Translations under genes and position numbers: made by a program
From: Anaerolineaceae bacterium
Lineage (GTDB): Bacteria > Chloroflexota > Anaerolineae > Anaerolineales > Anaerolineaceae
Direction of reading: 5' to 3'
DNA: 50,603 nucleotides
Assembly: GCA_019429225.1 (NCBI GenBank)
Contig: JAHYJK010000008.1
Coordinates: 1 to 50,603 of the forward strand
Part shown: piece by piece, positions 1-50,603 of the stretch
Position numbering within the stretch: the stretch's first letter is position 1
How the letters are laid out: each line of letters starts with the position of its first letter
The notes under the pieces: model-generated
What the model saw: the letters and a program-made list of their open reading frames with translations, nothing else
Databases searched by the model: none
Told to the model about the DNA's origin: nothing

Positions 1-983
1 AAATACGTGTATATTCTGCGATAAAGTTCTTTAATTGTATCTGCAGAAGTTTGTTTTCTTTTTTCTAATGACGATTCTTTCTTTTCTTCATCTTCCAGGA
101 TCTGATTTTCATGATCTCGGTAGCCCCGCCATAATTGATCCGACTGTTCTGCATCCCAGGCAATGGAGGATTTACTGCCATTTATTTCAAAGAATAACCG
201 GTTCTTATGGCCAGCACACAATTGCGAAATGCTCAGAACACCCTGAACACCATTTTCAAAATGGATCAAAATGGAAGCATAATCTTCTGAATCGATTTGA
301 ATTTCCTGCTGTTTCCCGGTTTCAGTCAATTTATATCTCTTGTCATGAAAAGTCTTGAAATCTGCAAATACTTCCAGAATGCGCAACCCACTGACATAGG
401 AAACCAGATCAAGCCAATGAGAGCCAATATCTCCAACGGTACGCAGTTGCCCGCCAACATTGGTATCCAGACGCCAGTTCCAATCAGTTGGATACAATAG
501 CCAATCCTGCAGGTAAGAGCCATGAATGATGAATGGTTTTCCAATATCACCACTACGAACAATCTCCAGCGCTTTCTGTACCATGGCTGTCATTCTGAAA
601 TTGAAATTAACAGCCGTTACCAGGTTTTTTTCTCTGCCCAATAACATCAACTCTTTCGATTCCGCTGTGTTCACGGTAAAAGGTTTTTCACAGACAACAT
701 GTTTTCCAGCTAATAAAGCGGCTTTCGCATGGGGATAATGCAAGTGATTGGGAGTTGTCAGATGAATTACATCGATCTGGTCATCATTTACCAATTCTTC
801 AAATGATTGATAAGCTTTTGCAATCCCCAGGTCTTTTGCTGCCTGTACTGATTTTTCATAAGAACTTCCCAGTATCCCAGCCACCTCGATATCGTTCCAT
901 CGTAAAGCTTTGGTATGCGCGGATCCCATCAAACCAGTGCCAACAATTCCAACATAGATATTTTCTTTCGATAATTTTTTCAT
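1..983 (-). CDS. Gfo/Idh/MocA family NAD(P)-dependent oxidoreductase (3' end cut by window edge)
   Basis: Reading leftward from ATG at 983, the frame stays open to base 1, so the C-terminus lies outside. The N-terminus has the Rossmann dinucleotide fingerprint GxGxxG (IVGTGLMGSAH, residues ~10-20). It is followed by the family EKP motif (VVCEKPFTV, ~100) and a DIGSHWLDL segment (~180) matching the D-x3-H active-site region of glucose-fructose oxidoreductase/inositol dehydrogenase relatives. About 327 residues are visible, most of the usual 330-400, and the last residues (TIKELYRRIY) resemble the typical C-terminal helix. The start is supported by GAGG 9 nt upstream. Substrate cannot be told from sequence; these enzymes usually oxidise sugars or cyclitols. 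No neighbour in the window names a pathway. Confidence 0.9.
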   Translation of the reverse strand, partial: MKKLSKENIYVGIVGTGLMGSAHTKALRWNDIEVAGILGSSYEKSVQAAKDLGIAKAYQSFEELVNDDQIDVIHLTTPNHLHYPHAKAALLAGKHVVCEKPFTVNTAESKELMLLGREKNLVTAVNFNFRMTAMVQKALEIVRSGDIGKPFIIHGSYLQDWLLYPTDWNWRLDTNVGGQLRTVGDIGSHWLDLVSYVSGLRILEVFADFKTFHDKRYKLTETGKQQEIQIDSEDYASILIHFENGVQGVLSISQLCAGHKNRLFFEINGSKSSIAWDAEQSDQLWRGYRDHENQILEDEEKKESSLEKRKQTSADTIKELYRRIYTY

Positions 984-1108
984 CGTCACCAACCTCGTGT
1001 TAAATCATTAGACATCTATTGTAGCATTTCACATGTTTTTGATAGTCATAAAGGTAACTTTTTTATCAATAAACTTGAAAATTAATAAATTATTAACTAT
1101 TAAAACCC

Positions 1109-1136
1109 TTGCATTTATTTTAAAATCATGTAAAAT
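1109..1136 (+). promoter_or_regulatory. Candidate sigma70-type promoter for the 4-TM protein gene
   Basis: TTGCAT (1109-1114), a 16-bp spacer and TAAAAT (1131-1136). The predicted start of transcription (~1143) coincides with the first base of the hairpin at 1144-1182, so the mRNA would begin with a stem-loop. Confidence 0.5.
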
Positions 1137-1143
1137 ACTAAGT

Positions 1144-1182
1144 ATCAAACGCCTGGGTGCCCCCCTCACCTTGGCGTTTGAT
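1144..1182 (+). promoter_or_regulatory. 5'-terminal leader hairpin
   Basis: A perfect 10-bp inverted repeat, ATCAAACGCC (1144-1153) and GGCGTTTGAT (1173-1182). The loop itself contains GGGTG and CACC, which can extend the stem. It lies directly before the AGGAGG ribosome-binding site (1191-1196) of the gene at 1202. No U-run follows, so it is not a terminator. A 5' stability element or protein-binding site is inferred. Confidence 0.55.
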
Positions 1183-1201
1183 TATTAAGCAGGAGGAATA
1201 A

Positions 1202-1684
1202 ATGGAAACCTTAAATCTCGTATTTTTATCATTACACAACGTGATCCGTTGGGTCGTTTTGGTGCTGGGTGTCGTGTTGGTTGTTCGTTCCATTTTGGGT
1301 TGGCTGAAAAAGTGGGATTACCAGGAACGCGATCAGAAATTAACTGCTTTTTTTCCCGGGGTATATGATTTACAGATCCTTTTAGGTATTATTCTATTCT
1401 TTTCGAAAGGATGGGGCGGCGTTCTGATGAATGCCCCTGCTGAGGTGATGAAAACAGCTGCCTTACGTTTTTTTGCAGTGGAACATTGGACTTTGATGAT
1501 CGTAGCTGCGGTTTTGATCCATATTGGGTCAGCCCAGGTAAAGAAAGCTACTGAGAGTATCAAGAAATATAAACGTGCTGCGATTTGGTTTGCGATTGCT
1601 TTGTTGTTAACACTGGCTTCCATTCCCTGGCCGGGTATGTCAGCAGCACGACCATTATTGCGCTTTTTTGGCCTCGTTTTCTAA
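1202..1684 (+). CDS. Small conserved 4-TM membrane protein, function unknown
   Basis: 160 residues with four hydrophobic segments (about 5-30, 50-68, 95-115, 126-145). I recognise the layout of an unnamed family of ~150-aa inner-membrane proteins common in Bacteroidota and Chloroflexota. Its hallmarks are LHNVIRW near the N-terminus, a polar turn before TM2 (FFPGVYDLQILLG), RFFAVEHW before TM3 and ASIPWPG near the C-terminus. The conserved His in HN and EHW face membrane segments and could ligate a cofactor, but that is inference. Strong AGGAGG Shine-Dalgarno 6 nt before ATG. The gene stands alone between its own promoter and a terminator. Confidence 0.85.
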   Translation: METLNLVFLSLHNVIRWVVLVLGVVLVVRSILGWLKKWDYQERDQKLTAFFPGVYDLQILLGIILFFSKGWGGVLMNAPAEVMKTAALRFFAVEHWTLMIVAAVLIHIGSAQVKKATESIKKYKRAAIWFAIALLLTLASIPWPGMSAARPLLRFFGLVF

Positions 1685-1696
1685 TCATTTGATGCA

Positions 1697-1730
1697 AAAA
1701 CCAGAGCTCAAAACACCGGGCTCTGGTTTT
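1697..1730. terminator. Bidirectional intrinsic terminator
   Basis: Inverted repeat AAAACCAGAGC (1697-1707) / GCTCTGGTTTT (1720-1730) with a 12-nt loop and A/T tails on both sides. It lies between the convergent genes ending at 1684 and 1754 and can serve both. Confidence 0.85.
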
Positions 1731-1753
1731 ATCAGGAATCCAGGAAGTCTGAA

Positions 1754-2431
1754 TTATTTCAGGACAGTCATTAATTCATAAGTATGCTTCAGGATCAGAT
1801 CTGCGCCAGCTCTTCGTAATTCTTTCTCTGTTCCAAAACCACATAATACACCCACAGTCTGTGCGCCGGCAGCTTTTCCAGCCCGGATATCCACGGTTGT
1901 ATCTCCAACCATCAGGCAATTTTCAGGTGCAATCCCTTTTTCCACTGCCGCTCTCAATATTGGATCAGGAAATGGTTTTGTGTAAGTACAGGTTTGTGCT
2001 GTTACAACAGATTTAAAGTAATCAGTAATATCAAATTGTCGCAGAAATGCCAGCGTGCTTTTTTCATCCCTGGCACTGACGATGGAAAGGGGATAACGTT
2101 GGTGGCAATATTGAATCAATTCCATTCCCTGAGGTACCATCCAGAAATGTTTCGGGGCACGTCCGGTTTTATGATGTGCCAACCAGTTAAATATACCGGC
2201 AACTTCATCATCCAGATGAATTCGGTCAAAAATTTCGTACACAAGATTTCCAGGCGATTCCAACACCATCACCAACCAGCGTGCCAGGATGCGCGTATCC
2301 TTTTTAGGCGAAATATATTTCAGAAACGAAAATTTCCTGGAAAACGTATCGACCCATAAATCATCGGTGTCACTCAGCGTACCATCCACATCAAAGCATA
2401 TTGCCTGAATTCGTTCAGTATCCAGGGGCAT
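1754..2431 (-). CDS. HAD-superfamily phosphatase
   Basis: 225 residues with all four HAD motifs: DxDGT (FDVDGTLSD, ~13-21) carrying the nucleophile and acid/base Asp; the Ser of SIVSARD (~115); Lys in the TKPFPDP loop (~150); and GDTTVDIRAG (~175), the metal-binding Asp pair. A helical cap sits between motifs I and II, as in phosphoglycolate phosphatase/beta-phosphoglucomutase-like subfamily I enzymes. Substrate is unknown. It is the last gene of a minus-strand run, 9 bp after the HExxH protein stop, so probably cotranscribed with the two anchored peptidases. Confidence 0.9.
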   Translation of the reverse strand: MPLDTERIQAICFDVDGTLSDTDDLWVDTFSRKFSFLKYISPKKDTRILARWLVMVLESPGNLVYEIFDRIHLDDEVAGIFNWLAHHKTGRAPKHFWMVPQGMELIQYCHQRYPLSIVSARDEKSTLAFLRQFDITDYFKSVVTAQTCTYTKPFPDPILRAAVEKGIAPENCLMVGDTTVDIRAGKAAGAQTVGVLCGFGTEKELRRAGADLILKHTYELMTVLK

Positions 2432-2440
2432 CTTTTACTC

Positions 2441-3895
2441 CTAAGGAAATTCAGGGAATTGAACTGCCAGCTTATCTGCCAGATCCGGCGAAGGGGTAAT
2501 GATCCACAGCACCTGATCTGCCTGGCGACTGACGATCACTGTTTGCGATTCCAGTTCCCAGGTCAATTTTGTATCCGTCCGTTGGTTTGTATTTCCCCAA
2601 CGTTTTATCGCATACTCCCTAAAAGCCAGCCAGTATTCATCAGCATCAGCCTGGGTGTCCCATTCGTTCAAAAATATGAGCACATCCTCATCATTTTCAA
2701 AATGGTGATAAACCAGATACTGGTCACCACCCCAACCCTCCGCTGCGGATGAGGCTCTTTCCTCTTCCAATGCCCAATCACTGGATAAGGGTTTTCCCAA
2801 TATGAGGTAGGTGTACCACTCTCCCATGGTGTTGCGATCGATTTCTTCCCATCCTTCACCTAGTAAATTGGTGAAGTCATCCAGCTCAATCTTGATGGGT
2901 TCATCCGCTGGGTAACGTTCCGGATGCAGGATTTGTTCGGTTGAAACAGGAGGATTAAGAAAAGCGTTATCAATCGCTGCATACCCGCCTTCTTCATATA
3001 ATTGGGAGACAAATTCAAGACCTTTAACGTATGGAAATATTAAATCCTCCTGTAAAAATACAGGTGTGTTGTCAAATATTGGGCTGGTGTATTCCTGATA
3101 ATATTTCAGGACTTCCTGCTTGTCTTTCAGGCTGGAGTGTTCCAGAAACCATTGTGTCTCGGTAAAATAAGCATCACCTTCCACCAGAGCAGTCACTGCC
3201 GCACAGTACTCTGAGTCAAGTTCACAAGTTTCATCCTTCAGATTCAGCCCATCATTAAGATCATATTGGGCATCCTGTAATGCATGGGTATACTCATGCG
3301 CATATGTCATTCGTTCTGGACCAGCGAAGTCTTTCCCCTGCACAATCACCATTTCTTTGGTTTCATCGTCATAGAAACCAGCGATCTGCTCGCTATAGAG
3401 TTCGACAAATAATTCATAAAGGTCATAATCTCTGTCAATCAATCCAAACAAATTGAGGATCAATGCATCCTGACGGACATCTTCTTCTGTGTAATCAACA
3501 AAAAAATCTTCCATTACCCGTTGACGTAATTCTTCTGGTGTCAAAGTTTTTCGATCCAGATCATTCGCTCGCGGTAATCCACGCAAAGCCTCAACCTCCT
3601 GCTCAATTCTTTCCATCTGTGCGAGAATATCCGCGGGAATATTGGTCTGGTTTTCCTGGGTTAAGGGTGGTTTATCCTCCCCTTCTACACCCGGATCAAG
3701 ATCAATGGTTGGGAGCGTGACAGGTTCTCTGGTCGGCGAAATGACTGATTCAACAGGATCATTCATGCTTTGAGAAGTCTCCTGTGTTTTTAAAATCGCA
3801 TAGGTTGCTCCAGAGACCACCAGAATAGCACAACAACATAATACGACCAGAACCAAGATAACAATTACAACAATCCAGATATTTTTCTTTTCCAT
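2441..3895 (-). CDS. Membrane-anchored putative HExxH metallopeptidase
   Basis: 484 residues. One N-terminal TM helix (residues ~7-36, including a CCC run) is followed by a Pro/Thr-rich linker, so the body is probably extracytoplasmic. The zinc motif HEYTH is at ~200-204 (YAHEYTHALQD), with a candidate third ligand Glu in ALVEGDA (~239), about 35 residues downstream as in gluzincins. Acidic throughout. I cannot assign it to a named peptidase family. It follows the C39-TPR gene by 8 bp and precedes the HAD gene by 9 bp, indicating an operon of two surface peptidases and a phosphatase. Substrate unknown. Confidence 0.75.
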   Translation of the reverse strand: MEKKNIWIVVIVILVLVVLCCCAILVVSGATYAILKTQETSQSMNDPVESVISPTREPVTLPTIDLDPGVEGEDKPPLTQENQTNIPADILAQMERIEQEVEALRGLPRANDLDRKTLTPEELRQRVMEDFFVDYTEEDVRQDALILNLFGLIDRDYDLYELFVELYSEQIAGFYDDETKEMVIVQGKDFAGPERMTYAHEYTHALQDAQYDLNDGLNLKDETCELDSEYCAAVTALVEGDAYFTETQWFLEHSSLKDKQEVLKYYQEYTSPIFDNTPVFLQEDLIFPYVKGLEFVSQLYEEGGYAAIDNAFLNPPVSTEQILHPERYPADEPIKIELDDFTNLLGEGWEEIDRNTMGEWYTYLILGKPLSSDWALEEERASSAAEGWGGDQYLVYHHFENDEDVLIFLNEWDTQADADEYWLAFREYAIKRWGNTNQRTDTKLTWELESQTVIVSRQADQVLWIITPSPDLADKLAVQFPEFP

Positions 3896-3903
3896 TTTCT
3901 TCC

Positions 3904-5166
3904 CTAATTCTCGTTTACATAATTAATCGCATAGATTGCATCTTCATATCCTGGACGTGCTTCTAATGCCTGCAGGAATAATTCGATCGCTTCTGCATTA
4001 TTTCCAGATCGATATTTTCCCCAGCCTTTCCAAAGCAATGCCTCCTCAGAATTGGGTGTTCGCTCCAAGGCATAATCTACCAATACCAACAAATCCTCAT
4101 TCCGCAGGGCGTGAAAATACGCCATGAATGGACTGAACTGATAGCGTAACATGCGTTGTGGCCAGCCAATCTCTCGGGCACGATCAAAAGCCAACGTCGC
4201 TTCGCGGTATTCACTGAAATATACCAGATTCGTGCCCAGATTGAACCAGGCATATACATTCTCAGGGGTATCTATGGTTTCCTGTCTGGATTTCTCCAAT
4301 GCATATTGGCGATTAGCGTCCCGATCCCAGTGTTCACCCAGAATCGATTTTACCGTTTCTTCCTGACCAGGAAGATAAATAATTGTGTATACATAATTAA
4401 AGGATTGCCATTGATTTTCAAGTAGATCATAATCGACCCAGCGATCCGCTCCATAATATGAATCCTGTCCCAGGAATGCATCCAGTTGATCGTCATATCC
4501 AGTCACCAGAAAATAATGTCCAGCCCATTTATCATCGTTCGGCCAATAGCTTTCATCAAATTTGAAGGATTCTTCAATCATGACTGGAACTCCAGCAGCA
4601 ATCAATTCCTTTAAAAGTTCAATATCGCCACCGACACGATAAATCGTCTGCAACCAACCTGCATAATTGCGCACATAATGATCCAACTCCTCCACGTTGA
4701 CATTTCTATCCTGTGGAATTGGTTTTATTAAATCAGAAATGGTGAACTGATCCCCTTCCCAGCCGTAGTAACGGAGATACATCGCCAGGGTAGCTGGTCC
4801 GCAATTGTTGATATCCTGTTTATCATAAGCGGGAGAAGATAAAAGTACCCGCTCTGGAATGGGTGTGTTGGTGGGGGTTGGTAGGCTGGTATGAACAATA
4901 ACCGGCGTCTCTGTCACCGCAGGTCTGGTGGACGTAATGGTTGCCGATGGCATAACTGCAATAGGCGTACTATTTTCTTCGGTCGCAATCTGAATAGCGG
5001 TAGGTATGGAACTGACTGGATTCAGCACACCGCGCACATAGGTTTGGAAAACTTCCCAACGCCAGGATGAGCGCAGGTTCAACCCTAACACAAAAAGCAA
5101 AAGGAATGCAACGCCTATGATGAAGGCAGCCAGTCCATAGATTCTTTTGGGAGTCCATTTAGTCAT
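3904..5166 (-). CDS. Membrane-anchored C39-like cysteine peptidase with C-terminal TPRs
   Basis: 420 residues. TM anchor at ~10-30, then a Thr/Pro-rich linker (~50-105, including PTPTNTPIPE). The papain-like C39_2 fold covers ~110-285: catalytic Cys in NNCGPATLAM (~122), His in GHYFLVTGYDD (~217) and a downstream Asp/Asn candidate in FLGQDSYYG. The last ~120 residues form helical tetratricopeptide repeats (AWFNLGTNLVYFSEYREATLAFDRA; ALLWKGWGKYRSGNNAEAIELF shows the TPR consensus). Unlike the C39 domains of bacteriocin exporters there is no ABC transporter part. First gene of a three-gene minus-strand run. There is no Shine-Dalgarno sequence; an extended -10 box ends 7 nt before the ATG, so the mRNA may be leaderless. 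Confidence 0.85.
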   Translation of the reverse strand: MTKWTPKRIYGLAAFIIGVAFLLLFVLGLNLRSSWRWEVFQTYVRGVLNPVSSIPTAIQIATEENSTPIAVMPSATITSTRPAVTETPVIVHTSLPTPTNTPIPERVLLSSPAYDKQDINNCGPATLAMYLRYYGWEGDQFTISDLIKPIPQDRNVNVEELDHYVRNYAGWLQTIYRVGGDIELLKELIAAGVPVMIEESFKFDESYWPNDDKWAGHYFLVTGYDDQLDAFLGQDSYYGADRWVDYDLLENQWQSFNYVYTIIYLPGQEETVKSILGEHWDRDANRQYALEKSRQETIDTPENVYAWFNLGTNLVYFSEYREATLAFDRAREIGWPQRMLRYQFSPFMAYFHALRNEDLLVLVDYALERTPNSEEALLWKGWGKYRSGNNAEAIELFLQALEARPGYEDAIYAINYVNEN

Positions 5167-5173
5167 GGGCTCG

Positions 5174-5182
5174 ATTCTAACA
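5174..5182 (-). promoter_or_regulatory. Extended -10 promoter for the C39-peptidase operon
   Basis: On the minus strand TGT-TAGAAT (TGn extended -10) ends 7 nt before the ATG at 5166, so transcription should begin at or next to the A of ATG. No purine-rich ribosome site lies between. Confidence 0.55.
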
Positions 5183-5282
5183 GGATTTTATGAAAATTTG
5201 ATGAGTTTATATCATCTCATCCTTGTTTTCTTCAAAGTTCAGGCGTATTCATGCATTTTCTTACAGGCAAACACACCATTTA

Positions 5283-6230
5283 TTATGGTATTTTCTGTAG
5301 AAATTGGATGATCATGGGATTGACAACTTCGGCTTTTTCATAATGGGGTAAATGTCCTGTTTCATCGATGAAAATCGATTCTACATTGGGTAAACGCTCC
5401 ATCAACTCCACAATAGCTGCATAAGATACACTCTGATCCTCTTTTCCCCACACCAATAAGGTAGGCAAGCCACTTTTATTCAAGTTTTCATACACATCCA
5501 GAGGATTGAATTTCACCAGATTGCGTATCGTGGAGAGAATAGCGTTTTTAAATCCCTTGTATTGAAGCTGCTCACGATATTTTTCCTCCCAACCTGGAAA
5601 ATTCTGTGGCTGGTAGAAATCATCCAATTGGGATTGGGGCAAATGAAAAGGTACCAGATAAACCCCCACGATCCATTCCCCCAATAAAGGCACATTCATG
5701 GGGAAAATATCCTCTTCACTGACCGGTAGAACTTCAGGAGCAATCAAGGTAACGCTTTTAATCAGATCGGGATGTTGGTTCGCAAAGGATGCGACAATTG
5801 GTCCTCCCACGGAGAGACCCATCATATGAAAAGATTCGCCTGGGATCAGTGCAGTGGTCAGGTCTGATAATTGTTGAGTGAAGAAAACGAGATCATACTC
5901 CACCTCCGGGCGATCTGAATAACCACGTCCATACAGGTCATATCTCAATACCCGGAACCCTTGTTGTACCAGTTCATCCACCATGGGATCCCACACATAA
6001 TATGGCACGGAGAACCCATGAACCAGCACCACCAATTCCCCCTCTGGGGCACCACTCAATTCATAATGAACAAACCCGTGCGATAACTCCACAAAATCAC
6101 CCGCGGTAATATTGCGAACATTTGCATCTATATTTTGTTTTTCTGGATTGAGAAAGAAAAATGCAGCCAGAACAATCAAGATAACCAGGTCAAAAAAGAC
6201 AAAGAATTTCAATAATTTTTTTGTACTCAT
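5283..6230 (-). CDS. Alpha/beta-hydrolase fold protein, membrane-anchored
   Basis: 315 residues. N-terminal TM segment (~9-27) followed by a canonical alpha/beta hydrolase. The oxyanion region is LVHGFSVPYYVWDP (~70), the nucleophile elbow MMGLSVGGP has Ser at ~143, the acid is in LLVWGKEDQSV (Asp ~265), and the His is in ETGHLPHYEKAE (~294). It resembles esterases and lipases related to BioH/MhpC, but substrate cannot be predicted. The single N-terminal helix suggests membrane attachment. AGGAAA lies just upstream of the ATG. It has its own transcription unit, separated from the C39 gene by 116 bp in which I see no clear terminator. Confidence 0.88.
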   Translation of the reverse strand: MSTKKLLKFFVFFDLVILIVLAAFFFLNPEKQNIDANVRNITAGDFVELSHGFVHYELSGAPEGELVVLVHGFSVPYYVWDPMVDELVQQGFRVLRYDLYGRGYSDRPEVEYDLVFFTQQLSDLTTALIPGESFHMMGLSVGGPIVASFANQHPDLIKSVTLIAPEVLPVSEEDIFPMNVPLLGEWIVGVYLVPFHLPQSQLDDFYQPQNFPGWEEKYREQLQYKGFKNAILSTIRNLVKFNPLDVYENLNKSGLPTLLVWGKEDQSVSYAAIVELMERLPNVESIFIDETGHLPHYEKAEVVNPMIIQFLQKIP

Positions 6231-6424
6231 CTGTTTCCTATTTAGTAATTACGGTCACAACACCATGAATTGGGGTAGAGATAATTGACAAAAGGAGGAT
6301 GAAACTTTTACCAAATTTTCCTTAATCACTTAATTATATACCCCTGAAATTAAAAATTTCTGATTGGTAAACAGGTGTTTCAATCTAATTTGGACAATTT
6401 TAGTAAACTTATTTTCAAAATTCT

Positions 6425-6433
6425 TGTTATAAT
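6425..6433 (+). promoter_or_regulatory. Extended -10 promoter directly upstream of miaB
   Basis: TGT-TATAAT, a perfect TGn-TATAAT extended -10, ends 7 nt before the ATG at 6441. The intervening AGCCCCC contains no Shine-Dalgarno. There is no good -35, as is usual for extended -10 promoters. This predicts a leaderless miaB transcript. Confidence 0.65.
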
Positions 6434-6440
6434 AGCCCCC

Positions 6441-7760
6441 ATGAAATATCATATTTGGACTGAAGGTTGTCAGATGAATGTCGCCGATTCCATGCGTGTG
6501 GCTTCATCCCTGGAAAAATTAGGTTATCACAATACGGATAAGCCAGTTGATGCAGATGTCATCATTCTGAATACCTGCGTGGTACGTCAGAGTGCTGAGG
6601 ATAAAGCAGTCGGTCGATTAAGCTCACTCAAACCACTCAAGATGAAAAACCCTGATCTGGTGATCAATCTGATGGGTTGTCTGGTTGGTGTCAAAGATAA
6701 TCCCAAACTTAAAAAACGATTTCCCTTCGTGGATGTCTTTTCTCCCCCTTCGGATCCCGCGCCTCTCATTAAGCACCTGTTGGAGAAAGAGGGCAAGTCC
6801 CACGAATTGGATGAAACGCTGGCCCGCTTTGCATACATGGATGGAGACCTGGTGATTCCGGATACCGAACAGGGAAATCTGGTTTCCAGTTTCGTTCCGG
6901 TAGTATTGGGCTGTTCGCATGCCTGTACGTACTGTATCATTCCTTATCGCCGTGGCATTGAAAAAAGCAGAGATCCTCAAGAGATTCTTTCCGATGCGAA
7001 TGCACTGGTTGCTCAAGGCGTAAAAGAAATTACCTTATTGGGACAAATTGTCGATCGTTACGGTTTGGATCAAACCGATTATCCCACCCTGGCAGGCATG
7101 TTGCGCCGTCTACACACCATTGATGGCCTGGAGCGTATTCGTTTCCTGACCTCACACCCCAATTACATGACGGATGAATTACTGGATGTGGTGGCTGAAT
7201 ATCCCAAGGTAATGCCGCACATCGAAGTTCCCATCCAGGCAGGGAATGATCAGGTTCTCGAAAACATGCATCGTGGTTATACCAATCAACAATATCGTGA
7301 ATTGGTAGCCCGAATCCGCGATCGTATTCCGGGTGTCTCCATCGCGACTGATATCATTGTCGGGTTCCCTGGTGAAACCGAAGAGCAATTCCAGGACACT
7401 TACGATCTTCTTGCTGATCTTAAACTCGATGTTGCTCATCTGGCACGCTACTCACCGCGTACAGGCACTGTATCTGCCCGTCGGATGGAAGATGATGTGC
7501 CGGATGAAGAAAAATGGCGCCGCTTCCGCTTACTGGAAGACCTTCAGGAAAGTATTGTCGCTGCAATTCATGCCAATTACCAGAAACAAACTGTACCGGT
7601 TTTGTTCGAGGAAAAAAGTAAAAAAGGACGCTGGCGCGGGCGCACCGAAACCAACAAATTGGTATTTGTCGAAAGTCAGGATGAATTGCGAGGCAAGCTT
7701 CTTCCGGTGCAAATTGATTGGACCGGTCCCTGGTCTATGTTGGGTCATCTGGTTTCTTGA
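6441..7760 (+). CDS. miaB: tRNA-2-methylthio-N6-dimethylallyladenosine synthase (MiaB-type methylthiotransferase)
   Basis: 439 residues from the chosen ATG. Adds the 2-methylthio group to i6A37 of tRNAs reading UNN codons, using two [4Fe-4S] clusters. The UPF0004 domain starts at once (YHIWTEGCQMN) with cluster cysteines at ~10, 46 (NTCVVR) and 80 (MGC). The radical-SAM motif CSHACTYC is at ~158-165, followed by the family core IPYRRG and LLGQIVDRYG. A TRAM-like tail (GRWRGRTETNKLVFVE) ends the protein. An in-frame upstream start at 6375 exists, but the extended -10 box lies inside that extension and the family begins at this MKYHIWT. Downstream M23 gene overlaps by 4 bp. Confidence 0.93.
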   Translation: MKYHIWTEGCQMNVADSMRVASSLEKLGYHNTDKPVDADVIILNTCVVRQSAEDKAVGRLSSLKPLKMKNPDLVINLMGCLVGVKDNPKLKKRFPFVDVFSPPSDPAPLIKHLLEKEGKSHELDETLARFAYMDGDLVIPDTEQGNLVSSFVPVVLGCSHACTYCIIPYRRGIEKSRDPQEILSDANALVAQGVKEITLLGQIVDRYGLDQTDYPTLAGMLRRLHTIDGLERIRFLTSHPNYMTDELLDVVAEYPKVMPHIEVPIQAGNDQVLENMHRGYTNQQYRELVARIRDRIPGVSIATDIIVGFPGETEEQFQDTYDLLADLKLDVAHLARYSPRTGTVSARRMEDDVPDEEKWRRFRLLEDLQESIVAAIHANYQKQTVPVLFEEKSKKGRWRGRTETNKLVFVESQDELRGKLLPVQIDWTGPWSMLGHLVS

Positions 7761-8455
7761 AAAAATCCATTGCTGGTCTGGTTTTCATTGTAATTCTTGC
7801 TGCAGTGCTGGCATACTATTTTTTATTTGATCGCCTGGATATAACCAGTCGTTCATCAAGAGTAATAGAATGGATCCGATACGCCGAAAATCATCCAGAT
7901 TGGGCAATTCAGGCTGGTGATCGTTGTAACGATGCACCATTCAGTATACCGACCAGTGGTTACATCGGATTTCTTTGGGATGATTCCTTTCGACCAGGAC
8001 ACCACCACTCCGGCCTTGATATTTTTGGAGGTACAAAAAACGGAATCACACCCATCTATGCTGCCTATGATGGTTACTTAACCCGCCAATCCGATTGGAA
8101 ATCAACCGTTATTATTCGCATCCCCGCAGATCCTTTGCAACCAGGCCGGCAAATCTGGACATATTACACCCATATGGCTGATGAACAGGGCAATGATTTT
8201 ATTTCAGAGGATTTTCCACCGGGCACCAGTGAAGTTTTCGTAAAAGCTGGAACTTTCTTAGGGTATCAGGGTAATTTTTCAGGTACACCTGGGAATCCTA
8301 CCGGGGTTCATCTACACTTTTCCATTGTAGAAGATGATGGTGAAGGTCAATTTCTAAATGAAACCATGATTGAAAACACCCTCGATCCTTCTCCCTATTT
8401 CAATATCATGCTGGATGCCAACCAATCTCCACCAGACATACCGATTTGTCCTTGA
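7757..8455 (+). CDS. M23-family (lysostaphin/LytM-like) metallopeptidase, membrane-anchored
   Basis: 232 residues if started at the TTG (7757) that overlaps the miaB stop in the sequence TTGA; this gives a natural N-terminus (MKKSIAG...) followed by a TM/signal segment. An in-frame ATG at 7718 would add 13 residues and overlap miaB by 43 bp. The catalytic domain shows the M23 zinc signatures: HHSGLD (H-x3-D, ~90) and GVHLHFSI (HxH, ~195), plus a middle His in YYTHMAD. These enzymes cleave peptidoglycan cross-links or act as scaffolds; the retained ligands suggest an active one. The C-terminus is short and lacks LysM or SH3 domains. Confidence 0.87.
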   Translation: MKKSIAGLVFIVILAAVLAYYFLFDRLDITSRSSRVIEWIRYAENHPDWAIQAGDRCNDAPFSIPTSGYIGFLWDDSFRPGHHHSGLDIFGGTKNGITPIYAAYDGYLTRQSDWKSTVIIRIPADPLQPGRQIWTYYTHMADEQGNDFISEDFPPGTSEVFVKAGTFLGYQGNFSGTPGNPTGVHLHFSIVEDDGEGQFLNETMIENTLDPSPYFNIMLDANQSPPDIPICP

Positions 8456-8494
8456 AATGAAGACCTACATCCATCTTCTCCATCTAATTTGATT

Positions 8495-8515
8495 TATAAT
8501 AATGGCTGTAGCCAT
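8495..8515 (+). promoter_or_regulatory. -10 box with palindrome at the predicted transcription start
   Basis: TATAAT (8495-8500) is followed by the inverted repeat ATGGCT-GT-AGCCAT (8502-8515), which covers the expected transcription start of the AAC(3)-like gene. It could be an operator or a short 5' hairpin. No convincing -35. Confidence 0.45.
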
Positions 8516-8550
8516 AACTTCACCATGCTATTCTCCAGGAGGGAGGATGA

Positions 8551-9369
8551 ATGCTTTCATATCGTGATTTAATTACAGGCTTTAAAAAACTGGGGATCGA
8601 TCAAAATAAGCCAGTTATCCTGCATGCATCTCTATCTTCCTTTGGAGAGGTTCGGGGTGGTGCAGATACCCTATTAGGTGCTACCCTGGCGAGTTTTCAC
8701 TCCGTAATGTCGCCAACATTTACATACAAAAACATGATCATTCCTGAAACAGGACCTGACAACAATGGTCTCGAATATGGATCCGGGCATGATCTCAATA
8801 AAATGGCGGAGTTTTATACCCAGGATATGCCTGCAGATCGATTGATGGGTATCCTGGCTGAGAAAATCCGCTTACATCCTTTAGCGCAGCGTTCTACCCA
8901 TCCAATTCTTTCATTTGCTGGTATTCATCTCTCAGAAGCCATTGATCGACAATCCCTGGAAGAACCTTTAGCGCCTATTCAATGGCTATTAGATCAACAG
9001 GGATACGTGCTGCTCATGGGGGTTGATCACACTTCTAATACCAGCATTCACCTGGCAGAACAAAAAGCAGGTAGAAAATCATTCATTCGTTGGGCGCTGA
9101 CACCTCATGCGATCTATGAATGTCCTGGTTTGACAGGTTGCTCCGATGGTTTCAACCAGGCAACAGATCACCTAGCAGAAATCACGATAATGACAAAAAT
9201 CGGTGATGCAACCATCCAGGCTATTCCTCTGCAGGAGATGGTTGATATCCTTGTGCCAATCATACAAAACGATCCATTTGCCCTCCTTTGTGAAAAAGCA
9301 ACCTGTCCTCGCTGCCAGGCAATTCGTAACCAACAAAATAACCAAACCAGCGAGCACTCTGATGATTAA
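8551..9369 (+). CDS. AAC(3)-family N-acetyltransferase (aminoglycoside 3-N-acetyltransferase fold)
   Basis: 272 residues matching the Antibiotic_NAT family: LHASLSSFGEVRGGADTLLGA near residues 24-45, MSPTFTYKN (~54), STHPILSFAGI (~112) and GVDHTSNTSIHLAE (~152), where the family carries its catalytic His. Such proteins transfer acetyl from acetyl-CoA to an amine. Clinical AAC(3) enzymes modify aminoglycosides, but most chromosomal members have unknown natural substrates, and I would not infer resistance. An unusual C-terminal tail contains CPRCQAIR and a Gln/Asn-rich end. Strong AGGAGGGAGG ribosome site. Stands alone with its own promoter. Confidence 0.85.
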   Translation: MLSYRDLITGFKKLGIDQNKPVILHASLSSFGEVRGGADTLLGATLASFHSVMSPTFTYKNMIIPETGPDNNGLEYGSGHDLNKMAEFYTQDMPADRLMGILAEKIRLHPLAQRSTHPILSFAGIHLSEAIDRQSLEEPLAPIQWLLDQQGYVLLMGVDHTSNTSIHLAEQKAGRKSFIRWALTPHAIYECPGLTGCSDGFNQATDHLAEITIMTKIGDATIQAIPLQEMVDILVPIIQNDPFALLCEKATCPRCQAIRNQQNNQTSEHSDD

Positions 9370-9451
9370 ATTCCTTTATGCTATACTAAATCTCAGACAA
9401 TCGGTGCGATTTTCCAGTCGTTCTGAACATAAAATCGATCATCAGGCTGGA

Positions 9452-9480
9452 GTGACAAACCTTTTCATTTTTTGTATAGT
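9452..9480 (+). promoter_or_regulatory. Candidate promoter of the histidine kinase gene
   Basis: GTGACA (9452-9457), 17-bp spacer, TATAGT (9475-9480). The predicted start near 9487 leaves a ~12-nt leader containing AGGA before ATG 9499. Confidence 0.5.
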
Positions 9481-9498
9481 TTCGATTTCATAGGATAT

Positions 9499-11070
9499 AT
9501 GATGAGCCTTGCTAATACCCAAACCTCATTGGAATTAATTCTAAGAATTAGCCGGGAGCTGGCTACAACGCTGGAACTCGAGGAAGCTTTATCCAAAGTC
9601 ATTCAATTATCAATGGAAAATGTAGGTGCAGAACGTGGCAGTTTAATCGCCGTCAATAACAATCTGGAACCAATTGTCGCCGCCATATTCGCCGATGGTC
9701 ATTTAGTTCCTTACACAATCGAACAGGTCCGTACCATCTTAAGTTTTGGTCTGGCAGGGCAGGTGATTAAAAGCCAGGAACCAGTCTGGATTGTTGATAC
9801 CAGCAAAGATGAACGTTGGTTACGTAGACCAGATGATGCAGCCAATAAGACCGGAGCGAAATCAGCTATCTGTATCGCTTTGAAAGCTCGTGATCAATTG
9901 GTTGGTGTTTTAACGATCGTTCATCCTAAACCAGATTTTTTTAATCAGGATCAGTTTGAGTTATTGCAGACTATTTCCGATCTAGCGGGGATAACCATCC
10001 ATAACGCTATTCTTTATGCATCATTGAACGAGAGCAATCAGCGTTTCCAGGAGCTTTTTGATGACAGTATCGATCCCATCATTATCACGGACTGGGATGG
10101 AAATATTTTGGAAGCAAACCGGCAGGCACGAAATTGTGTAGGTGCCAGTTTTGGTGGACCATTATCCATTTCCATGCAGGATTTTCACCTGGTCAATTGG
10201 GAAGAAGTGGGTGAAAATTTTATTCACTTACAAAGTGGTGAGACTGCGAATTACGAGTCTGAATTTAATTGTTCTGGTCAAAAAATTCTTCCGGTGGAAA
10301 TTCACGTTCGGAAAGTAATCATTAATGAAAAAGAATTGATTCAGTGGACATTACGTGACATCTCTGAACGAAAAGCATTGGATGCGCTACGGGAAGACAT
10401 GATGTCCATGATTTACCATGATTTACGCTCTCCCCTGGCAAACATTATCTCCAGTCTGGATATTCTGGATACATTGCTACCTAAGAATTCTTCCATTACA
10501 CCTGTTTTCCAGATTGCTATGCGATCAACTGACCGCATGCAGCGTTTGATTAATTCCCTGTTGGACATTAAACGTCTGGAAGCAGGTCAACCCATCACCA
10601 ATCCTAAATTTACCAACATGAATACCCTTTTACAGGAATCCGTTGAGGCTTTAGAACCTACCATATCCAGCAAACGTCAAAAAATAGTGTTGGATATCCA
10701 TCCAGATTTACCGCAACTATATGCTGATGAGGGCATGATCAAACGGGTTGTCATTAACTTATTGGAAAATGCGATAAAATTCTCTCCACTGGATGGAAAT
10801 ATTCTACTGGCTGCTTCCTCAGATGAGGAGCAATTATTCATCTCGATCAAAGACAGTGGTCCAGGTATTCCAGACGATGCTCAGGATCGAATTTTTAAAA
10901 AATTTACCCGGCTGGACGCGAAATCTTTTCCAAAAGGAATTGGTTTAGGACTGGCTTTTTGTAAGTTGGCAGTTAATGCACACAACGGAAAAATTTGGGT
11001 AAATAGTACAATTGGGCAGGGTAGCCAGTTCAACATATCGCTGCCTTTGAAAAAAGATCTATCAACTTGA
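9499..11070 (+). CDS. Cytoplasmic sensor histidine kinase (GAF-PAS-HisKA-HATPase)
   Basis: 523 residues from ATG 9499 (9502 is equally possible); a TTG at 9472 lies inside the promoter and is unlikely. No TM helices, so the kinase is soluble. An N-terminal GAF domain (~10-180: ISRELATTLELEEAL ... VGVLTIVHPKPDFF) is followed by a PAS domain (~185-300: FQELFDDSIDPIIITDWDGNILEANRQA). The HisKA H-box has the phospho-acceptor His in YHDLRSPLANI (~312). The HATPase N box is VINLLENAIKFSP, G1 is DSGPGIPDD, and G2 is GIGLGLAFCKLA. No response regulator gene is adjacent, so the partner is unknown. The MBL-fold gene follows after 16 bp. Confidence 0.92.
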   Translation: MMSLANTQTSLELILRISRELATTLELEEALSKVIQLSMENVGAERGSLIAVNNNLEPIVAAIFADGHLVPYTIEQVRTILSFGLAGQVIKSQEPVWIVDTSKDERWLRRPDDAANKTGAKSAICIALKARDQLVGVLTIVHPKPDFFNQDQFELLQTISDLAGITIHNAILYASLNESNQRFQELFDDSIDPIIITDWDGNILEANRQARNCVGASFGGPLSISMQDFHLVNWEEVGENFIHLQSGETANYESEFNCSGQKILPVEIHVRKVIINEKELIQWTLRDISERKALDALREDMMSMIYHDLRSPLANIISSLDILDTLLPKNSSITPVFQIAMRSTDRMQRLINSLLDIKRLEAGQPITNPKFTNMNTLLQESVEALEPTISSKRQKIVLDIHPDLPQLYADEGMIKRVVINLLENAIKFSPLDGNILLAASSDEEQLFISIKDSGPGIPDDAQDRIFKKFTRLDAKSFPKGIGLGLAFCKLAVNAHNGKIWVNSTIGQGSQFNISLPLKKDLST

Positions 11071-11086
11071 AGCTTAGAGGTATTAA

Positions 11087-11950
11087 ATGCAAGAAATCGT
11101 TAATCGAGTCTTTATCGAAACCCATTATCCCGGTGTCACCTTGGGAGCCATCAGCCGTGAACATGGTCTGATTCTGGTGGATTCTCCCTTCCGTCAGGAC
11201 GACACGCGCTCCTGGCGATCATCTTTACTCAATCTGGGTGGCGGTGTTGCCCGTATTCTGGTTCAGATGGATGCTCATATTGATCGTTCCATGGGTGCTA
11301 AAGCCATGGAATGCACCATTCTCAGTCATATCGAAGCTGCGAATGTGTTTCAAAATCGCCCTGCTTCCATCAAAGCGCAAACACTGGATGCCGGTGCTGA
11401 ATGGGAAAATTACAATGGGCTTGGCAGCATTCGTTGGGGCACACCTCACATTACTTTTAGTGACCATATGTTTCTACACTGGGATGAGAATTTGGTGGAA
11501 TTGGATTACCGCCCCGGAATCGCAGATGGATCCATATGGGTTGATCTTCCTGTAGAGAAAGTATTGTTCCTCGGCGATGCCGTGGTCAGCAAACAATCAC
11601 CATTTCTGAGTGATGCAGATTTACCTTTATGGATTGAGCACTTGAAATCCCTCTTTTCTAAAAAATATCAGGAATACTTTTTTGTGAGTGGTCGTGATGG
11701 TCTGGTCACGCTTGATGATGTTCACAACCAAATTGAATTCTTAAGTGAAATAAATGAAAAAGTACAGGATCTTGCTGCACAGAAATCATCATTGGATGCG
11801 GTCGGCAAATTGGTTCCGGATTTGATGAAAAAACTGGCACACCTTCCAGCCAAATATTACCAATTACACGAAAAACGATTAACTTATGGATTGCAGATGT
11901 ATTATGCCCATCGTTATCTGGACAAACCATCCAAAAAAGAGGCGAATTGA
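11087..11950 (+). CDS. Metallo-beta-lactamase-fold protein with degenerate metal-binding motif
   Basis: 287 residues with an MBL-like start (VFIETHYPGVTLGAISREHGLILVDSPF, a two-strand opening with the DSP turn) and later LFLGDAVVSKQSPF, matching motif D of the fold. The usual HxHxDH is replaced: aligned with a typical THAHIDHSLGA, this protein reads MDAHIDRSMGA (~61-71), so the first and last His are Asp and Arg. The distal His site also appears lost (VSGRDGLV). A metal-free or altered-metal protein is inferred. A helical C-terminal ~80 residues are added. AGAGG ribosome site; the asparaginase gene overlaps its stop by 4 bp, indicating translational coupling. Confidence 0.75.
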   Translation: MQEIVNRVFIETHYPGVTLGAISREHGLILVDSPFRQDDTRSWRSSLLNLGGGVARILVQMDAHIDRSMGAKAMECTILSHIEAANVFQNRPASIKAQTLDAGAEWENYNGLGSIRWGTPHITFSDHMFLHWDENLVELDYRPGIADGSIWVDLPVEKVLFLGDAVVSKQSPFLSDADLPLWIEHLKSLFSKKYQEYFFVSGRDGLVTLDDVHNQIEFLSEINEKVQDLAAQKSSLDAVGKLVPDLMKKLAHLPAKYYQLHEKRLTYGLQMYYAHRYLDKPSKKEAN

Positions 11951-13032
11951 TCAGTACATCCAAAAAATTAAAAAAAGAACAGGTTTTTAGTCCACAATCC
12001 TATCTGCCCATAGTCCATGCCACCCGCGGAGAACTGGTGGAATCCATTCATTGGGGCGCCATTGCGGTAGTTGATAAATTTGGCCATCTGTTCGCTTCTT
12101 ATGGTGATCCAGATCTGGTGGCTTACCTACGCTCCTCCTCCAAACCCTTTCAGGCACTGCCTTTAATCGAACTGGGCGGAGTTGAGCAATTTGATCTGAG
12201 CGACCAGGAAATTTCGCTCATGTGTGCTTCCCACCGTGGATTGGATATCCACATTGAAGTTCTCGAAAAATTACAGGCAAAGATCGGTGTTCAGGAATCC
12301 GATTTGACGTGTGGCACCCATCCCATCAGCGATAAACCGACTGCCACAGCCATGTTATTGCGGGGGGAAGAACCCGGTCAAAATCGACACAACTGTTCCG
12401 GTAAACATACCAATTTTCTGGCACAAGCAATTCTACGAGGAAAAACGATAAAAAACTATATCAACCTGGAGCATCCGGTTCAGGAACTGGTAGTAAAAAC
12501 TTTCTCTGAAATGTCTCATATGCCAGTAGATGAAATTTACAGTGGCATTGATGGCTGTTCTGTACCAGTCTTTGGCGTTCCGTTGCGAAATGCCGGCTGG
12601 AGCTTTGCCAGTTTGTGTGATCCCTCAGATCTGGCTCCTCAACGAGCACAGGCTTGCCAGAGAATCACAACAGCCATGACCAATGCCCCGGAAATGGTAT
12701 CGGGGCCCGGGCAATTTGATACTGAATTGATGAAAATTGGACGCGGAAAAATCATCGCAAAAGGGGGAGCAGAAGGTTATCAGAGCATCGGTTTATTACC
12801 GGGAGCATTCGGTAGCGATAGTCCAGCCCTGGGTATCGTCTTCAAAATTGCCGATGGTGATAGCATTGGTCGTGCACGACCTTTGGTTGGAATTGAAATT
12901 CTACGCCAGCTCGGCGCACTGGATAACGAACAAATTCAGGCTCTCTCAGCTTTTGATACCCGACCCATAACGAACTGGCGTAAATTGGATGTTGGTGAGC
13001 TGAAACCTGTATTTCAATTGCATTTCCATTAA
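11947..13032 (+). CDS. Asparaginase (bacterial L-asparaginase II / PF06089 family)
   Basis: 361 residues from a TTG that overlaps the upstream stop as TTGA. No ATG occurs until well inside the conserved domain, so the TTG is the best start. Family signatures: RGELVESIHWGAIAVVD, SSSKPFQALPLI (~63-74), MCASHRG, HNCSGKHTNFL (~150), GIDGCSVPVFGVPL (~200) and GQFDTELM...KGGAEG (~255-277). This group (as in Rhizobium etli AnsA-like enzymes) hydrolyses asparagine to aspartate and is unrelated to E. coli AnsB. Cytoplasmic, no signal peptide. Pairing with the MBL-like protein suggests a common, unknown role. Confidence 0.87.
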   Translation: MISTSKKLKKEQVFSPQSYLPIVHATRGELVESIHWGAIAVVDKFGHLFASYGDPDLVAYLRSSSKPFQALPLIELGGVEQFDLSDQEISLMCASHRGLDIHIEVLEKLQAKIGVQESDLTCGTHPISDKPTATAMLLRGEEPGQNRHNCSGKHTNFLAQAILRGKTIKNYINLEHPVQELVVKTFSEMSHMPVDEIYSGIDGCSVPVFGVPLRNAGWSFASLCDPSDLAPQRAQACQRITTAMTNAPEMVSGPGQFDTELMKIGRGKIIAKGGAEGYQSIGLLPGAFGSDSPALGIVFKIADGDSIGRARPLVGIEILRQLGALDNEQIQALSAFDTRPITNWRKLDVGELKPVFQLHFH

Positions 13033-13073
13033 TCTTCTCAAAAGAGGGTTAAAGACAGGAGATAAGCAATAAC

Positions 13074-13751
13074 ATGCAACAGAACCTGGATTCATTAAGA
13101 GAAAAAGCGATTGTCGTTTATGATCGCCTTTTGGACTTGTTTGGCTTACCCGAATGGCGCGATCCCCTGCCAGCCATTGATGAGCTTGTATCCACCATTC
13201 TTTCCCAGAACACCAACGATAAAAATCGCGATGTAGCTTTTAATGCCCTCATCGCTCGTTTCCCAACCTGGGAAGAAGTTCGCGATGCTGATACTGATGA
13301 AGTGATCAATGAAATACGTCCAGCGGGGCTTGCCAACCAGAAAGGCCCCCGAATGCAACAGGTTCTGCGCCAGATAACAGAAGAACGCGGTGAACTCAAT
13401 CTGGATTTTTTGAAAGATTATGCAGCCGAAGATGCACTTGCCTGGTTAACCCGCTTTAATGGGGTTGGACCTAAGACAGCTTCCATTGTGCTCCAATTTG
13501 CCCTGGGCATTCCTGCTTTCCCGGTCGACACCCATATTTACCGTGTGAGTGGCAGATTAGGCTTGCGTCCCGATAAAATGACAGCCGATCAGGCGCATCC
13601 TCATCTGGCAGCCCTGTTTCCACCCGAGACCTATGGACCAGGGCATCTCAATTTGATCCGCCTGGGTCGTGAGATCTGCCTGGCACGCAAACCAAAATGC
13701 GAGCAATGTCCTTTGACCGATCTTTGTGATTATTACCATTCCAGCGAATAA
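13074..13751 (+). CDS. nth: Endonuclease III-like DNA glycosylase/AP lyase
   Basis: 225 residues. Base-excision repair enzyme for oxidised pyrimidines. The helix-hairpin-helix is LTRFNGVGPKTASIVL (~125-140) with the catalytic Lys in GPKTA, and the catalytic Asp is in FPVDTHIYRVSGRLGL (~150). The C-terminal [4Fe-4S] cluster motif C-x6-C-x2-C-x5-C is complete (CLARKPKCEQCPLTDLC, ~202-218). The N-terminal LVSTILSQNTND matches the family LLSAQTTD. AGGAGA ribosome site about 15 nt before ATG. Ends 16 bp from the convergent Nudix gene. Confidence 0.93.
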   Translation: MQQNLDSLREKAIVVYDRLLDLFGLPEWRDPLPAIDELVSTILSQNTNDKNRDVAFNALIARFPTWEEVRDADTDEVINEIRPAGLANQKGPRMQQVLRQITEERGELNLDFLKDYAAEDALAWLTRFNGVGPKTASIVLQFALGIPAFPVDTHIYRVSGRLGLRPDKMTADQAHPHLAALFPPETYGPGHLNLIRLGREICLARKPKCEQCPLTDLCDYYHSSE

Positions 13752-13767
13752 AGAAGCAAGCAGGATT

Positions 13768-14397
13768 TTAGATTTCTTCCAGTGAAACCCCATCCAGTTG
13801 AAGCACCCATTCCGCCTGTTCACCCATCAATTCAGGAATAGCATTCAAATCCACCCAATAGCACTGAAAAACATTTCCACGATCCGATTCAGTTTTCCAG
13901 TATTCAGGTGTGTCTTCCTCAACCTTAAGTAGATAAAAATGTCGACGGATTTCGCGTGTCAGAGCGTCACCTGGCAGCCAGCCTTCCAGTTCTAATAAAA
14001 GGAGAGGGGGTTCTTTATTCAGGTCATACTCTGCATACTTTACGTGGGTAAAACCCACCTTCCGCTCAAATGTCTGCATAAGCAATCCACGATTGCATAA
14101 TGGTCCATTCCGTTTGGCTGCCTGGGCTGGCCATGAGTAGCATCGCAACGTTTGAGTCAGATATGCTTCATTTGGACCGGTGAATTGCAAAGTTTCACCC
14201 AATTTACTGATCAGTTTTAGTTTGGAAAGTCCTGTTTCTTCTTTGACTTCCCGCAACAATGCTTCTTCTAATGTTTCATTCTCTTCCACGGTTCCTGCTG
14301 GAATTTGTATGCCTGCAGTGGGATGGGAAAAAACAAGCAGTTGGGGAATGCCATTCTTTTTTCTAATTAAAAATGCTGTTACTTTTTCGATCATCAT
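13768..14397 (-). CDS. Nudix hydrolase
   Basis: 209 residues. The Nudix box G-x5-E-x7-REVxEExGU is intact (GTVEENETLEEALLREVKEETGL, ~35-57), so metal-dependent cleavage of a nucleoside-diphosphate-linked substrate is expected. The N-terminal MIEKVTAFLIRKKNGIPQLLVF is a standard Nudix first strand. The ~120 residues after the box are long and may hold a second substrate-recognition region; I do not recognise the subfamily. The ATG shares one base with the stop codon of the upstream M55 gene (TAATG), so the two are cotranscribed. Confidence 0.88.
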   Translation of the reverse strand: MMIEKVTAFLIRKKNGIPQLLVFSHPTAGIQIPAGTVEENETLEEALLREVKEETGLSKLKLISKLGETLQFTGPNEAYLTQTLRCYSWPAQAAKRNGPLCNRGLLMQTFERKVGFTHVKYAEYDLNKEPPLLLLELEGWLPGDALTREIRRHFYLLKVEEDTPEYWKTESDRGNVFQCYWVDLNAIPELMGEQAEWVLQLDGVSLEEI

Positions 14398-15218
14398 TAA
14401 CCTGCTAAACCAACCACAGTTCTGAATGTTCGGTAAGCGGCTGGCATATCTTCAGATTGAAAAACAATATCTCTGGCAGAGATTCGTTGCACTCCTGGAA
14501 CAATCTGTGCCCGATCTGCTAATTCTGTCGATTTGAGCTCAACTTTTCCCTGAATGGGTTGTTTTACCTTAAACACCGGGGAGCCTTCACCGTTCTGGTA
14601 AGCCTGAATAGCCAACCGGGCACCTTCCCGAATCAAATTCTGCGCTTCTTTGGGGTGCAAACAATCAGCCGAAAAGCGGCTATTCGCTTGCTTAACCACG
14701 ACCGATTGAATGCGTGGAATAAGTTCTTTGGCTTCGTGATTGACGGCCAGATCGCCGGATATCATCAGAATGGGGACATTGAAATGACCAGCCAGAGCGG
14801 CATTCAAACCTGTCTCGCCCACCAGATAATCATTCAGCCATACATTACCAACGACGATATTTGACCAGGTATGATCAAGAATCGCAAGCTGTGTACCCAC
14901 ACGAGCATGATACCCTATAAAAAAGGCAACATCAACATCCTGATCAATCCCCTGTAACATTGAATATGGCTTTGGAGATCCACAATTTAATCTTGCTCTG
15001 GGGTCAAGTAAATCAATCATGATATTATCACCGTTCCAATGACCATCTGAAACGATAACTTCATCCACACCGGACTCCATCGCACCGCTGATTGCTGCAT
15101 TCACGTCTTCTGTCATGATTCGACGAAAGCGTTGCCATTCTGAAGTACCTGGCTTTACCTGTTCCCAATTCACTACCCCACTAACACCTTCCATATCTGC
15201 AGCAATCAATAATTTCAT
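14397..15218 (-). CDS. M55-family D-aminopeptidase (DppA-like)
   Basis: 273 residues. The zinc site and fold follow Bacillus DppA: AADMEGVSG (~6-14) with the Asp-x-Glu pair, SDGHWNGDN (~57-65), FFIGYHARVGT (~100-110) and GNVWLNDYLVGETGLNAALAGH (~125-145). DppA releases D-alanine from D-amino-acid dipeptides and is thought to use cell-wall-derived peptides. AAAGGAG sits 5 nt before ATG. First gene of a two-gene unit with the Nudix hydrolase. No dpp-type oligopeptide transporter is next to it here. Confidence 0.9.
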   Translation of the reverse strand: MKLLIAADMEGVSGVVNWEQVKPGTSEWQRFRRIMTEDVNAAISGAMESGVDEVIVSDGHWNGDNIMIDLLDPRARLNCGSPKPYSMLQGIDQDVDVAFFIGYHARVGTQLAILDHTWSNIVVGNVWLNDYLVGETGLNAALAGHFNVPILMISGDLAVNHEAKELIPRIQSVVVKQANSRFSADCLHPKEAQNLIREGARLAIQAYQNGEGSPVFKVKQPIQGKVELKSTELADRAQIVPGVQRISARDIVFQSEDMPAAYRTFRTVVGLAG

Positions 15219-15294
15219 ATGGCTCCTTTATCAAATTCTTGATCTTTTTCGCTCAAATTTAAGTATACTACGCCTGTTTAAATCATGGAAATAC

Positions 15295-15318
15295 GGACTA
15301 GTTAGACACTTATAGTCC
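15295..15318. repeat. Short inverted repeat in the M55/fmdB intergenic region
   Basis: GGACTA (15295-15300) and TAGTCC (15313-15318) flank a 12-nt loop. It lies between the divergent M55 and FmdB genes. No U-run; an operator is possible but unproven. Confidence 0.3.
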
Positions 15319-15417
15319 AGAATGGTCAAAGGGATTCCATTTTAGGTTTTGGTTTGTTTTTTCCCGCTTACCTGAATTATGTATTATAAATATTTTATTA
15401 ATAACAGCTTTGGTATC

Positions 15418-15445
15418 TTGTTTTTTCCTTTTAAAGTGTTACAAT
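15418..15445 (+). promoter_or_regulatory. Candidate fmdB promoter
   Basis: TTGTTT (15418-15423), 16-bp spacer, TACAAT (15440-15445); predicted start near 15452, 33 nt before the ATG, with AGAGG just upstream of the gene. Confidence 0.5.
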
Positions 15446-15484
15446 TTCAAATCGGAAAGTAAAGATTATAAGTAGAGGTTAAAA

Positions 15485-15817
15485 ATGCCAGTATATACCT
15501 ATCGGTGTGACAACTGTGGCGTACAATTTGATAGAAGACAGGCTTTCACAGATCCATTATTAAAAGTGTGTCCGGATTGTGGGAAGAAAGCCTTACATAA
15601 GGTCTACACACCTGTTGGTATTGTGTTCAAGGGTTCAGGGTTTTATGCCACGGATCACCGCTCTCCATCAGGCCAGAGTAAAACGAAATCTTCACATGAA
15701 GAAAAATCTTCAACCAGCGGTGCAAGTGAATCACCATCCCATGATTCAAGTTCCAAAAAGAGCTCAGAGAGCAGCACAGAAAAAAACACTTCAGGCTCCA
15801 ATTCGAACCCAAATTAA
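15485..15817 (+). CDS. FmdB-family zinc-ribbon protein with Ser-rich tail
   Basis: 110 residues. The N-terminal ~45 residues are the FmdB/CxxC_CxxC_SSSS regulatory zinc ribbon: MPVYTYRCDNCG ... VCPDCGKKALHKVY, with two CxxC pairs (C8/C11 and C29/C32). The family is named after a putative regulator of formamidase; in most bacteria its role is unknown. The following PVGIVFKGSGFYATD is also typical. From ~60 to the end it is an unstructured Ser/Lys/Thr-rich tail (KSSHEEKSSTSGASE). Single-gene unit between its own promoter and an intrinsic terminator. Confidence 0.92.
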   Translation: MPVYTYRCDNCGVQFDRRQAFTDPLLKVCPDCGKKALHKVYTPVGIVFKGSGFYATDHRSPSGQSKTKSSHEEKSSTSGASESPSHDSSSKKSSESSTEKNTSGSNSNPN

Positions 15818-15850
15818 ACAGATGCGATCAAAATAAATTCGATTTGATCG

Positions 15851-15874
15851 AACCCGGTTCCGCCGGGTTTTCTT
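15851..15874 (+). terminator. Intrinsic terminator after fmdB
   Basis: AACCCGG (15851-15857), 5-nt loop, CCGGGTT (15863-15869), then TTCTTATT. A second short inverted repeat, TTCGA/TCGAA, precedes it at 15838-15852. Confidence 0.85.
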
Positions 15875-15983
15875 ATTAAAGAAAATCTGGTATGATCCTT
15901 TCTGGACGAAATACGTCATCGAAAATTATTAAATTAAGTGTCAAATTTTTCAAATCGGGAAGATTTAGACGGTAAATGATAGC

Positions 15984-16034
15984 TTTTGATAGTAAATAAT
16001 GGTCATTTTGATAGTCAATGCATGGGTTGCCCCC
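15984..16034 (+). promoter_or_regulatory. Direct repeats and GGG/CCC leader element before the 46-aa gene
   Basis: Two copies of TTTTGATAGT (15984-15993 and 16006-16015), 22 bp apart, which is about two helical turns. GGGTTGCCCCC (16024-16034) follows. The 12-mer TTTTGATAGTCA also occurs upstream of the gene at 1202 (1037-1048), which has a similar GGGTGCCCCCC in its leader. A shared regulator is possible. No clear -35/-10 pair is visible. Confidence 0.35.
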
Positions 16035-16054
16035 TTATCCTGAACGAGGTTTAA

Positions 16055-16195
16055 ATGAGCAAGAAAGTTGAAACCAAAAAACAATATCGGCTTACAGCTG
16101 AAGAACGCGAAAGACGAAGACGCCAGATCATGTTTGGAATCTTTGCTGCCGTGTTGATCATCTCCTGGATTGCTTCCATGATCGCTGTGCTGTAA
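16055..16195 (+). CDS. 46-aa basic single-TM microprotein
   Basis: A short protein with a highly charged N-terminal half (Lys/Arg-rich, containing the run ERERRRRQ at ~18-25) and one C-terminal TM helix (~27-46, IFAAVLIISWIASMIAVL). By the positive-inside rule the basic part should face the cytoplasm. GAGG lies 6 nt before the ATG, and the DUF4173 gene starts 20 bp after its stop with AGGAG, so the two look like one operon. Function not recognised; a small accessory subunit of the neighbouring membrane protein is one possibility. Confidence 0.7.
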   Translation: MSKKVETKKQYRLTAEERERRRRQIMFGIFAAVLIISWIASMIAVL

Positions 16196-16215
16196 GCTCC
16201 TCACAAAGGAGTTGC

Positions 16216-17829
16216 ATGACAAAGAATACTTCCCGATTTTTGATAGCAGGCTTGCTGATTGCCTGGTTTGTTGATTTCCTTTTTTATAAAAAACCGTTTG
16301 GTATCGCGTTCACCCTCTGGGTGGTGATCGCTGTAGCTGCATTATTCATTATCAGCTACCTTGAAAAGGTCAAACCGCATTGGCTTTCCTTCGTATTGGC
16401 CGGGGTTGCCATTGCGCTCTCCAGTGCTAGCTTTCTGCACATGGAACCATTCACGCAGACGATTTCAGCACTCGCCAGCCTGGCGCTCTTGATGTTGCTG
16501 ACAATCACCTTCCGTGATGGACATTGGCCTTATTTCCGATTATTGGATTATGTCCTGCGGGGTCTAAAATGGTTGCTAACCATCATTAGCAGATCCTGGC
16601 CTGTTATTTTTCAGGGACAGAAGAAAAACAATCAGGAAGAAAATTCAGATAATATCGAAACCAAACCACAAAATAAGAGAGCTGTCTGGTCAATCCTGCG
16701 AGGTCTGTTATTATCCATCCCAATCCTTTTAGTGTTGGCCTCTCTTTTGGCCAGTGCTGATCCGATTTTTGAAAAAGGTTTGAACGATTTCTTTAAAATC
16801 TTCCAGATAGAAAATGTTGCAGAATACATCTTCCGCCTGGTTAACATTTTGCTCATGGGGTACCTCTTCATTGGTGTGCTCATTCAGGCAATTCATCCCA
16901 AAAACCAGGAACCCCGACCTCAGCCCAATCAACCTTCGTTTTCAAAATTTCTAGGCTCGCTGGAAGCAAAAATTGTTTTCATCAGCATCAACCTGCTATT
17001 TGCTGCTTTTCTGATCATTCAATTCCGTTACTTTTTTGGTGGTCAGGCGAATATCAGCGAGACAGGCTTTACCTATTCAGAATATGCACGCCGCGGATTT
17101 GGGGAAATTATCACCGTGGCTGTCCTGAGCTTGTTAATTTATTATGGTTTCCACAGCATCACCCGTCTGGAATCACCCAACCAGAAACGATGGTTTACAG
17201 GTTTAAGTATCCTGGTTTTTTTGCAGGTATTGGTGATGCTCGTCTCCAGCTATCAACGTCTGGTTCTATATGAACAGGCTTACGGTTTTTCCCGTCTGCG
17301 AACCTATTCGCACCTCTTCCTGCCCTGGCTGGCAGTATTGATCATTATTGTGATTGTATTAGAACTCTTGCAACGCCAGGGCCATTTAGCTTTCACCATC
17401 ATTGCTGTAGCAGCCAGTTTTGTGGTCACCTGTATTGCTTTTAATATTGATGGTTTCATTGCCAAACAGAACATTCAAAGAGCTACCTTATCAGAACAGG
17501 AAGGCTATGCCCTGGATTTTTACTACATTTCTGAACTCAGTTCAGACGCGGTTCCTGTCATATTGGATAGCTATTTGGCCGGCAATTCATCCACAAATGA
17601 TCTGCTTGGAGCGAATCTATCCTGTCGTTGGAACGAAATCCAGAAACAGGAAACACATCCCTGGCAATCATTCAACATTTCTCGTACGAAATCGGTAAAT
17701 CTGCTGCATCAATATCAGCTTGAATGGCAACAATACTCCATTCATCAAGACGAATCAAGAGCCGATGATTACGTTTTGGTTGATGGTGAAAAATATTTCT
17801 GTGCTATTAATGCAAATTGGATAGACTGA
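16216..17829 (+). CDS. DUF4173 (DUF4153-like) polytopic membrane protein
   Basis: 537 residues with about 11-12 hydrophobic helices. The order and motifs (N-terminal short helices, a cytoplasmic loop ~135-155, LLSIPILLVLASLLASADPIFEKGL at ~165-190, FTYSEYARRGFGEIITVAVLSLLIYYG at ~290-318) match DUF4173. The EYARRGFGE stretch is the strongest family signature. A soluble ~110-residue C-terminal domain with two cysteines (SCRWNE, YFCAIN) follows the last helix. Function is unknown; members are often near sensor kinases. Preceded by the 46-aa protein, probably in the same transcript. No terminator is seen before the next promoter at 17910. Confidence 0.85.
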   Translation: MTKNTSRFLIAGLLIAWFVDFLFYKKPFGIAFTLWVVIAVAALFIISYLEKVKPHWLSFVLAGVAIALSSASFLHMEPFTQTISALASLALLMLLTITFRDGHWPYFRLLDYVLRGLKWLLTIISRSWPVIFQGQKKNNQEENSDNIETKPQNKRAVWSILRGLLLSIPILLVLASLLASADPIFEKGLNDFFKIFQIENVAEYIFRLVNILLMGYLFIGVLIQAIHPKNQEPRPQPNQPSFSKFLGSLEAKIVFISINLLFAAFLIIQFRYFFGGQANISETGFTYSEYARRGFGEIITVAVLSLLIYYGFHSITRLESPNQKRWFTGLSILVFLQVLVMLVSSYQRLVLYEQAYGFSRLRTYSHLFLPWLAVLIIIVIVLELLQRQGHLAFTIIAVAASFVVTCIAFNIDGFIAKQNIQRATLSEQEGYALDFYYISELSSDAVPVILDSYLAGNSSTNDLLGANLSCRWNEIQKQETHPWQSFNISRTKSVNLLHQYQLEWQQYSIHQDESRADDYVLVDGEKYFCAINANWID

Positions 17830-17909
17830 TCTCTACCCAATCTGCAATTTCAATGAATCCTGGCAAGGTTGTAAACACTCGTTTTTCAGATCACTTGCCT
17901 GCTTTAACA

Positions 17910-17918
17910 TGGTAAAAT
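17910..17918 (+). promoter_or_regulatory. Extended -10 promoter for the UPF0104 gene
   Basis: TGG-TAAAAT ends 7 nt before ATG 17926. The intervening CGATTCA carries no Shine-Dalgarno, again predicting a leaderless mRNA. Confidence 0.55.
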
Positions 17919-17925
17919 CGATTCA

Positions 17926-18951
17926 ATGAAACGTTGGCAACTTTGGGTAGGAATTCTCATCAGTGCAGTATTGCTTTACCTTGCCATGCGGGGATTACAA
18001 CTCGCTGAAGTCTGGGATTCCATCAAGACTGCCCGCTATATCTGGTTGTTACCGGGGATTGCCATCTACTTTATGGGTGTGTGGGTGCGTTCCTGGCGCT
18101 GGCATTATATGCTGCGACCGCTTAAAAAGATCCCCACCCGCACCATGTTTCCGATTGTGACCATTGGTTATATGGGAAACAATATCTACCCGGCCCGTGC
18201 TGGTGAGGTGCTGCGAGCCGTGATCCTGAAACAACGCGAGGAGGTACCGGTCTCCGCTTCTCTGGCAACGGTGATCGTTGAACGCGTATTTGATGGTGTG
18301 GTCATGCTGGCTTTCGTGTTTCTCAACCTGGGGGAACTGGCAAAACTCACCACTGATTCAGGTATCATTGGCAATATTCAACAGATTGCCTTCTGGGGAG
18401 CCATCGTATTCATCACTGCACTGCTGGTTTTTCTTTTAGCTGCCATGTTTCCACAATATACACAGCGGATTGCTGATTGGTTCATTCATCGATTCATGCC
18501 ACTCCGCCTGCGTGAAAAAACCAGCCAGATTGCCAGCCGTTTTCTAACCGGACTGGAATCACTGCGCTCACCTCAGGAAGCTTTGATGATTTTTTTCACA
18601 TCCGTCATCATCTGGTTATTTGAAACGGGTAAGTACTGGTTTGTGATGCATGCCTTCAACTTTGAAGTCAGTTTCTTTGCCTTAATGTTGATGAACGGAA
18701 TTGTCAATCTGGCAACCACCATTCCATCAGCCCCAGGGTACCTGGGCACCTTTGATGCGCCAGGTATTGCACTCCTGAGTGCCTATGGCGTTCCACCTGA
18801 AATGGCTACCAGTTATACATTGGTATTGCATGCTGCCTTATGGTTCCCTATCACAGCCCTGGGTGCTTATTACTATCTGCGCCAACCACTGCGTTGGGGT
18901 TCGAAAGAAGTCAAAACAATTCAACAAAATCATTCAGGAGAATTAACATGA
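17926..18951 (+). CDS. UPF0104 / LPG-synthase-TM family flippase-like membrane protein
   Basis: 341 residues with ~8 TM helices. Matches the integral-membrane domain shared with the N-terminus of MprF (PF03706): RSWRWHYMLRPL (~47-58), IGYMGNNIYPARAGEVLRAVIL (~77-98), SLATVIVERVFDGVVML (~108-124), and late TIPSAPGYLGTFDAPGIALLSAYGV (~265-290). The NNxxPxRxGE motif is the hallmark. Members flip or shield charged or glycosylated lipids; without the MprF synthase domain, substrate is unknown. The FAD-oxidoreductase gene begins inside its stop codon (ATGA), so both are translationally coupled, which hints at a joint role in lipid or lipid-linked sugar metabolism. Confidence 0.87.
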   Translation: MKRWQLWVGILISAVLLYLAMRGLQLAEVWDSIKTARYIWLLPGIAIYFMGVWVRSWRWHYMLRPLKKIPTRTMFPIVTIGYMGNNIYPARAGEVLRAVILKQREEVPVSASLATVIVERVFDGVVMLAFVFLNLGELAKLTTDSGIIGNIQQIAFWGAIVFITALLVFLLAAMFPQYTQRIADWFIHRFMPLRLREKTSQIASRFLTGLESLRSPQEALMIFFTSVIIWLFETGKYWFVMHAFNFEVSFFALMLMNGIVNLATTIPSAPGYLGTFDAPGIALLSAYGVPPEMATSYTLVLHAALWFPITALGAYYYLRQPLRWGSKEVKTIQQNHSGELT

Positions 18952-20237
18952 AGATCGCCATTGTTGGTGCAGGAATCGCTGGCCTGACTGCTGCTCATGA
19001 TCTCATCAAAAATGGGCACCAGATTACCATATTCGAAGCAGCAGATTATGTAGGCGGTCTGGCAGCAGGCTTTAAAGAAAGTCATTGGGATTGGTCGGTG
19101 GAGCGTTTTTACCATCACTGGTTTCAATCTGATTCAGCCATGTTAGGCTTGATTGAAGAATTAGGATGGAGTGATCAGCTCGTCTTTCCGCGTCCGGTCA
19201 CTGTTATGTACCACAAAGACAAATTCTATCCTTTCGATTCCATTCCATCAGCACTGATGTATCCGGGTCTTGGCTGGGGAGTCAACAAAGTTCGCTTTGG
19301 ACTTGTCAATCTGGCAATCCGATTCACCAATAACTGGCAGGCATTGGAGAAATTCACAGTGGACGAATGGATGCGCAAATATGCCGGAGATAAAGCGTAT
19401 GAAGCCGTATGGGAACCCATGTTGATTGGAAAATTTGGTGAACGCTATGCCCGTCAGGTTAATATGGCCTGGATGTGGGCTCGACTGAAAGCACGTACAC
19501 CCCGATTAGGAACCTTCACAGGTGGTTTTCAGGCTTTTTCCGATCAATTTGCAGCTTTCTTGAAAGGTAAAGGTGTTCAAATACGCCTCAACACCCCGGT
19601 AAAATCCATCCAAAGGAATTCCGATTCAGGATTAACCATCACCTCTTCCTTTGGAGAAGAAATCTTTGATCAATGTCTGGTGTCCAGTTCCCCATCTTTA
19701 ATGGCACGCATAGCGCCTGAGTTGCCCAAACAGTATCTGGAAGGTTTGCTCAATCTGAAGAGTCTGGGAGCCGTTGTATTAATCCTGGCGATCAAGCATC
19801 AACTGTCTAAAGAAGGGTATTACTGGTTCAACTTGCCCAAAAAAGCAGGCTTTCCCTTCCTGGCATTGGTAGAGCACACCAATTATCTAAAACCAGATTA
19901 TTTTGGAGGGGATCATATTATTTATTGTGGTGATTATCTGGAAACGGATCACGAATACTTCCAGCTAACGCAGGAAGAAATCATCCAGCGTTTCACCCCC
20001 AGCTTACAACGGATCAACCCAGAATTCCAACCTGATTGGGTAAAGAACGCCTGGTTATACCGGACTCAGTACGCACAACCTGTCCCGTTTATCAATCACT
20101 CCAAAAACATCCCGGATATCCGTACCCCCATCACTGGTCTGTTTTTTGCCAGCATGAGTCAGGTATATCCCTGGGATCGAGGTACTAATTTTGCCGTTGA
20201 GATAGCCCATCGGGCAGCTACCATGATGGGCAAGTAA
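18948..20237 (+). CDS. NAD(P)/FAD-dependent oxidoreductase (amine oxidase / protoporphyrinogen oxidase-like)
   Basis: 429 residues from ATG 18948, supported by AGGAG 7 nt upstream and a 4-bp ATGA overlap with the UPF0104 gene. The FAD-binding Rossmann motif is at the extreme N-terminus (AIVGAGIAGLTAAHDL, GxGxxG) and ends in the ribose-binding acidic residue of IFEAADYVGGLA (~29-40). The GG motif and the C-terminal FAD contact YPWDRGTNFAVEIAHRAA (~400-420) are typical of the phytoene desaturase/UDP-galactopyranose mutase/amine oxidase superfamily. Specific substrate is unclear; relatives adjacent to UPF0104 genes are common. No terminator is visible after it. Confidence 0.87.
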   Translation: MKIAIVGAGIAGLTAAHDLIKNGHQITIFEAADYVGGLAAGFKESHWDWSVERFYHHWFQSDSAMLGLIEELGWSDQLVFPRPVTVMYHKDKFYPFDSIPSALMYPGLGWGVNKVRFGLVNLAIRFTNNWQALEKFTVDEWMRKYAGDKAYEAVWEPMLIGKFGERYARQVNMAWMWARLKARTPRLGTFTGGFQAFSDQFAAFLKGKGVQIRLNTPVKSIQRNSDSGLTITSSFGEEIFDQCLVSSSPSLMARIAPELPKQYLEGLLNLKSLGAVVLILAIKHQLSKEGYYWFNLPKKAGFPFLALVEHTNYLKPDYFGGDHIIYCGDYLETDHEYFQLTQEEIIQRFTPSLQRINPEFQPDWVKNAWLYRTQYAQPVPFINHSKNIPDIRTPITGLFFASMSQVYPWDRGTNFAVEIAHRAATMMGK

Positions 20238-20450
20238 ATAAAGATCCGTGAAAAATTTTGCCTTCCTTTCACCCACCCAGGTCGTTCCAGGGTATGGTAC
20301 AAATCAGTAAGATTAAAAACCTTAAATTTTTAAATCAAAATAAGATTCAGGATTCAATATTAAGACTCACCGATTCACCAAAAAGAATCATCCAGAAAAT
20401 TTTTGGATTTACCCTCTATTTAGTCAAAACAATTATTTTTTAGACAGTTA

Positions 20451-20495
20451 CCCCATATATGGGGTTGTAAAACGCAACAATGACCGCATATATGG
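20451..20495. repeat. Paired CCnCATATATGG palindromes
   Basis: CCCCATATATGGGG (20451-20464) is a perfect 14-bp palindrome. A second copy, CCGCATATATGG (20484-20495), lies exactly 33 bp downstream, about three helical turns, so both face the same side of DNA. Both are 110-180 bp upstream of the predicted dnaA promoter. Likely a binding site for a dimeric protein. Confidence 0.6.
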
Positions 20496-20563
20496 AATAA
20501 AATTGACTGGACAAATAAAAAAATTATTAACGACTCTTTAACTTTTCTTTAACATTAAAAGTC

Positions 20564-20584
20564 TTAAAGATTCAGAATCTTTAA
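20564..20584. repeat. 21-bp palindrome TTAAAGATTC-A-GAATCTTTAA
   Basis: Two perfect 10-bp arms (20564-20573, 20575-20584) around one central A, 22 bp upstream of the predicted dnaA -35 box. The position suits an operator for dnaA. Confidence 0.6.
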
Positions 20585-20605
20585 AACTATCGTCATGTTT
20601 TTGCC

Positions 20606-20634
20606 TTGTTTCACCTTTCTTTTTCTGTTAGAAT
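20606..20634 (+). promoter_or_regulatory. Candidate dnaA promoter
   Basis: TTGTTT (20606-20611), 17-bp spacer, TAGAAT (20629-20634). Predicted start near 20641 gives a ~162-nt leader. Confidence 0.55.
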
Positions 20635-20640
20635 GATGAA

Positions 20641-20802
20641 TGTAATCGGGGCAACCCCTACAGCAATTATTACCTTCATTTTTGAAGGATACCAATTAAA
20701 CGGGCATTAACTCCCACTGCGCAGTCAGCAGTGGGCTTGCTTACCTGTTACCTGTATGTCGTTACCGGATTATAGCATCACCAAATGGAGGAGGTAACGT
20801 GA
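20641..20802 (+). promoter_or_regulatory. Long structured dnaA 5' leader
   Basis: Contains three hairpins: GGGG-CAA-CCCC (near 20648-20658), CCTTC-ATTTTT-GAAGG (near 20682), and the strong CCCACTGC (20713-20720) / GCAGTGGG (20728-20735). None is followed by a U-run, so attenuation by termination is not indicated. Then a TTACC-rich stretch (TTACCTGTTACCTG) and a very strong GGAGGAGG ribosome site before the ATG. Confidence 0.45.
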
Positions 20803-22158
20803 ATGAACGCTCATCAAGCATGGCAGAATCTCATCGGGCAATTACAAATGGAGATGTCCAAAGCCGCCTTTGATACCTGGGTCCGCAGTGCAGAGTTGGT
20901 AAATTATGAAGAAAATATTTTCACCATTGGCTTGCAAAACGCTTATGCGCGCGATTGGTTGGAAAGTCGATTATCCAGCACCATTACCCGTCATCTTACT
21001 GGATTAATGAATGAAAAGATTGAAGTCAAATTCATCGTCTGGCATAAAGATTCTGTTCCACAAACCAATACCTCAATCGAAACACCCCTCCAACCATCCA
21101 ATAACAATCATTCCGAAAATTCAGCCCATTGCAGTTTTCTGAATAGCCGATATTCGTTCAATAATTTTGTCGTTGGGCCATCTAACAGGCTGGCGCACGC
21201 TGCCTGCCTGGCAGTCGCTGAAAATCCCGCCAAGTCATATAATCCCCTTTTTCTGTATGGTGGCGTAGGAATGGGTAAAACCCACCTCTTACATGCCATT
21301 GGGAACACCGCCATCAATAATGGTCTCAGTGTGTTGTATGTTTCTTCGGAAGAATTCACCAACGACCTTATCAATGCTATTCGTAGCCACAACACCCAAT
21401 CCTTCCGGGATCGCTATCGCAACATCGATGTCCTCCTGATCGATGATATCCAATTCATCGCTGGAAAAGAGTCCACCCAGGAGGAATTCTTCCACACCTT
21501 CAACACCCTGCATGGTCAGGATAAACAAATTGTAATTTCATCCGATCGACCACCCAAGGCCATGAACACCCTGGAAGAACGCTTGCGCTCCCGTTTTGAA
21601 TGGGGTTTGATCGTGGATATTCAACCACCAGATCTCGAAACCCGCACCGCCATACTGCGCTCGAAAGCCGAACGCAGTGGTCGCCAGGTTCCGAATGACA
21701 TTCTGGATTCGATTGCCCGCCAGATCCAATCCAATATTCGTGAATTGGAGGGTGCTCTCACCCGTGTCCTGGCATATTCTGAACTGAGCAATCAACCATT
21801 GACCATGCAGCTGGTTAATGCTGCCCTGGCTGACCTGTTACCCAAGCGCGATAAACTATTGCCCGACCAGGTGCTTTATGCAGTCGCAAATGCTTTTGGC
21901 ATCTCACCTGAAAAGATGTTGGGGCGTGAACGTACCCGCGAAATAGCACTACCAAGGCAGGTAGCCATGTATCTACTGCGCGAAGAAGCCAACATTTCCC
22001 TGCCACAAATTGGTGAAGCTCTTGGTGGCCGTGATCATACCACGGTCATGTACGCCTGCGACAAAGTCGCTGATCTGATCGAACGAGATGACCGCTTGCG
22101 CCGCCAGCTGATCCAGATCCGTGAGCAGCTCTATGGTAGACCAGCTCTGGCAGTATAG
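20803..22158 (+). CDS. dnaA: Chromosomal replication initiator protein DnaA
   Basis: 451 residues, the normal length. Domain I (~1-80, AWQNLIGQLQMEMSKAAFDTWV) is followed by a short polar linker (~85-110) and the AAA+ domain III: Walker A GGVGMGKTHLL (~153-163), Walker B LLIDDIQFIAGKE (~211-223) and sensor 1 IVISSDRPPKAM. Domain IV bears the DnaA signature IGEALGGRDHTTVMYACDKV (~400-420) for box recognition. It binds DnaA boxes and melts the origin. dnaN, recF and gyrB do not follow; the next gene is RNase J. The start is set by GGAGGAGG and by the family N-terminus; a GTG 3 bp upstream is in another frame. Confidence 0.97.
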   Translation: MNAHQAWQNLIGQLQMEMSKAAFDTWVRSAELVNYEENIFTIGLQNAYARDWLESRLSSTITRHLTGLMNEKIEVKFIVWHKDSVPQTNTSIETPLQPSNNNHSENSAHCSFLNSRYSFNNFVVGPSNRLAHAACLAVAENPAKSYNPLFLYGGVGMGKTHLLHAIGNTAINNGLSVLYVSSEEFTNDLINAIRSHNTQSFRDRYRNIDVLLIDDIQFIAGKESTQEEFFHTFNTLHGQDKQIVISSDRPPKAMNTLEERLRSRFEWGLIVDIQPPDLETRTAILRSKAERSGRQVPNDILDSIARQIQSNIRELEGALTRVLAYSELSNQPLTMQLVNAALADLLPKRDKLLPDQVLYAVANAFGISPEKMLGRERTREIALPRQVAMYLLREEANISLPQIGEALGGRDHTTVMYACDKVADLIERDDRLRRQLIQIREQLYGRPALAV

Positions 22159-22190
22159 ATCACATCAAGGAAACCACCTGATACCAACTT

Positions 22191-22219
22191 TTGACAAATA
22201 TACCTGCATGTGTTAAACT
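22191..22219 (+). promoter_or_regulatory. Strong promoter between dnaA and RNase J
   Basis: Consensus TTGACA (22191-22196), 17-bp spacer and TAAACT (22214-22219). Predicted start near 22226. It drives a region that ends at the intrinsic terminator at 22309-22343. Confidence 0.65.
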
Positions 22220-22225
22220 TGCAAT

Positions 22226-22346
22226 CGTTAGTAGAAAGTGGTAACGTCGCTATGCGGCATTTGACGTGAGAAAGTTTATTGGTTCCATTCTTGGTATGAT
22301 CGATGCGCAATCCCCCGGCTGAAGACCACCGTGGGATTTTTTTATT
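22226..22346 (+). ncRNA. Candidate small RNA or terminator-controlled leader upstream of RNase J
   Basis: A ~120-nt unit framed by a good promoter and a terminator, with no credible gene. The 5' half can form two mutually exclusive stems: ACGTC (22244-22248)/GACGT (22263-22267), or GTCGC-TAT-GCGGC inside it. Only very short ORFs occur (for example MRHLT and MIDAQSPG). It does not match the SRP, 6S, tmRNA or T-box motifs I know. It is either a free sRNA or a premature-termination leader for the RNase J gene 80 nt downstream. Confidence 0.45.
22309..22343 (+). terminator. Intrinsic terminator between dnaA and RNase J
   Basis: AATCCC-C-CGG (22309-22318), 10-nt loop, CCG-T-GGGATT (22329-22338), running into seven T. 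It can end dnaA transcripts as well as those from the promoter at 22191. Confidence 0.8.
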
Positions 22347-22427
22347 CTCACAATGATTGACCTAAACACAGTCTAGCTGTGATAAAAATTTAGAACTTTA
22401 CAAATAGAAAAGGAAATTTTAACAATA

Positions 22428-24068
22428 ATGAATTCTATACCATTACGAATCATTCCCCTGGGAGGTATGGGGGAAGTGGGTCGTAACATGATGGTCTATG
22501 AATACAATCGCGAAATTTTGATTGTAGACACAGGCTTAATGTTCCCCGAAAATGATATGCTGGGAATCGACTATATCATCCCGGATATCTCTTACCTTAA
22601 AGACAAAAAAGATTGGGTCAAAGGTATCTTCATCACCCACGGGCATGAAGACCATACTGGCGCAATCAAACATATTCTGGATGATATCCAGGCACCGATC
22701 TATGCTACATCCTTAACAACCGGTTTATTGGAAAATAAGCTGACGCGCGGAGGTATGTTAGACCGTGCTGATATTCACACCATTAAAGCTGGCGATACCG
22801 TACAAGTCGGCAGTTATTTTTCTGTGGAAACATTCCATGTTTGCCACTCCATTCCGGATGGCATCGGTCTGGGAATTCAGACCCCGGTGGGTTTAATCGT
22901 CCATTCTGGCGATTACAAATTTGATCATACGCCTGTCGATGGCTGGCCAACTGATTATTCCAAACTGGCTGATTTCTCCAAAAGAGGCGTTCTGGCTTTA
23001 CTGGCTGATTCCACCAATGCGGAACGCTCTGGCTGGACACCTTCTGAACAGGTGATCGAACCAGCCTTCGACAAAGTCTTTAGCGAAGCCAAAGATCGCA
23101 TTATCATCGCCAGCTTTGCTTCGCTGATCTCTCGCGTGCAGCAAGTCGCTAACACGACTGAACGCTACGGACGTAAGCTGGCAATTGCCGGTACGAGTAT
23201 GGTCGATAATGTCAGGATTGCCCGCAAATTGGGTTACCTGAACGTCAAAGATGAGTTGGTTATCCCGATTGAACAGGCGTTAAATATGCCGAAATCCAAA
23301 GTAGTGATTATGTGTACTGGTTCACAGGGCGAACCAACCTCCATATTAGGCCGTCTTGCCATGGGAAAAAACCGACAGTTTGATGTTATCAATGGTGATA
23401 CAATCGTGCTCTCCTCCCATCCCATTCCGGGCAATGAAGAGAGTGTCAGCCGCACCATCAACAAGCTTTTTGAGCGTGGCGCCAATGTCATCTACGAAGC
23501 CATTGCTGCAGTACACGTTTCCGGACACGCCAGCCAGGAAGAGATGAAACTTTTATTACACCTTACCAAACCGAAATTCTTCATCCCCATCCATGGCGAG
23601 TTGAAACATCTCAAACAACATGCCCGCATCGCTCAGGAAGTTGGCGTTCCCGCTGAGAATATTGAAGTCATCTTGAATGGCCAGGCAATCGAATTAACCC
23701 CAAATAGATTGAAGCGCAGTAATAATGTTCCTGCCAATTACATCTTTGTGGATGGATCCAATGTTGGCGATATCAGCCCGGATATCATGCGCGAACGCGA
23801 GATGATGTCTCAGGAGGGTGTGGTATTAATCAACCTTGCCTTAACCAAAGATGGAGATATTGTGGGTACGCCAAATATCGTGACCAGTGGTTTCCTGATG
23901 TCACAGGATGAAGATGAACTCAAATCTTTGACCCGTACTAAAATCGAGGAAGCCGTGTTATACGCAAACGGTCATTTACAAAAGGATGTTGAAAAAGCGG
24001 TTCGCAATGTGATTTACTCAGAAACCCGCCGACGCCCATTGGTTGTTGTTTCTGTAAACGAAATTTAA
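22428..24068 (+). CDS. rnj: Ribonuclease J
   Basis: 546 residues. A metallo-beta-lactamase/beta-CASP ribonuclease with 5'-to-3' exonuclease and endonuclease activity in mRNA decay and rRNA maturation. N-terminal IIPLGGMGEVGRNMMVYEY and the metal site HGHEDH (~71-76) are diagnostic, followed by LIVHSGDYKFDHTP, the beta-CASP region ADSTNAERSG and IASFASLISRVQQV, MCTGSQGEPTSILGRLA, VHVSGHASQEE and IPIHGELKHLKQHARIA. A C-terminal RNase J domain closes the protein. Only one copy is in the window. AAAGGAAA is its ribosome site. It ends at its own terminator. Confidence 0.96.
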   Translation: MNSIPLRIIPLGGMGEVGRNMMVYEYNREILIVDTGLMFPENDMLGIDYIIPDISYLKDKKDWVKGIFITHGHEDHTGAIKHILDDIQAPIYATSLTTGLLENKLTRGGMLDRADIHTIKAGDTVQVGSYFSVETFHVCHSIPDGIGLGIQTPVGLIVHSGDYKFDHTPVDGWPTDYSKLADFSKRGVLALLADSTNAERSGWTPSEQVIEPAFDKVFSEAKDRIIIASFASLISRVQQVANTTERYGRKLAIAGTSMVDNVRIARKLGYLNVKDELVIPIEQALNMPKSKVVIMCTGSQGEPTSILGRLAMGKNRQFDVINGDTIVLSSHPIPGNEESVSRTINKLFERGANVIYEAIAAVHVSGHASQEEMKLLLHLTKPKFFIPIHGELKHLKQHARIAQEVGVPAENIEVILNGQAIELTPNRLKRSNNVPANYIFVDGSNVGDISPDIMREREMMSQEGVVLINLALTKDGDIVGTPNIVTSGFLMSQDEDELKSLTRTKIEEAVLYANGHLQKDVEKAVRNVIYSETRRRPLVVVSVNEI

Positions 24069-24094
24069 TCCTCCAATTGATTTAAATCTTGAAT

Positions 24095-24125
24095 CACGTA
24101 TCTGCTATCAGGTACGTGGTTTTTT
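24095..24125 (+). terminator. Intrinsic terminator after RNase J
   Basis: CACGTA (24095-24100), 12-nt loop, TACGTG (24113-24118), then GTTTTTTCT. Confidence 0.85.
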
Positions 24126-24224
24126 CTATTTTCAAGATCAGTTTATGATTATCCTTTCAATTGACTTTCCAGTACAATTAATATACTCTTTCAAGAAGAA
24201 TCCTAATTCCCGGAGGAGAACAGG

Positions 24225-24887
24225 ATGAATCCACTTGTTCGATGCCCACACTGTGGTCATTATCATCAAGCAACACTTGAATATTGCCCGGATACCGGTT
24301 TACCGATTTACATCACCACCAAACCCGAACCTCAAAAGGACAATCGAAAAGTGCTGGTTGGCCTTGCAATTGCTGCCGGAATAATGGCACTGATTGCCTG
24401 TATCTTATTATCCATATTCGTTTTACCTCGTTTCCTGAGTGGTAGTTTTTCTCCTGGAGAACAGGCACCCGTTATCGTCCCCTCCCTGACTTTGGCCCCT
24501 TTAGAAACCCGTTTTGCAGAAAACAACACACCCGTTCCCACGGCAACGGAAGAACCAATGATTGAGGTAACATCCACCTCCGAACCCTCCGCCACCCCAG
24601 GCGTCTGGGATGCCTGCCCGGGTTATGATTATCTTTCTCAATTGAGAACAGGGATGCAAGCCCAAGTTGCGCTTGAACCTTCCGATCCGAATCGTGTTCG
24701 GGAACAGCCAACCACTTCTGCCAATATCGTTGGTTACATTTACCCAGGAGGGGAGGTAGAAATTCTGGAAGGCCCTGCCTGTGAAGAAGGCTGGATTTGG
24801 TGGAAAGTACGTGAAAACGAGACCAATCTGGAAGGCTGGACAGCTGAAGGTGATGTGAATGGGTATTGGGTCATCCCGATCCCATAA
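24225..24887 (+). CDS. Zinc-ribbon, single-TM, SH3-like domain protein
   Basis: 220 residues. An N-terminal zinc ribbon has two cysteine sites (CPHCGHYHQATLEYCPDTGLP; a CxxC then a single visible C). One TM helix (~45-70), a Thr/Pro/Glu linker typical of exported proteins of this lineage (~85-125), and a C-terminal bacterial SH3 domain follow (~140-215; RVREQPTTSANIVGYIYPGGEVEILEGP ... WWKVR ... GWTAEGDVNGYW). The SH3 part is outside the cell if the ribbon is inside. Probable cell-wall-binding or sensing protein; function not proven. Strong GGAGGAG ribosome site. The PfkB gene follows after 10 bp. Confidence 0.85.
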   Translation: MNPLVRCPHCGHYHQATLEYCPDTGLPIYITTKPEPQKDNRKVLVGLAIAAGIMALIACILLSIFVLPRFLSGSFSPGEQAPVIVPSLTLAPLETRFAENNTPVPTATEEPMIEVTSTSEPSATPGVWDACPGYDYLSQLRTGMQAQVALEPSDPNRVREQPTTSANIVGYIYPGGEVEILEGPACEEGWIWWKVRENETNLEGWTAEGDVNGYWVIPIP

Positions 24888-24897
24888 ATCATCATTG

Positions 24898-25842
24898 ATG
24901 AGCAAAATGAAGAAAATTCTGGTTTCCGGATTGATCAACATTGAAACAACTTTAAAAATTGATCAATTTCCACTTCATTACTTTCCAGTTACCTACCCAT
25001 TCCATGGTGTACGTACTACCATATCCGGTGTTGGTTTCAACCTGGCCAAAGCACTCACTGCACTTGGCAATGAGGTGAATTTCCTGTCGTTGATCGGACA
25101 AGATTTTTATGCATCCATCATCCGTCAGGAATGCACCAAAATGGGTGTTTCAGATCAGTATGTCTTATCGGATCTCCCTCAAACAGCGCAATCCGTTATT
25201 ATTTACGAGAAGAGTGGTCGCCGGCAAATCCATACTGATCTAAAGGATATTCAAGAGCGCAGTTACCCATTGGATCTGTTTGAGCAAGCGATCTCCGAAT
25301 GTGAGCTATGTGCCTTTTGCAATATTAATTTCAATCGACATCTGCTGGAGATTACCCGGGCAAAGGGCAAAATGATCGCCACGGACGTACATGCCATCCA
25401 GAATGTGAACGACTCTTACAATCGCGATTTCATGGCAACAGCGGATATCCTCTTCCTCAGTCATGAACAGTTGACCGTCTCTCCACAGGTGTTCATTCAA
25501 GCACTTTGGGATCGCTTCCATAACAGAATCATTGTCATCGGGTTAGGCGATCAGGGAGCCATGTTGGGAATAAGGGAAACCACATCCATCCTACAGATTC
25601 CAGCCATTCAGACCCGGCCCATCCTGAATACCATTGGTGCTGGAGATGCCCTTTTCTCAGCTTTTTTACATACATACCAAGCGACCAGAGACCCGATCCT
25701 ATCCCTGCAAAAAGCCGTTCTGTTCTCTTCCTACAAAATCGGCAGCATTGGAGCTGCGGAAGGTTTCATCGACATGCAGGCCTTATCTACTTTTTACCAT
25801 GAACATCAGCATCAGTTATCTCCAGTAAAAATTTCTTTTTAA
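24898..25842 (+). CDS. PfkB-family carbohydrate kinase
   Basis: 314 residues from ATG 24898 (24907 also possible). Ribokinase fold: N-terminal GG-like motif region GVRTTISGVGFNLAKALTALGNEVNFLSLIGQD (~33-65), and the C-terminal PfkB signature 2 NTIGAGDALFSAFLHTY (~250-266) with catalytic Asp in GAGD and its anion hole. Phosphorylates a sugar, nucleoside or similar alcohol with ATP. The first signature is GVG rather than GGxxxN, so substrate is not inferable. Closely follows the zinc-ribbon/SH3 gene. No sugar-specific neighbour. Confidence 0.9.
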   Translation: MSKMKKILVSGLINIETTLKIDQFPLHYFPVTYPFHGVRTTISGVGFNLAKALTALGNEVNFLSLIGQDFYASIIRQECTKMGVSDQYVLSDLPQTAQSVIIYEKSGRRQIHTDLKDIQERSYPLDLFEQAISECELCAFCNINFNRHLLEITRAKGKMIATDVHAIQNVNDSYNRDFMATADILFLSHEQLTVSPQVFIQALWDRFHNRIIVIGLGDQGAMLGIRETTSILQIPAIQTRPILNTIGAGDALFSAFLHTYQATRDPILSLQKAVLFSSYKIGSIGAAEGFIDMQALSTFYHEHQHQLSPVKISF

Positions 25843-25871
25843 CCATGTTTGTAATACAATAAATTTGAGCG

Positions 25872-26681
25872 ATGCACAAAACCAAAAAGGATGTGATTAT
25901 GGAATCTCCTTCATTAATGAATCTAAAGAACCTGCTGTCTTATCCCTTTAAAGATAAAAAATCAGGCTCAAAAATTCTGATTGGCAGCTTATTGATCTTT
26001 TCTTCCGCTATCATTCCGATTCTGCCTTTATTGATCGTTTTAGGGTACATCATGCACATTGCCAAACGAATCATCGATGGCGATGGAGAACTCTGCATGC
26101 CAGAATGGGATCAGTGGGGAGAATATTTAAGAGATGGTTTCAAATGGTTTGTTGCGCTGCTGCTTTATTCGATCCCATTAATCATCATTTTTTCTATCGG
26201 TTATTTCGTTTATTTCATCAGTTTTATCGGTCTGGCAGCATTTGAAGATGCAGTCAACCCACCTGTATGGAGCGTCGTCTTACCATTTTTTGGAATGGGA
26301 GTGTTGTTTCTGACAATGTTTATTGGAATCCTATTGGCATTAGTTGAGTTTGTTTTTCTATCGGCAGGATTAATGCACGTTGTGCATACTGGAAAGTTTT
26401 CATCCGTCTTTAATGTGAGTCAATGGTGGCCGGTGCTGAAAAAGAACTTCCTCGGATTCCTGGTGGCTATGATCTTTTTATTCGGTTTTTATTATTTTAT
26501 GATGATGGCTTTTTCAGCGCTGTATATGTCGATCGTTCTTTGTTTTGTCATTCCTTTTGCCATGGCTCCGCTGACGTTTCTGATGGGACTCTGGACGATA
26601 CCATTATTTGCTCAGGCATATCGCGAAGAAAAACCTGAACTGCTTGCGGTACCTGAAACCGAAGTCTTACCCGGCACATGA
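25872..26681 (+). CDS. DUF4013 polytopic membrane protein
   Basis: 269 residues with ~6 hydrophobic segments. It opens with the DUF4013 pattern (NLLSYPFKDKKSGSKILIGSLLIF ... PLLIVLGYIMHIAKRIIDGDGELCMPEWDQWGEYLRDGFKWFV). The amphipathic helix PEWDQWGEYLRDGFK before TM3 is the family hallmark. Function unknown. A TACAAT -10-like box at 25855-25860 lies 11 nt upstream of the first ATG. ATG 25899 (MESPS) is an alternative start. The GNAT gene overlaps the stop by 4 bp (ATGA). Confidence 0.85.
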   Translation: MHKTKKDVIMESPSLMNLKNLLSYPFKDKKSGSKILIGSLLIFSSAIIPILPLLIVLGYIMHIAKRIIDGDGELCMPEWDQWGEYLRDGFKWFVALLLYSIPLIIIFSIGYFVYFISFIGLAAFEDAVNPPVWSVVLPFFGMGVLFLTMFIGILLALVEFVFLSAGLMHVVHTGKFSSVFNVSQWWPVLKKNFLGFLVAMIFLFGFYYFMMMAFSALYMSIVLCFVIPFAMAPLTFLMGLWTIPLFAQAYREEKPELLAVPETEVLPGT

Positions 26682-27118
26682 TCATTATTCGTGTGATGGA
26701 TATGGGTGATTACCCACAATTAATCGATCTTTGGAGCAACACTGAGAATATTGGTTTGAGTGAAGCCGATTCTCCGGTCAATCTGGACACTTTTCTTCAG
26801 CGCAATCCCGGGTTAAGTTTTGTTGCCCTGAAAGATGAAAAAATCATTGGGGCTGTGCTTGGCGGTCATGATGGCAGAAGAGGGGCAATTTATCATCTTG
26901 CAGTAAGCAAAGATTATCGTAATAAAGGAACAGGCAAGCAATTATTGAATCATGTCACCTTAGCCTATGCGGAAATCGGTATTGAGCGCTGCCACATCCA
27001 TGTGTATGCAGACAATCAATCGGGTCTGGATTTCTGGCAAAAAAATGGCTGGTTTACACGCCCGGAACTGGTCTTGTTATCCAAAGATATTTCCAGGCAT
27101 GTAAAAATTCGTCGATAA
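26678..27118 (+). CDS. GNAT-family N-acetyltransferase
   Basis: 146 residues, a single GNAT fold. Motif A, the acetyl-CoA pyrophosphate loop, reads LAVSKDYRNKGTGKQLLNHV (~82-101, Q/RxxGxG/A type with RNKGTG), preceded by the beta-bulge strand GAIYHLAV. Motif B follows with HIHVYADNQSGLDFWQKNGW (~107-126), resembling RimI/YpeA-type enzymes. Substrate may be a protein N-terminus or a small amine. Coupled to DUF4013 by an ATGA overlap. Ends 8 bp from the convergent CDP-alcohol transferase gene. Confidence 0.9.
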   Translation: MIIIRVMDMGDYPQLIDLWSNTENIGLSEADSPVNLDTFLQRNPGLSFVALKDEKIIGAVLGGHDGRRGAIYHLAVSKDYRNKGTGKQLLNHVTLAYAEIGIERCHIHVYADNQSGLDFWQKNGWFTRPELVLLSKDISRHVKIRR

Positions 27119-27125
27119 TACAAAA

Positions 27126-27812
27126 TTATCGTTGCCTGGCTTCCTCTTCCTCTTTCACTAATTGGGTTGCATGCGTATACATCATCCACAGATAAATACT
27201 GAATAAGAGCACGATCAAAGCAATAATAATATAATCATAAACAGAGAACAAACCGAAACCAGTCTGGATTTTAGTGTTTCCTAAGAAAAACACGAGTACA
27301 TTTGCAAGAATTAAAATCAAGCGCACTTCTGTAGGGCTCAAACCAGCATAGGAGATTCTGAATTCGTTTCGAATATAAGTGGTTATATACACCAGATTCC
27401 CCAACAGTAAGTATCCCACCAATGCTACCATCGCGATTCGAAAATCAAGGTAAGGTGAAAGACCAATCCCCACCATAATAATTACCTCGCCTAAACCATC
27501 AATCGTGTGATCGATAAAAAAACCATAGCGCGGTCGTTCAATTTTTCTAAAGCGAGCCAGTGTTCCATCCAGGCTATCACCAAACCAATTGATCACCAGT
27601 CCCAGGTTGGCTAACCATAAAAATGCTGGATTTTGATTGGTAAGAAAATAGCTGACCCCAATCAGTATGGTCCCTAAAAAACCAAATAAAGTTAACTTGT
27701 CTGGTGTAACCCATGCAGGCATTCTCTTGGCAAACCAGGAAAGAGTTGACTTTTCTAATGTTGATAATAACGATTTATTGACCCGTGTATGTTGCTGATC
27801 CTTATTTGTCAT
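27126..27812 (-). CDS. CDP-alcohol phosphatidyltransferase family membrane enzyme
   Basis: 228 residues from ATG 27812, chosen because GAGGAGA lies just upstream; the open frame extends 18 codons further but would overlap the preceding gene. The catalytic motif D-x2-DG-x2-AR-x8-G-x3-D-x3-D is complete (GDSLDGTLARFRK ... GFFIDHTIDGLGE, ~80-108), surrounded by ~6 TM helices. It transfers a phosphatidyl (or other lipid phosphate) group from a CDP-linked donor to an alcohol, as in PgsA or phosphatidylinositol synthase. Acceptor cannot be told. 11 bp downstream of an LpxL/PatA-like acyltransferase, so the pair probably acts on one lipid. Confidence 0.9.
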   Translation of the reverse strand: MTNKDQQHTRVNKSLLSTLEKSTLSWFAKRMPAWVTPDKLTLFGFLGTILIGVSYFLTNQNPAFLWLANLGLVINWFGDSLDGTLARFRKIERPRYGFFIDHTIDGLGEVIIMVGIGLSPYLDFRIAMVALVGYLLLGNLVYITTYIRNEFRISYAGLSPTEVRLILILANVLVFFLGNTKIQTGFGLFSVYDYIIIALIVLLFSIYLWMMYTHATQLVKEEEEARQR

Positions 27813-27823
27813 GCTTTCTCTCC

Positions 27824-28732
27824 TCAAACATTTATTTCTGGCCATACCGGATAAAACATTGCCCATTGTTCCGGTGCGCTACTGATAAATCCTTCGGCAA
27901 CTGATAATACACGTTCTGTGTTCTCAACTAATTCTACATCACGATCAGGATGTTTGTGTAATTCAATTAATTCAGATGCATGTAATATATAACGGTAATC
28001 CGGTTGGCGAATACAAGCCAGCAGCATTACCGGTGTTTCTGTGCGGACCGCCATCTGGATCGTTGTCACCGGGATATCACTTGGTCTTCCAAAAAATTTT
28101 GGATGGTATTGTCCACCAGCCCAGGGACGATCAACACCTGTAATCACAGTGCCACCCTGTCGTAAATGACGGGTGGCTTGTTGAAACGATTCCATGGTCA
28201 AAGGTTCAACATTCAATCCAGCCTGTCTCCGTAATTCATTTTGCCATTGGTAACCCGGGTTCGGATTTGGATACGCCAGAATCAAAGGGCGAGCTCCTCG
28301 CAAAGCAATTGCATATCCACTCAGGTCAAATGCCCCCATATGCAATACCAAACCCAATGTCGGTTCTTTACCATTCTTTGCCCGTTTCAGAAAATATTGC
28401 AGATTTTCGTCAAATTGTATTAAGGCGCGAATACGATCTTCTTTGCGCATACAATGGAAATAATCATATAAGCTAACACCACTGGAGTAATAGACCTGTC
28501 TCATGCGTTCTTCCAGAGGCTGACCTGATAATGTATTTCCACTGATCATCCATTGATTGGCACGCACAGCCTTTACTTGTTCAAAATTTTTTCTACGGGA
28601 AAGAATATTTGTTAATTGCTTAACAACCCAGCTCCCGGCTCTTGGTGATAATGCTTCTCCCAGATGCAAACCAATCTGATTGATCATTGGTGAAAATAAC
28701 AATTTTTGGGGAGATATTTTTAGAAAACCCAT
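27824..28732 (-). CDS. LpxL/HtrB/PatA-like lipid acyltransferase
   Basis: 302 residues. The acyltransferase site H-x4-D is present (LVLHMGAFDLSGY, ~133-145), followed by RPLILAYPNPN, GGTVITGVDRPWAGGQYHPKFFGRPSDIP (~190-218, the substrate-binding block) and PVMLLACIRQPD. Classical LpxL acylates lipid A, but Chloroflexota are generally considered to lack LPS. The actinobacterial PatA enzymes of phosphatidylinositol-mannoside synthesis belong to the same family and sit beside a CDP-alcohol transferase, as here. A role in acylating a glycolipid is therefore more likely, by inference. AAGGAAG precedes the ATG. Confidence 0.87.
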   Translation of the reverse strand: MGFLKISPQKLLFSPMINQIGLHLGEALSPRAGSWVVKQLTNILSRRKNFEQVKAVRANQWMISGNTLSGQPLEERMRQVYYSSGVSLYDYFHCMRKEDRIRALIQFDENLQYFLKRAKNGKEPTLGLVLHMGAFDLSGYAIALRGARPLILAYPNPNPGYQWQNELRRQAGLNVEPLTMESFQQATRHLRQGGTVITGVDRPWAGGQYHPKFFGRPSDIPVTTIQMAVRTETPVMLLACIRQPDYRYILHASELIELHKHPDRDVELVENTERVLSVAEGFISSAPEQWAMFYPVWPEINV

Positions 28733-28757
28733 GGACCTGATAGCTTCCTTGTCTTTG

Positions 28758-28787
28758 ATTATAAATTGATATGAAAGGTTCTTACAA
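28758..28787 (-). promoter_or_regulatory. Promoter of the acyltransferase / CDP-alcohol transferase operon
   Basis: On the minus strand TTGTAA (28787-28782), 18-bp spacer, TATAAT (28763-28758), about 20 nt upstream of the first gene's leader start. Confidence 0.55.
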
Positions 28788-28862
28788 GCTTAACCCAGCA
28801 TTCAACGAAAAGGTGCTACTTTTTTGTGTTTTTTCCGTATATATTCTTGAAAAGGGTTCTTT

Positions 28863-28876
28863 CGGATTGTAATCCG
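28863..28876. repeat. Palindrome CGGATT-GT-AATCCG upstream of the LiaF-like pair
   Basis: A 14-bp inverted repeat in the promoter region before the gene starting at 28909; operator-like, no further evidence. Confidence 0.4.
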
Positions 28877-28908
28877 TATGCAATATCATTATGATTGGAA
28901 TGAGAAAC

Positions 28909-29274
28909 ATGGACAACGAAATCAAACAACACCCATCCCCTGACGAGGAACTGAACAAACGCCTGGAAAACATCAGCTGGGGACTTTTCCTGATTATGCT
29001 GGGCGGCATCTGGCTGGTGCCGGATCGTTTTGTCCCGGAAGGTAGTTGGTTAATCGGTGCGGGATTTATCCTGATTGGATTAAATATCGTCCGGTACCTG
29101 AAACAAATCCCAATGAGTAATTTTTCACTGATTCTGGGAGGTGCAGCCTTGTTGATCGGAATTTCAGATTTCTTTCAGGTTGACCTTCCATTTTTTCCGA
29201 TTCTGTTAATCGTCATTGGTGCAAAATTAATCATTCAGCCATTAATTGAAAAACGATCATTCGAAAATCAATAA
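28909..29274 (+). CDS. Small LiaI/LiaF-TM-like membrane protein
   Basis: 121 residues from ATG 28909; in-frame ATGs at 28891 and 28900 are possible. A charged N-terminus (MDNEIKQHPSPDEELNKRLE) is followed by four short hydrophobic stretches typical of the LiaI-LiaF-like TM region (ISWGLFLIMLGGIWLVPD ... GAGFILIGLNIVRYL ... LILGGAALLIGISDFF ... FFPILLIVIGAKLII). The WG(L/I)xxIxxG repeats match. It likely senses or shields the cell envelope together with the next gene, which carries the same TM module plus a C-terminal domain. Confidence 0.8.
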   Translation: MDNEIKQHPSPDEELNKRLENISWGLFLIMLGGIWLVPDRFVPEGSWLIGAGFILIGLNIVRYLKQIPMSNFSLILGGAALLIGISDFFQVDLPFFPILLIVIGAKLIIQPLIEKRSFENQ

Positions 29275-29338
29275 TCCCATCAGACATTAACCAGAATAAT
29301 TTCTGGATTTCACAAACCGAATAGATGAAGGAGTAAAA

Positions 29339-30022
29339 ATGCGCAGGAGTAATTTTAATCAAATTTTTTGGGGTCTGGTCATTATTGTCATAGGTGTTCT
29401 ATTTCTGGCACAGAACCTTGGTTATATCCAGGATTATTCATTCTGGAAATATTTACCCGCCTTATTAATCATTCTTGGGCTCTATCAATTATTTGTTAAC
29501 CAGTTTCGTGCCTGGGTTGGACCGTTACTGATCACATTAATTGGTACCTTCCTGTTACTGGCGACCCTGAATGTCATCACCTGGGCAACCTTTGGTTCCA
29601 TGATTTGGCCAACCATTCTAATCTTAATTGGTGTTTCCATCATTCTTCACCGCGGTGAGTCAAACAAAAACTTTGAGGCATCCTCTAAAAGTCAGATGAA
29701 TGTTTTCTCAACATTTAGCGAACAAAACCGCAAGGTAACCTCCGGAGATTTCAAAAATGCAGAGGTGACCGCCATATTCGGAGGATCCAAACTGGACCTG
29801 AGAGATGCCAGCATTTCACAACCACCAGCCTATATTCAAACAACAACCATGTTTGGTGGGGTCGAAATCTTTGTGCCTTCCCATTGGGATGTACGCATTA
29901 ATACCGTCGCATTCTTTGGTGGGTCAAGTGACAAACGCCGGGAGGTAACCCCTCAAAAAGATACCCCTGACCTGATTGTTACCGGAACAGTATTCTTCGG
30001 TGGTCTGGATATCAAACCATAG
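29339..30022 (+). CDS. LiaF-like cell-envelope protein
   Basis: 227 residues. N-terminal TM module (~1-110) of four helices with repeats FWGLVIIVIGVLFL, LPALLIILGLYQLF and WPTILILIGVSIIL. The C-terminal LiaF-type beta-rich domain follows (~135-227), marked by three FGG repeats (TAIFGGSKLDL, TTMFGGVEIFVP, VAFFGGSSDK, then TVFFGGLDIKP), characteristic of the cell-wall-active antibiotics response domain. In Firmicutes LiaF represses the LiaSR stress system; no LiaS/LiaR genes are adjacent, so a direct transfer of function is not justified. GAAGGAG precedes ATG; follows the related smaller gene by 64 bp. Confidence 0.87.
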   Translation: MRRSNFNQIFWGLVIIVIGVLFLAQNLGYIQDYSFWKYLPALLIILGLYQLFVNQFRAWVGPLLITLIGTFLLLATLNVITWATFGSMIWPTILILIGVSIILHRGESNKNFEASSKSQMNVFSTFSEQNRKVTSGDFKNAEVTAIFGGSKLDLRDASISQPPAYIQTTTMFGGVEIFVPSHWDVRINTVAFFGGSSDKRREVTPQKDTPDLIVTGTVFFGGLDIKP

Positions 30023-30038
30023 GCTTTGCAGAAATAAA

Positions 30039-30077
30039 AAACTGCCATACCCTTTAAGCTCAGTGGTATGGCAGTTT
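30039..30077. terminator. Bidirectional terminator
   Basis: 13-bp arms AAACTGCCATACC (30039-30051) / GGTATGGCAGTTT (30065-30077) between the convergent LiaF-like and GTPase genes, with A/T tracts on both sides. Confidence 0.85.
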
Positions 30078-30098
30078 ACTGATCAAATATCCATCAAT

Positions 30099-31409
30099 CT
30101 ACGTATTCGTTTCTTCTACATCGGGGGGTAACAATAGGATTTCTTCAGATTGCTGATCAATCACAGAGCGGTCCTGCCCGAATTTTGAGTTAGCCAGCAT
30201 TTTTTCAATTACTTCTTTCATACCCTTTTTACCTGGTTTTCGTTTGAGAATTCCTTTAAGATTATCTGCAAATACTTTCGTGAACTCTCGGGTTAATTGT
30301 TTAACATTTTCATTGGATAACCGTTCACCACGATCAAACCAGATAACAGCTGCATATCCCATCACCACCGTCATGGATACCGCAATCGACGCAGAAAGTA
30401 ACCAGCCAGGGAGTCCAGTAAACTTACTCAACTCATAAAATAAAGAACGACCCAGAAACCCTATACCAAAAGATACAACAAGTTCGCGTGCCCTTTTCAA
30501 TGTAATTTTATAATTGTAAATCCTGGCAATCCCCAATACCATTACGGATTGGGTTACTACTAATGGCAAAAAGTCAATGATTGGCAATGGTGTTAAGGCA
30601 ATCGCAGCTGAAACAGAAGCCGCTGAAACAATCGAACGCCATGCCAGCTGCCAGCGATATTCTGGTAATGCCTGACCCAATGCAGCAATGATCTCTGGTT
30701 CAGTCGCGGCTATCATTTTCATTAAATTTGGAATATTCTCGCCATTCCGCGCTGACACCGGCAGGATATGGTCTGGTGCCAGGTTCAAGGCTTTGGCACT
30801 ATGATCCACCAATACTTTTATTTCTCTTTTTACCAGATCCTGTTTATTTAACACAACCACATACGGTTTTCCCAGGTTCATCAAACGTAAATAAAGATCC
30901 AATTCAGTTTGTTTGATGCCTTGGATTGCATCAAAAACGATGATCAGAAAATCAGCCTGTGCAGCTGCATCCAGTGCAATCTGGCGTTCACGGTCACCCA
31001 CTTCACCAATTGCATCTGCTCCGGGGGTGTCCACCACAGCAAAAATACCTGCATCAGCAACCTGTGTAGCGCGCGTGGTGCCAGGTAATGGACCAACGAT
31101 TGCCTTATCTTCTTTATGATGAATCAAGTGGTTATATAAAGTAGACTTGCCAACATTGGCAGGACCAACAATGGCAATCCTGTGTTTGTTTCCAAAGGCC
31201 ATCTTCATATGGTCTGAACCCAATTTGAATAACAGATGCAGCATATTGGCTTTGGAAGGAAATGCCTGCAACAGATCAATAAACGTTTTTTTCTCCGCAC
31301 CTGGCAATTTCTCCCATAGAGAATCAAAGATAATCCTGGTTTCTGGTGGTAATTGTTTTTTTATATCATCAATCGTTGGCAAATTAATACTCCTGAGAAC
31401 AGTACTCAC
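30099..31409 (-). CDS. Membrane-associated GTPase (Era/Obg-like G domain plus C-terminal membrane domain)
   Basis: Up to 436 residues. TTG at 31382, 7 nt after AGGAG, is a better-supported start than the GTG at 31409 and gives 427 residues. G domain: G1 GPANVGKSTLY (~82-92), G2 Thr in GPLPGTTRATQ, G3 VDTPGADAIGEVGD, G4 NKQDLV and G5 SARNGENIP. After ~240 comes a hydrophobic region (SIVSAASVSAAIALTPLPIIDFLPLVVTQSVMVLGIARIY), resembling the DUF697/YcjF-type membrane-inserting domain, then further helices and a basic C-terminus. Function unknown; likely peripheral or integral at the inner membrane. Confidence 0.85.
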   Translation of the reverse strand: MSTVLRSINLPTIDDIKKQLPPETRIIFDSLWEKLPGAEKKTFIDLLQAFPSKANMLHLLFKLGSDHMKMAFGNKHRIAIVGPANVGKSTLYNHLIHHKEDKAIVGPLPGTTRATQVADAGIFAVVDTPGADAIGEVGDRERQIALDAAAQADFLIIVFDAIQGIKQTELDLYLRLMNLGKPYVVVLNKQDLVKREIKVLVDHSAKALNLAPDHILPVSARNGENIPNLMKMIAATEPEIIAALGQALPEYRWQLAWRSIVSAASVSAAIALTPLPIIDFLPLVVTQSVMVLGIARIYNYKITLKRARELVVSFGIGFLGRSLFYELSKFTGLPGWLLSASIAVSMTVVMGYAAVIWFDRGERLSNENVKQLTREFTKVFADNLKGILKRKPGKKGMKEVIEKMLANSKFGQDRSVIDQQSEEILLLPPDVEETNT

Positions 31410-31575
31410 CTATATGCTACCATAAGATTACAGTTAATAGAGTGTACTGCAAAGGTTGATTAGACAATCAGAAATGTTGGATGACTACTTTTTAACTGAT
31501 CCACTAAATTTTCAAAGTTTGTTTCAAACCTTTAATGTCGAAGGACGTAGATTACGGATCAATTTTTATAGAAAA
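31410..31575. other. Intergenic region between GTPase gene and lipoprotein remnant
   Basis: About 165 bp with no gene. On the minus strand a weak promoter-like pair (TTGCAG, 16 bp, TAATCT) may serve the GTPase gene. Confidence 0.3.
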
Positions 31576-31862
31576 TTACGGTGCAACTTCAGTTGAAACA
31601 CCAGGAACAGGCGTTTCACGAAACTCAATTATGTCGATATCTCGTTTATATTTATTTACGAACTTCATCATCCGATTTGGTATGTAAAATTTTACAGTCT
31701 TAAGTACCATATCATACAATGGTTCAAATTTTCTCCATTCATCTTCTGGTGCAAACCCAAGCATGTAAAATATACACCTCCTAATAATCTGGTGGTCGGT
31801 GTACTTAAAGCACAACTTATTGTCAGTAGAAGTAAGAAAGTTATAATGATATTTTCTTTAGA
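31576..31862 (-). pseudogene. Decayed lipoprotein, relative of the neighbouring intact gene
   Basis: Two pieces in different frames resemble the intact lipoprotein just upstream (31991-33685). The 5' piece (31859 to ~31790) encodes a lipoprotein signal (IIITFLLLLTISC) but has no start codon and is preceded by a stop. The 3' piece encodes MLGFAPEDEWRKFEPLYDMV followed by LKTVKF, closely matching MMFGIAPVKEWKKFESLFDDV followed by LKSVKF of the neighbour. About 110 residues between the two parts are missing and the frames do not agree, so a deletion plus loss of start is inferred. AGGAGG lies 11 nt before the internal ATG (31764), so a short product could still be made. Confidence 0.65.
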
Positions 31863-31990
31863 TGATCAAGTTCCATCTATCTCCACATTCACGTAGAACA
31901 TGAAAATAATAACAAATGCGAACTACGATTTCCGAAACCTGTATACATTTCCTTCTATGATTAAAATTGGTCAATTAAATCTTCAGATCT

Positions 31991-33685
31991 TTATTCCTTC
32001 TCAATGAAGTTCAATCCCATCATCCCGGTTAATAATCCATCAAAGAAAATTCCTGTAATACGATCACCTTTCGCGTTATACCAGCTAAATGTGCTAACGA
32101 TTTTCCCATCATCTTCACGGTAATATTGATCTAACAAGAATCCAGGTGATTCAAGCATATTTGACATAACAAGGTAGGGAATTACTTTATCACGATCATA
32201 AATGGCTTTCAATTGTTCATACATCGCTCGATTAACAGAGTCCAAAGCGTAATCCGTTGGATGTGTGTTGCTGGTCACATTCTTTTTATATACAACCCCA
32301 TCATTGGTCACACTGATGTAACCGGTCATACCTTGCCATGGCATTTCATACAGGTAAGTTTGTTTGTGACTTTCACGTGGCTTCCACGAATCCGTACTCT
32401 TTTTACCAGCAATTGTCATGACGCGATCCAGATCTTCCTCTTTAGTCTCATTCACAATAATATTGATCCAACCTTGATAAACCGGGCCAGCCATCAATCC
32501 TTCATAATTGGTTGGAATATCTCCACTAGAAGTTTCAGTGGATGCCTGACCGGAATTTCCTGAGGGTTCCTGTACTATTGCAGATGTGCCAACCTCAGCG
32601 CCTTCCTTGTAGCCAACCAATTCCACCGCGTCTATTTCCACACCGCCCCAACTCATAATTCCCTGATCTACAAAAATGACAACCGATTGAACAAGAAAGG
32701 TTTCTTCTAATTCAATGGTGTGTGTCCACTTATCAGGGCAATTGGACACCGTTTCAGGATCGCCATACCATAATAACCAGGCTTCATCATCAGTATCAAT
32801 GAATTGAATCTCAACAACCTGAGAAGGATTGTGGGATTGATAAATTGCCAGTTCCGTTGGAATCACAGGAATATCGAAGAATAACTCGATGTATTCTTCC
32901 GTATCGGTATAAGCCGGTGACCATGCTTTTGGATCCGAGCCACAGGAATTCACATCCGCTGCACCAGTTGCCTGCATCGCAGACCAATCCTTTGAGCTGT
33001 ACTCCGAACTAGCTATTGCGCTGGATGCCCATTGTCGAATGATTTGTGGTTCATCTACAAAAACAGGATCATTCTGAACAGGATCCGTTTGAATCGGTTC
33101 TTCATCAAACACCCATTCTTCTTCATCCTCAAAGGAAAATTCGATTAGCTTTGCGTCCTGGAATTTTACGCTTTTCAAGACATCGTCAAAAAGGGATTCA
33201 AATTTCTTCCATTCTTTCACCGGTGCTATCCCAAACATCATGAATTGTTGATCAGGCTTCACCATCACCAGGAAAATTTTCCCTTTGACAGCCTTCCCGG
33301 CTTGCTCACCCTCAAATCCAGCTATTAAGCCTTTTTGTCCGTCTACAGTATATTTTTTCGGTTTATCAAAAGTAAACTGGCCAATTTCTGGGTCGGTAAC
33401 CATATCCCACATATCTTCTGTAGTTTGTTCCTGATCGGTTAGGGTTCCAAATAACTGTATACCTGGGCCAACTTCAGGTATCGCATCCGGCTCTGTCATT
33501 TCAACCCCGCCCAGCACTTCATTGAGTGAATAATCGTTCAGGATTTTAAAGGAAAATCCGCCTTCTTCACTGGTGTAAACATCAGTGGCAGCTTTATTGC
33601 CTGTCGATTTTCCTAAATTGCAGGCCATTGACACCAACAAAACAATTATCATAATCCCCATGAACATCAGATTTCTTTTTTTCAT
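31991..33685 (-). CDS. Lipoprotein with discoidin-like (F5/8-type) domain, function unknown
   Basis: 564 residues from ATG 33685 (GGAGGA just upstream; 33688 also possible). A lipoprotein signal peptide ends in the lipobox VSMAC (~19-23). The first ~150 residues form a domain of unknown type (SEEGGFSFKILNDYSL ... FGIAPVKEWKKFESLFDDVLKSVKF), whose end is duplicated in the decayed neighbour. The middle (~190-340) looks like a galactose-binding-like beta-sandwich (ASSEYSSKDWSAMQATGAADVNSCG ... IELFFDIPVIPTELAIYQSH). The last ~170 residues are unrecognised. Probably outer-face carbohydrate or ligand binding, by inference from the fold. Confidence 0.75.
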   Translation of the reverse strand: MKKRNLMFMGIMIIVLLVSMACNLGKSTGNKAATDVYTSEEGGFSFKILNDYSLNEVLGGVEMTEPDAIPEVGPGIQLFGTLTDQEQTTEDMWDMVTDPEIGQFTFDKPKKYTVDGQKGLIAGFEGEQAGKAVKGKIFLVMVKPDQQFMMFGIAPVKEWKKFESLFDDVLKSVKFQDAKLIEFSFEDEEEWVFDEEPIQTDPVQNDPVFVDEPQIIRQWASSAIASSEYSSKDWSAMQATGAADVNSCGSDPKAWSPAYTDTEEYIELFFDIPVIPTELAIYQSHNPSQVVEIQFIDTDDEAWLLWYGDPETVSNCPDKWTHTIELEETFLVQSVVIFVDQGIMSWGGVEIDAVELVGYKEGAEVGTSAIVQEPSGNSGQASTETSSGDIPTNYEGLMAGPVYQGWINIIVNETKEEDLDRVMTIAGKKSTDSWKPRESHKQTYLYEMPWQGMTGYISVTNDGVVYKKNVTSNTHPTDYALDSVNRAMYEQLKAIYDRDKVIPYLVMSNMLESPGFLLDQYYREDDGKIVSTFSWYNAKGDRITGIFFDGLLTGMMGLNFIEKE

Positions 33686-33855
33686 CATTCCTCCAATAAT
33701 AAATATCCCTTTTTCCATATCAATCGCTAAATAAGAACCATTTGAATATCGCTAGCCAATATCAGGTTGATGAAGAATAAATTTCTTCTACCATATTGCC
33801 CTATTCGTACCTCAATTAATAATGTTGCTCTCCTTTCCTTTAAATTCGCATCATA

Positions 33856-35013
33856 TTAATTTTGCCTGTTCCCATCCCACTTCATTTGTGAAACGCCGGA
33901 TACAGGCAACTCATAAATCTTTTTTTGAACCAGATCAACCCACAGAACCGCCCCGGCAGAATGGCCTTGCATCGTTTTTGAGAGTTGAACAACCATACCA
34001 TTTCCATCCGGCGACCACAATCCAAGCTCCACTGGAAACTCTTCTGGCATCAATTCCTGTCGATTGTTTCCTTGCAGGTTCACACGAATCAATTTGAATC
34101 GATCGGGTATTTGTGATGGATCAGCAAGGACTGCCATGAAAACCTGAATATTGACCTCGCCCACCACTCTCGGAAAAGCGTAATAATAGTACCAACGGGC
34201 TGGCTCAAATTCAGCAATTTCCACACATCTGTATTCTTCTACCTCACAACGCATGAGCGAACCTGGATGCCCGGCTTTTGATTGTGAGAGGATCAGACCT
34301 TTTCCTCCAGCAAACCAGGCATATCCATCTGCTGATGTATTGGTTAATGTCACCAATCTCTCTTTACTAACCAATCCAATCGTTAAATCATAAAGGCTTT
34401 TGACTGGAAGAGCATATCCTGATACCAGGAAATTTTCTCCATCCGGTGACCAGGTCAATTGACGATAAATAATATTTTGATAATCGGAAGAATTTTCCCA
34501 AATCAGATCCAATTTTTCCGTTTCCACGTCCATCATCCACAATCCATTTTCAACAAAAGAAATTTTTGAACCATCTACTGAAAATTTGGGACGACGAATG
34601 CCATATTTTATCTGTAGTTCATCATTCATCATTTCCAGTTGATCCTTTAAGCTCACCAGCACCTGTCCTCGCCGAACGCTGTTTCTGTCACTGCCATCCT
34701 TATGAGCAAAAATTAACTGATTTCCACTGACATACACCAGGTAATCACTGCTGGCTGAAAAGTCAAATTCTGTAATCGGATCTGCTTCATTCGTGATCTG
34801 GACTGAATTCATACCTTCCTTGTCTAGTAGCCAGATTTGTCCATCCTTAAGAAAAAATAATCCTGTTGGTAACATAAATTCATTGGGGAGGATATTTTCT
34901 GAATTTTCCATGGTCGTCTCTTTTTTTTGCTCCTGGTATGCACAATTGGTTATCAGAATGATTATGAGGGGAAGGATCAGCGAAAGTACAATTTTATTTA
35001 TTCTGTTTTTCAA
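33856..35013 (-). CDS. Lipoprotein-like beta-propeller (PD40/WD40-like) protein
   Basis: 385 residues from TTG 35013, supported by GGAGG 7 nt upstream. The open frame extends further but has no ribosome site. Hydrophobic N-terminal signal ending near LITNC (~20), a possible lipobox. The rest contains repeated strands of the TolB/PD40 type, each with a W/F-SxDG or similar turn: LFFLKDGQIWLLDKEG, FDFSASSDYLVYVS, PKFSVDGSKISFV, LTWSPDGENFLVSG and GLWSPDGNGMVVQLS. Such propellers bind proteins or peptides outside the cell. No enzyme motif. Follows the discoidin-like lipoprotein gene in direction but has its own unit. Confidence 0.82.
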   Translation of the reverse strand: MKNRINKIVLSLILPLIIILITNCAYQEQKKETTMENSENILPNEFMLPTGLFFLKDGQIWLLDKEGMNSVQITNEADPITEFDFSASSDYLVYVSGNQLIFAHKDGSDRNSVRRGQVLVSLKDQLEMMNDELQIKYGIRRPKFSVDGSKISFVENGLWMMDVETEKLDLIWENSSDYQNIIYRQLTWSPDGENFLVSGYALPVKSLYDLTIGLVSKERLVTLTNTSADGYAWFAGGKGLILSQSKAGHPGSLMRCEVEEYRCVEIAEFEPARWYYYYAFPRVVGEVNIQVFMAVLADPSQIPDRFKLIRVNLQGNNRQELMPEEFPVELGLWSPDGNGMVVQLSKTMQGHSAGAVLWVDLVQKKIYELPVSGVSQMKWDGNRQN

Positions 35014-35253
35014 GTTCCATCCTCCAAAAGATAATCTTTGCTTAATGCCATCGAAAAAACCTGATGGTCTTGGATTTGTTTTCTTCTTGATGATGGTAGC
35101 AAACAAACGTCACAAATCCGTCAAAAAATTATATAAAATTGAAATCCATAAAAAGGGTTACCCAATTGAAAACAATCTATAATTATTTAATTCTCTAGAT
35201 TCATTATTTTCCTTCTTCAATTTCCAATCCACCCGATAGGAGACCAAATTGTC

Positions 35254-36657
35254 ATGATGATCAACAAACCCATTACCCATGGTCGCAGTTACAAACTTGT
35301 TTGGGGCATAGCCTCTTTAGGCACTTCTCTCATTTCCGGGGTCTTTGGAGCACTCCTGCCCATTTTTTATCAGGACTATTTAGGTCTCAGCGCCCGTTGG
35401 ATAGCAGTCGCGTCTATCGTATACGCGATCTGGAATGCTTTTAATGATCCATTATTTGGCTATATAACGGATAATACCCGTTCTAAAATGGGCAGACGTA
35501 TCCCCTATATGCGCTTCACCGCTCCATTTCTTGCGTTAACTTTTATACTGGTCTGGTTTGCACCTGCTCAGGCGGGTCAAACAGCCATCTTCTGGTGGAT
35601 GTTGATCAGTATGTTGCTGTATGATACCTGTTACACCATCATCGGCCTCGTGTATTCATCCCTCTTACCAGAAATCACCGAATCTGATTCCGAACGTAAT
35701 GACTTACAAATATCATCCTCCTTGTTTGGTTTAGTAGGTATGTTATTGGGTTTCATCATCCCTGACCTTTTCCGTCCCAAAGCTGGTGGAGATCCCAGTT
35801 TTCTGCCATTACAAACAGCAATGATTGTGGTGGGAATTGTAGGTGCATTGTTAATCATTGCTACCACACTGAAAGTAAAAGAACGGCCGGAGTTCACTCA
35901 GGTCGACAAACCCATTGGCATCAAAGAATCTTTACGCTTCACCTTCTCCAGCAAATCTTTTCTCATTCTGGTGGCAGCTAATTTTATGTCCATTCTGATG
36001 TCTTCATTAGTTATAGGTGCTGTATTTTATCTTGCTGATTACGTCGTCAAAATGAATACGATGATTCTACTGGCCTGTATCTTTATTCCACTCATCATTG
36101 GCGTTCCGTTCACAAAATTATTTACAAAACGTTTTGGTGTCGTGGGCGGGCATCAGGTTATGTTGTTAATTGCCGCTGCCGGTCTTTTATCGATGATGGT
36201 TCTACCAAATTCCTTAATACCGGTTTGTCTGGCATTAGCTGGCTTTGGGTTGGCTGGCCCACAAACACTGACCAATGTACTCTTCGCGCAGGTGGCGGAT
36301 GAAGATGAAACGCGTTCAGGTGTACGTAGAGAAGGATCTTTCTTTGGAATCAACGCATTGCTTACCAAGCCTGCTCAATCGGTGGCAATTGCCCTCAGCC
36401 CATTCATATTAGAAACGACCAATTTTGTTACCAGAGAGCAAAACAATGGGCAAATTTTCTTAAATCAACCTGAAAGTGCTTTATTGGGAATAAAAATGAT
36501 CACAGGATTGATTCCCGGGATCGCAATGTTATTGGGAGCGGTCATCCTGATCTGGTATCCATTGCGTGGAGAAACGCTTAAAAATATACAAACCAAAGTA
36601 TTGGAAATGCACACCAACAAACACAATAAATTCTTGGAACAGGAAGAAAACCTGTAG
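35254..36657 (+). CDS. MFS transporter, GPH (glycoside-pentoside-hexuronide):cation symporter family
   Basis: 467 residues, 12 TM helices. The GPH signature is clear after TM2: WNAFNDPLFGYITDNTRSKMGRRIPYMRF (~62-90), with NDPxxGxxxDxTRSxxGRRxPY. Further hallmarks are IFWWMLISMLLYDTCYTIIGLVYSSLLPEITESDSERNDL (~112-150) and QVADEDETRSGVRREGSFFGINALLTKPAQS (~345-375). Relatives such as MelB and XylP bring in sugars with Na+ or H+. Substrate unknown; no glycosidase is adjacent. AGGAG about 10 nt before the ATG. Confidence 0.92.
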   Translation: MMINKPITHGRSYKLVWGIASLGTSLISGVFGALLPIFYQDYLGLSARWIAVASIVYAIWNAFNDPLFGYITDNTRSKMGRRIPYMRFTAPFLALTFILVWFAPAQAGQTAIFWWMLISMLLYDTCYTIIGLVYSSLLPEITESDSERNDLQISSSLFGLVGMLLGFIIPDLFRPKAGGDPSFLPLQTAMIVVGIVGALLIIATTLKVKERPEFTQVDKPIGIKESLRFTFSSKSFLILVAANFMSILMSSLVIGAVFYLADYVVKMNTMILLACIFIPLIIGVPFTKLFTKRFGVVGGHQVMLLIAAAGLLSMMVLPNSLIPVCLALAGFGLAGPQTLTNVLFAQVADEDETRSGVRREGSFFGINALLTKPAQSVAIALSPFILETTNFVTREQNNGQIFLNQPESALLGIKMITGLIPGIAMLLGAVILIWYPLRGETLKNIQTKVLEMHTNKHNKFLEQEENL

Positions 36658-36947
36658 CATCACGATTGAATACTAAATTGATCTATTAATAAACTATTTA
36701 TAAAAATTGAAATTATTTAATAGTATAATGAATATGTTGGACCTCAAGATCTGTTTTTTAGATTTTGCGTTTATTTCGAACGCTCTTACTACACAAAAAC
36801 AACAAAAGACCAGCATCCCAAAAAATGACCAAAAAATTTGGTCATCACATATTCAACTCACATCTTTGCAATAAGGAGGCCATTAAGCGACTGATCTCAG
36901 TCACCATTATTAATCCAACGCACTTTACAAATTGAAAGGAGGAACCA
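36658..36947. other. Leader/promoter region of the KamA-like gene
   Basis: 290 bp without a supported gene. It holds TATAAT (36724-36729) and the perfect inverted repeat ATGACCAAA-AAA-TTTGGTCAT (36825-36845). A second GGAGG (36875-36879) has no start nearby; the functional AAAGGAGG sits just before the gene at 36948. The inverted repeat looks like an operator or leader hairpin; no U-run follows. Confidence 0.4.
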
Positions 36948-38285
36948 ATGACTTTACAGAGTACGATAATTCATCCTGATGAGGATTTGCAGGTTGCCTT
37001 CCAAAATCCTAAGTATCAACCTTATGGATTGAAAAATTTCAGGCAAATTCCACAAATCAACAAACTCACCGATGAACAAATTTTTGATATAGAGGTAGTG
37101 GCTCGCGTACTCCCCTTCCGCACCAATAATTACGTTATTGACGAACTGATTGACTGGAATAACATTCCCGATGATCCGCTCTATATTTTGAATTTTCCCC
37201 AAAAAGATATGCTGAAAAAGCATCATTATGATCGGATTGCAGCCCTGCTGAAAAGCGGCGCTGATGAAGACCAGATCTCACTGGTTGCCAACAAGATCCG
37301 TGAAGAATTAGACCCACATCCCTCTGGACAACTGACTAAAAATCGGCCATCACTCGATGGCAATGTACTGCCCGGTGTTCAACACAAATACCGTGAAACC
37401 ATGCTCTTTTTCCCAACCCAGGGTCAAACATGCCATGCCTATTGTACATTTTGTTTCCGCTGGCCTCAATTTACCGGAATGGCAGACTACAAATTTGCCA
37501 TGTCTGAGATTGAGCCAGTCATAAATTACATGCGTAAACATCCGGATGTCACCGATATTTTATTCACTGGTGGTGACCCGTTATTTATGAAAACGAAGAT
37601 TCTGGAAGGCTACATCAATGCAATCCTACAGGCGGATTTGCCAAACCTTCGAACAATCCGTATTGGCAGTAAAACGCTGTCTTATTGGCCTTACCGCTTC
37701 TTAACCGATAATGATGCTGATGCATTGCTCACTCTATTCGAGAAAATCGTCTCAAGTGGGATTCATCTGGCGATCATGGCACATTTCAACCACCCACGTG
37801 AATTATCCACACCTGCAGTTGATTTAGCCATCAGTCGCATACGCCAGACGGGCGCACAGATCAGAACCCAATCACCTGTGCTCAATCACATCAACAATGA
37901 CCCCGACCTTTGGGCTAGCATGTGGCAACGCCAGGTCGAAATGGGTATCATTCCTTATTACATGTTCATCGCCCGTAACACCGGTGCACAGCACTATTTC
38001 AGCATCCCATTGGAAGAAGCCTGGAGTATCTTCCGAAAAGCTTACCAACAGGTTTCCGGGCTTGCCCGCACGGTTCGTGGGCCAGTGATGTCCTGTGACC
38101 CTGGGAAAGTCCAGGTTCTGGGTGTCTCTGAGGTCATGAATGAAAAAGTTTATGTATTACGAGCCTTACAACATCGTAATCCTCAACATGTCATGAAACC
38201 GTTTTTTGCCAAATACGATCCCCATGCGATCTGGTATAACCAACTCAAACCTGCATTTGGGAAAGAAAAATTCTTTTTTGACTAG
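36948..38285 (+). CDS. KamA-like (lysine 2,3-aminomutase family) radical SAM enzyme
   Basis: 445 residues. Radical SAM cluster motif C-x3-C-x2-C is at ~162-169 (CHAYCTFC), followed by RWPQFTG where KamA has RRRFAG. TDILFTGGDPLF (~204-215), RTIRIGSKTL and MAHFNHPRELST correspond to the GGDP, RIG and THFNHP motifs of lysine 2,3-aminomutase. Differences matter: the loop carrying the PLP lysine (DAPGGGGK in KamA) reads SCDPGK, with Lys kept, and the YQCD substrate Asp is replaced by FIARNTG. Probably an aminomutase or related PLP/SAM enzyme on a different substrate. AAAGGAGG upstream; ends at a strong terminator; stands alone. Confidence 0.8.
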   Translation: MTLQSTIIHPDEDLQVAFQNPKYQPYGLKNFRQIPQINKLTDEQIFDIEVVARVLPFRTNNYVIDELIDWNNIPDDPLYILNFPQKDMLKKHHYDRIAALLKSGADEDQISLVANKIREELDPHPSGQLTKNRPSLDGNVLPGVQHKYRETMLFFPTQGQTCHAYCTFCFRWPQFTGMADYKFAMSEIEPVINYMRKHPDVTDILFTGGDPLFMKTKILEGYINAILQADLPNLRTIRIGSKTLSYWPYRFLTDNDADALLTLFEKIVSSGIHLAIMAHFNHPRELSTPAVDLAISRIRQTGAQIRTQSPVLNHINNDPDLWASMWQRQVEMGIIPYYMFIARNTGAQHYFSIPLEEAWSIFRKAYQQVSGLARTVRGPVMSCDPGKVQVLGVSEVMNEKVYVLRALQHRNPQHVMKPFFAKYDPHAIWYNQLKPAFGKEKFFFD

Positions 38286-38304
38286 TCTGTCCGTTAGCTT
38301 TGAA

Positions 38305-38340
38305 AGAGGTGTTGTTTTCACAACACCTCTATTTTTTTTT
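38305..38340 (+). terminator. Strong intrinsic terminator after the KamA-like gene
   Basis: AGAGGTGTTGT (38305-38315), 4-nt loop, ACAACACCTCT (38320-38330), then A and nine T. Its U-tract reaches the stop of the convergent esterase gene. Confidence 0.92.
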
Positions 38341-39313
38341 ATTTATGCCAGAATGATCTCAGGAATTTGATCTTCTCATACAAATGATGAACACCACCAC
38401 CATCATGCTGATTGAAGGGATACACACGAATCTGTTTGATCCCGGCATAATGATTGTAAGCAGCAAAAACTGTTGAAGGTGGGCAGGTTTCATCCATCAA
38501 TGCTGTGGAAAACAACGCCGTTGCATTCGCTCTGGCTGCAAAATTCATTCCATCAAAATAGGAAAGTGTCCTGAATACCTGTTCCACTTTGTCACGATGC
38601 ACCCGACAATATTGCACAATTTCCTGATATGGATGACTATCCACCAATTGGGTCGCCCTGCTGAAATCACACAGGAAAGGTACATCTGGCATCACTACCG
38701 GAATATCTGGCATTAATCCAGCCACTGCCAGGACAACCCCACCTCCCTGACTGGAACCGGTGACCGCAATCCGATCAATATCCACAAGTGGATGTTCCCT
38801 GGCGGCCTCCACTGCACGCACTCCATCAATATATAATCGCCGGTAATAATATGTTTCTGGAGCGAGAATCCCACGGGTCATAAAACCCGGTACCTGCGCA
38901 CTGGATCCAGTTTCCAACACATCCGGCGTGTCCCCCTCCCGCCACACACTTCCCTGACCGCGCGTATCCATCACAAAATGGGCAAAGCCAGCATTCGCCC
39001 AGGTAAGCCACTCCACCGGTTTTCCACGACCACCACCATAACCCACATACTCAACCACACAGGGTAGTGGTTCATTTACCCCTTTTGGCAACAATAACCA
39101 CGCTTTTATCGGTTGACCGGCATATCCGGGAAAAGATACATCATATACGTCGATCAGATCGAGTGGTTCCTGTGTCAGATTGAACACTGCCTGCATCGGG
39201 GTATTATGAGCAAACATGTACGATTGCTCCCAGAATTCATCAAAATCGGATGTTGCTGTCAGTACTGGTTTATAGTTCTCCAATTGGTCCAAAGGCATAT
39301 CAAAAAAAGCCAT
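38339..39313 (-). CDS. CE7-family acetyl xylan esterase / cephalosporin-C deacetylase
   Basis: 324 residues, the normal family length. Motifs: MDTRGQGS (~114-121, RGQ), nucleophile elbow VTGSSQGGGVVLA (Ser ~181, GxSQG), Asp in MDETCPPSTVFAAYNHY (~266) and the C-terminal catalytic His in YPFNQHDGGGVHH (~296). Thermotoga relatives have HE at this last site; here it is HD. It removes acetyl groups from short xylo-oligosaccharides and other small esters in the cytoplasm, as no signal peptide is present. TAGGAGGA before the ATG. Convergent with the KamA-like gene and divergent from the NBR1-domain lipoprotein. Confidence 0.92.
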   Translation of the reverse strand: MAFFDMPLDQLENYKPVLTATSDFDEFWEQSYMFAHNTPMQAVFNLTQEPLDLIDVYDVSFPGYAGQPIKAWLLLPKGVNEPLPCVVEYVGYGGGRGKPVEWLTWANAGFAHFVMDTRGQGSVWREGDTPDVLETGSSAQVPGFMTRGILAPETYYYRRLYIDGVRAVEAAREHPLVDIDRIAVTGSSQGGGVVLAVAGLMPDIPVVMPDVPFLCDFSRATQLVDSHPYQEIVQYCRVHRDKVEQVFRTLSYFDGMNFAARANATALFSTALMDETCPPSTVFAAYNHYAGIKQIRVYPFNQHDGGGVHHLYEKIKFLRSFWHK

Positions 39314-39451
39314 TATTTCCTCCTAATTTCAATAATTTAAAGGATTGGACTTGAAAGTTGATTTATTTATCTAATCCAATGCCAAAAGTTATTTATACTT
39401 TAATCGATATTGCACCTGATTTCAAGTCTGCACTGAGAGAACAGTTCGTAA

Positions 39452-39493
39452 TTGTAATATATTTTTGATACCTGCTATAATTTTATATAGGTA
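39452..39493 (+). promoter_or_regulatory. Promoter with overlapping inverted repeat
   Basis: TTGTAA (39452-39457), 18-bp spacer, extended -10 TGC-TATAAT (39473-39481). The inverted repeat ATACCT (39468-39473) / AGGTAT (39488-39493) brackets the -10 and the expected start, suggesting an operator for the lipoprotein gene at 39530. Confidence 0.55.
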
Positions 39494-39529
39494 TTTTATT
39501 AACATAATAATTCGATAATGGAGTTAAAT

Positions 39530-40486
39530 ATGAAAAAAGCAAGCCTGATCTTATCCATACTCATCATTTCGATTATCATCCTGTCTGCCTGTAATATGCC
39601 TGCCACGAAAACTGGACCGACTACAGAGAGTGATATGGCTTATACTGCTGCAGCATTAACCGTTCAGGCAAAGATTCATGGTTATACTCCAGAGCCAACC
39701 CAACCAATACCCGGTCAGGATCAACCAGCCCAACAAAGCACGCCTGCACCCAATCCACAACCCGTTTATACCCCCGCCTCAGTAGACAGTGACGCTCCCT
39801 GCGATCGAGCTTTATTTGTAGATGATATTACCATCCCGGATAATACACAGATTGACCCTGGAAGCATGTTCACGAAAATCTGGCTCATTCAAAATGACGG
39901 ATCCTGTACCTGGACGAAAGATTATGCCATCGTCTTTGACAGTGGTGATCAGATGGATGGCCCCGAAAGTATCGCCATCAGCAATGATGTTCCACCTGGA
40001 TATGCCCTTGAAATCAGCGTCAACTTGAAAGCGCCGACTGAATCAAAAACATATCGTGGAAACTGGATGCTCAGAAATGCCTCCGGTAAAAAATTCGGAT
40101 TGAGTGATTTTAACGATCCATTCTGGGTCATTATCAAAGTGGATGCTCCACCAGTTCCTTCCTTTGCTGTATCTGCTGCATCATTTGAAATGATTCCCGG
40201 TAGTTATACCGGCGTGTGTCCTTTCCCGGTGACCTTGCGCGGAAAAATTACTGCCAGTGGTGCAGGAAAAGTCACTTATTATTATCAACGGGAAGATGGA
40301 TTTCGATCCGATACCATGGAAATCACCTTTGACGCTGGTGGCCAAAAAACGCTACCAGATTTTTCTATGCCAATTGGTACCAGCGCTGGTTACACATGGA
40401 CAGGTAAAATCTGGCTCTACATTGATAATCCTAATCACCAGGCTTTTGGTGAACAGGTTTTCTCGGTAAACTGTGTTTCGCCCTAA
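39530..40486 (+). CDS. Lipoprotein with NBR1-type Ig-like domain
   Basis: 318 residues from ATG 39530 (GGAG 7 nt upstream; the in-frame ATG at 39518 overlaps that site). Signal peptide with lipobox ILSAC (~16-20). A Pro/Gln-rich linker (~50-85) is followed by a four-Trp-type Ig-like domain (~90-195): DDITIPDNTQIDPGSMFTKIWLIQNDGSCTWTKDY and PTESKTYRGNWMLRNASGKKFG match the FW domain (N_BRCA1_IG) known from the eukaryotic autophagy receptor NBR1 and from many bacteria. A second beta-rich region (~205-318, with Cys in GVCPFPVTLRGKI and SVNC) follows. Role in this lineage unknown; likely ligand binding at the cell surface. Confidence 0.87.
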   Translation: MKKASLILSILIISIIILSACNMPATKTGPTTESDMAYTAAALTVQAKIHGYTPEPTQPIPGQDQPAQQSTPAPNPQPVYTPASVDSDAPCDRALFVDDITIPDNTQIDPGSMFTKIWLIQNDGSCTWTKDYAIVFDSGDQMDGPESIAISNDVPPGYALEISVNLKAPTESKTYRGNWMLRNASGKKFGLSDFNDPFWVIIKVDAPPVPSFAVSAASFEMIPGSYTGVCPFPVTLRGKITASGAGKVTYYYQREDGFRSDTMEITFDAGGQKTLPDFSMPIGTSAGYTWTGKIWLYIDNPNHQAFGEQVFSVNCVSP

Positions 40487-40496
40487 CGAATAAAAA

Positions 40497-41624
40497 TTAT
40501 ACGTCTATTCGATACACACGGTGATTTTTAACCTCAACCCCACCCAGGGTGATTAAGTCTTTGCGCATCTGCTCGGCGCTCTCTGCTACCTGGGTGAACT
40601 CCGCATATTTAAAATGCTTAGATTTGACTGTTTTTTCCATTTCATAATACAGTAAAGCGTTGCCACCGCGACCATGGTACTCCTCCATGATACCCATTCC
40701 ATTCACAGATACCATATCTGCACGCCTGGATTCTCCCAGTAAATCCAGAATACTGAGTGGATTGAGTTGCCCTTTATGGCGTTGGAGCGCTCTTGATACA
40801 TCCGGAAAAGCAAATAAGAATCCAATGATCTTCTCGCCATCCATCAATACTTTAATCATTTTCGGATCGGCAAATAAGATCACATTTTCAATCGCCGTTT
40901 CTATTTCCCTTTTTGTATAGGGGTAATATTCCCAGTTCTTTACAAATACCTTGTTATAGATTTCGCCAATATCTTTTCCTACCGTTCTCAATTCTGATCT
41001 CGTTCGAAATCCACGTACGCTGATGGTGCCCTTTTCCAGTACCCGTTCCGCAACGCGTTTCACCTTCTCTGGCAAGGAGAATTTTGCTATCTCAATCTGG
41101 CAGGAAACAAAATCAACTTCTTTCTCAAAACCGTATTCTTCCATTAATCGAGGTAAGTAGGGCAGGTTATAGTTCATCATGATCATCATCTGGCGCTTAT
41201 CAAACCCTTCCACCAGAATGCCATATCCATCCCCCAGCCCAAAAGGTTTGGGACCAACAATCCTGTTTAAACCGCGTTTCGCTGCCCACTCCTTCCCTGC
41301 TTCAAATAGAGATTTGATTACTTCAATATCATTTTCCGATTCCAATAAATTAAAGTTGGCAATCCTTTTATTCTGAACCTGGTTGTAAAGTTTATTTTCC
41401 ATCATCGCGAACCGACCTACTGTTTGACCGTTTCGAACGGCAATAAATGCCTGGGCATCAGAATGTTCATAAAAAGGATGTTTTTTGGGATCCAGCATGT
41501 TGCGCACATCGACTTTCATAAAAGGCACCCATTGCGGTACTCCCTGGTACAATCGATATGGCAATTCAACAAACTCCCCTATGAAAGATTTGTTTTGACG
41601 GTTGACGGCTTCAATTTTTATCAT
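40497..41624 (-). CDS. Two-domain GNAT-like protein, function unknown
   Basis: 375 residues from ATG 41624, supported by GAGGAAA. The open frame runs further, but that part overlaps the promoter. Layout suggests two GNAT-like halves: the first with AFIAVRNGQTVGRFAMMENK and RGLNRIVGPKPFGLGDGYGILVEGFD (~85-145), the second with KVLMDGEKIIGFLFAFPDVS (~255-275) and VNGMGIMEEYHGRGGNALLYYEME (~310-335), whose YHGRGGNALL resembles the acetyl-CoA loop. I recognise this as a widespread uncharacterised family, but no substrate. Divergent from the M24 peptidase gene. Confidence 0.75.
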   Translation of the reverse strand: MIKIEAVNRQNKSFIGEFVELPYRLYQGVPQWVPFMKVDVRNMLDPKKHPFYEHSDAQAFIAVRNGQTVGRFAMMENKLYNQVQNKRIANFNLLESENDIEVIKSLFEAGKEWAAKRGLNRIVGPKPFGLGDGYGILVEGFDKRQMMIMMNYNLPYLPRLMEEYGFEKEVDFVSCQIEIAKFSLPEKVKRVAERVLEKGTISVRGFRTRSELRTVGKDIGEIYNKVFVKNWEYYPYTKREIETAIENVILFADPKMIKVLMDGEKIIGFLFAFPDVSRALQRHKGQLNPLSILDLLGESRRADMVSVNGMGIMEEYHGRGGNALLYYEMEKTVKSKHFKYAEFTQVAESAEQMRKDLITLGGVEVKNHRVYRIDV

Positions 41625-41658
41625 TTGATTTCCTCTTTTTTGGATAACAACTCCTATA

Positions 41659-41687
41659 ATAATAGCATTGGATATAATAATTGTTAA
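41659..41687 (-). promoter_or_regulatory. Promoter of the GNAT-like gene in a divergent promoter region
   Basis: On the minus strand TTAACA (41687-41682), 17-bp spacer, TATTAT (41664-41659). A plus-strand TATAAT at 41673-41678 lies within the same segment and may serve the M24 peptidase gene, so the two promoters overlap. Confidence 0.55.
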
Positions 41688-41729
41688 TCCATCGCAACCT
41701 TGATTTTTTTTCAACACAAAGGAGACTTC

Positions 41730-42917
41730 ATGACCACGTTAATTCAGGAAAAAGTGCGACAGGCACTCGATATATTAAAGGAAAAGGACATCGATCTCTG
41801 GTTGATCTTTGTTCGGGAAACGTCGGTTAATTCCGACCCGATCCTGCCCGTAATTTATGGGAACGAGACCCTTACCCGCCAGAGCGCTTTATTAATGCAC
41901 CAATCCGGCGAAACCATTGCCATCGTTGGCCGCATTGACGCAGAGACCAGCCGTTTAGTCGGAGCTTACCAGAACGTTATTCCCTGCGATGCTGGTATCA
42001 GTCAATACCTGTTATCTGAGTTACAGCGACTCAATCCTGCAAGAATTGCGATCAACACCAGCCTCAGCAATGTCATGGCAGATGGATTGAGCTATGGGAT
42101 GCACCAACTCCTGGTCAAGATGCTGGTAAACACTCCTTTTGTAGATCGTCTTTGTTCTGCTGAGGAAATCATCTCGGCTTTGAATGGTCGTAAAACACCC
42201 AGCGAAATTGCGCTTATCCAGGCTGCTGTGGATGAAACCTTCGAAATCTACCAGCAAACCTATAACTTCATGCAACCCGGTCAGACAGAAAAAGACGTGT
42301 CGGATTTTATGCATCAACAATTAGCTGATCGTAATCTCCTGGCTGCCTGGACCTATGAAGGCTGTCCGGCAGTCAATAGTGGCCCCGATTCCCCTGTCGG
42401 TCATGCTGCCCCGACTGACATCCAGCTTGAACGCGGTCACCTGGTGCATTTTGATTTTGGTGTCCAGAAGGATGGTTATTGCTCCGACATTCAACGCATG
42501 GTCTACCTGTTAAGACCAGGGGAAAGCGAAGCTCCAATTGAAGTGCAGCAAGGTTTCGACCTGGTACGCCAGGCCATTGAAGCTGCTCGTGTGGTATTAC
42601 ATCCTGGCGTCACCGGTCTGGAAGTTGATACAGCTGCCCGTAAGGTGATTACCGATGCGGGTTACCCCGAGTACCACTATGCCACCGGTCACCAATTAGG
42701 CAAGCGTGCCCATGATGGCGGCGGCATCCTTGGCCCCCAATGGGAAGTGTATGGCGATCTACCCAATCAGATCATTGAAAAAGACCAGGTCTACACCATT
42801 GAACTGGGGATAGCGTTGGACGGATACGGATATATTGGTCTGGAAGAGGATGTGTTGGTGACGGCACATGGAAATGAGTACCTGGGAGAACCGCAAACAA
42901 AACTGGTGCTGTTATAA
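41730..42917 (+). CDS. M24-family (Xaa-Pro aminopeptidase-like) metallopeptidase
   Basis: 395 residues from ATG 41730 (AAAGGAG 6 nt upstream). A creatinase-type N-terminal domain (~1-145) precedes the pita-bread catalytic domain. Metal ligands: first Asp in HFDFGVQKDGYCSDIQR (~243) and second Asp in the same block (~254), His in ATGHQLGKRAHDGGG (~327), Glu in YTIELGIAL (~363) and Glu in GLEEDVLVT (~378). Cleaves N-terminal residues before proline, or di/tripeptides. Cytoplasmic. Ends 26 bp from the convergent antitoxin gene. Confidence 0.92.
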   Translation: MTTLIQEKVRQALDILKEKDIDLWLIFVRETSVNSDPILPVIYGNETLTRQSALLMHQSGETIAIVGRIDAETSRLVGAYQNVIPCDAGISQYLLSELQRLNPARIAINTSLSNVMADGLSYGMHQLLVKMLVNTPFVDRLCSAEEIISALNGRKTPSEIALIQAAVDETFEIYQQTYNFMQPGQTEKDVSDFMHQQLADRNLLAAWTYEGCPAVNSGPDSPVGHAAPTDIQLERGHLVHFDFGVQKDGYCSDIQRMVYLLRPGESEAPIEVQQGFDLVRQAIEAARVVLHPGVTGLEVDTAARKVITDAGYPEYHYATGHQLGKRAHDGGGILGPQWEVYGDLPNQIIEKDQVYTIELGIALDGYGYIGLEEDVLVTAHGNEYLGEPQTKLVLL

Positions 42918-42943
42918 GACCCATTGATGTGAATTTAATTCAA

Positions 42944-43327
42944 TTAATCCGTATCACCCAGGATCATATCCAACGTAATCCCCAATTCTTTTGCAAGATC
43001 GGTTAATACCTTTATGGATCCGCGACGTTTATTCGTTTCCAATTGGGAGAGATACGGAATGCTGATGTCAATTTTCTTTGCTAACCCATCTTGTGTCATA
43101 CCCCGATATTCTCTGAATACTTTAATTGGATTTTGGCCTTCCAGTAACTTATCTACGACCTCAACAGGAAACAATTGCTCTTCACCATGCGCTAATGAAC
43201 TTTGAAAGCGATCAAAATCCTGAATATCATCTAACATTTCTGCTTTTTCTACCAAATGGAGATACTCATCATATGGAATAACAGCCCATTCCACTTCATC
43301 TTTATTCTTAATGATCTGAACATTCAT
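42944..43327 (-). CDS. XRE-type HTH antitoxin
   Basis: 127 residues. The C-terminal half (~65-127) is a Cro/CI HTH: IKVFREYRGMTQDGLAKKIDISIPYLSQLETNKRRGSIKVLTDLAKELGITLDMIL, with the usual recognition helix (SIPYLSQLE). The N-terminal half (~1-60, VIPYDEYLHLVEKAEMLDDIQDFD) resembles the short Phd/DUF-like segment found before HTH antitoxins and probably wraps the toxin. It starts 4 bp inside the toxin's stop codon (ATGA), giving the toxin-first order of HigBA-type modules. It should neutralise the toxin and repress the shared promoter. Confidence 0.87.
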   Translation of the reverse strand: MNVQIIKNKDEVEWAVIPYDEYLHLVEKAEMLDDIQDFDRFQSSLAHGEEQLFPVEVVDKLLEGQNPIKVFREYRGMTQDGLAKKIDISIPYLSQLETNKRRGSIKVLTDLAKELGITLDMILGDTD

Positions 43328-43581
43328 TTGTAAACATCTCCTCTGGATCCAATCTTCACAATAATTATGATCAATTCATCATTCTTTAGTTCATAAATGA
43401 TCCGCCATTCACCAACTCTTAATCGATATCCTGATCTACCATGAAGTTTTTTTGTGTCCAAAATTGGATTGTGTGGATCCAATGATAATAAATCAATTTT
43501 TTTCCTGATTAACATAGCTGTTTTTTTTGGTAGTTTTTGAAGTGCTTTAACAGCCTGCGTTGAAAATAATAATCTGTACAC
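43324..43581 (-). CDS. RelE/ParE-superfamily toxin
   Basis: 85 residues. Family pattern: LLFSTQAVKALQKLPKKTAMLIRKKIDLLSLDP (~4-36), then LHGRSGYRLRVGEWRIIYELKNDELIIIIVKIGSRGDVYK (~45-85), matching the RelE core with conserved GxxxRLRVGxxRxxY and the C-terminal IGxRxxVY. RelE-like members cleave mRNA on the ribosome; ParE-like ones poison gyrase, and sequence alone does not decide. Start is GTG at 43581, six nt downstream of an extended -10 box and without a Shine-Dalgarno, so translation would be from a leaderless mRNA. Confidence 0.88.
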   Translation of the reverse strand: MYRLLFSTQAVKALQKLPKKTAMLIRKKIDLLSLDPHNPILDTKKLHGRSGYRLRVGEWRIIYELKNDELIIIIVKIGSRGDVYK

Positions 43582-43585
43582 AATT

Positions 43586-43632
43586 ATATATTAGCATAAA
43601 GCTAATATATTGTCAATAAATATAAGCTTATA
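43586..43632 (-). promoter_or_regulatory. Toxin/antitoxin promoter with overlapping operators
   Basis: On the minus strand TTGACA (43616-43611), 17-bp spacer and extended -10 TGC-TAATAT (-10 at 43593-43588). The inverted repeat ATATATTAGC (43586-43595) / GCTAATATAT (43601-43610) covers the spacer and the -10. A second palindrome, TATAAGCTTATA (43621-43632), lies just upstream of the -35. This is the expected layout for repression by the HTH antitoxin. Confidence 0.75.
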
Positions 43633-43640
43633 TATTAATA

Positions 43641-43673
43641 TAAAAAGCAGGGTGAATATCCATTCACCCTGCT
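43641..43673 (-). terminator. Terminator of the liv operon
   Basis: 12-bp arms AGCAGGGTGAAT (43646-43657) / ATTCACCCTGCT (43662-43673), followed on the minus strand by TTTTTATA. It separates livF from the toxin/antitoxin promoter. Confidence 0.9.
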
Positions 43674-43700
43674 TTCATTGGAGTTCATTTTGTTGGTAGC

Positions 43701-44411
43701 TTATCCACCGCCTAAATACGCTTCTTTCACCATTGGATCTTCCAACAAATCACCGGCGTCCCCTTCCAGCACAATCTTGCCGGTCTCGAACACGTAACCA
43801 CGATCAGCAATTGACAATGCCATCTGGGCGTTTTGTTCCACCAGCAGGATTGAAGTTCCCTGCTGATTAATCTCGCGAATGATATCAAAGATCTGTTCCA
43901 CGATGATGGGTGCCAGACCCATGGAAGGTTCATCCAGCAGTAACAATTGTGGACGAGCCATCAACCCACGGGCAATCGCCAACATTTGTTGTTCGCCACC
44001 TGAGAGGGTACCTCCCAACTGTTTGCGCCTCTCTTGTAAACGCGGAAACTTTCCAAATACCATTTCGATGTCCGCTTCAATCCGTTGACGATCAGAATAA
44101 ATATAAGCGCCCATTTCCAGATTTTCCACCACCGACATTTTGGGGAAGATTCTCCTTCCCTCTGGTACCTGGACGATTCCCCTGGTAACAATATCCTGGG
44201 GTGGTGTTTCCACAATGGATTCACCTTTGTAGCGTATATCACCAGTAGTGGGTTTATTCAGACGGGAAATCGTGTTCAATGTGGTTGATTTTCCAGCACC
44301 ATTCGCGCCAATCAAAGCCACAATTTCACCCTCTTCCAGGTGAAAGGAGATCCCTTTTAATGCGTGGATAGCGCCATAATGTACGTTAAGATTTTCAACT
44401 TCAAGCATCAT
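43701..44411 (-). CDS. livF: Branched-chain amino-acid ABC transporter ATPase LivF
   Basis: 236 residues from ATG 44411 (44408 equally possible), which overlaps the end of livG. ABC ATPase signatures: Walker A ALIGANGAGKSTTLN (~35-49), signature TLSGGEQQMLAIARGLM (~135-151), Walker B LLLLDEPSMGLAP (~156-168) and the switch His replaced in the usual LivF way by SILLVEQNAQMAL. The short length and the VPEGRRIFPKMSVVENLEMGAY motif distinguish LivF from LivG. Forms the cytoplasmic ATPase pair with LivG for leucine/isoleucine/valine uptake. Last gene of the operon, followed by a strong terminator. Confidence 0.95.
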   Translation of the reverse strand: MMLEVENLNVHYGAIHALKGISFHLEEGEIVALIGANGAGKSTTLNTISRLNKPTTGDIRYKGESIVETPPQDIVTRGIVQVPEGRRIFPKMSVVENLEMGAYIYSDRQRIEADIEMVFGKFPRLQERRKQLGGTLSGGEQQMLAIARGLMARPQLLLLDEPSMGLAPIIVEQIFDIIREINQQGTSILLVEQNAQMALSIADRGYVFETGKIVLEGDAGDLLEDPMVKEAYLGGG

Positions 44412-45213
44412 GCGTTTTCTCCCGTCGATATTTTTCGGATAAGGCGGCCGCCCCAGGTCCCAGATAGGCTTCAATCACGCGTGGATTGGCCTGTATTTCT
44501 TTGGGATTCCCCTCGGCAATCTTTTGTCCATAATCCAGTACTGAAATCTGATCAGAAATGTTCATCACCACACGCATGTCATGTTCGATCAGGATAATCG
44601 TGATTTCCAGATCATCGCGGATGTGACGGATGAAATCCTTCATGGCATCTGTTTCCTGAGGATTCATCCCAGCAGTGGGTTCATCCAGCAATAATAATTT
44701 GGGCTGGTTGGCTAATGCCCGTGCAATTTCCAGGCGTCGCTGAGCTCCATATGGTAAGTTTAATGCCAGGTTATCCCCCAACCCAGCCAGGCCTACATAA
44801 TGTAATAAGCGGCTGGCTTCGTTGATGATGTGTTTCTGTTCTTTCTGGTAATCGGGTGTTTTTAACATCGCTTTCATCCAGCCATGTTTAAGGTGTGGTT
44901 CAAAGCCCACCATTACATTCTCAACAGCAGACATGTTTTTAAACAAGCGAATATTCTGGTACGTTCGGGCAATCCCCATGGCTGCCACCTTATCAGTAAG
45001 CATACCCTGGATTTTACGCCCATTAAACAATACGTCCCCAAGTTCTGGTGTGTAAAATCCAGAAATGCAGTTGAACAAAGTTGTTTTTCCAGCGCCATTT
45101 GGACCAATAATACTGGCTATTGCACCTTCAGGAACGACAAGATCAACTTTATTTACTGCTACCAGACCACCAAATATTTTTGATACCTGACGAGCTTCGA
45201 GCACCGTTTTCAT
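44401..45213 (-). CDS. livG: Branched-chain amino-acid ABC transporter ATPase LivG
   Basis: 270 residues. Walker A IIGPNGAGKTTLFNCISGFY (~35-54), GIARTYQNIRLFKNMSAVENVMVG (LivG-specific Q-loop region, ~80-103), signature LPYGAQRRLEIARALA (~158-173), Walker B LLLLDEPTAGMNPQE (~177-191) and switch IILIEHDMRVVMNISD (~210-225). The LivG-type C-terminus GNPKEIQANPRVIEAYLG is present. Partner of LivF. Its ATG overlaps the livM stop by 4 bp, so the operon is tightly coupled. Confidence 0.95.
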   Translation of the reverse strand: MKTVLEARQVSKIFGGLVAVNKVDLVVPEGAIASIIGPNGAGKTTLFNCISGFYTPELGDVLFNGRKIQGMLTDKVAAMGIARTYQNIRLFKNMSAVENVMVGFEPHLKHGWMKAMLKTPDYQKEQKHIINEASRLLHYVGLAGLGDNLALNLPYGAQRRLEIARALANQPKLLLLDEPTAGMNPQETDAMKDFIRHIRDDLEITIILIEHDMRVVMNISDQISVLDYGQKIAEGNPKEIQANPRVIEAYLGPGAAALSEKYRREKTHDA

Positions 45214-46781
45214 TTCTCACCTCCAGCTGTAGCAGGCAAGGGTACCGGTTCATGATCCTGTTCGACAGGCACCTCCAGTTTGGGTCGTCTGGCTGGCCAT
45301 AACCCTTCAGGACGGATGATCATCATCACAACCAGCAATGCACCAAAAACCAATAAACGGTAACTTTCCAACTCCCTAAGAATCTCTGGTAGACCTTTTA
45401 AGGCAAAAGCTCCTAAAACGACACCCGGGATACTGCCCATACCGCCTACAATCACCAACACCAGCACGTTAATCGAGACCATCAAGGCATGATCTTCGGG
45501 GCCGGTGAATTGGTTGCGCGAAGCAAACAATGCGCCTCCCAATCCCGCAAAAGCAGCACCCAGGGACAGTGCTAATAATTTATATTTTTGAGTATCAACA
45601 CCCGTTGCCTGTGCAACCGTCTCATCCTGACTGATTGCCAGCCAGGCGCGACCAATACTTGATTCCTGCCAGCGTCTGGCAAGAAAGATCGAAAGCAACA
45701 CAGCCAGAATAATCAAATACATGAAATCAACATCGGTTGTAAATGACCGGCCAAATAATGTGGGACCAGCAATATTTCGCACACCTCTTGGCCCCATGGT
45801 GAAATCTTTTAATATATCACTGCGCAATAAAATTCGGATGATCTCCCCAAAACCCAAAGTCACAATTGCCAGATAATCACCTCGCAACCGCATGATGGGT
45901 AAGCCAATCAAAATACCTGATAAAGCAGCTGCCAAAACCGCCACCCCCAGAGCAATCCAGAAATTCCAGACCAGGTTATGTGGTTCAGGTGAAGTAGTCA
46001 GAGCGAAGGTATAAGCACCAATGGCAAAGAAAGCTACATAGCCCAACACCAATTGACCAGAAAGACCAACAATAATGTTCAAACCGAGACCCAACAGAAC
46101 GTAGATGCCAACGGTTCCCATTACATAATTCCAGTAAGCACCCCAGGTGCGTGGTAATAAGACCAATAAGAGCAGCACCACACCCATTAGAACATAACTA
46201 ACATAGGGGTTTCCCTGCAACTTACCCAACCACCGATCCTGTGACCATTTCTGAATGGACTCTCGCGTTGATTTCACGCGTTCCCGGCTGCGTTCGCTGG
46301 CTACAGCTAGAAAACCACCTATGACTGCCATTAATGTGCTGTAGAAAACATGAATTAATCCACCTACAACAATAGTCTGATTAAATAGGAAGAACCTGAC
46401 AGACTCAGAGGAGAGTTGGCTCAGGTAAGTACGCAAGTTGATTCCACTATTATTAAGCGCTCCTACAATCAGCGCATAGACCATCACCAAAACACCTGCT
46501 ACTAAACCGGCAATCGCTGAGCGACCAAGAACCTTTTTTACACTAAGTGTCTCATGTTTATCCTGTCGGGATGCGCGCCAACCATTCCATATTCCCAATA
46601 AACCCAAAAATATGAGGAAACTGCTGATGGAAGGGATTTGACCTACCCCTAAAGATTGACCTAATGCTTTCTGTATCAAACCTGAAAATACGACCGTGAA
46701 ACCAATCAACGCAAAAAATATGACAATGATTCCAAACACCAAACCACTCGCGGCGGATTTTTGAATAGATTGCTTGTTCAT
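45210..46781 (-). CDS. livM: Branched-chain amino-acid ABC transporter permease LivM with N-terminal extension
   Basis: 523 residues, about 200 longer than a minimal LivM. The family core begins near 195 (SYVLMGVVLLLLVLLP) and includes GLNIIVGLSGQLVLGYVAFFAIGAYTFAL (~235-262), MRLRGDYLAIVTLGFGEIIRI (~300-320), GVRNIAGPTLFG, RAWLAISQDETVAQATGVDTQKYKLLALSLGAAFAGLGGALFA and the C-terminal IPGVVLGAFALKGLPEILRE. The extra N-terminus holds about four more TM helices (~15-35, 45-60, 85-110, 130-165) of unknown role. Overlaps livH by 4 bp and livG by 4 bp. Confidence 0.93.
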   Translation of the reverse strand: MNKQSIQKSAASGLVFGIIVIFFALIGFTVVFSGLIQKALGQSLGVGQIPSISSFLIFLGLLGIWNGWRASRQDKHETLSVKKVLGRSAIAGLVAGVLVMVYALIVGALNNSGINLRTYLSQLSSESVRFFLFNQTIVVGGLIHVFYSTLMAVIGGFLAVASERSRERVKSTRESIQKWSQDRWLGKLQGNPYVSYVLMGVVLLLLVLLPRTWGAYWNYVMGTVGIYVLLGLGLNIIVGLSGQLVLGYVAFFAIGAYTFALTTSPEPHNLVWNFWIALGVAVLAAALSGILIGLPIMRLRGDYLAIVTLGFGEIIRILLRSDILKDFTMGPRGVRNIAGPTLFGRSFTTDVDFMYLIILAVLLSIFLARRWQESSIGRAWLAISQDETVAQATGVDTQKYKLLALSLGAAFAGLGGALFASRNQFTGPEDHALMVSINVLVLVIVGGMGSIPGVVLGAFALKGLPEILRELESYRLLVFGALLVVMMIIRPEGLWPARRPKLEVPVEQDHEPVPLPATAGGEK

Positions 46782-47884
46782 ACCTTCTCCTCCGTTAGGG
46801 CTTCACCTAAAATTCCGGATGGACGGAAAATCAATACCAGGATCAGAATGGTAAAAGCTAGAACGTCTTTCAACTGGAAATCTATCCCCAGCACTGCTGG
46901 TCCTACCGACTCCACTATTCCCAGGAACATCCCGCCTAACATAGCACCCGGTATGTTGCCAATTCCACCTAAAACCGCAGCTGTGAATGCTTTAATACCT
47001 GGTAAAAATCCAACAAAATAGTTAAACAACCCGTTGTGAATACCCCACATCACCCCCGCTGCACCAGCCAGTGCACCACTGATAACAAATGTACGGCTGA
47101 TGATTTGGTCAACATTGATACCCATCAAGGCTGCAGTTTTCTTATCCTGTGCAACCGCGCGCATCGCGCGACCCAATTTCGTGCGTTGTACCAATAGATA
47201 AAGACCTACCATTAAGATTGCAGATAAAATTAAAGAAAAAATACCCGTATACGTCAGAACAACCGTACTGCCTGCAACTTCAAGATTCCAACCGATTCCA
47301 CGATCTAAAACCACCGGGTTTATGTATTGGCGACGTTGTGGACCAAATAATAATTGACCCGCATTTTGCAGGAAAATGGAGGCACCAATCGCACTGATTA
47401 ATGGAACCAATCGAGGAGCACCTCTTAATGGCCGGTAGGCAATCTTTTCAAGGAACAGCCCTGAGAGCGCTGCGATCGTCATCCCGGCTAAAAACGCAAG
47501 CAGAATAGCTATGACCGGATAGGCGTTCAGAAAAGATAACTGGCTGCCATCTGCGCCACTCACCTGGATGGCATTGAATGCTTCAAACACAAAATAACCA
47601 CCAAATGTGCCGATCATCATCACTTCACCATGTGCAAAATTGATCATGAACAAAATACCATATACCAATGTATAACCAATTGCAATCAGTGCATACATTC
47701 CACCGATGATCAACCCAGAAACAGAAAGTCGCAGCCAGGTGTCTGCCCCGAACTGCGACTTTGCAGCAACATCCATTGCACGCACAATAATAAGCGCAAG
47801 CAAAAGAAGCGCTGCAATAATTCGAATAATTCGGATACTATTCTGGGGCAATGTAAGCGAGAACTTTTTACGCAAAGCTTCCAT
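46778..47884 (-). CDS. livH: Branched-chain amino-acid ABC transporter permease LivH
   Basis: 368 residues, with a longer N-terminus than usual (an extra helix at ~18-38 before the family start LRLSVSGLIIGGMYALIAIGYTLVYGILFMINFAHGEVMMIGTFGGYFVF, ~55-105). The FAHGEVMM motif is diagnostic. Later LVPLISAIGASIFLQNAG, RAMRAVAQDKKTAALMGINVDQIISRTFVISGALAGAAGVMWG and GIKAFTAAVLGGIGNIPGAMLGGMFLGIVES are also canonical. Pairs with LivM in the membrane. GGAGG about 9 nt upstream. Separated from livJ by a hairpin. Confidence 0.95.
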   Translation of the reverse strand: MEALRKKFSLTLPQNSIRIIRIIAALLLLALIIVRAMDVAAKSQFGADTWLRLSVSGLIIGGMYALIAIGYTLVYGILFMINFAHGEVMMIGTFGGYFVFEAFNAIQVSGADGSQLSFLNAYPVIAILLAFLAGMTIAALSGLFLEKIAYRPLRGAPRLVPLISAIGASIFLQNAGQLLFGPQRRQYINPVVLDRGIGWNLEVAGSTVVLTYTGIFSLILSAILMVGLYLLVQRTKLGRAMRAVAQDKKTAALMGINVDQIISRTFVISGALAGAAGVMWGIHNGLFNYFVGFLPGIKAFTAAVLGGIGNIPGAMLGGMFLGIVESVGPAVLGIDFQLKDVLAFTILILVLIFRPSGILGEALTEEKV

Positions 47885-47934
47885 TGAGCCTCCAATGTGT
47901 TCAAGTTAGGATTTTTCTATCATACCACAGGGAA

Positions 47935-47964
47935 ACTGCGGAAAGGGTTTTTCCTCTCCGCAGT
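47935..47964 (-). promoter_or_regulatory. Intercistronic hairpin between livJ and livH
   Basis: ACTGCGGA (47935-47942) / TCCGCAGT (47957-47964). On the minus strand no good U-run follows. Position after the binding-protein gene suggests mRNA 3'-end protection or partial termination, giving more LivJ than permease. Confidence 0.55.
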
Positions 47965-47985
47965 GACCCTAAAATTTCAAAACTC

Positions 47986-49194
47986 TTACTGCTCAGCCTG
48001 CGCCCAATCTCCACCTTTTACGATGTAGAATGTTGGGCCAGCCGTATTACATTCACCAACAGCATCACAGGTGATATCACCGGTAATACTGGAGAATCCT
48101 TGCGTACCACGTACTGCAGCAACCAGAGCACCACGAGGTACATAGAGTGTACCATCGGAACCTAATACAGCGACTTCTTTCACCTTTGCCATTAACACAG
48201 CAGCTGAGTCATATCCACTCCAGGTATAGGGGGATAATGTTCCTGCACCAACACCATAAGCTGCCAGGTAATCAGCATCAAATTTTGCTTTTTCAGCAGA
48301 TTCCGGTGGGATTAAGGAAGCCGCATAGGCACCTTCACCATTGGCACCTGTTTTCTCAACAAATTCAGTACCAAAGGTTCCATCACAACCGAAGAAGACC
48401 GCATTTTCCAGACCACTTTGTTTCATGTTGTTGGTTAATACAACACCTTCAGCCACATAACCACCAAAGTAGACGGCTTCAGGAGAGCTAGCAGCCAGTG
48501 CTGATAATGTAGCAGTGTAATCTGTTTCACCTGGGGTGACCGCTTCGTAACCCACAACTTCGCCACCTAATTTGGTGAATTCGTCGCGAACGACATCAGC
48601 CAAACCCTGTCCATAAGCGCCACCATCGTGCAGTACAGCAATCTTGCGGAAACCTAATTTTGAATAGAGATAATCGGCAGCGAATTTACCCTGTACCGCA
48701 TCTGTAAATGCAACACGATTGAAAACCTTTGAACCGAGGGTGGTTAATGGTGGGTTGGTAGCAGAAGGAGACATCATGGGGATTCCAGCTTTATCATAAA
48801 CCGGGATAGCTGCTTCCGTTGAACCTGAGAAAATATGACCAGCAATTGCCACAACGGTTGGATCTGTTGCGAGTTTGTTCGCAACTGCAGCGCCACCTTC
48901 AGGAGCACCCTGAGTGTCCTGAGCTACGAGTTCAAATGCAAAGCCTTCTACAGTACCTGCATCTTTGACTGCAACAGCAGCACCCTGGGAGATATCCACA
49001 CCAAATGAGGCGTAATCACCGGTGAGAGGGGCACCCATACCAATTTTAACTGTCTGACCAGCAGGAATCTTGGCACAACCAAATTCATCACTGGCACAAA
49101 CTTCAGGTTCGCCACCAGCTGGGGCAGCGCCATTACAACTTGCCAAAACCATGGCAAAAACGACAAACACAAAAAACAATACACTTTTCTTCAT
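47986..49194 (-). CDS. livJ: Branched-chain amino-acid ABC transporter substrate-binding lipoprotein
   Basis: 402 residues. Lipoprotein signal with lipobox VLASC (~16-20), then a type I periplasmic-binding fold: VKIGMGAPLTGDYASFGVDISQGAAVAVKDA (~49-80), AVANKLATDPTVVAIAGHIFSGSTEAAIPVYDKAGIPMMSPSATNP (~100-145), GGAYGQGLADVVRDEFTKLGG, then EAVYFGGYVAEGVVLTNNMKQSG. It delivers leucine, isoleucine, valine or related amino acids to LivHM; exact specificity is not predictable. An acidic insert (ASDEFGCAKI, with Cys) follows the signal peptide. AGGAGGA is the ribosome site. First structural gene after a 340-nt leader with a terminator. Confidence 0.95.
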   Translation of the reverse strand: MKKSVLFFVFVVFAMVLASCNGAAPAGGEPEVCASDEFGCAKIPAGQTVKIGMGAPLTGDYASFGVDISQGAAVAVKDAGTVEGFAFELVAQDTQGAPEGGAAVANKLATDPTVVAIAGHIFSGSTEAAIPVYDKAGIPMMSPSATNPPLTTLGSKVFNRVAFTDAVQGKFAADYLYSKLGFRKIAVLHDGGAYGQGLADVVRDEFTKLGGEVVGYEAVTPGETDYTATLSALAASSPEAVYFGGYVAEGVVLTNNMKQSGLENAVFFGCDGTFGTEFVEKTGANGEGAYAASLIPPESAEKAKFDADYLAAYGVGAGTLSPYTWSGYDSAAVLMAKVKEVAVLGSDGTLYVPRGALVAAVRGTQGFSSITGDITCDAVGECNTAGPTFYIVKGGDWAQAEQ

Positions 49195-49331
49195 TACTTC
49201 CTCCTATGACTTATTAAGGGATTTCAACAAATTTTGGAACGACAATTTTGAGATTGAAATATGCTAACTTTGAAAAGGCGTGCCTCCTTTATGGAAGAGA
49301 GTTGATCTTATTTATCCCAGGAATGTTTTTG

Positions 49332-49370
49332 TCAAAAAAAAACCACCCTTTGGTGTTCGTTGGGTGGCTT
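49332..49370 (-). terminator. Attenuator: intrinsic terminator inside the liv leader
   Basis: On the minus strand AAGCCACCC (49370-49362), 13-nt loop, GGGTGGTTT, then a run of nine T (49342-49334). It lies 140 nt upstream of livJ and ~165 nt after the predicted start, with no minus-strand structural gene before it. The 5' arm CCCAAC (49364-49359) is complementary to GTTGGG in the leader ORF (49432-49427), giving an alternative antiterminator. Confidence 0.85.
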
Positions 49371-49393
49371 CTTTGCTTCTACTTTTTATTTTC

Positions 49394-49510
49394 CTAACTT
49401 ATCTTGATTTTTATCTTTTCTGCTCGCCCAACATCAAACCTGGCCTTCATAATAATATGGAGGAACCAATAAAGCATGATAATAATAATAGCGAGTGAGG
49501 TATTTAACAT
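49394..49510 (-). CDS. Candidate liv leader peptide (38 aa, four tandem Ile codons)
   Basis: A 38-codon ORF from ATG 49510 to TAG 49394, wholly inside the leader between promoter and terminator. Codons 8-11 are ATT ATT ATT ATC (Ile x4, 49489-49478), followed by further Leu and Ile codons; 13 of the 38 residues are Leu, Ile or Val. The operon it precedes transports these amino acids. CTCGC just before the Ile run (49495-49491) can pair with GCGAG (49427-49423), which overlaps the antiterminator strand GTTGGG. A ribosome stalled on the Ile codons would block the first pairing and favour the antiterminator. Weak points: no clear Shine-Dalgarno, and two very short out-of-frame starts just upstream. 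Not conserved-tested. Confidence 0.6.
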   Translation of the reverse strand: MLNTSLAIIIIMLYWFLHIIMKARFDVGRAEKIKIKIS

Positions 49511-49542
49511 GACATTTATCACATTCGTTTAGGATTTTGCTG

Positions 49543-49570
49543 ATTATACAGTGTTTTATTAATCTGTCAA
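49543..49570 (-). promoter_or_regulatory. Near-consensus promoter of the liv operon
   Basis: On the minus strand TTGACA (49570-49565), 16-bp spacer, TATAAT (49548-49543). Predicted start near 49536 gives a leader of about 340 nt to livJ. Confidence 0.8.
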
Positions 49571-49706
49571 CCCTTTAAAATCCCATTTGTAGACAAATAA
49601 GCTAGTTTTAACAAAATGATAATTTAAAATATAAAATATATTACAAAAACATCAAAATATAATATATTGTTGTACAATTAATTTATACTAAGAATGAGGT
49701 TGGTTA
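49571..49706. other. AT-rich divergent intergenic region
   Basis: Between the liv promoter and the small ORF before the S8 peptidase. Very A/T-rich (49610-49690) with repeated ATATATT stretches; TATACT near 49684 may be part of the peptidase promoter. No gene seen. Confidence 0.35.
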
Positions 49707-49778
49707 ATGATCTTCAATCGCATTTTCACGATAGGATTCAAGAGAAGACTGACATGGTATTCGTTTAAGTGCACCTGA
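49707..49778 (+). CDS. Possible 23-aa upstream ORF before the S8 peptidase
   Basis: ATG 49707 follows GAGG (49696-49699) at a workable spacing; encodes a basic peptide (MIFNRIFTIGFKRRLTW... ) ending 24 bp before the peptidase ATG. No family recognised; could be a regulatory uORF or chance. Confidence 0.3.
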   Translation: MIFNRIFTIGFKRRLTWYSFKCT

Positions 49779-49802
49779 AAATTATTTGGGAGGGTTTTTG
49801 CT

Positions 49803-50603
49803 ATGTCGAAGAAAGTCTTTAAAGTTATCAGTTTGTTGTTATCCTTTGTATTTCTTGTTTCGGTCGCTCAACCAGCGTATACCAGCAACGAAGGCAAAAT
49901 GCGTGTCTGGGTGGAATTCAGGCCGGATCAAGGAGCGAGAGTCGAGAAATCACTCAATGCATTGGGGGCGGAATTCCATTATCGGTTTGAGGATCTCAAC
50001 AGCTTTGTAGTAACTGTCCCCGAACAAGCCCTGGCTGGATTGAGAAACAATCCGAATGTGGTCTCAATTGAGGAGGATGCCATCCGGTATGCGTATGCGG
50101 ACGAAGATGTTGTTCCTTATGGCATTGATATGGTTCAGGCTCGTGATGTCTGGGATACAAATAGAGATGGTGTGGTTGATGCAGGTGCACCATCTGGCGA
50201 TGGTATTAAAGTTTGTATCATCGATTCTGGTATTTATGAAACACATGAAGACTTTGCAGGAGTAACCGTCAACGGTTATTCAACCAATTGGAATACGGAT
50301 ACCTGCGGTCATGGTACCCATGTTGCAGGCACAATTACAGCATCGCTCAATGACTTAGGTTTGGTTGGTGTAAACCCAGGTGGTGCTGATAGTGTTGATT
50401 TATACATCGTCAAGGTATTTGATAGCCCTGATTGTGGGTGGTCTTATAGTTCAACCCTTGCTAATGCTGCCCAGCAGTGTCAGACAGCTGGTGCTGACAT
50501 CATCAGCATGAGTTTGGGAGGCGCAAAAAAGAATAGATTAGAGGAAATTGCCTTTAATAATTTATACTCTGCTGGCATCTTATCCATTGCTGCAGCAGGT
50601 AAT
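49803..50603 (+). CDS. Secreted subtilisin-like S8 serine peptidase (3' end beyond window)
   Basis: 267 residues visible. Signal peptide (~1-27), an I9-type inhibitor prodomain (~33-97: MRVWVEFRPDQGARVEKSL ... VVTVPEQALAGLRNNPNVVSIEED), then the catalytic domain: Asp in VCIIDSGIYETHEDF (Asp ~141) and His in CGHGTHVAGT (His ~170). SMSLGG (~238) and AAAGN (the oxyanion Asn, at the very end) are present; the catalytic Ser lies outside the window. A DTNRDGVVD segment (~118-126) resembles a calcium loop inserted between prodomain and catalytic core. GGGAGGG ribosome site. Divergent from the liv operon. Confidence 0.95.
   Translation, partial: MSKKVFKVISLLLSFVFLVSVAQPAYTSNEGKMRVWVEFRPDQGARVEKSLNALGAEFHYRFEDLNSFVVTVPEQALAGLRNNPNVVSIEEDAIRYAYADEDVVPYGIDMVQARDVWDTNRDGVVDAGAPSGDGIKVCIIDSGIYETHEDFAGVTVNGYSTNWNTDTCGHGTHVAGTITASLNDLGLVGVNPGGADSVDLYIVKVFDSPDCGWSYSSTLANAAQQCQTAGADIISMSLGGAKKNRLEEIAFNNLYSAGILSIAAAGN

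Follow-up and report, generated by a model that had tools for sequence, protein, structure and literature searches.

Leader-peptide attenuation is a textbook mechanism for the control of amino-acid biosynthesis in a few phyla. The ilvGMEDA, ilvBN, leuABCD, his and trp operons of E. coli share with the leader described here a short open reading frame (ORF) with many residues of the amino acids under regulation and the choice between an antiterminator and a terminator, but they control biosynthesis, whereas the present leader precedes uptake genes. Also unlike the E. coli trp and his layouts, its region 2 (R2) and a hairpin termed P1 sit inside the ORF. The ilvGMEDA leader peptide contains 32 residues, 15 of them branched-chain, as cited in PMC6123439. 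In C. glutamicum, the ilvBNC leader resembles the present one in layout, with terminator, antiterminator and anti-antiterminator hairpins, codons for branched-chain amino acids (BCAA) and a near-leaderless ORF, the transcript reportedly beginning a single nucleotide away from the leader's start codon; it is, however, a 15-residue leader of a biosynthetic operon in another phylum (PMC11857589). Similarly, BCAA-responsive leader peptides belong to the ilv-leu attenuators of Staphylococcus aureus and Listeria monocytogenes, which serve biosynthesis, are under CodY and occur in Firmicutes (as outlined in PMC6123439; cf. PMC5794164 and PMC5864092). The uORFC-8-2 motif before cysS in Rhodobacterales is likewise a lineage-wide attenuator found by comparative genomics but, unlike the liv leaders, it carries tandem Cys codons and precedes a tRNA-synthetase gene (PMC8632094). 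T-box leaders (RF00230) also respond to tRNA charging and switch a terminator; no Rfam match to RF00230 was found at the livJ region studied here (811 bases). A 2013 survey took the view that the Rfam attenuator motifs of that time may be of gammaproteobacterial origin and have seldom been transferred, their target genes being mostly biosynthetic (PMC3766115).

Neither a liv leader attenuator nor a leader-peptide attenuator of Chloroflexota was found described in the open-licence full texts searched; an earlier note on this DNA likewise knew of no description. The locus lies on the minus strand of a 50,603-nucleotide stretch from an Anaerolineaceae bacterium, the whole of which is hereafter called the window (Table 1). 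It comprises, in order, the promoter, the leader ORF containing R2, the stop codon, the terminator, livJ (49194-47986), livH, livM, livG and livF, the stop codon being situated 24 nt beyond R2 and 26 nt ahead of the terminator hairpin. The promoter, the ORF with four Ile codons, the terminator and the liv genes are all present where the earlier note had placed them; its count of 13 branched-chain residues in the peptide was one too low, as 14 of the 38 residues are I/L/V.

Table 1. Features of the candidate attenuator and its operon in the window (positions counted from the first nucleotide of the window).
Feature	Positions	Strand	Basis or remark
Promoter, TTGACA-16-TATAAT	49543..49570	minus	12/12 consensus; conserved in genus
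Leader ORF, MLNTSLAIIIIMLYWFLHIIMKARFDVGRAEKIKIKIS, 38 codons and TAG	49394..49510	minus	ATG at 49510; comparable ORFs in relatives
Region 1, CTCGCT, would-be anti-antiterminator partner of R2	49490..49495	minus	Weak; in predicted MFE fold
Ile codons 8-11, ATT ATT ATT ATC	49478..49489	minus	Probable control codons
P1 hairpin, CCTCCAT..ATGAAGG, one mismatch in window	49444..49463	minus	Permutation and covariation in relatives
Region 2 (R2), GTTGGGCGAG, inside ORF, mimics terminator 3' arm	49423..49432	minus	Permutation and swap tests
Region 3 (R3), GCCACCCAAC, terminator 5' arm and loop bases captured by R2	49359..49368	minus	Lineage-varying loop-side pair
Intrinsic terminator, CCACCC..GGGTGG and nine T	49334..49367	minus	Hairpin 49367-49343, T run 49342-49334
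livJHMGF, controlled operon	43701..49194	minus	ORFs and Pfam

Sixteen promoter-like sites were found in the 7.6 kb scanned, against 17.2 expected by chance, and the one upstream of the leader is the only 12/12 consensus match among them. Because the number of sites matches the chance expectation, this promoter draws its weight only from being a perfect match and from being conserved. The scan listed zero promoter-like sites on the minus strand from the terminator to livJ. The terminator hairpin, which has a 13-nt loop, was absent from the standard terminator scan and was detected by a scan permitting longer loops. The leader ORF is without Pfam or NCBIfam match. In livJHMGF, PF13458, PF02653 (twice), PF00005 (twice) and PF12399 were found above their cut-offs; the NCBIfam liv models were the top matches, yet all five scores fell under the model cut-offs. 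Since gene naming is secure at the domain level (Pfam) only, the liv substrate is presumed. A strong Shine-Dalgarno sequence is lacking at the leader ORF, as the earlier note had conceded; many relatives share this weakness and have a weak one, and the end of the -10 box lies 16-22 nt from the start codon in leaders of several relatives. A separate element, AAAGGAGG (49290-49283, minus strand), lies between the terminator and livJ; it is fully complementary to the anti-Shine-Dalgarno sequence, yet no start codon is evident after it. A similar motif occurs in 63 of 95 distinct livJ upstreams, including those without the attenuator, and the element may be a 30S-binding stabiliser of the mRNA.

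Against permuted codons, the window alone gives p=0.032 for R2:R3, p=0.34 for the pairing of region 1 with R2 (1:2) and p=0.25 for P1, so the case depends on relatives. Whole genomes together with named contigs supplied 153 livJ loci with 98 distinct upstreams, of which four under 300 nt were dropped, leaving 94; eight distant livJ-like loci (L024-L031) had been left out beforehand. Leaders were picked by hand from a detector's list, and one cut by a contig end (L078) was not counted. The full layout was found in 37 of the 94 upstreams, spanning seven genera of the window's family, and the leader is missing in the other 57, that of Ornatilinea apprima among them. The cultured Longilinea arvoryzae has the livJ leader, and those relatives in the set that bear a name are classed as Anaerolineaceae or Anaerolineales. 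All seven members of the window's genus that have a close livJ keep the promoter, ORF, R2 and terminator, with identical promoter hexamers and spacing, while their leader ORFs and spacers diverge around the kept elements; in an eighth genome of the genus (G006), a close livJ was not found. On a livJ tree of 93 rows, leader presence needs 7 changes versus 29.3 in shuffles, and thus the leader is inherited, with some gains or losses. As rows are related, the p-values given below overstate independence.

The possible antiterminator had been recognized in the earlier note as GTTGGG (49432-49427) with CCCAAC (49364-49359). The positions were confirmed, and the R2:R3 pairing is stronger than under codon permutation (p<=0.05) in 27 of the 37 leaders; 25 lineage picks gave a mean z of -2.45 and a Fisher value of 2e-19. 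When whole leaders were swapped, each being free to pick its best partner segment, the pairing reached -16.5 kcal/mol with the leader's own terminator arm versus -13.3 kcal/mol with swapped ones, and none of 20,000 permutations was as good (4 of 20,000 when each genus was represented by a single leader). The same test was not significant inside genus g8 alone (3,448/20,000), in which the antiterminator is nearly invariant, so that no covariation is measurable there. Between lineages, the pair x in CCCAAx/xTTGGG, which lies in the terminator loop and outside the stem, is C-G in L002 and L099-L101, A-U in L103, U-A in L104 and G-C in L120, and is mismatched in L102 and L130. Covariation of the antiterminator was not above shuffles in the A3 alignment (193/500), in which MAFFT misplaced the key column in two rows. 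By these sequence comparisons, R2 and the terminator arm that it is predicted to capture are co-evolved.

The anti-antiterminator is the weakest element of the candidate attenuator. The CTCGC (49495-49491) and GCGAG (49427-49423) segments named in the earlier note can pair, an outer 1:2 stem is seen in many predicted folds, and swapping region 1 between lineages weakens the pairing (1/10,000 permutations as good); against codon permutation, however, only 7 of 37 leaders reach p<=0.05, the window's not among them, the lineage picks giving a Fisher value of 7e-4. The P1 hairpin inside the ORF has the hydrophobic codons on one side and R2 on the other, and it is stronger than under codon permutation (p<=0.05) in 26 of 37 leaders. 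Of its seven pairs, five have changed on both sides in some sequences of genus g8, and its structure score was reached by 0/500 shuffles; with the pairs slid by +1, two-sided cells numbered 10 versus 8, but pairs 4 versus 6 and pairing 53% versus 90%. Alignment of the relatives upstream of livJ, a check proposed in the earlier note, thus found the ORF, antiterminator, terminator and in-ORF hairpin kept across seven genera and co-varying, and its core proposal, a leader-peptide attenuator with a competing antiterminator before a liv operon, is supported by this cross-genus conservation and covariation.

The run of four Ile codons, which the earlier note had taken as the control element, fared differently: it is already absent in the same-genus leaders L006-L008, which have a mix in its place (e.g. 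VIALIYVFMIW), and what is kept is a stretch of I/L/V with F/Y/W/M. Over the first 22 codons after the start, the 37 liv leaders contain 39% I/L/V, 22% F/Y/W and 8% M, the F/Y/W/M share together being 31%, and less than 4% K/R/D/E, and Trp occurs within the first 24 residues of 34 of them. The I/L/V share is above that of a base shuffle (32%) and not above that of a shuffle preserving codon position (0.391 vs 0.406); because the latter yields an equal share, I/L/V richness alone was dropped as proof. The lack of in-frame stops was likewise dropped as coding evidence because the ORFs had been selected as open frames. The mixed stretch in relatives suggests a sensor broader than Ile, and it is probably not only Ile but a number of hydrophobic amino acids that the leader senses.

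Further evidence comes from the same scaffold before other genes. Eight livJ leaders, and no others, went into a covariance model that was run on 147 family genomes, and 42 of its non-liv matches were read, excluding one overlapping match on the opposite strand (G072, E 0.06). Among these, 27 precede ilvD and eight (L188, L196, L197, L198, L203, L206, L207 and L214), with hydrophobic codons, precede a gene for a small membrane protein that weakly matches the ECF S component (PF12822, 28.0 bits, cut-off 30.7) and is followed by an ABC ATPase. Single matches lie before ilvB, a citramalate-synthase-like HMGL gene, a tryptophanase-family gene and a further livJ; the remaining three (L213, L218 and L219, E above 0.006) have no such gene or leader. 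In the window genome itself (L220, contig C194), the DNA upstream of the ECF S-component gene is unrelated and contains no leader, which may reflect an insertion or an assembly join. A second model, built from 25 mixed leaders (ilvD, ECF and liv), was run on 400 genomes of the order and had matches at E<=0.01 in 209 of them. The 12 second-model loci that were read are all ahead of IlvD-like genes, one of them Pfam-checked, and 85 of 87 matches could be assigned (two unassigned) with the use of 47 livJ places (46 of 63 listed rows and one other), a proportion that partly reflects training on ilvD, ECF and liv leaders. In a further set of 20 loci, five (L261, L262 and L265-L267) had no assigned gene; L261 and L265 have Ala/Leu-rich leaders (..LALALALTIAL..) and terminators, with no downstream gene identified in the fetched kilobase. 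At L259 and L176, two complete leader-terminator units stand in tandem ahead of ilvD, and coordinates suggest several more such pairs.

The codons of these leaders follow the gene. In 29 biosynthetic leaders, 382 of 638 residues (59.9%) are I/L/V and 49 (7.7%) are F/Y/W/M, with zero Trp, whereas in 38 liv leaders 326 of 831 residues (39.2%) are I/L/V and 255 (30.7%) are F/Y/W/M; the eight ECF leaders fall between the two (45.5% and 19.9%). Start codons were chosen partly by hydrophobicity in the scaffold survey, and two were reset by hand for this comparison. Biosynthetic and liv leaders are fully separated per leader (Mann-Whitney U=0), and the F/Y/W/M count is higher in the liv leader in all seven genomes having both kinds. 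The difference persists in codons 2-13 alone and thus is not caused by P1. Phe/Tyr-type leaders were found at 4 of 30 pheA loci (30 examined of 55 listed pheA genes), three of them reading ..YSFYFYF.., ..YVYGYFYF.. and ..FFYFYFF.. and the fourth having five Phe in 26 residues; an example of a pheA leader peptide is MKTPTANTFFYFYFFTPFKRTGVSSW. A DAHP-synthase gene has the leader ..YTYYFRFGYYY.., and the gene of the tryptophanase or tyrosine-phenol-lyase family (L201) has a Tyr-rich one (..YYRYYHYYY..). The latter is odd for a degrading enzyme, as attenuation would turn the gene on under Tyr scarcity. At 16 trpE loci examined, a leader of the attenuator kind was not found, and T-box leaders precede trpE in all five family loci scanned (L312, L313, L315, L318 and L324); the family employs T-boxes in the case of Trp, and leader peptides where branched-chain or Phe/Tyr genes are concerned.

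This tracking of the downstream gene by codon content speaks for a sensor based on ribosome stalling and against a small membrane protein acting together with the transporter, the hairpin being its own terminator with fixed partial read-through. About 20 hydrophobic residues and a charged C-terminus do resemble a single-span protein, but the scaffold bears other amino acids before ilvD, pheA and the tryptophanase-like gene, R2 within the ORF co-evolves with the terminator, residues are weakly conserved between genera, and leaders of only 18 or 23 residues exist (L130, L133 and L134); we regard this explanation as very unlikely. Gene-specific codons are predicted neither by a common membrane peptide nor by a plain RNA element. 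A metabolite-binding riboswitch or a protein-dependent antiterminator with an incidental ORF would have an identical terminator/antiterminator logic and could account for a conserved P1; it is slightly more improbable still, as P1 and R2 vary freely in base sequence among lineages with pairing kept, the codons follow the gene, and the Rfam gathering score was reached by no family in the window region (811 bases) or at five leader loci. The best Rfam match was Phe_leader (RF01859; 49507-49333), with 20.3 bits versus the 55 required and an E of 1.1. Just as improbable is a TnaC-like arrest of the nascent peptide, responsive to a free amino acid rather than to starvation at codons, for which the frequent Trp would speak, since it requires conserved residues, none of which except Trp is kept across genera, and since read-through from amino-acid excess has the wrong sign for an uptake system.

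The elements, their conservation and their co-evolution are observed, as is the gene-following codon content in relatives, and the livJHMGF leader is very probably a ribosome-mediated transcription attenuator. How translation, stalling and read-through would proceed, and which amino acids would be sensed, we infer as follows. RNA polymerase would start at the promoter (49570-49543), and a ribosome would translate the 38-codon leader. With scarce charged tRNAs (Ile foremost, and probably Leu, Val, Phe, Tyr, Trp and Met), it would stall on or near codons 8-18 and hide region 1, and the free R2 would capture R3 as the antiterminator, so that livJHMGF is transcribed and uptake is increased. When charged tRNAs are ample, the ribosome would reach the stop codon just beyond R2, or region 1 would pair with R2 behind the ribosome; with R2 hidden or paired, regions 3 and 4 would fold as the terminator. 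Across the leaders, the stop codon lies a median of 12 nt past R2 (range -21 to 43) and a median of 26 nt (5 to 71) from the terminator hairpin, spacings that fit a terminating ribosome that shadows R2 and leaves the terminator free.

It is also rather probable, with considerably less confidence than for the attenuator itself, that one scaffold is used across the order with a codon cassette swapped per gene: I/L/V for ilvD, ilvB and citramalate synthase, Phe/Tyr for pheA, Tyr for DAHP synthase and the tryptophanase-like gene, and the full range of hydrophobic residues, Trp included, for uptake. Because uptake and biosynthetic leaders share the scaffold and differ in codons, the leader would indicate the amino acids of the transporter. 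If true, it is a readable code for substrate range, by which the liv system is predicted to import aromatic amino acids and Met too, and the ECF-type transporter of the same genomes to import hydrophobic amino acids. As for the host, the window genome (97.9% complete) showed no PF00920 (ilvD), PF00800 (prephenate dehydratase) or PF04715 (TrpE N-terminal) at the thresholds used, whereas 14, 14 and 13 of 14 control genomes, respectively, were positive. Thus, the organism may depend on import for its branched-chain and aromatic amino acids, an incomplete assembly being the other possibility, and a leader sensing both kinds would suit such dependence. Overall, attenuation logic across this order of Chloroflexota would reach beyond biosynthesis to uptake, and leader codons may give testable predictions of transporter substrates in uncultured bacteria.
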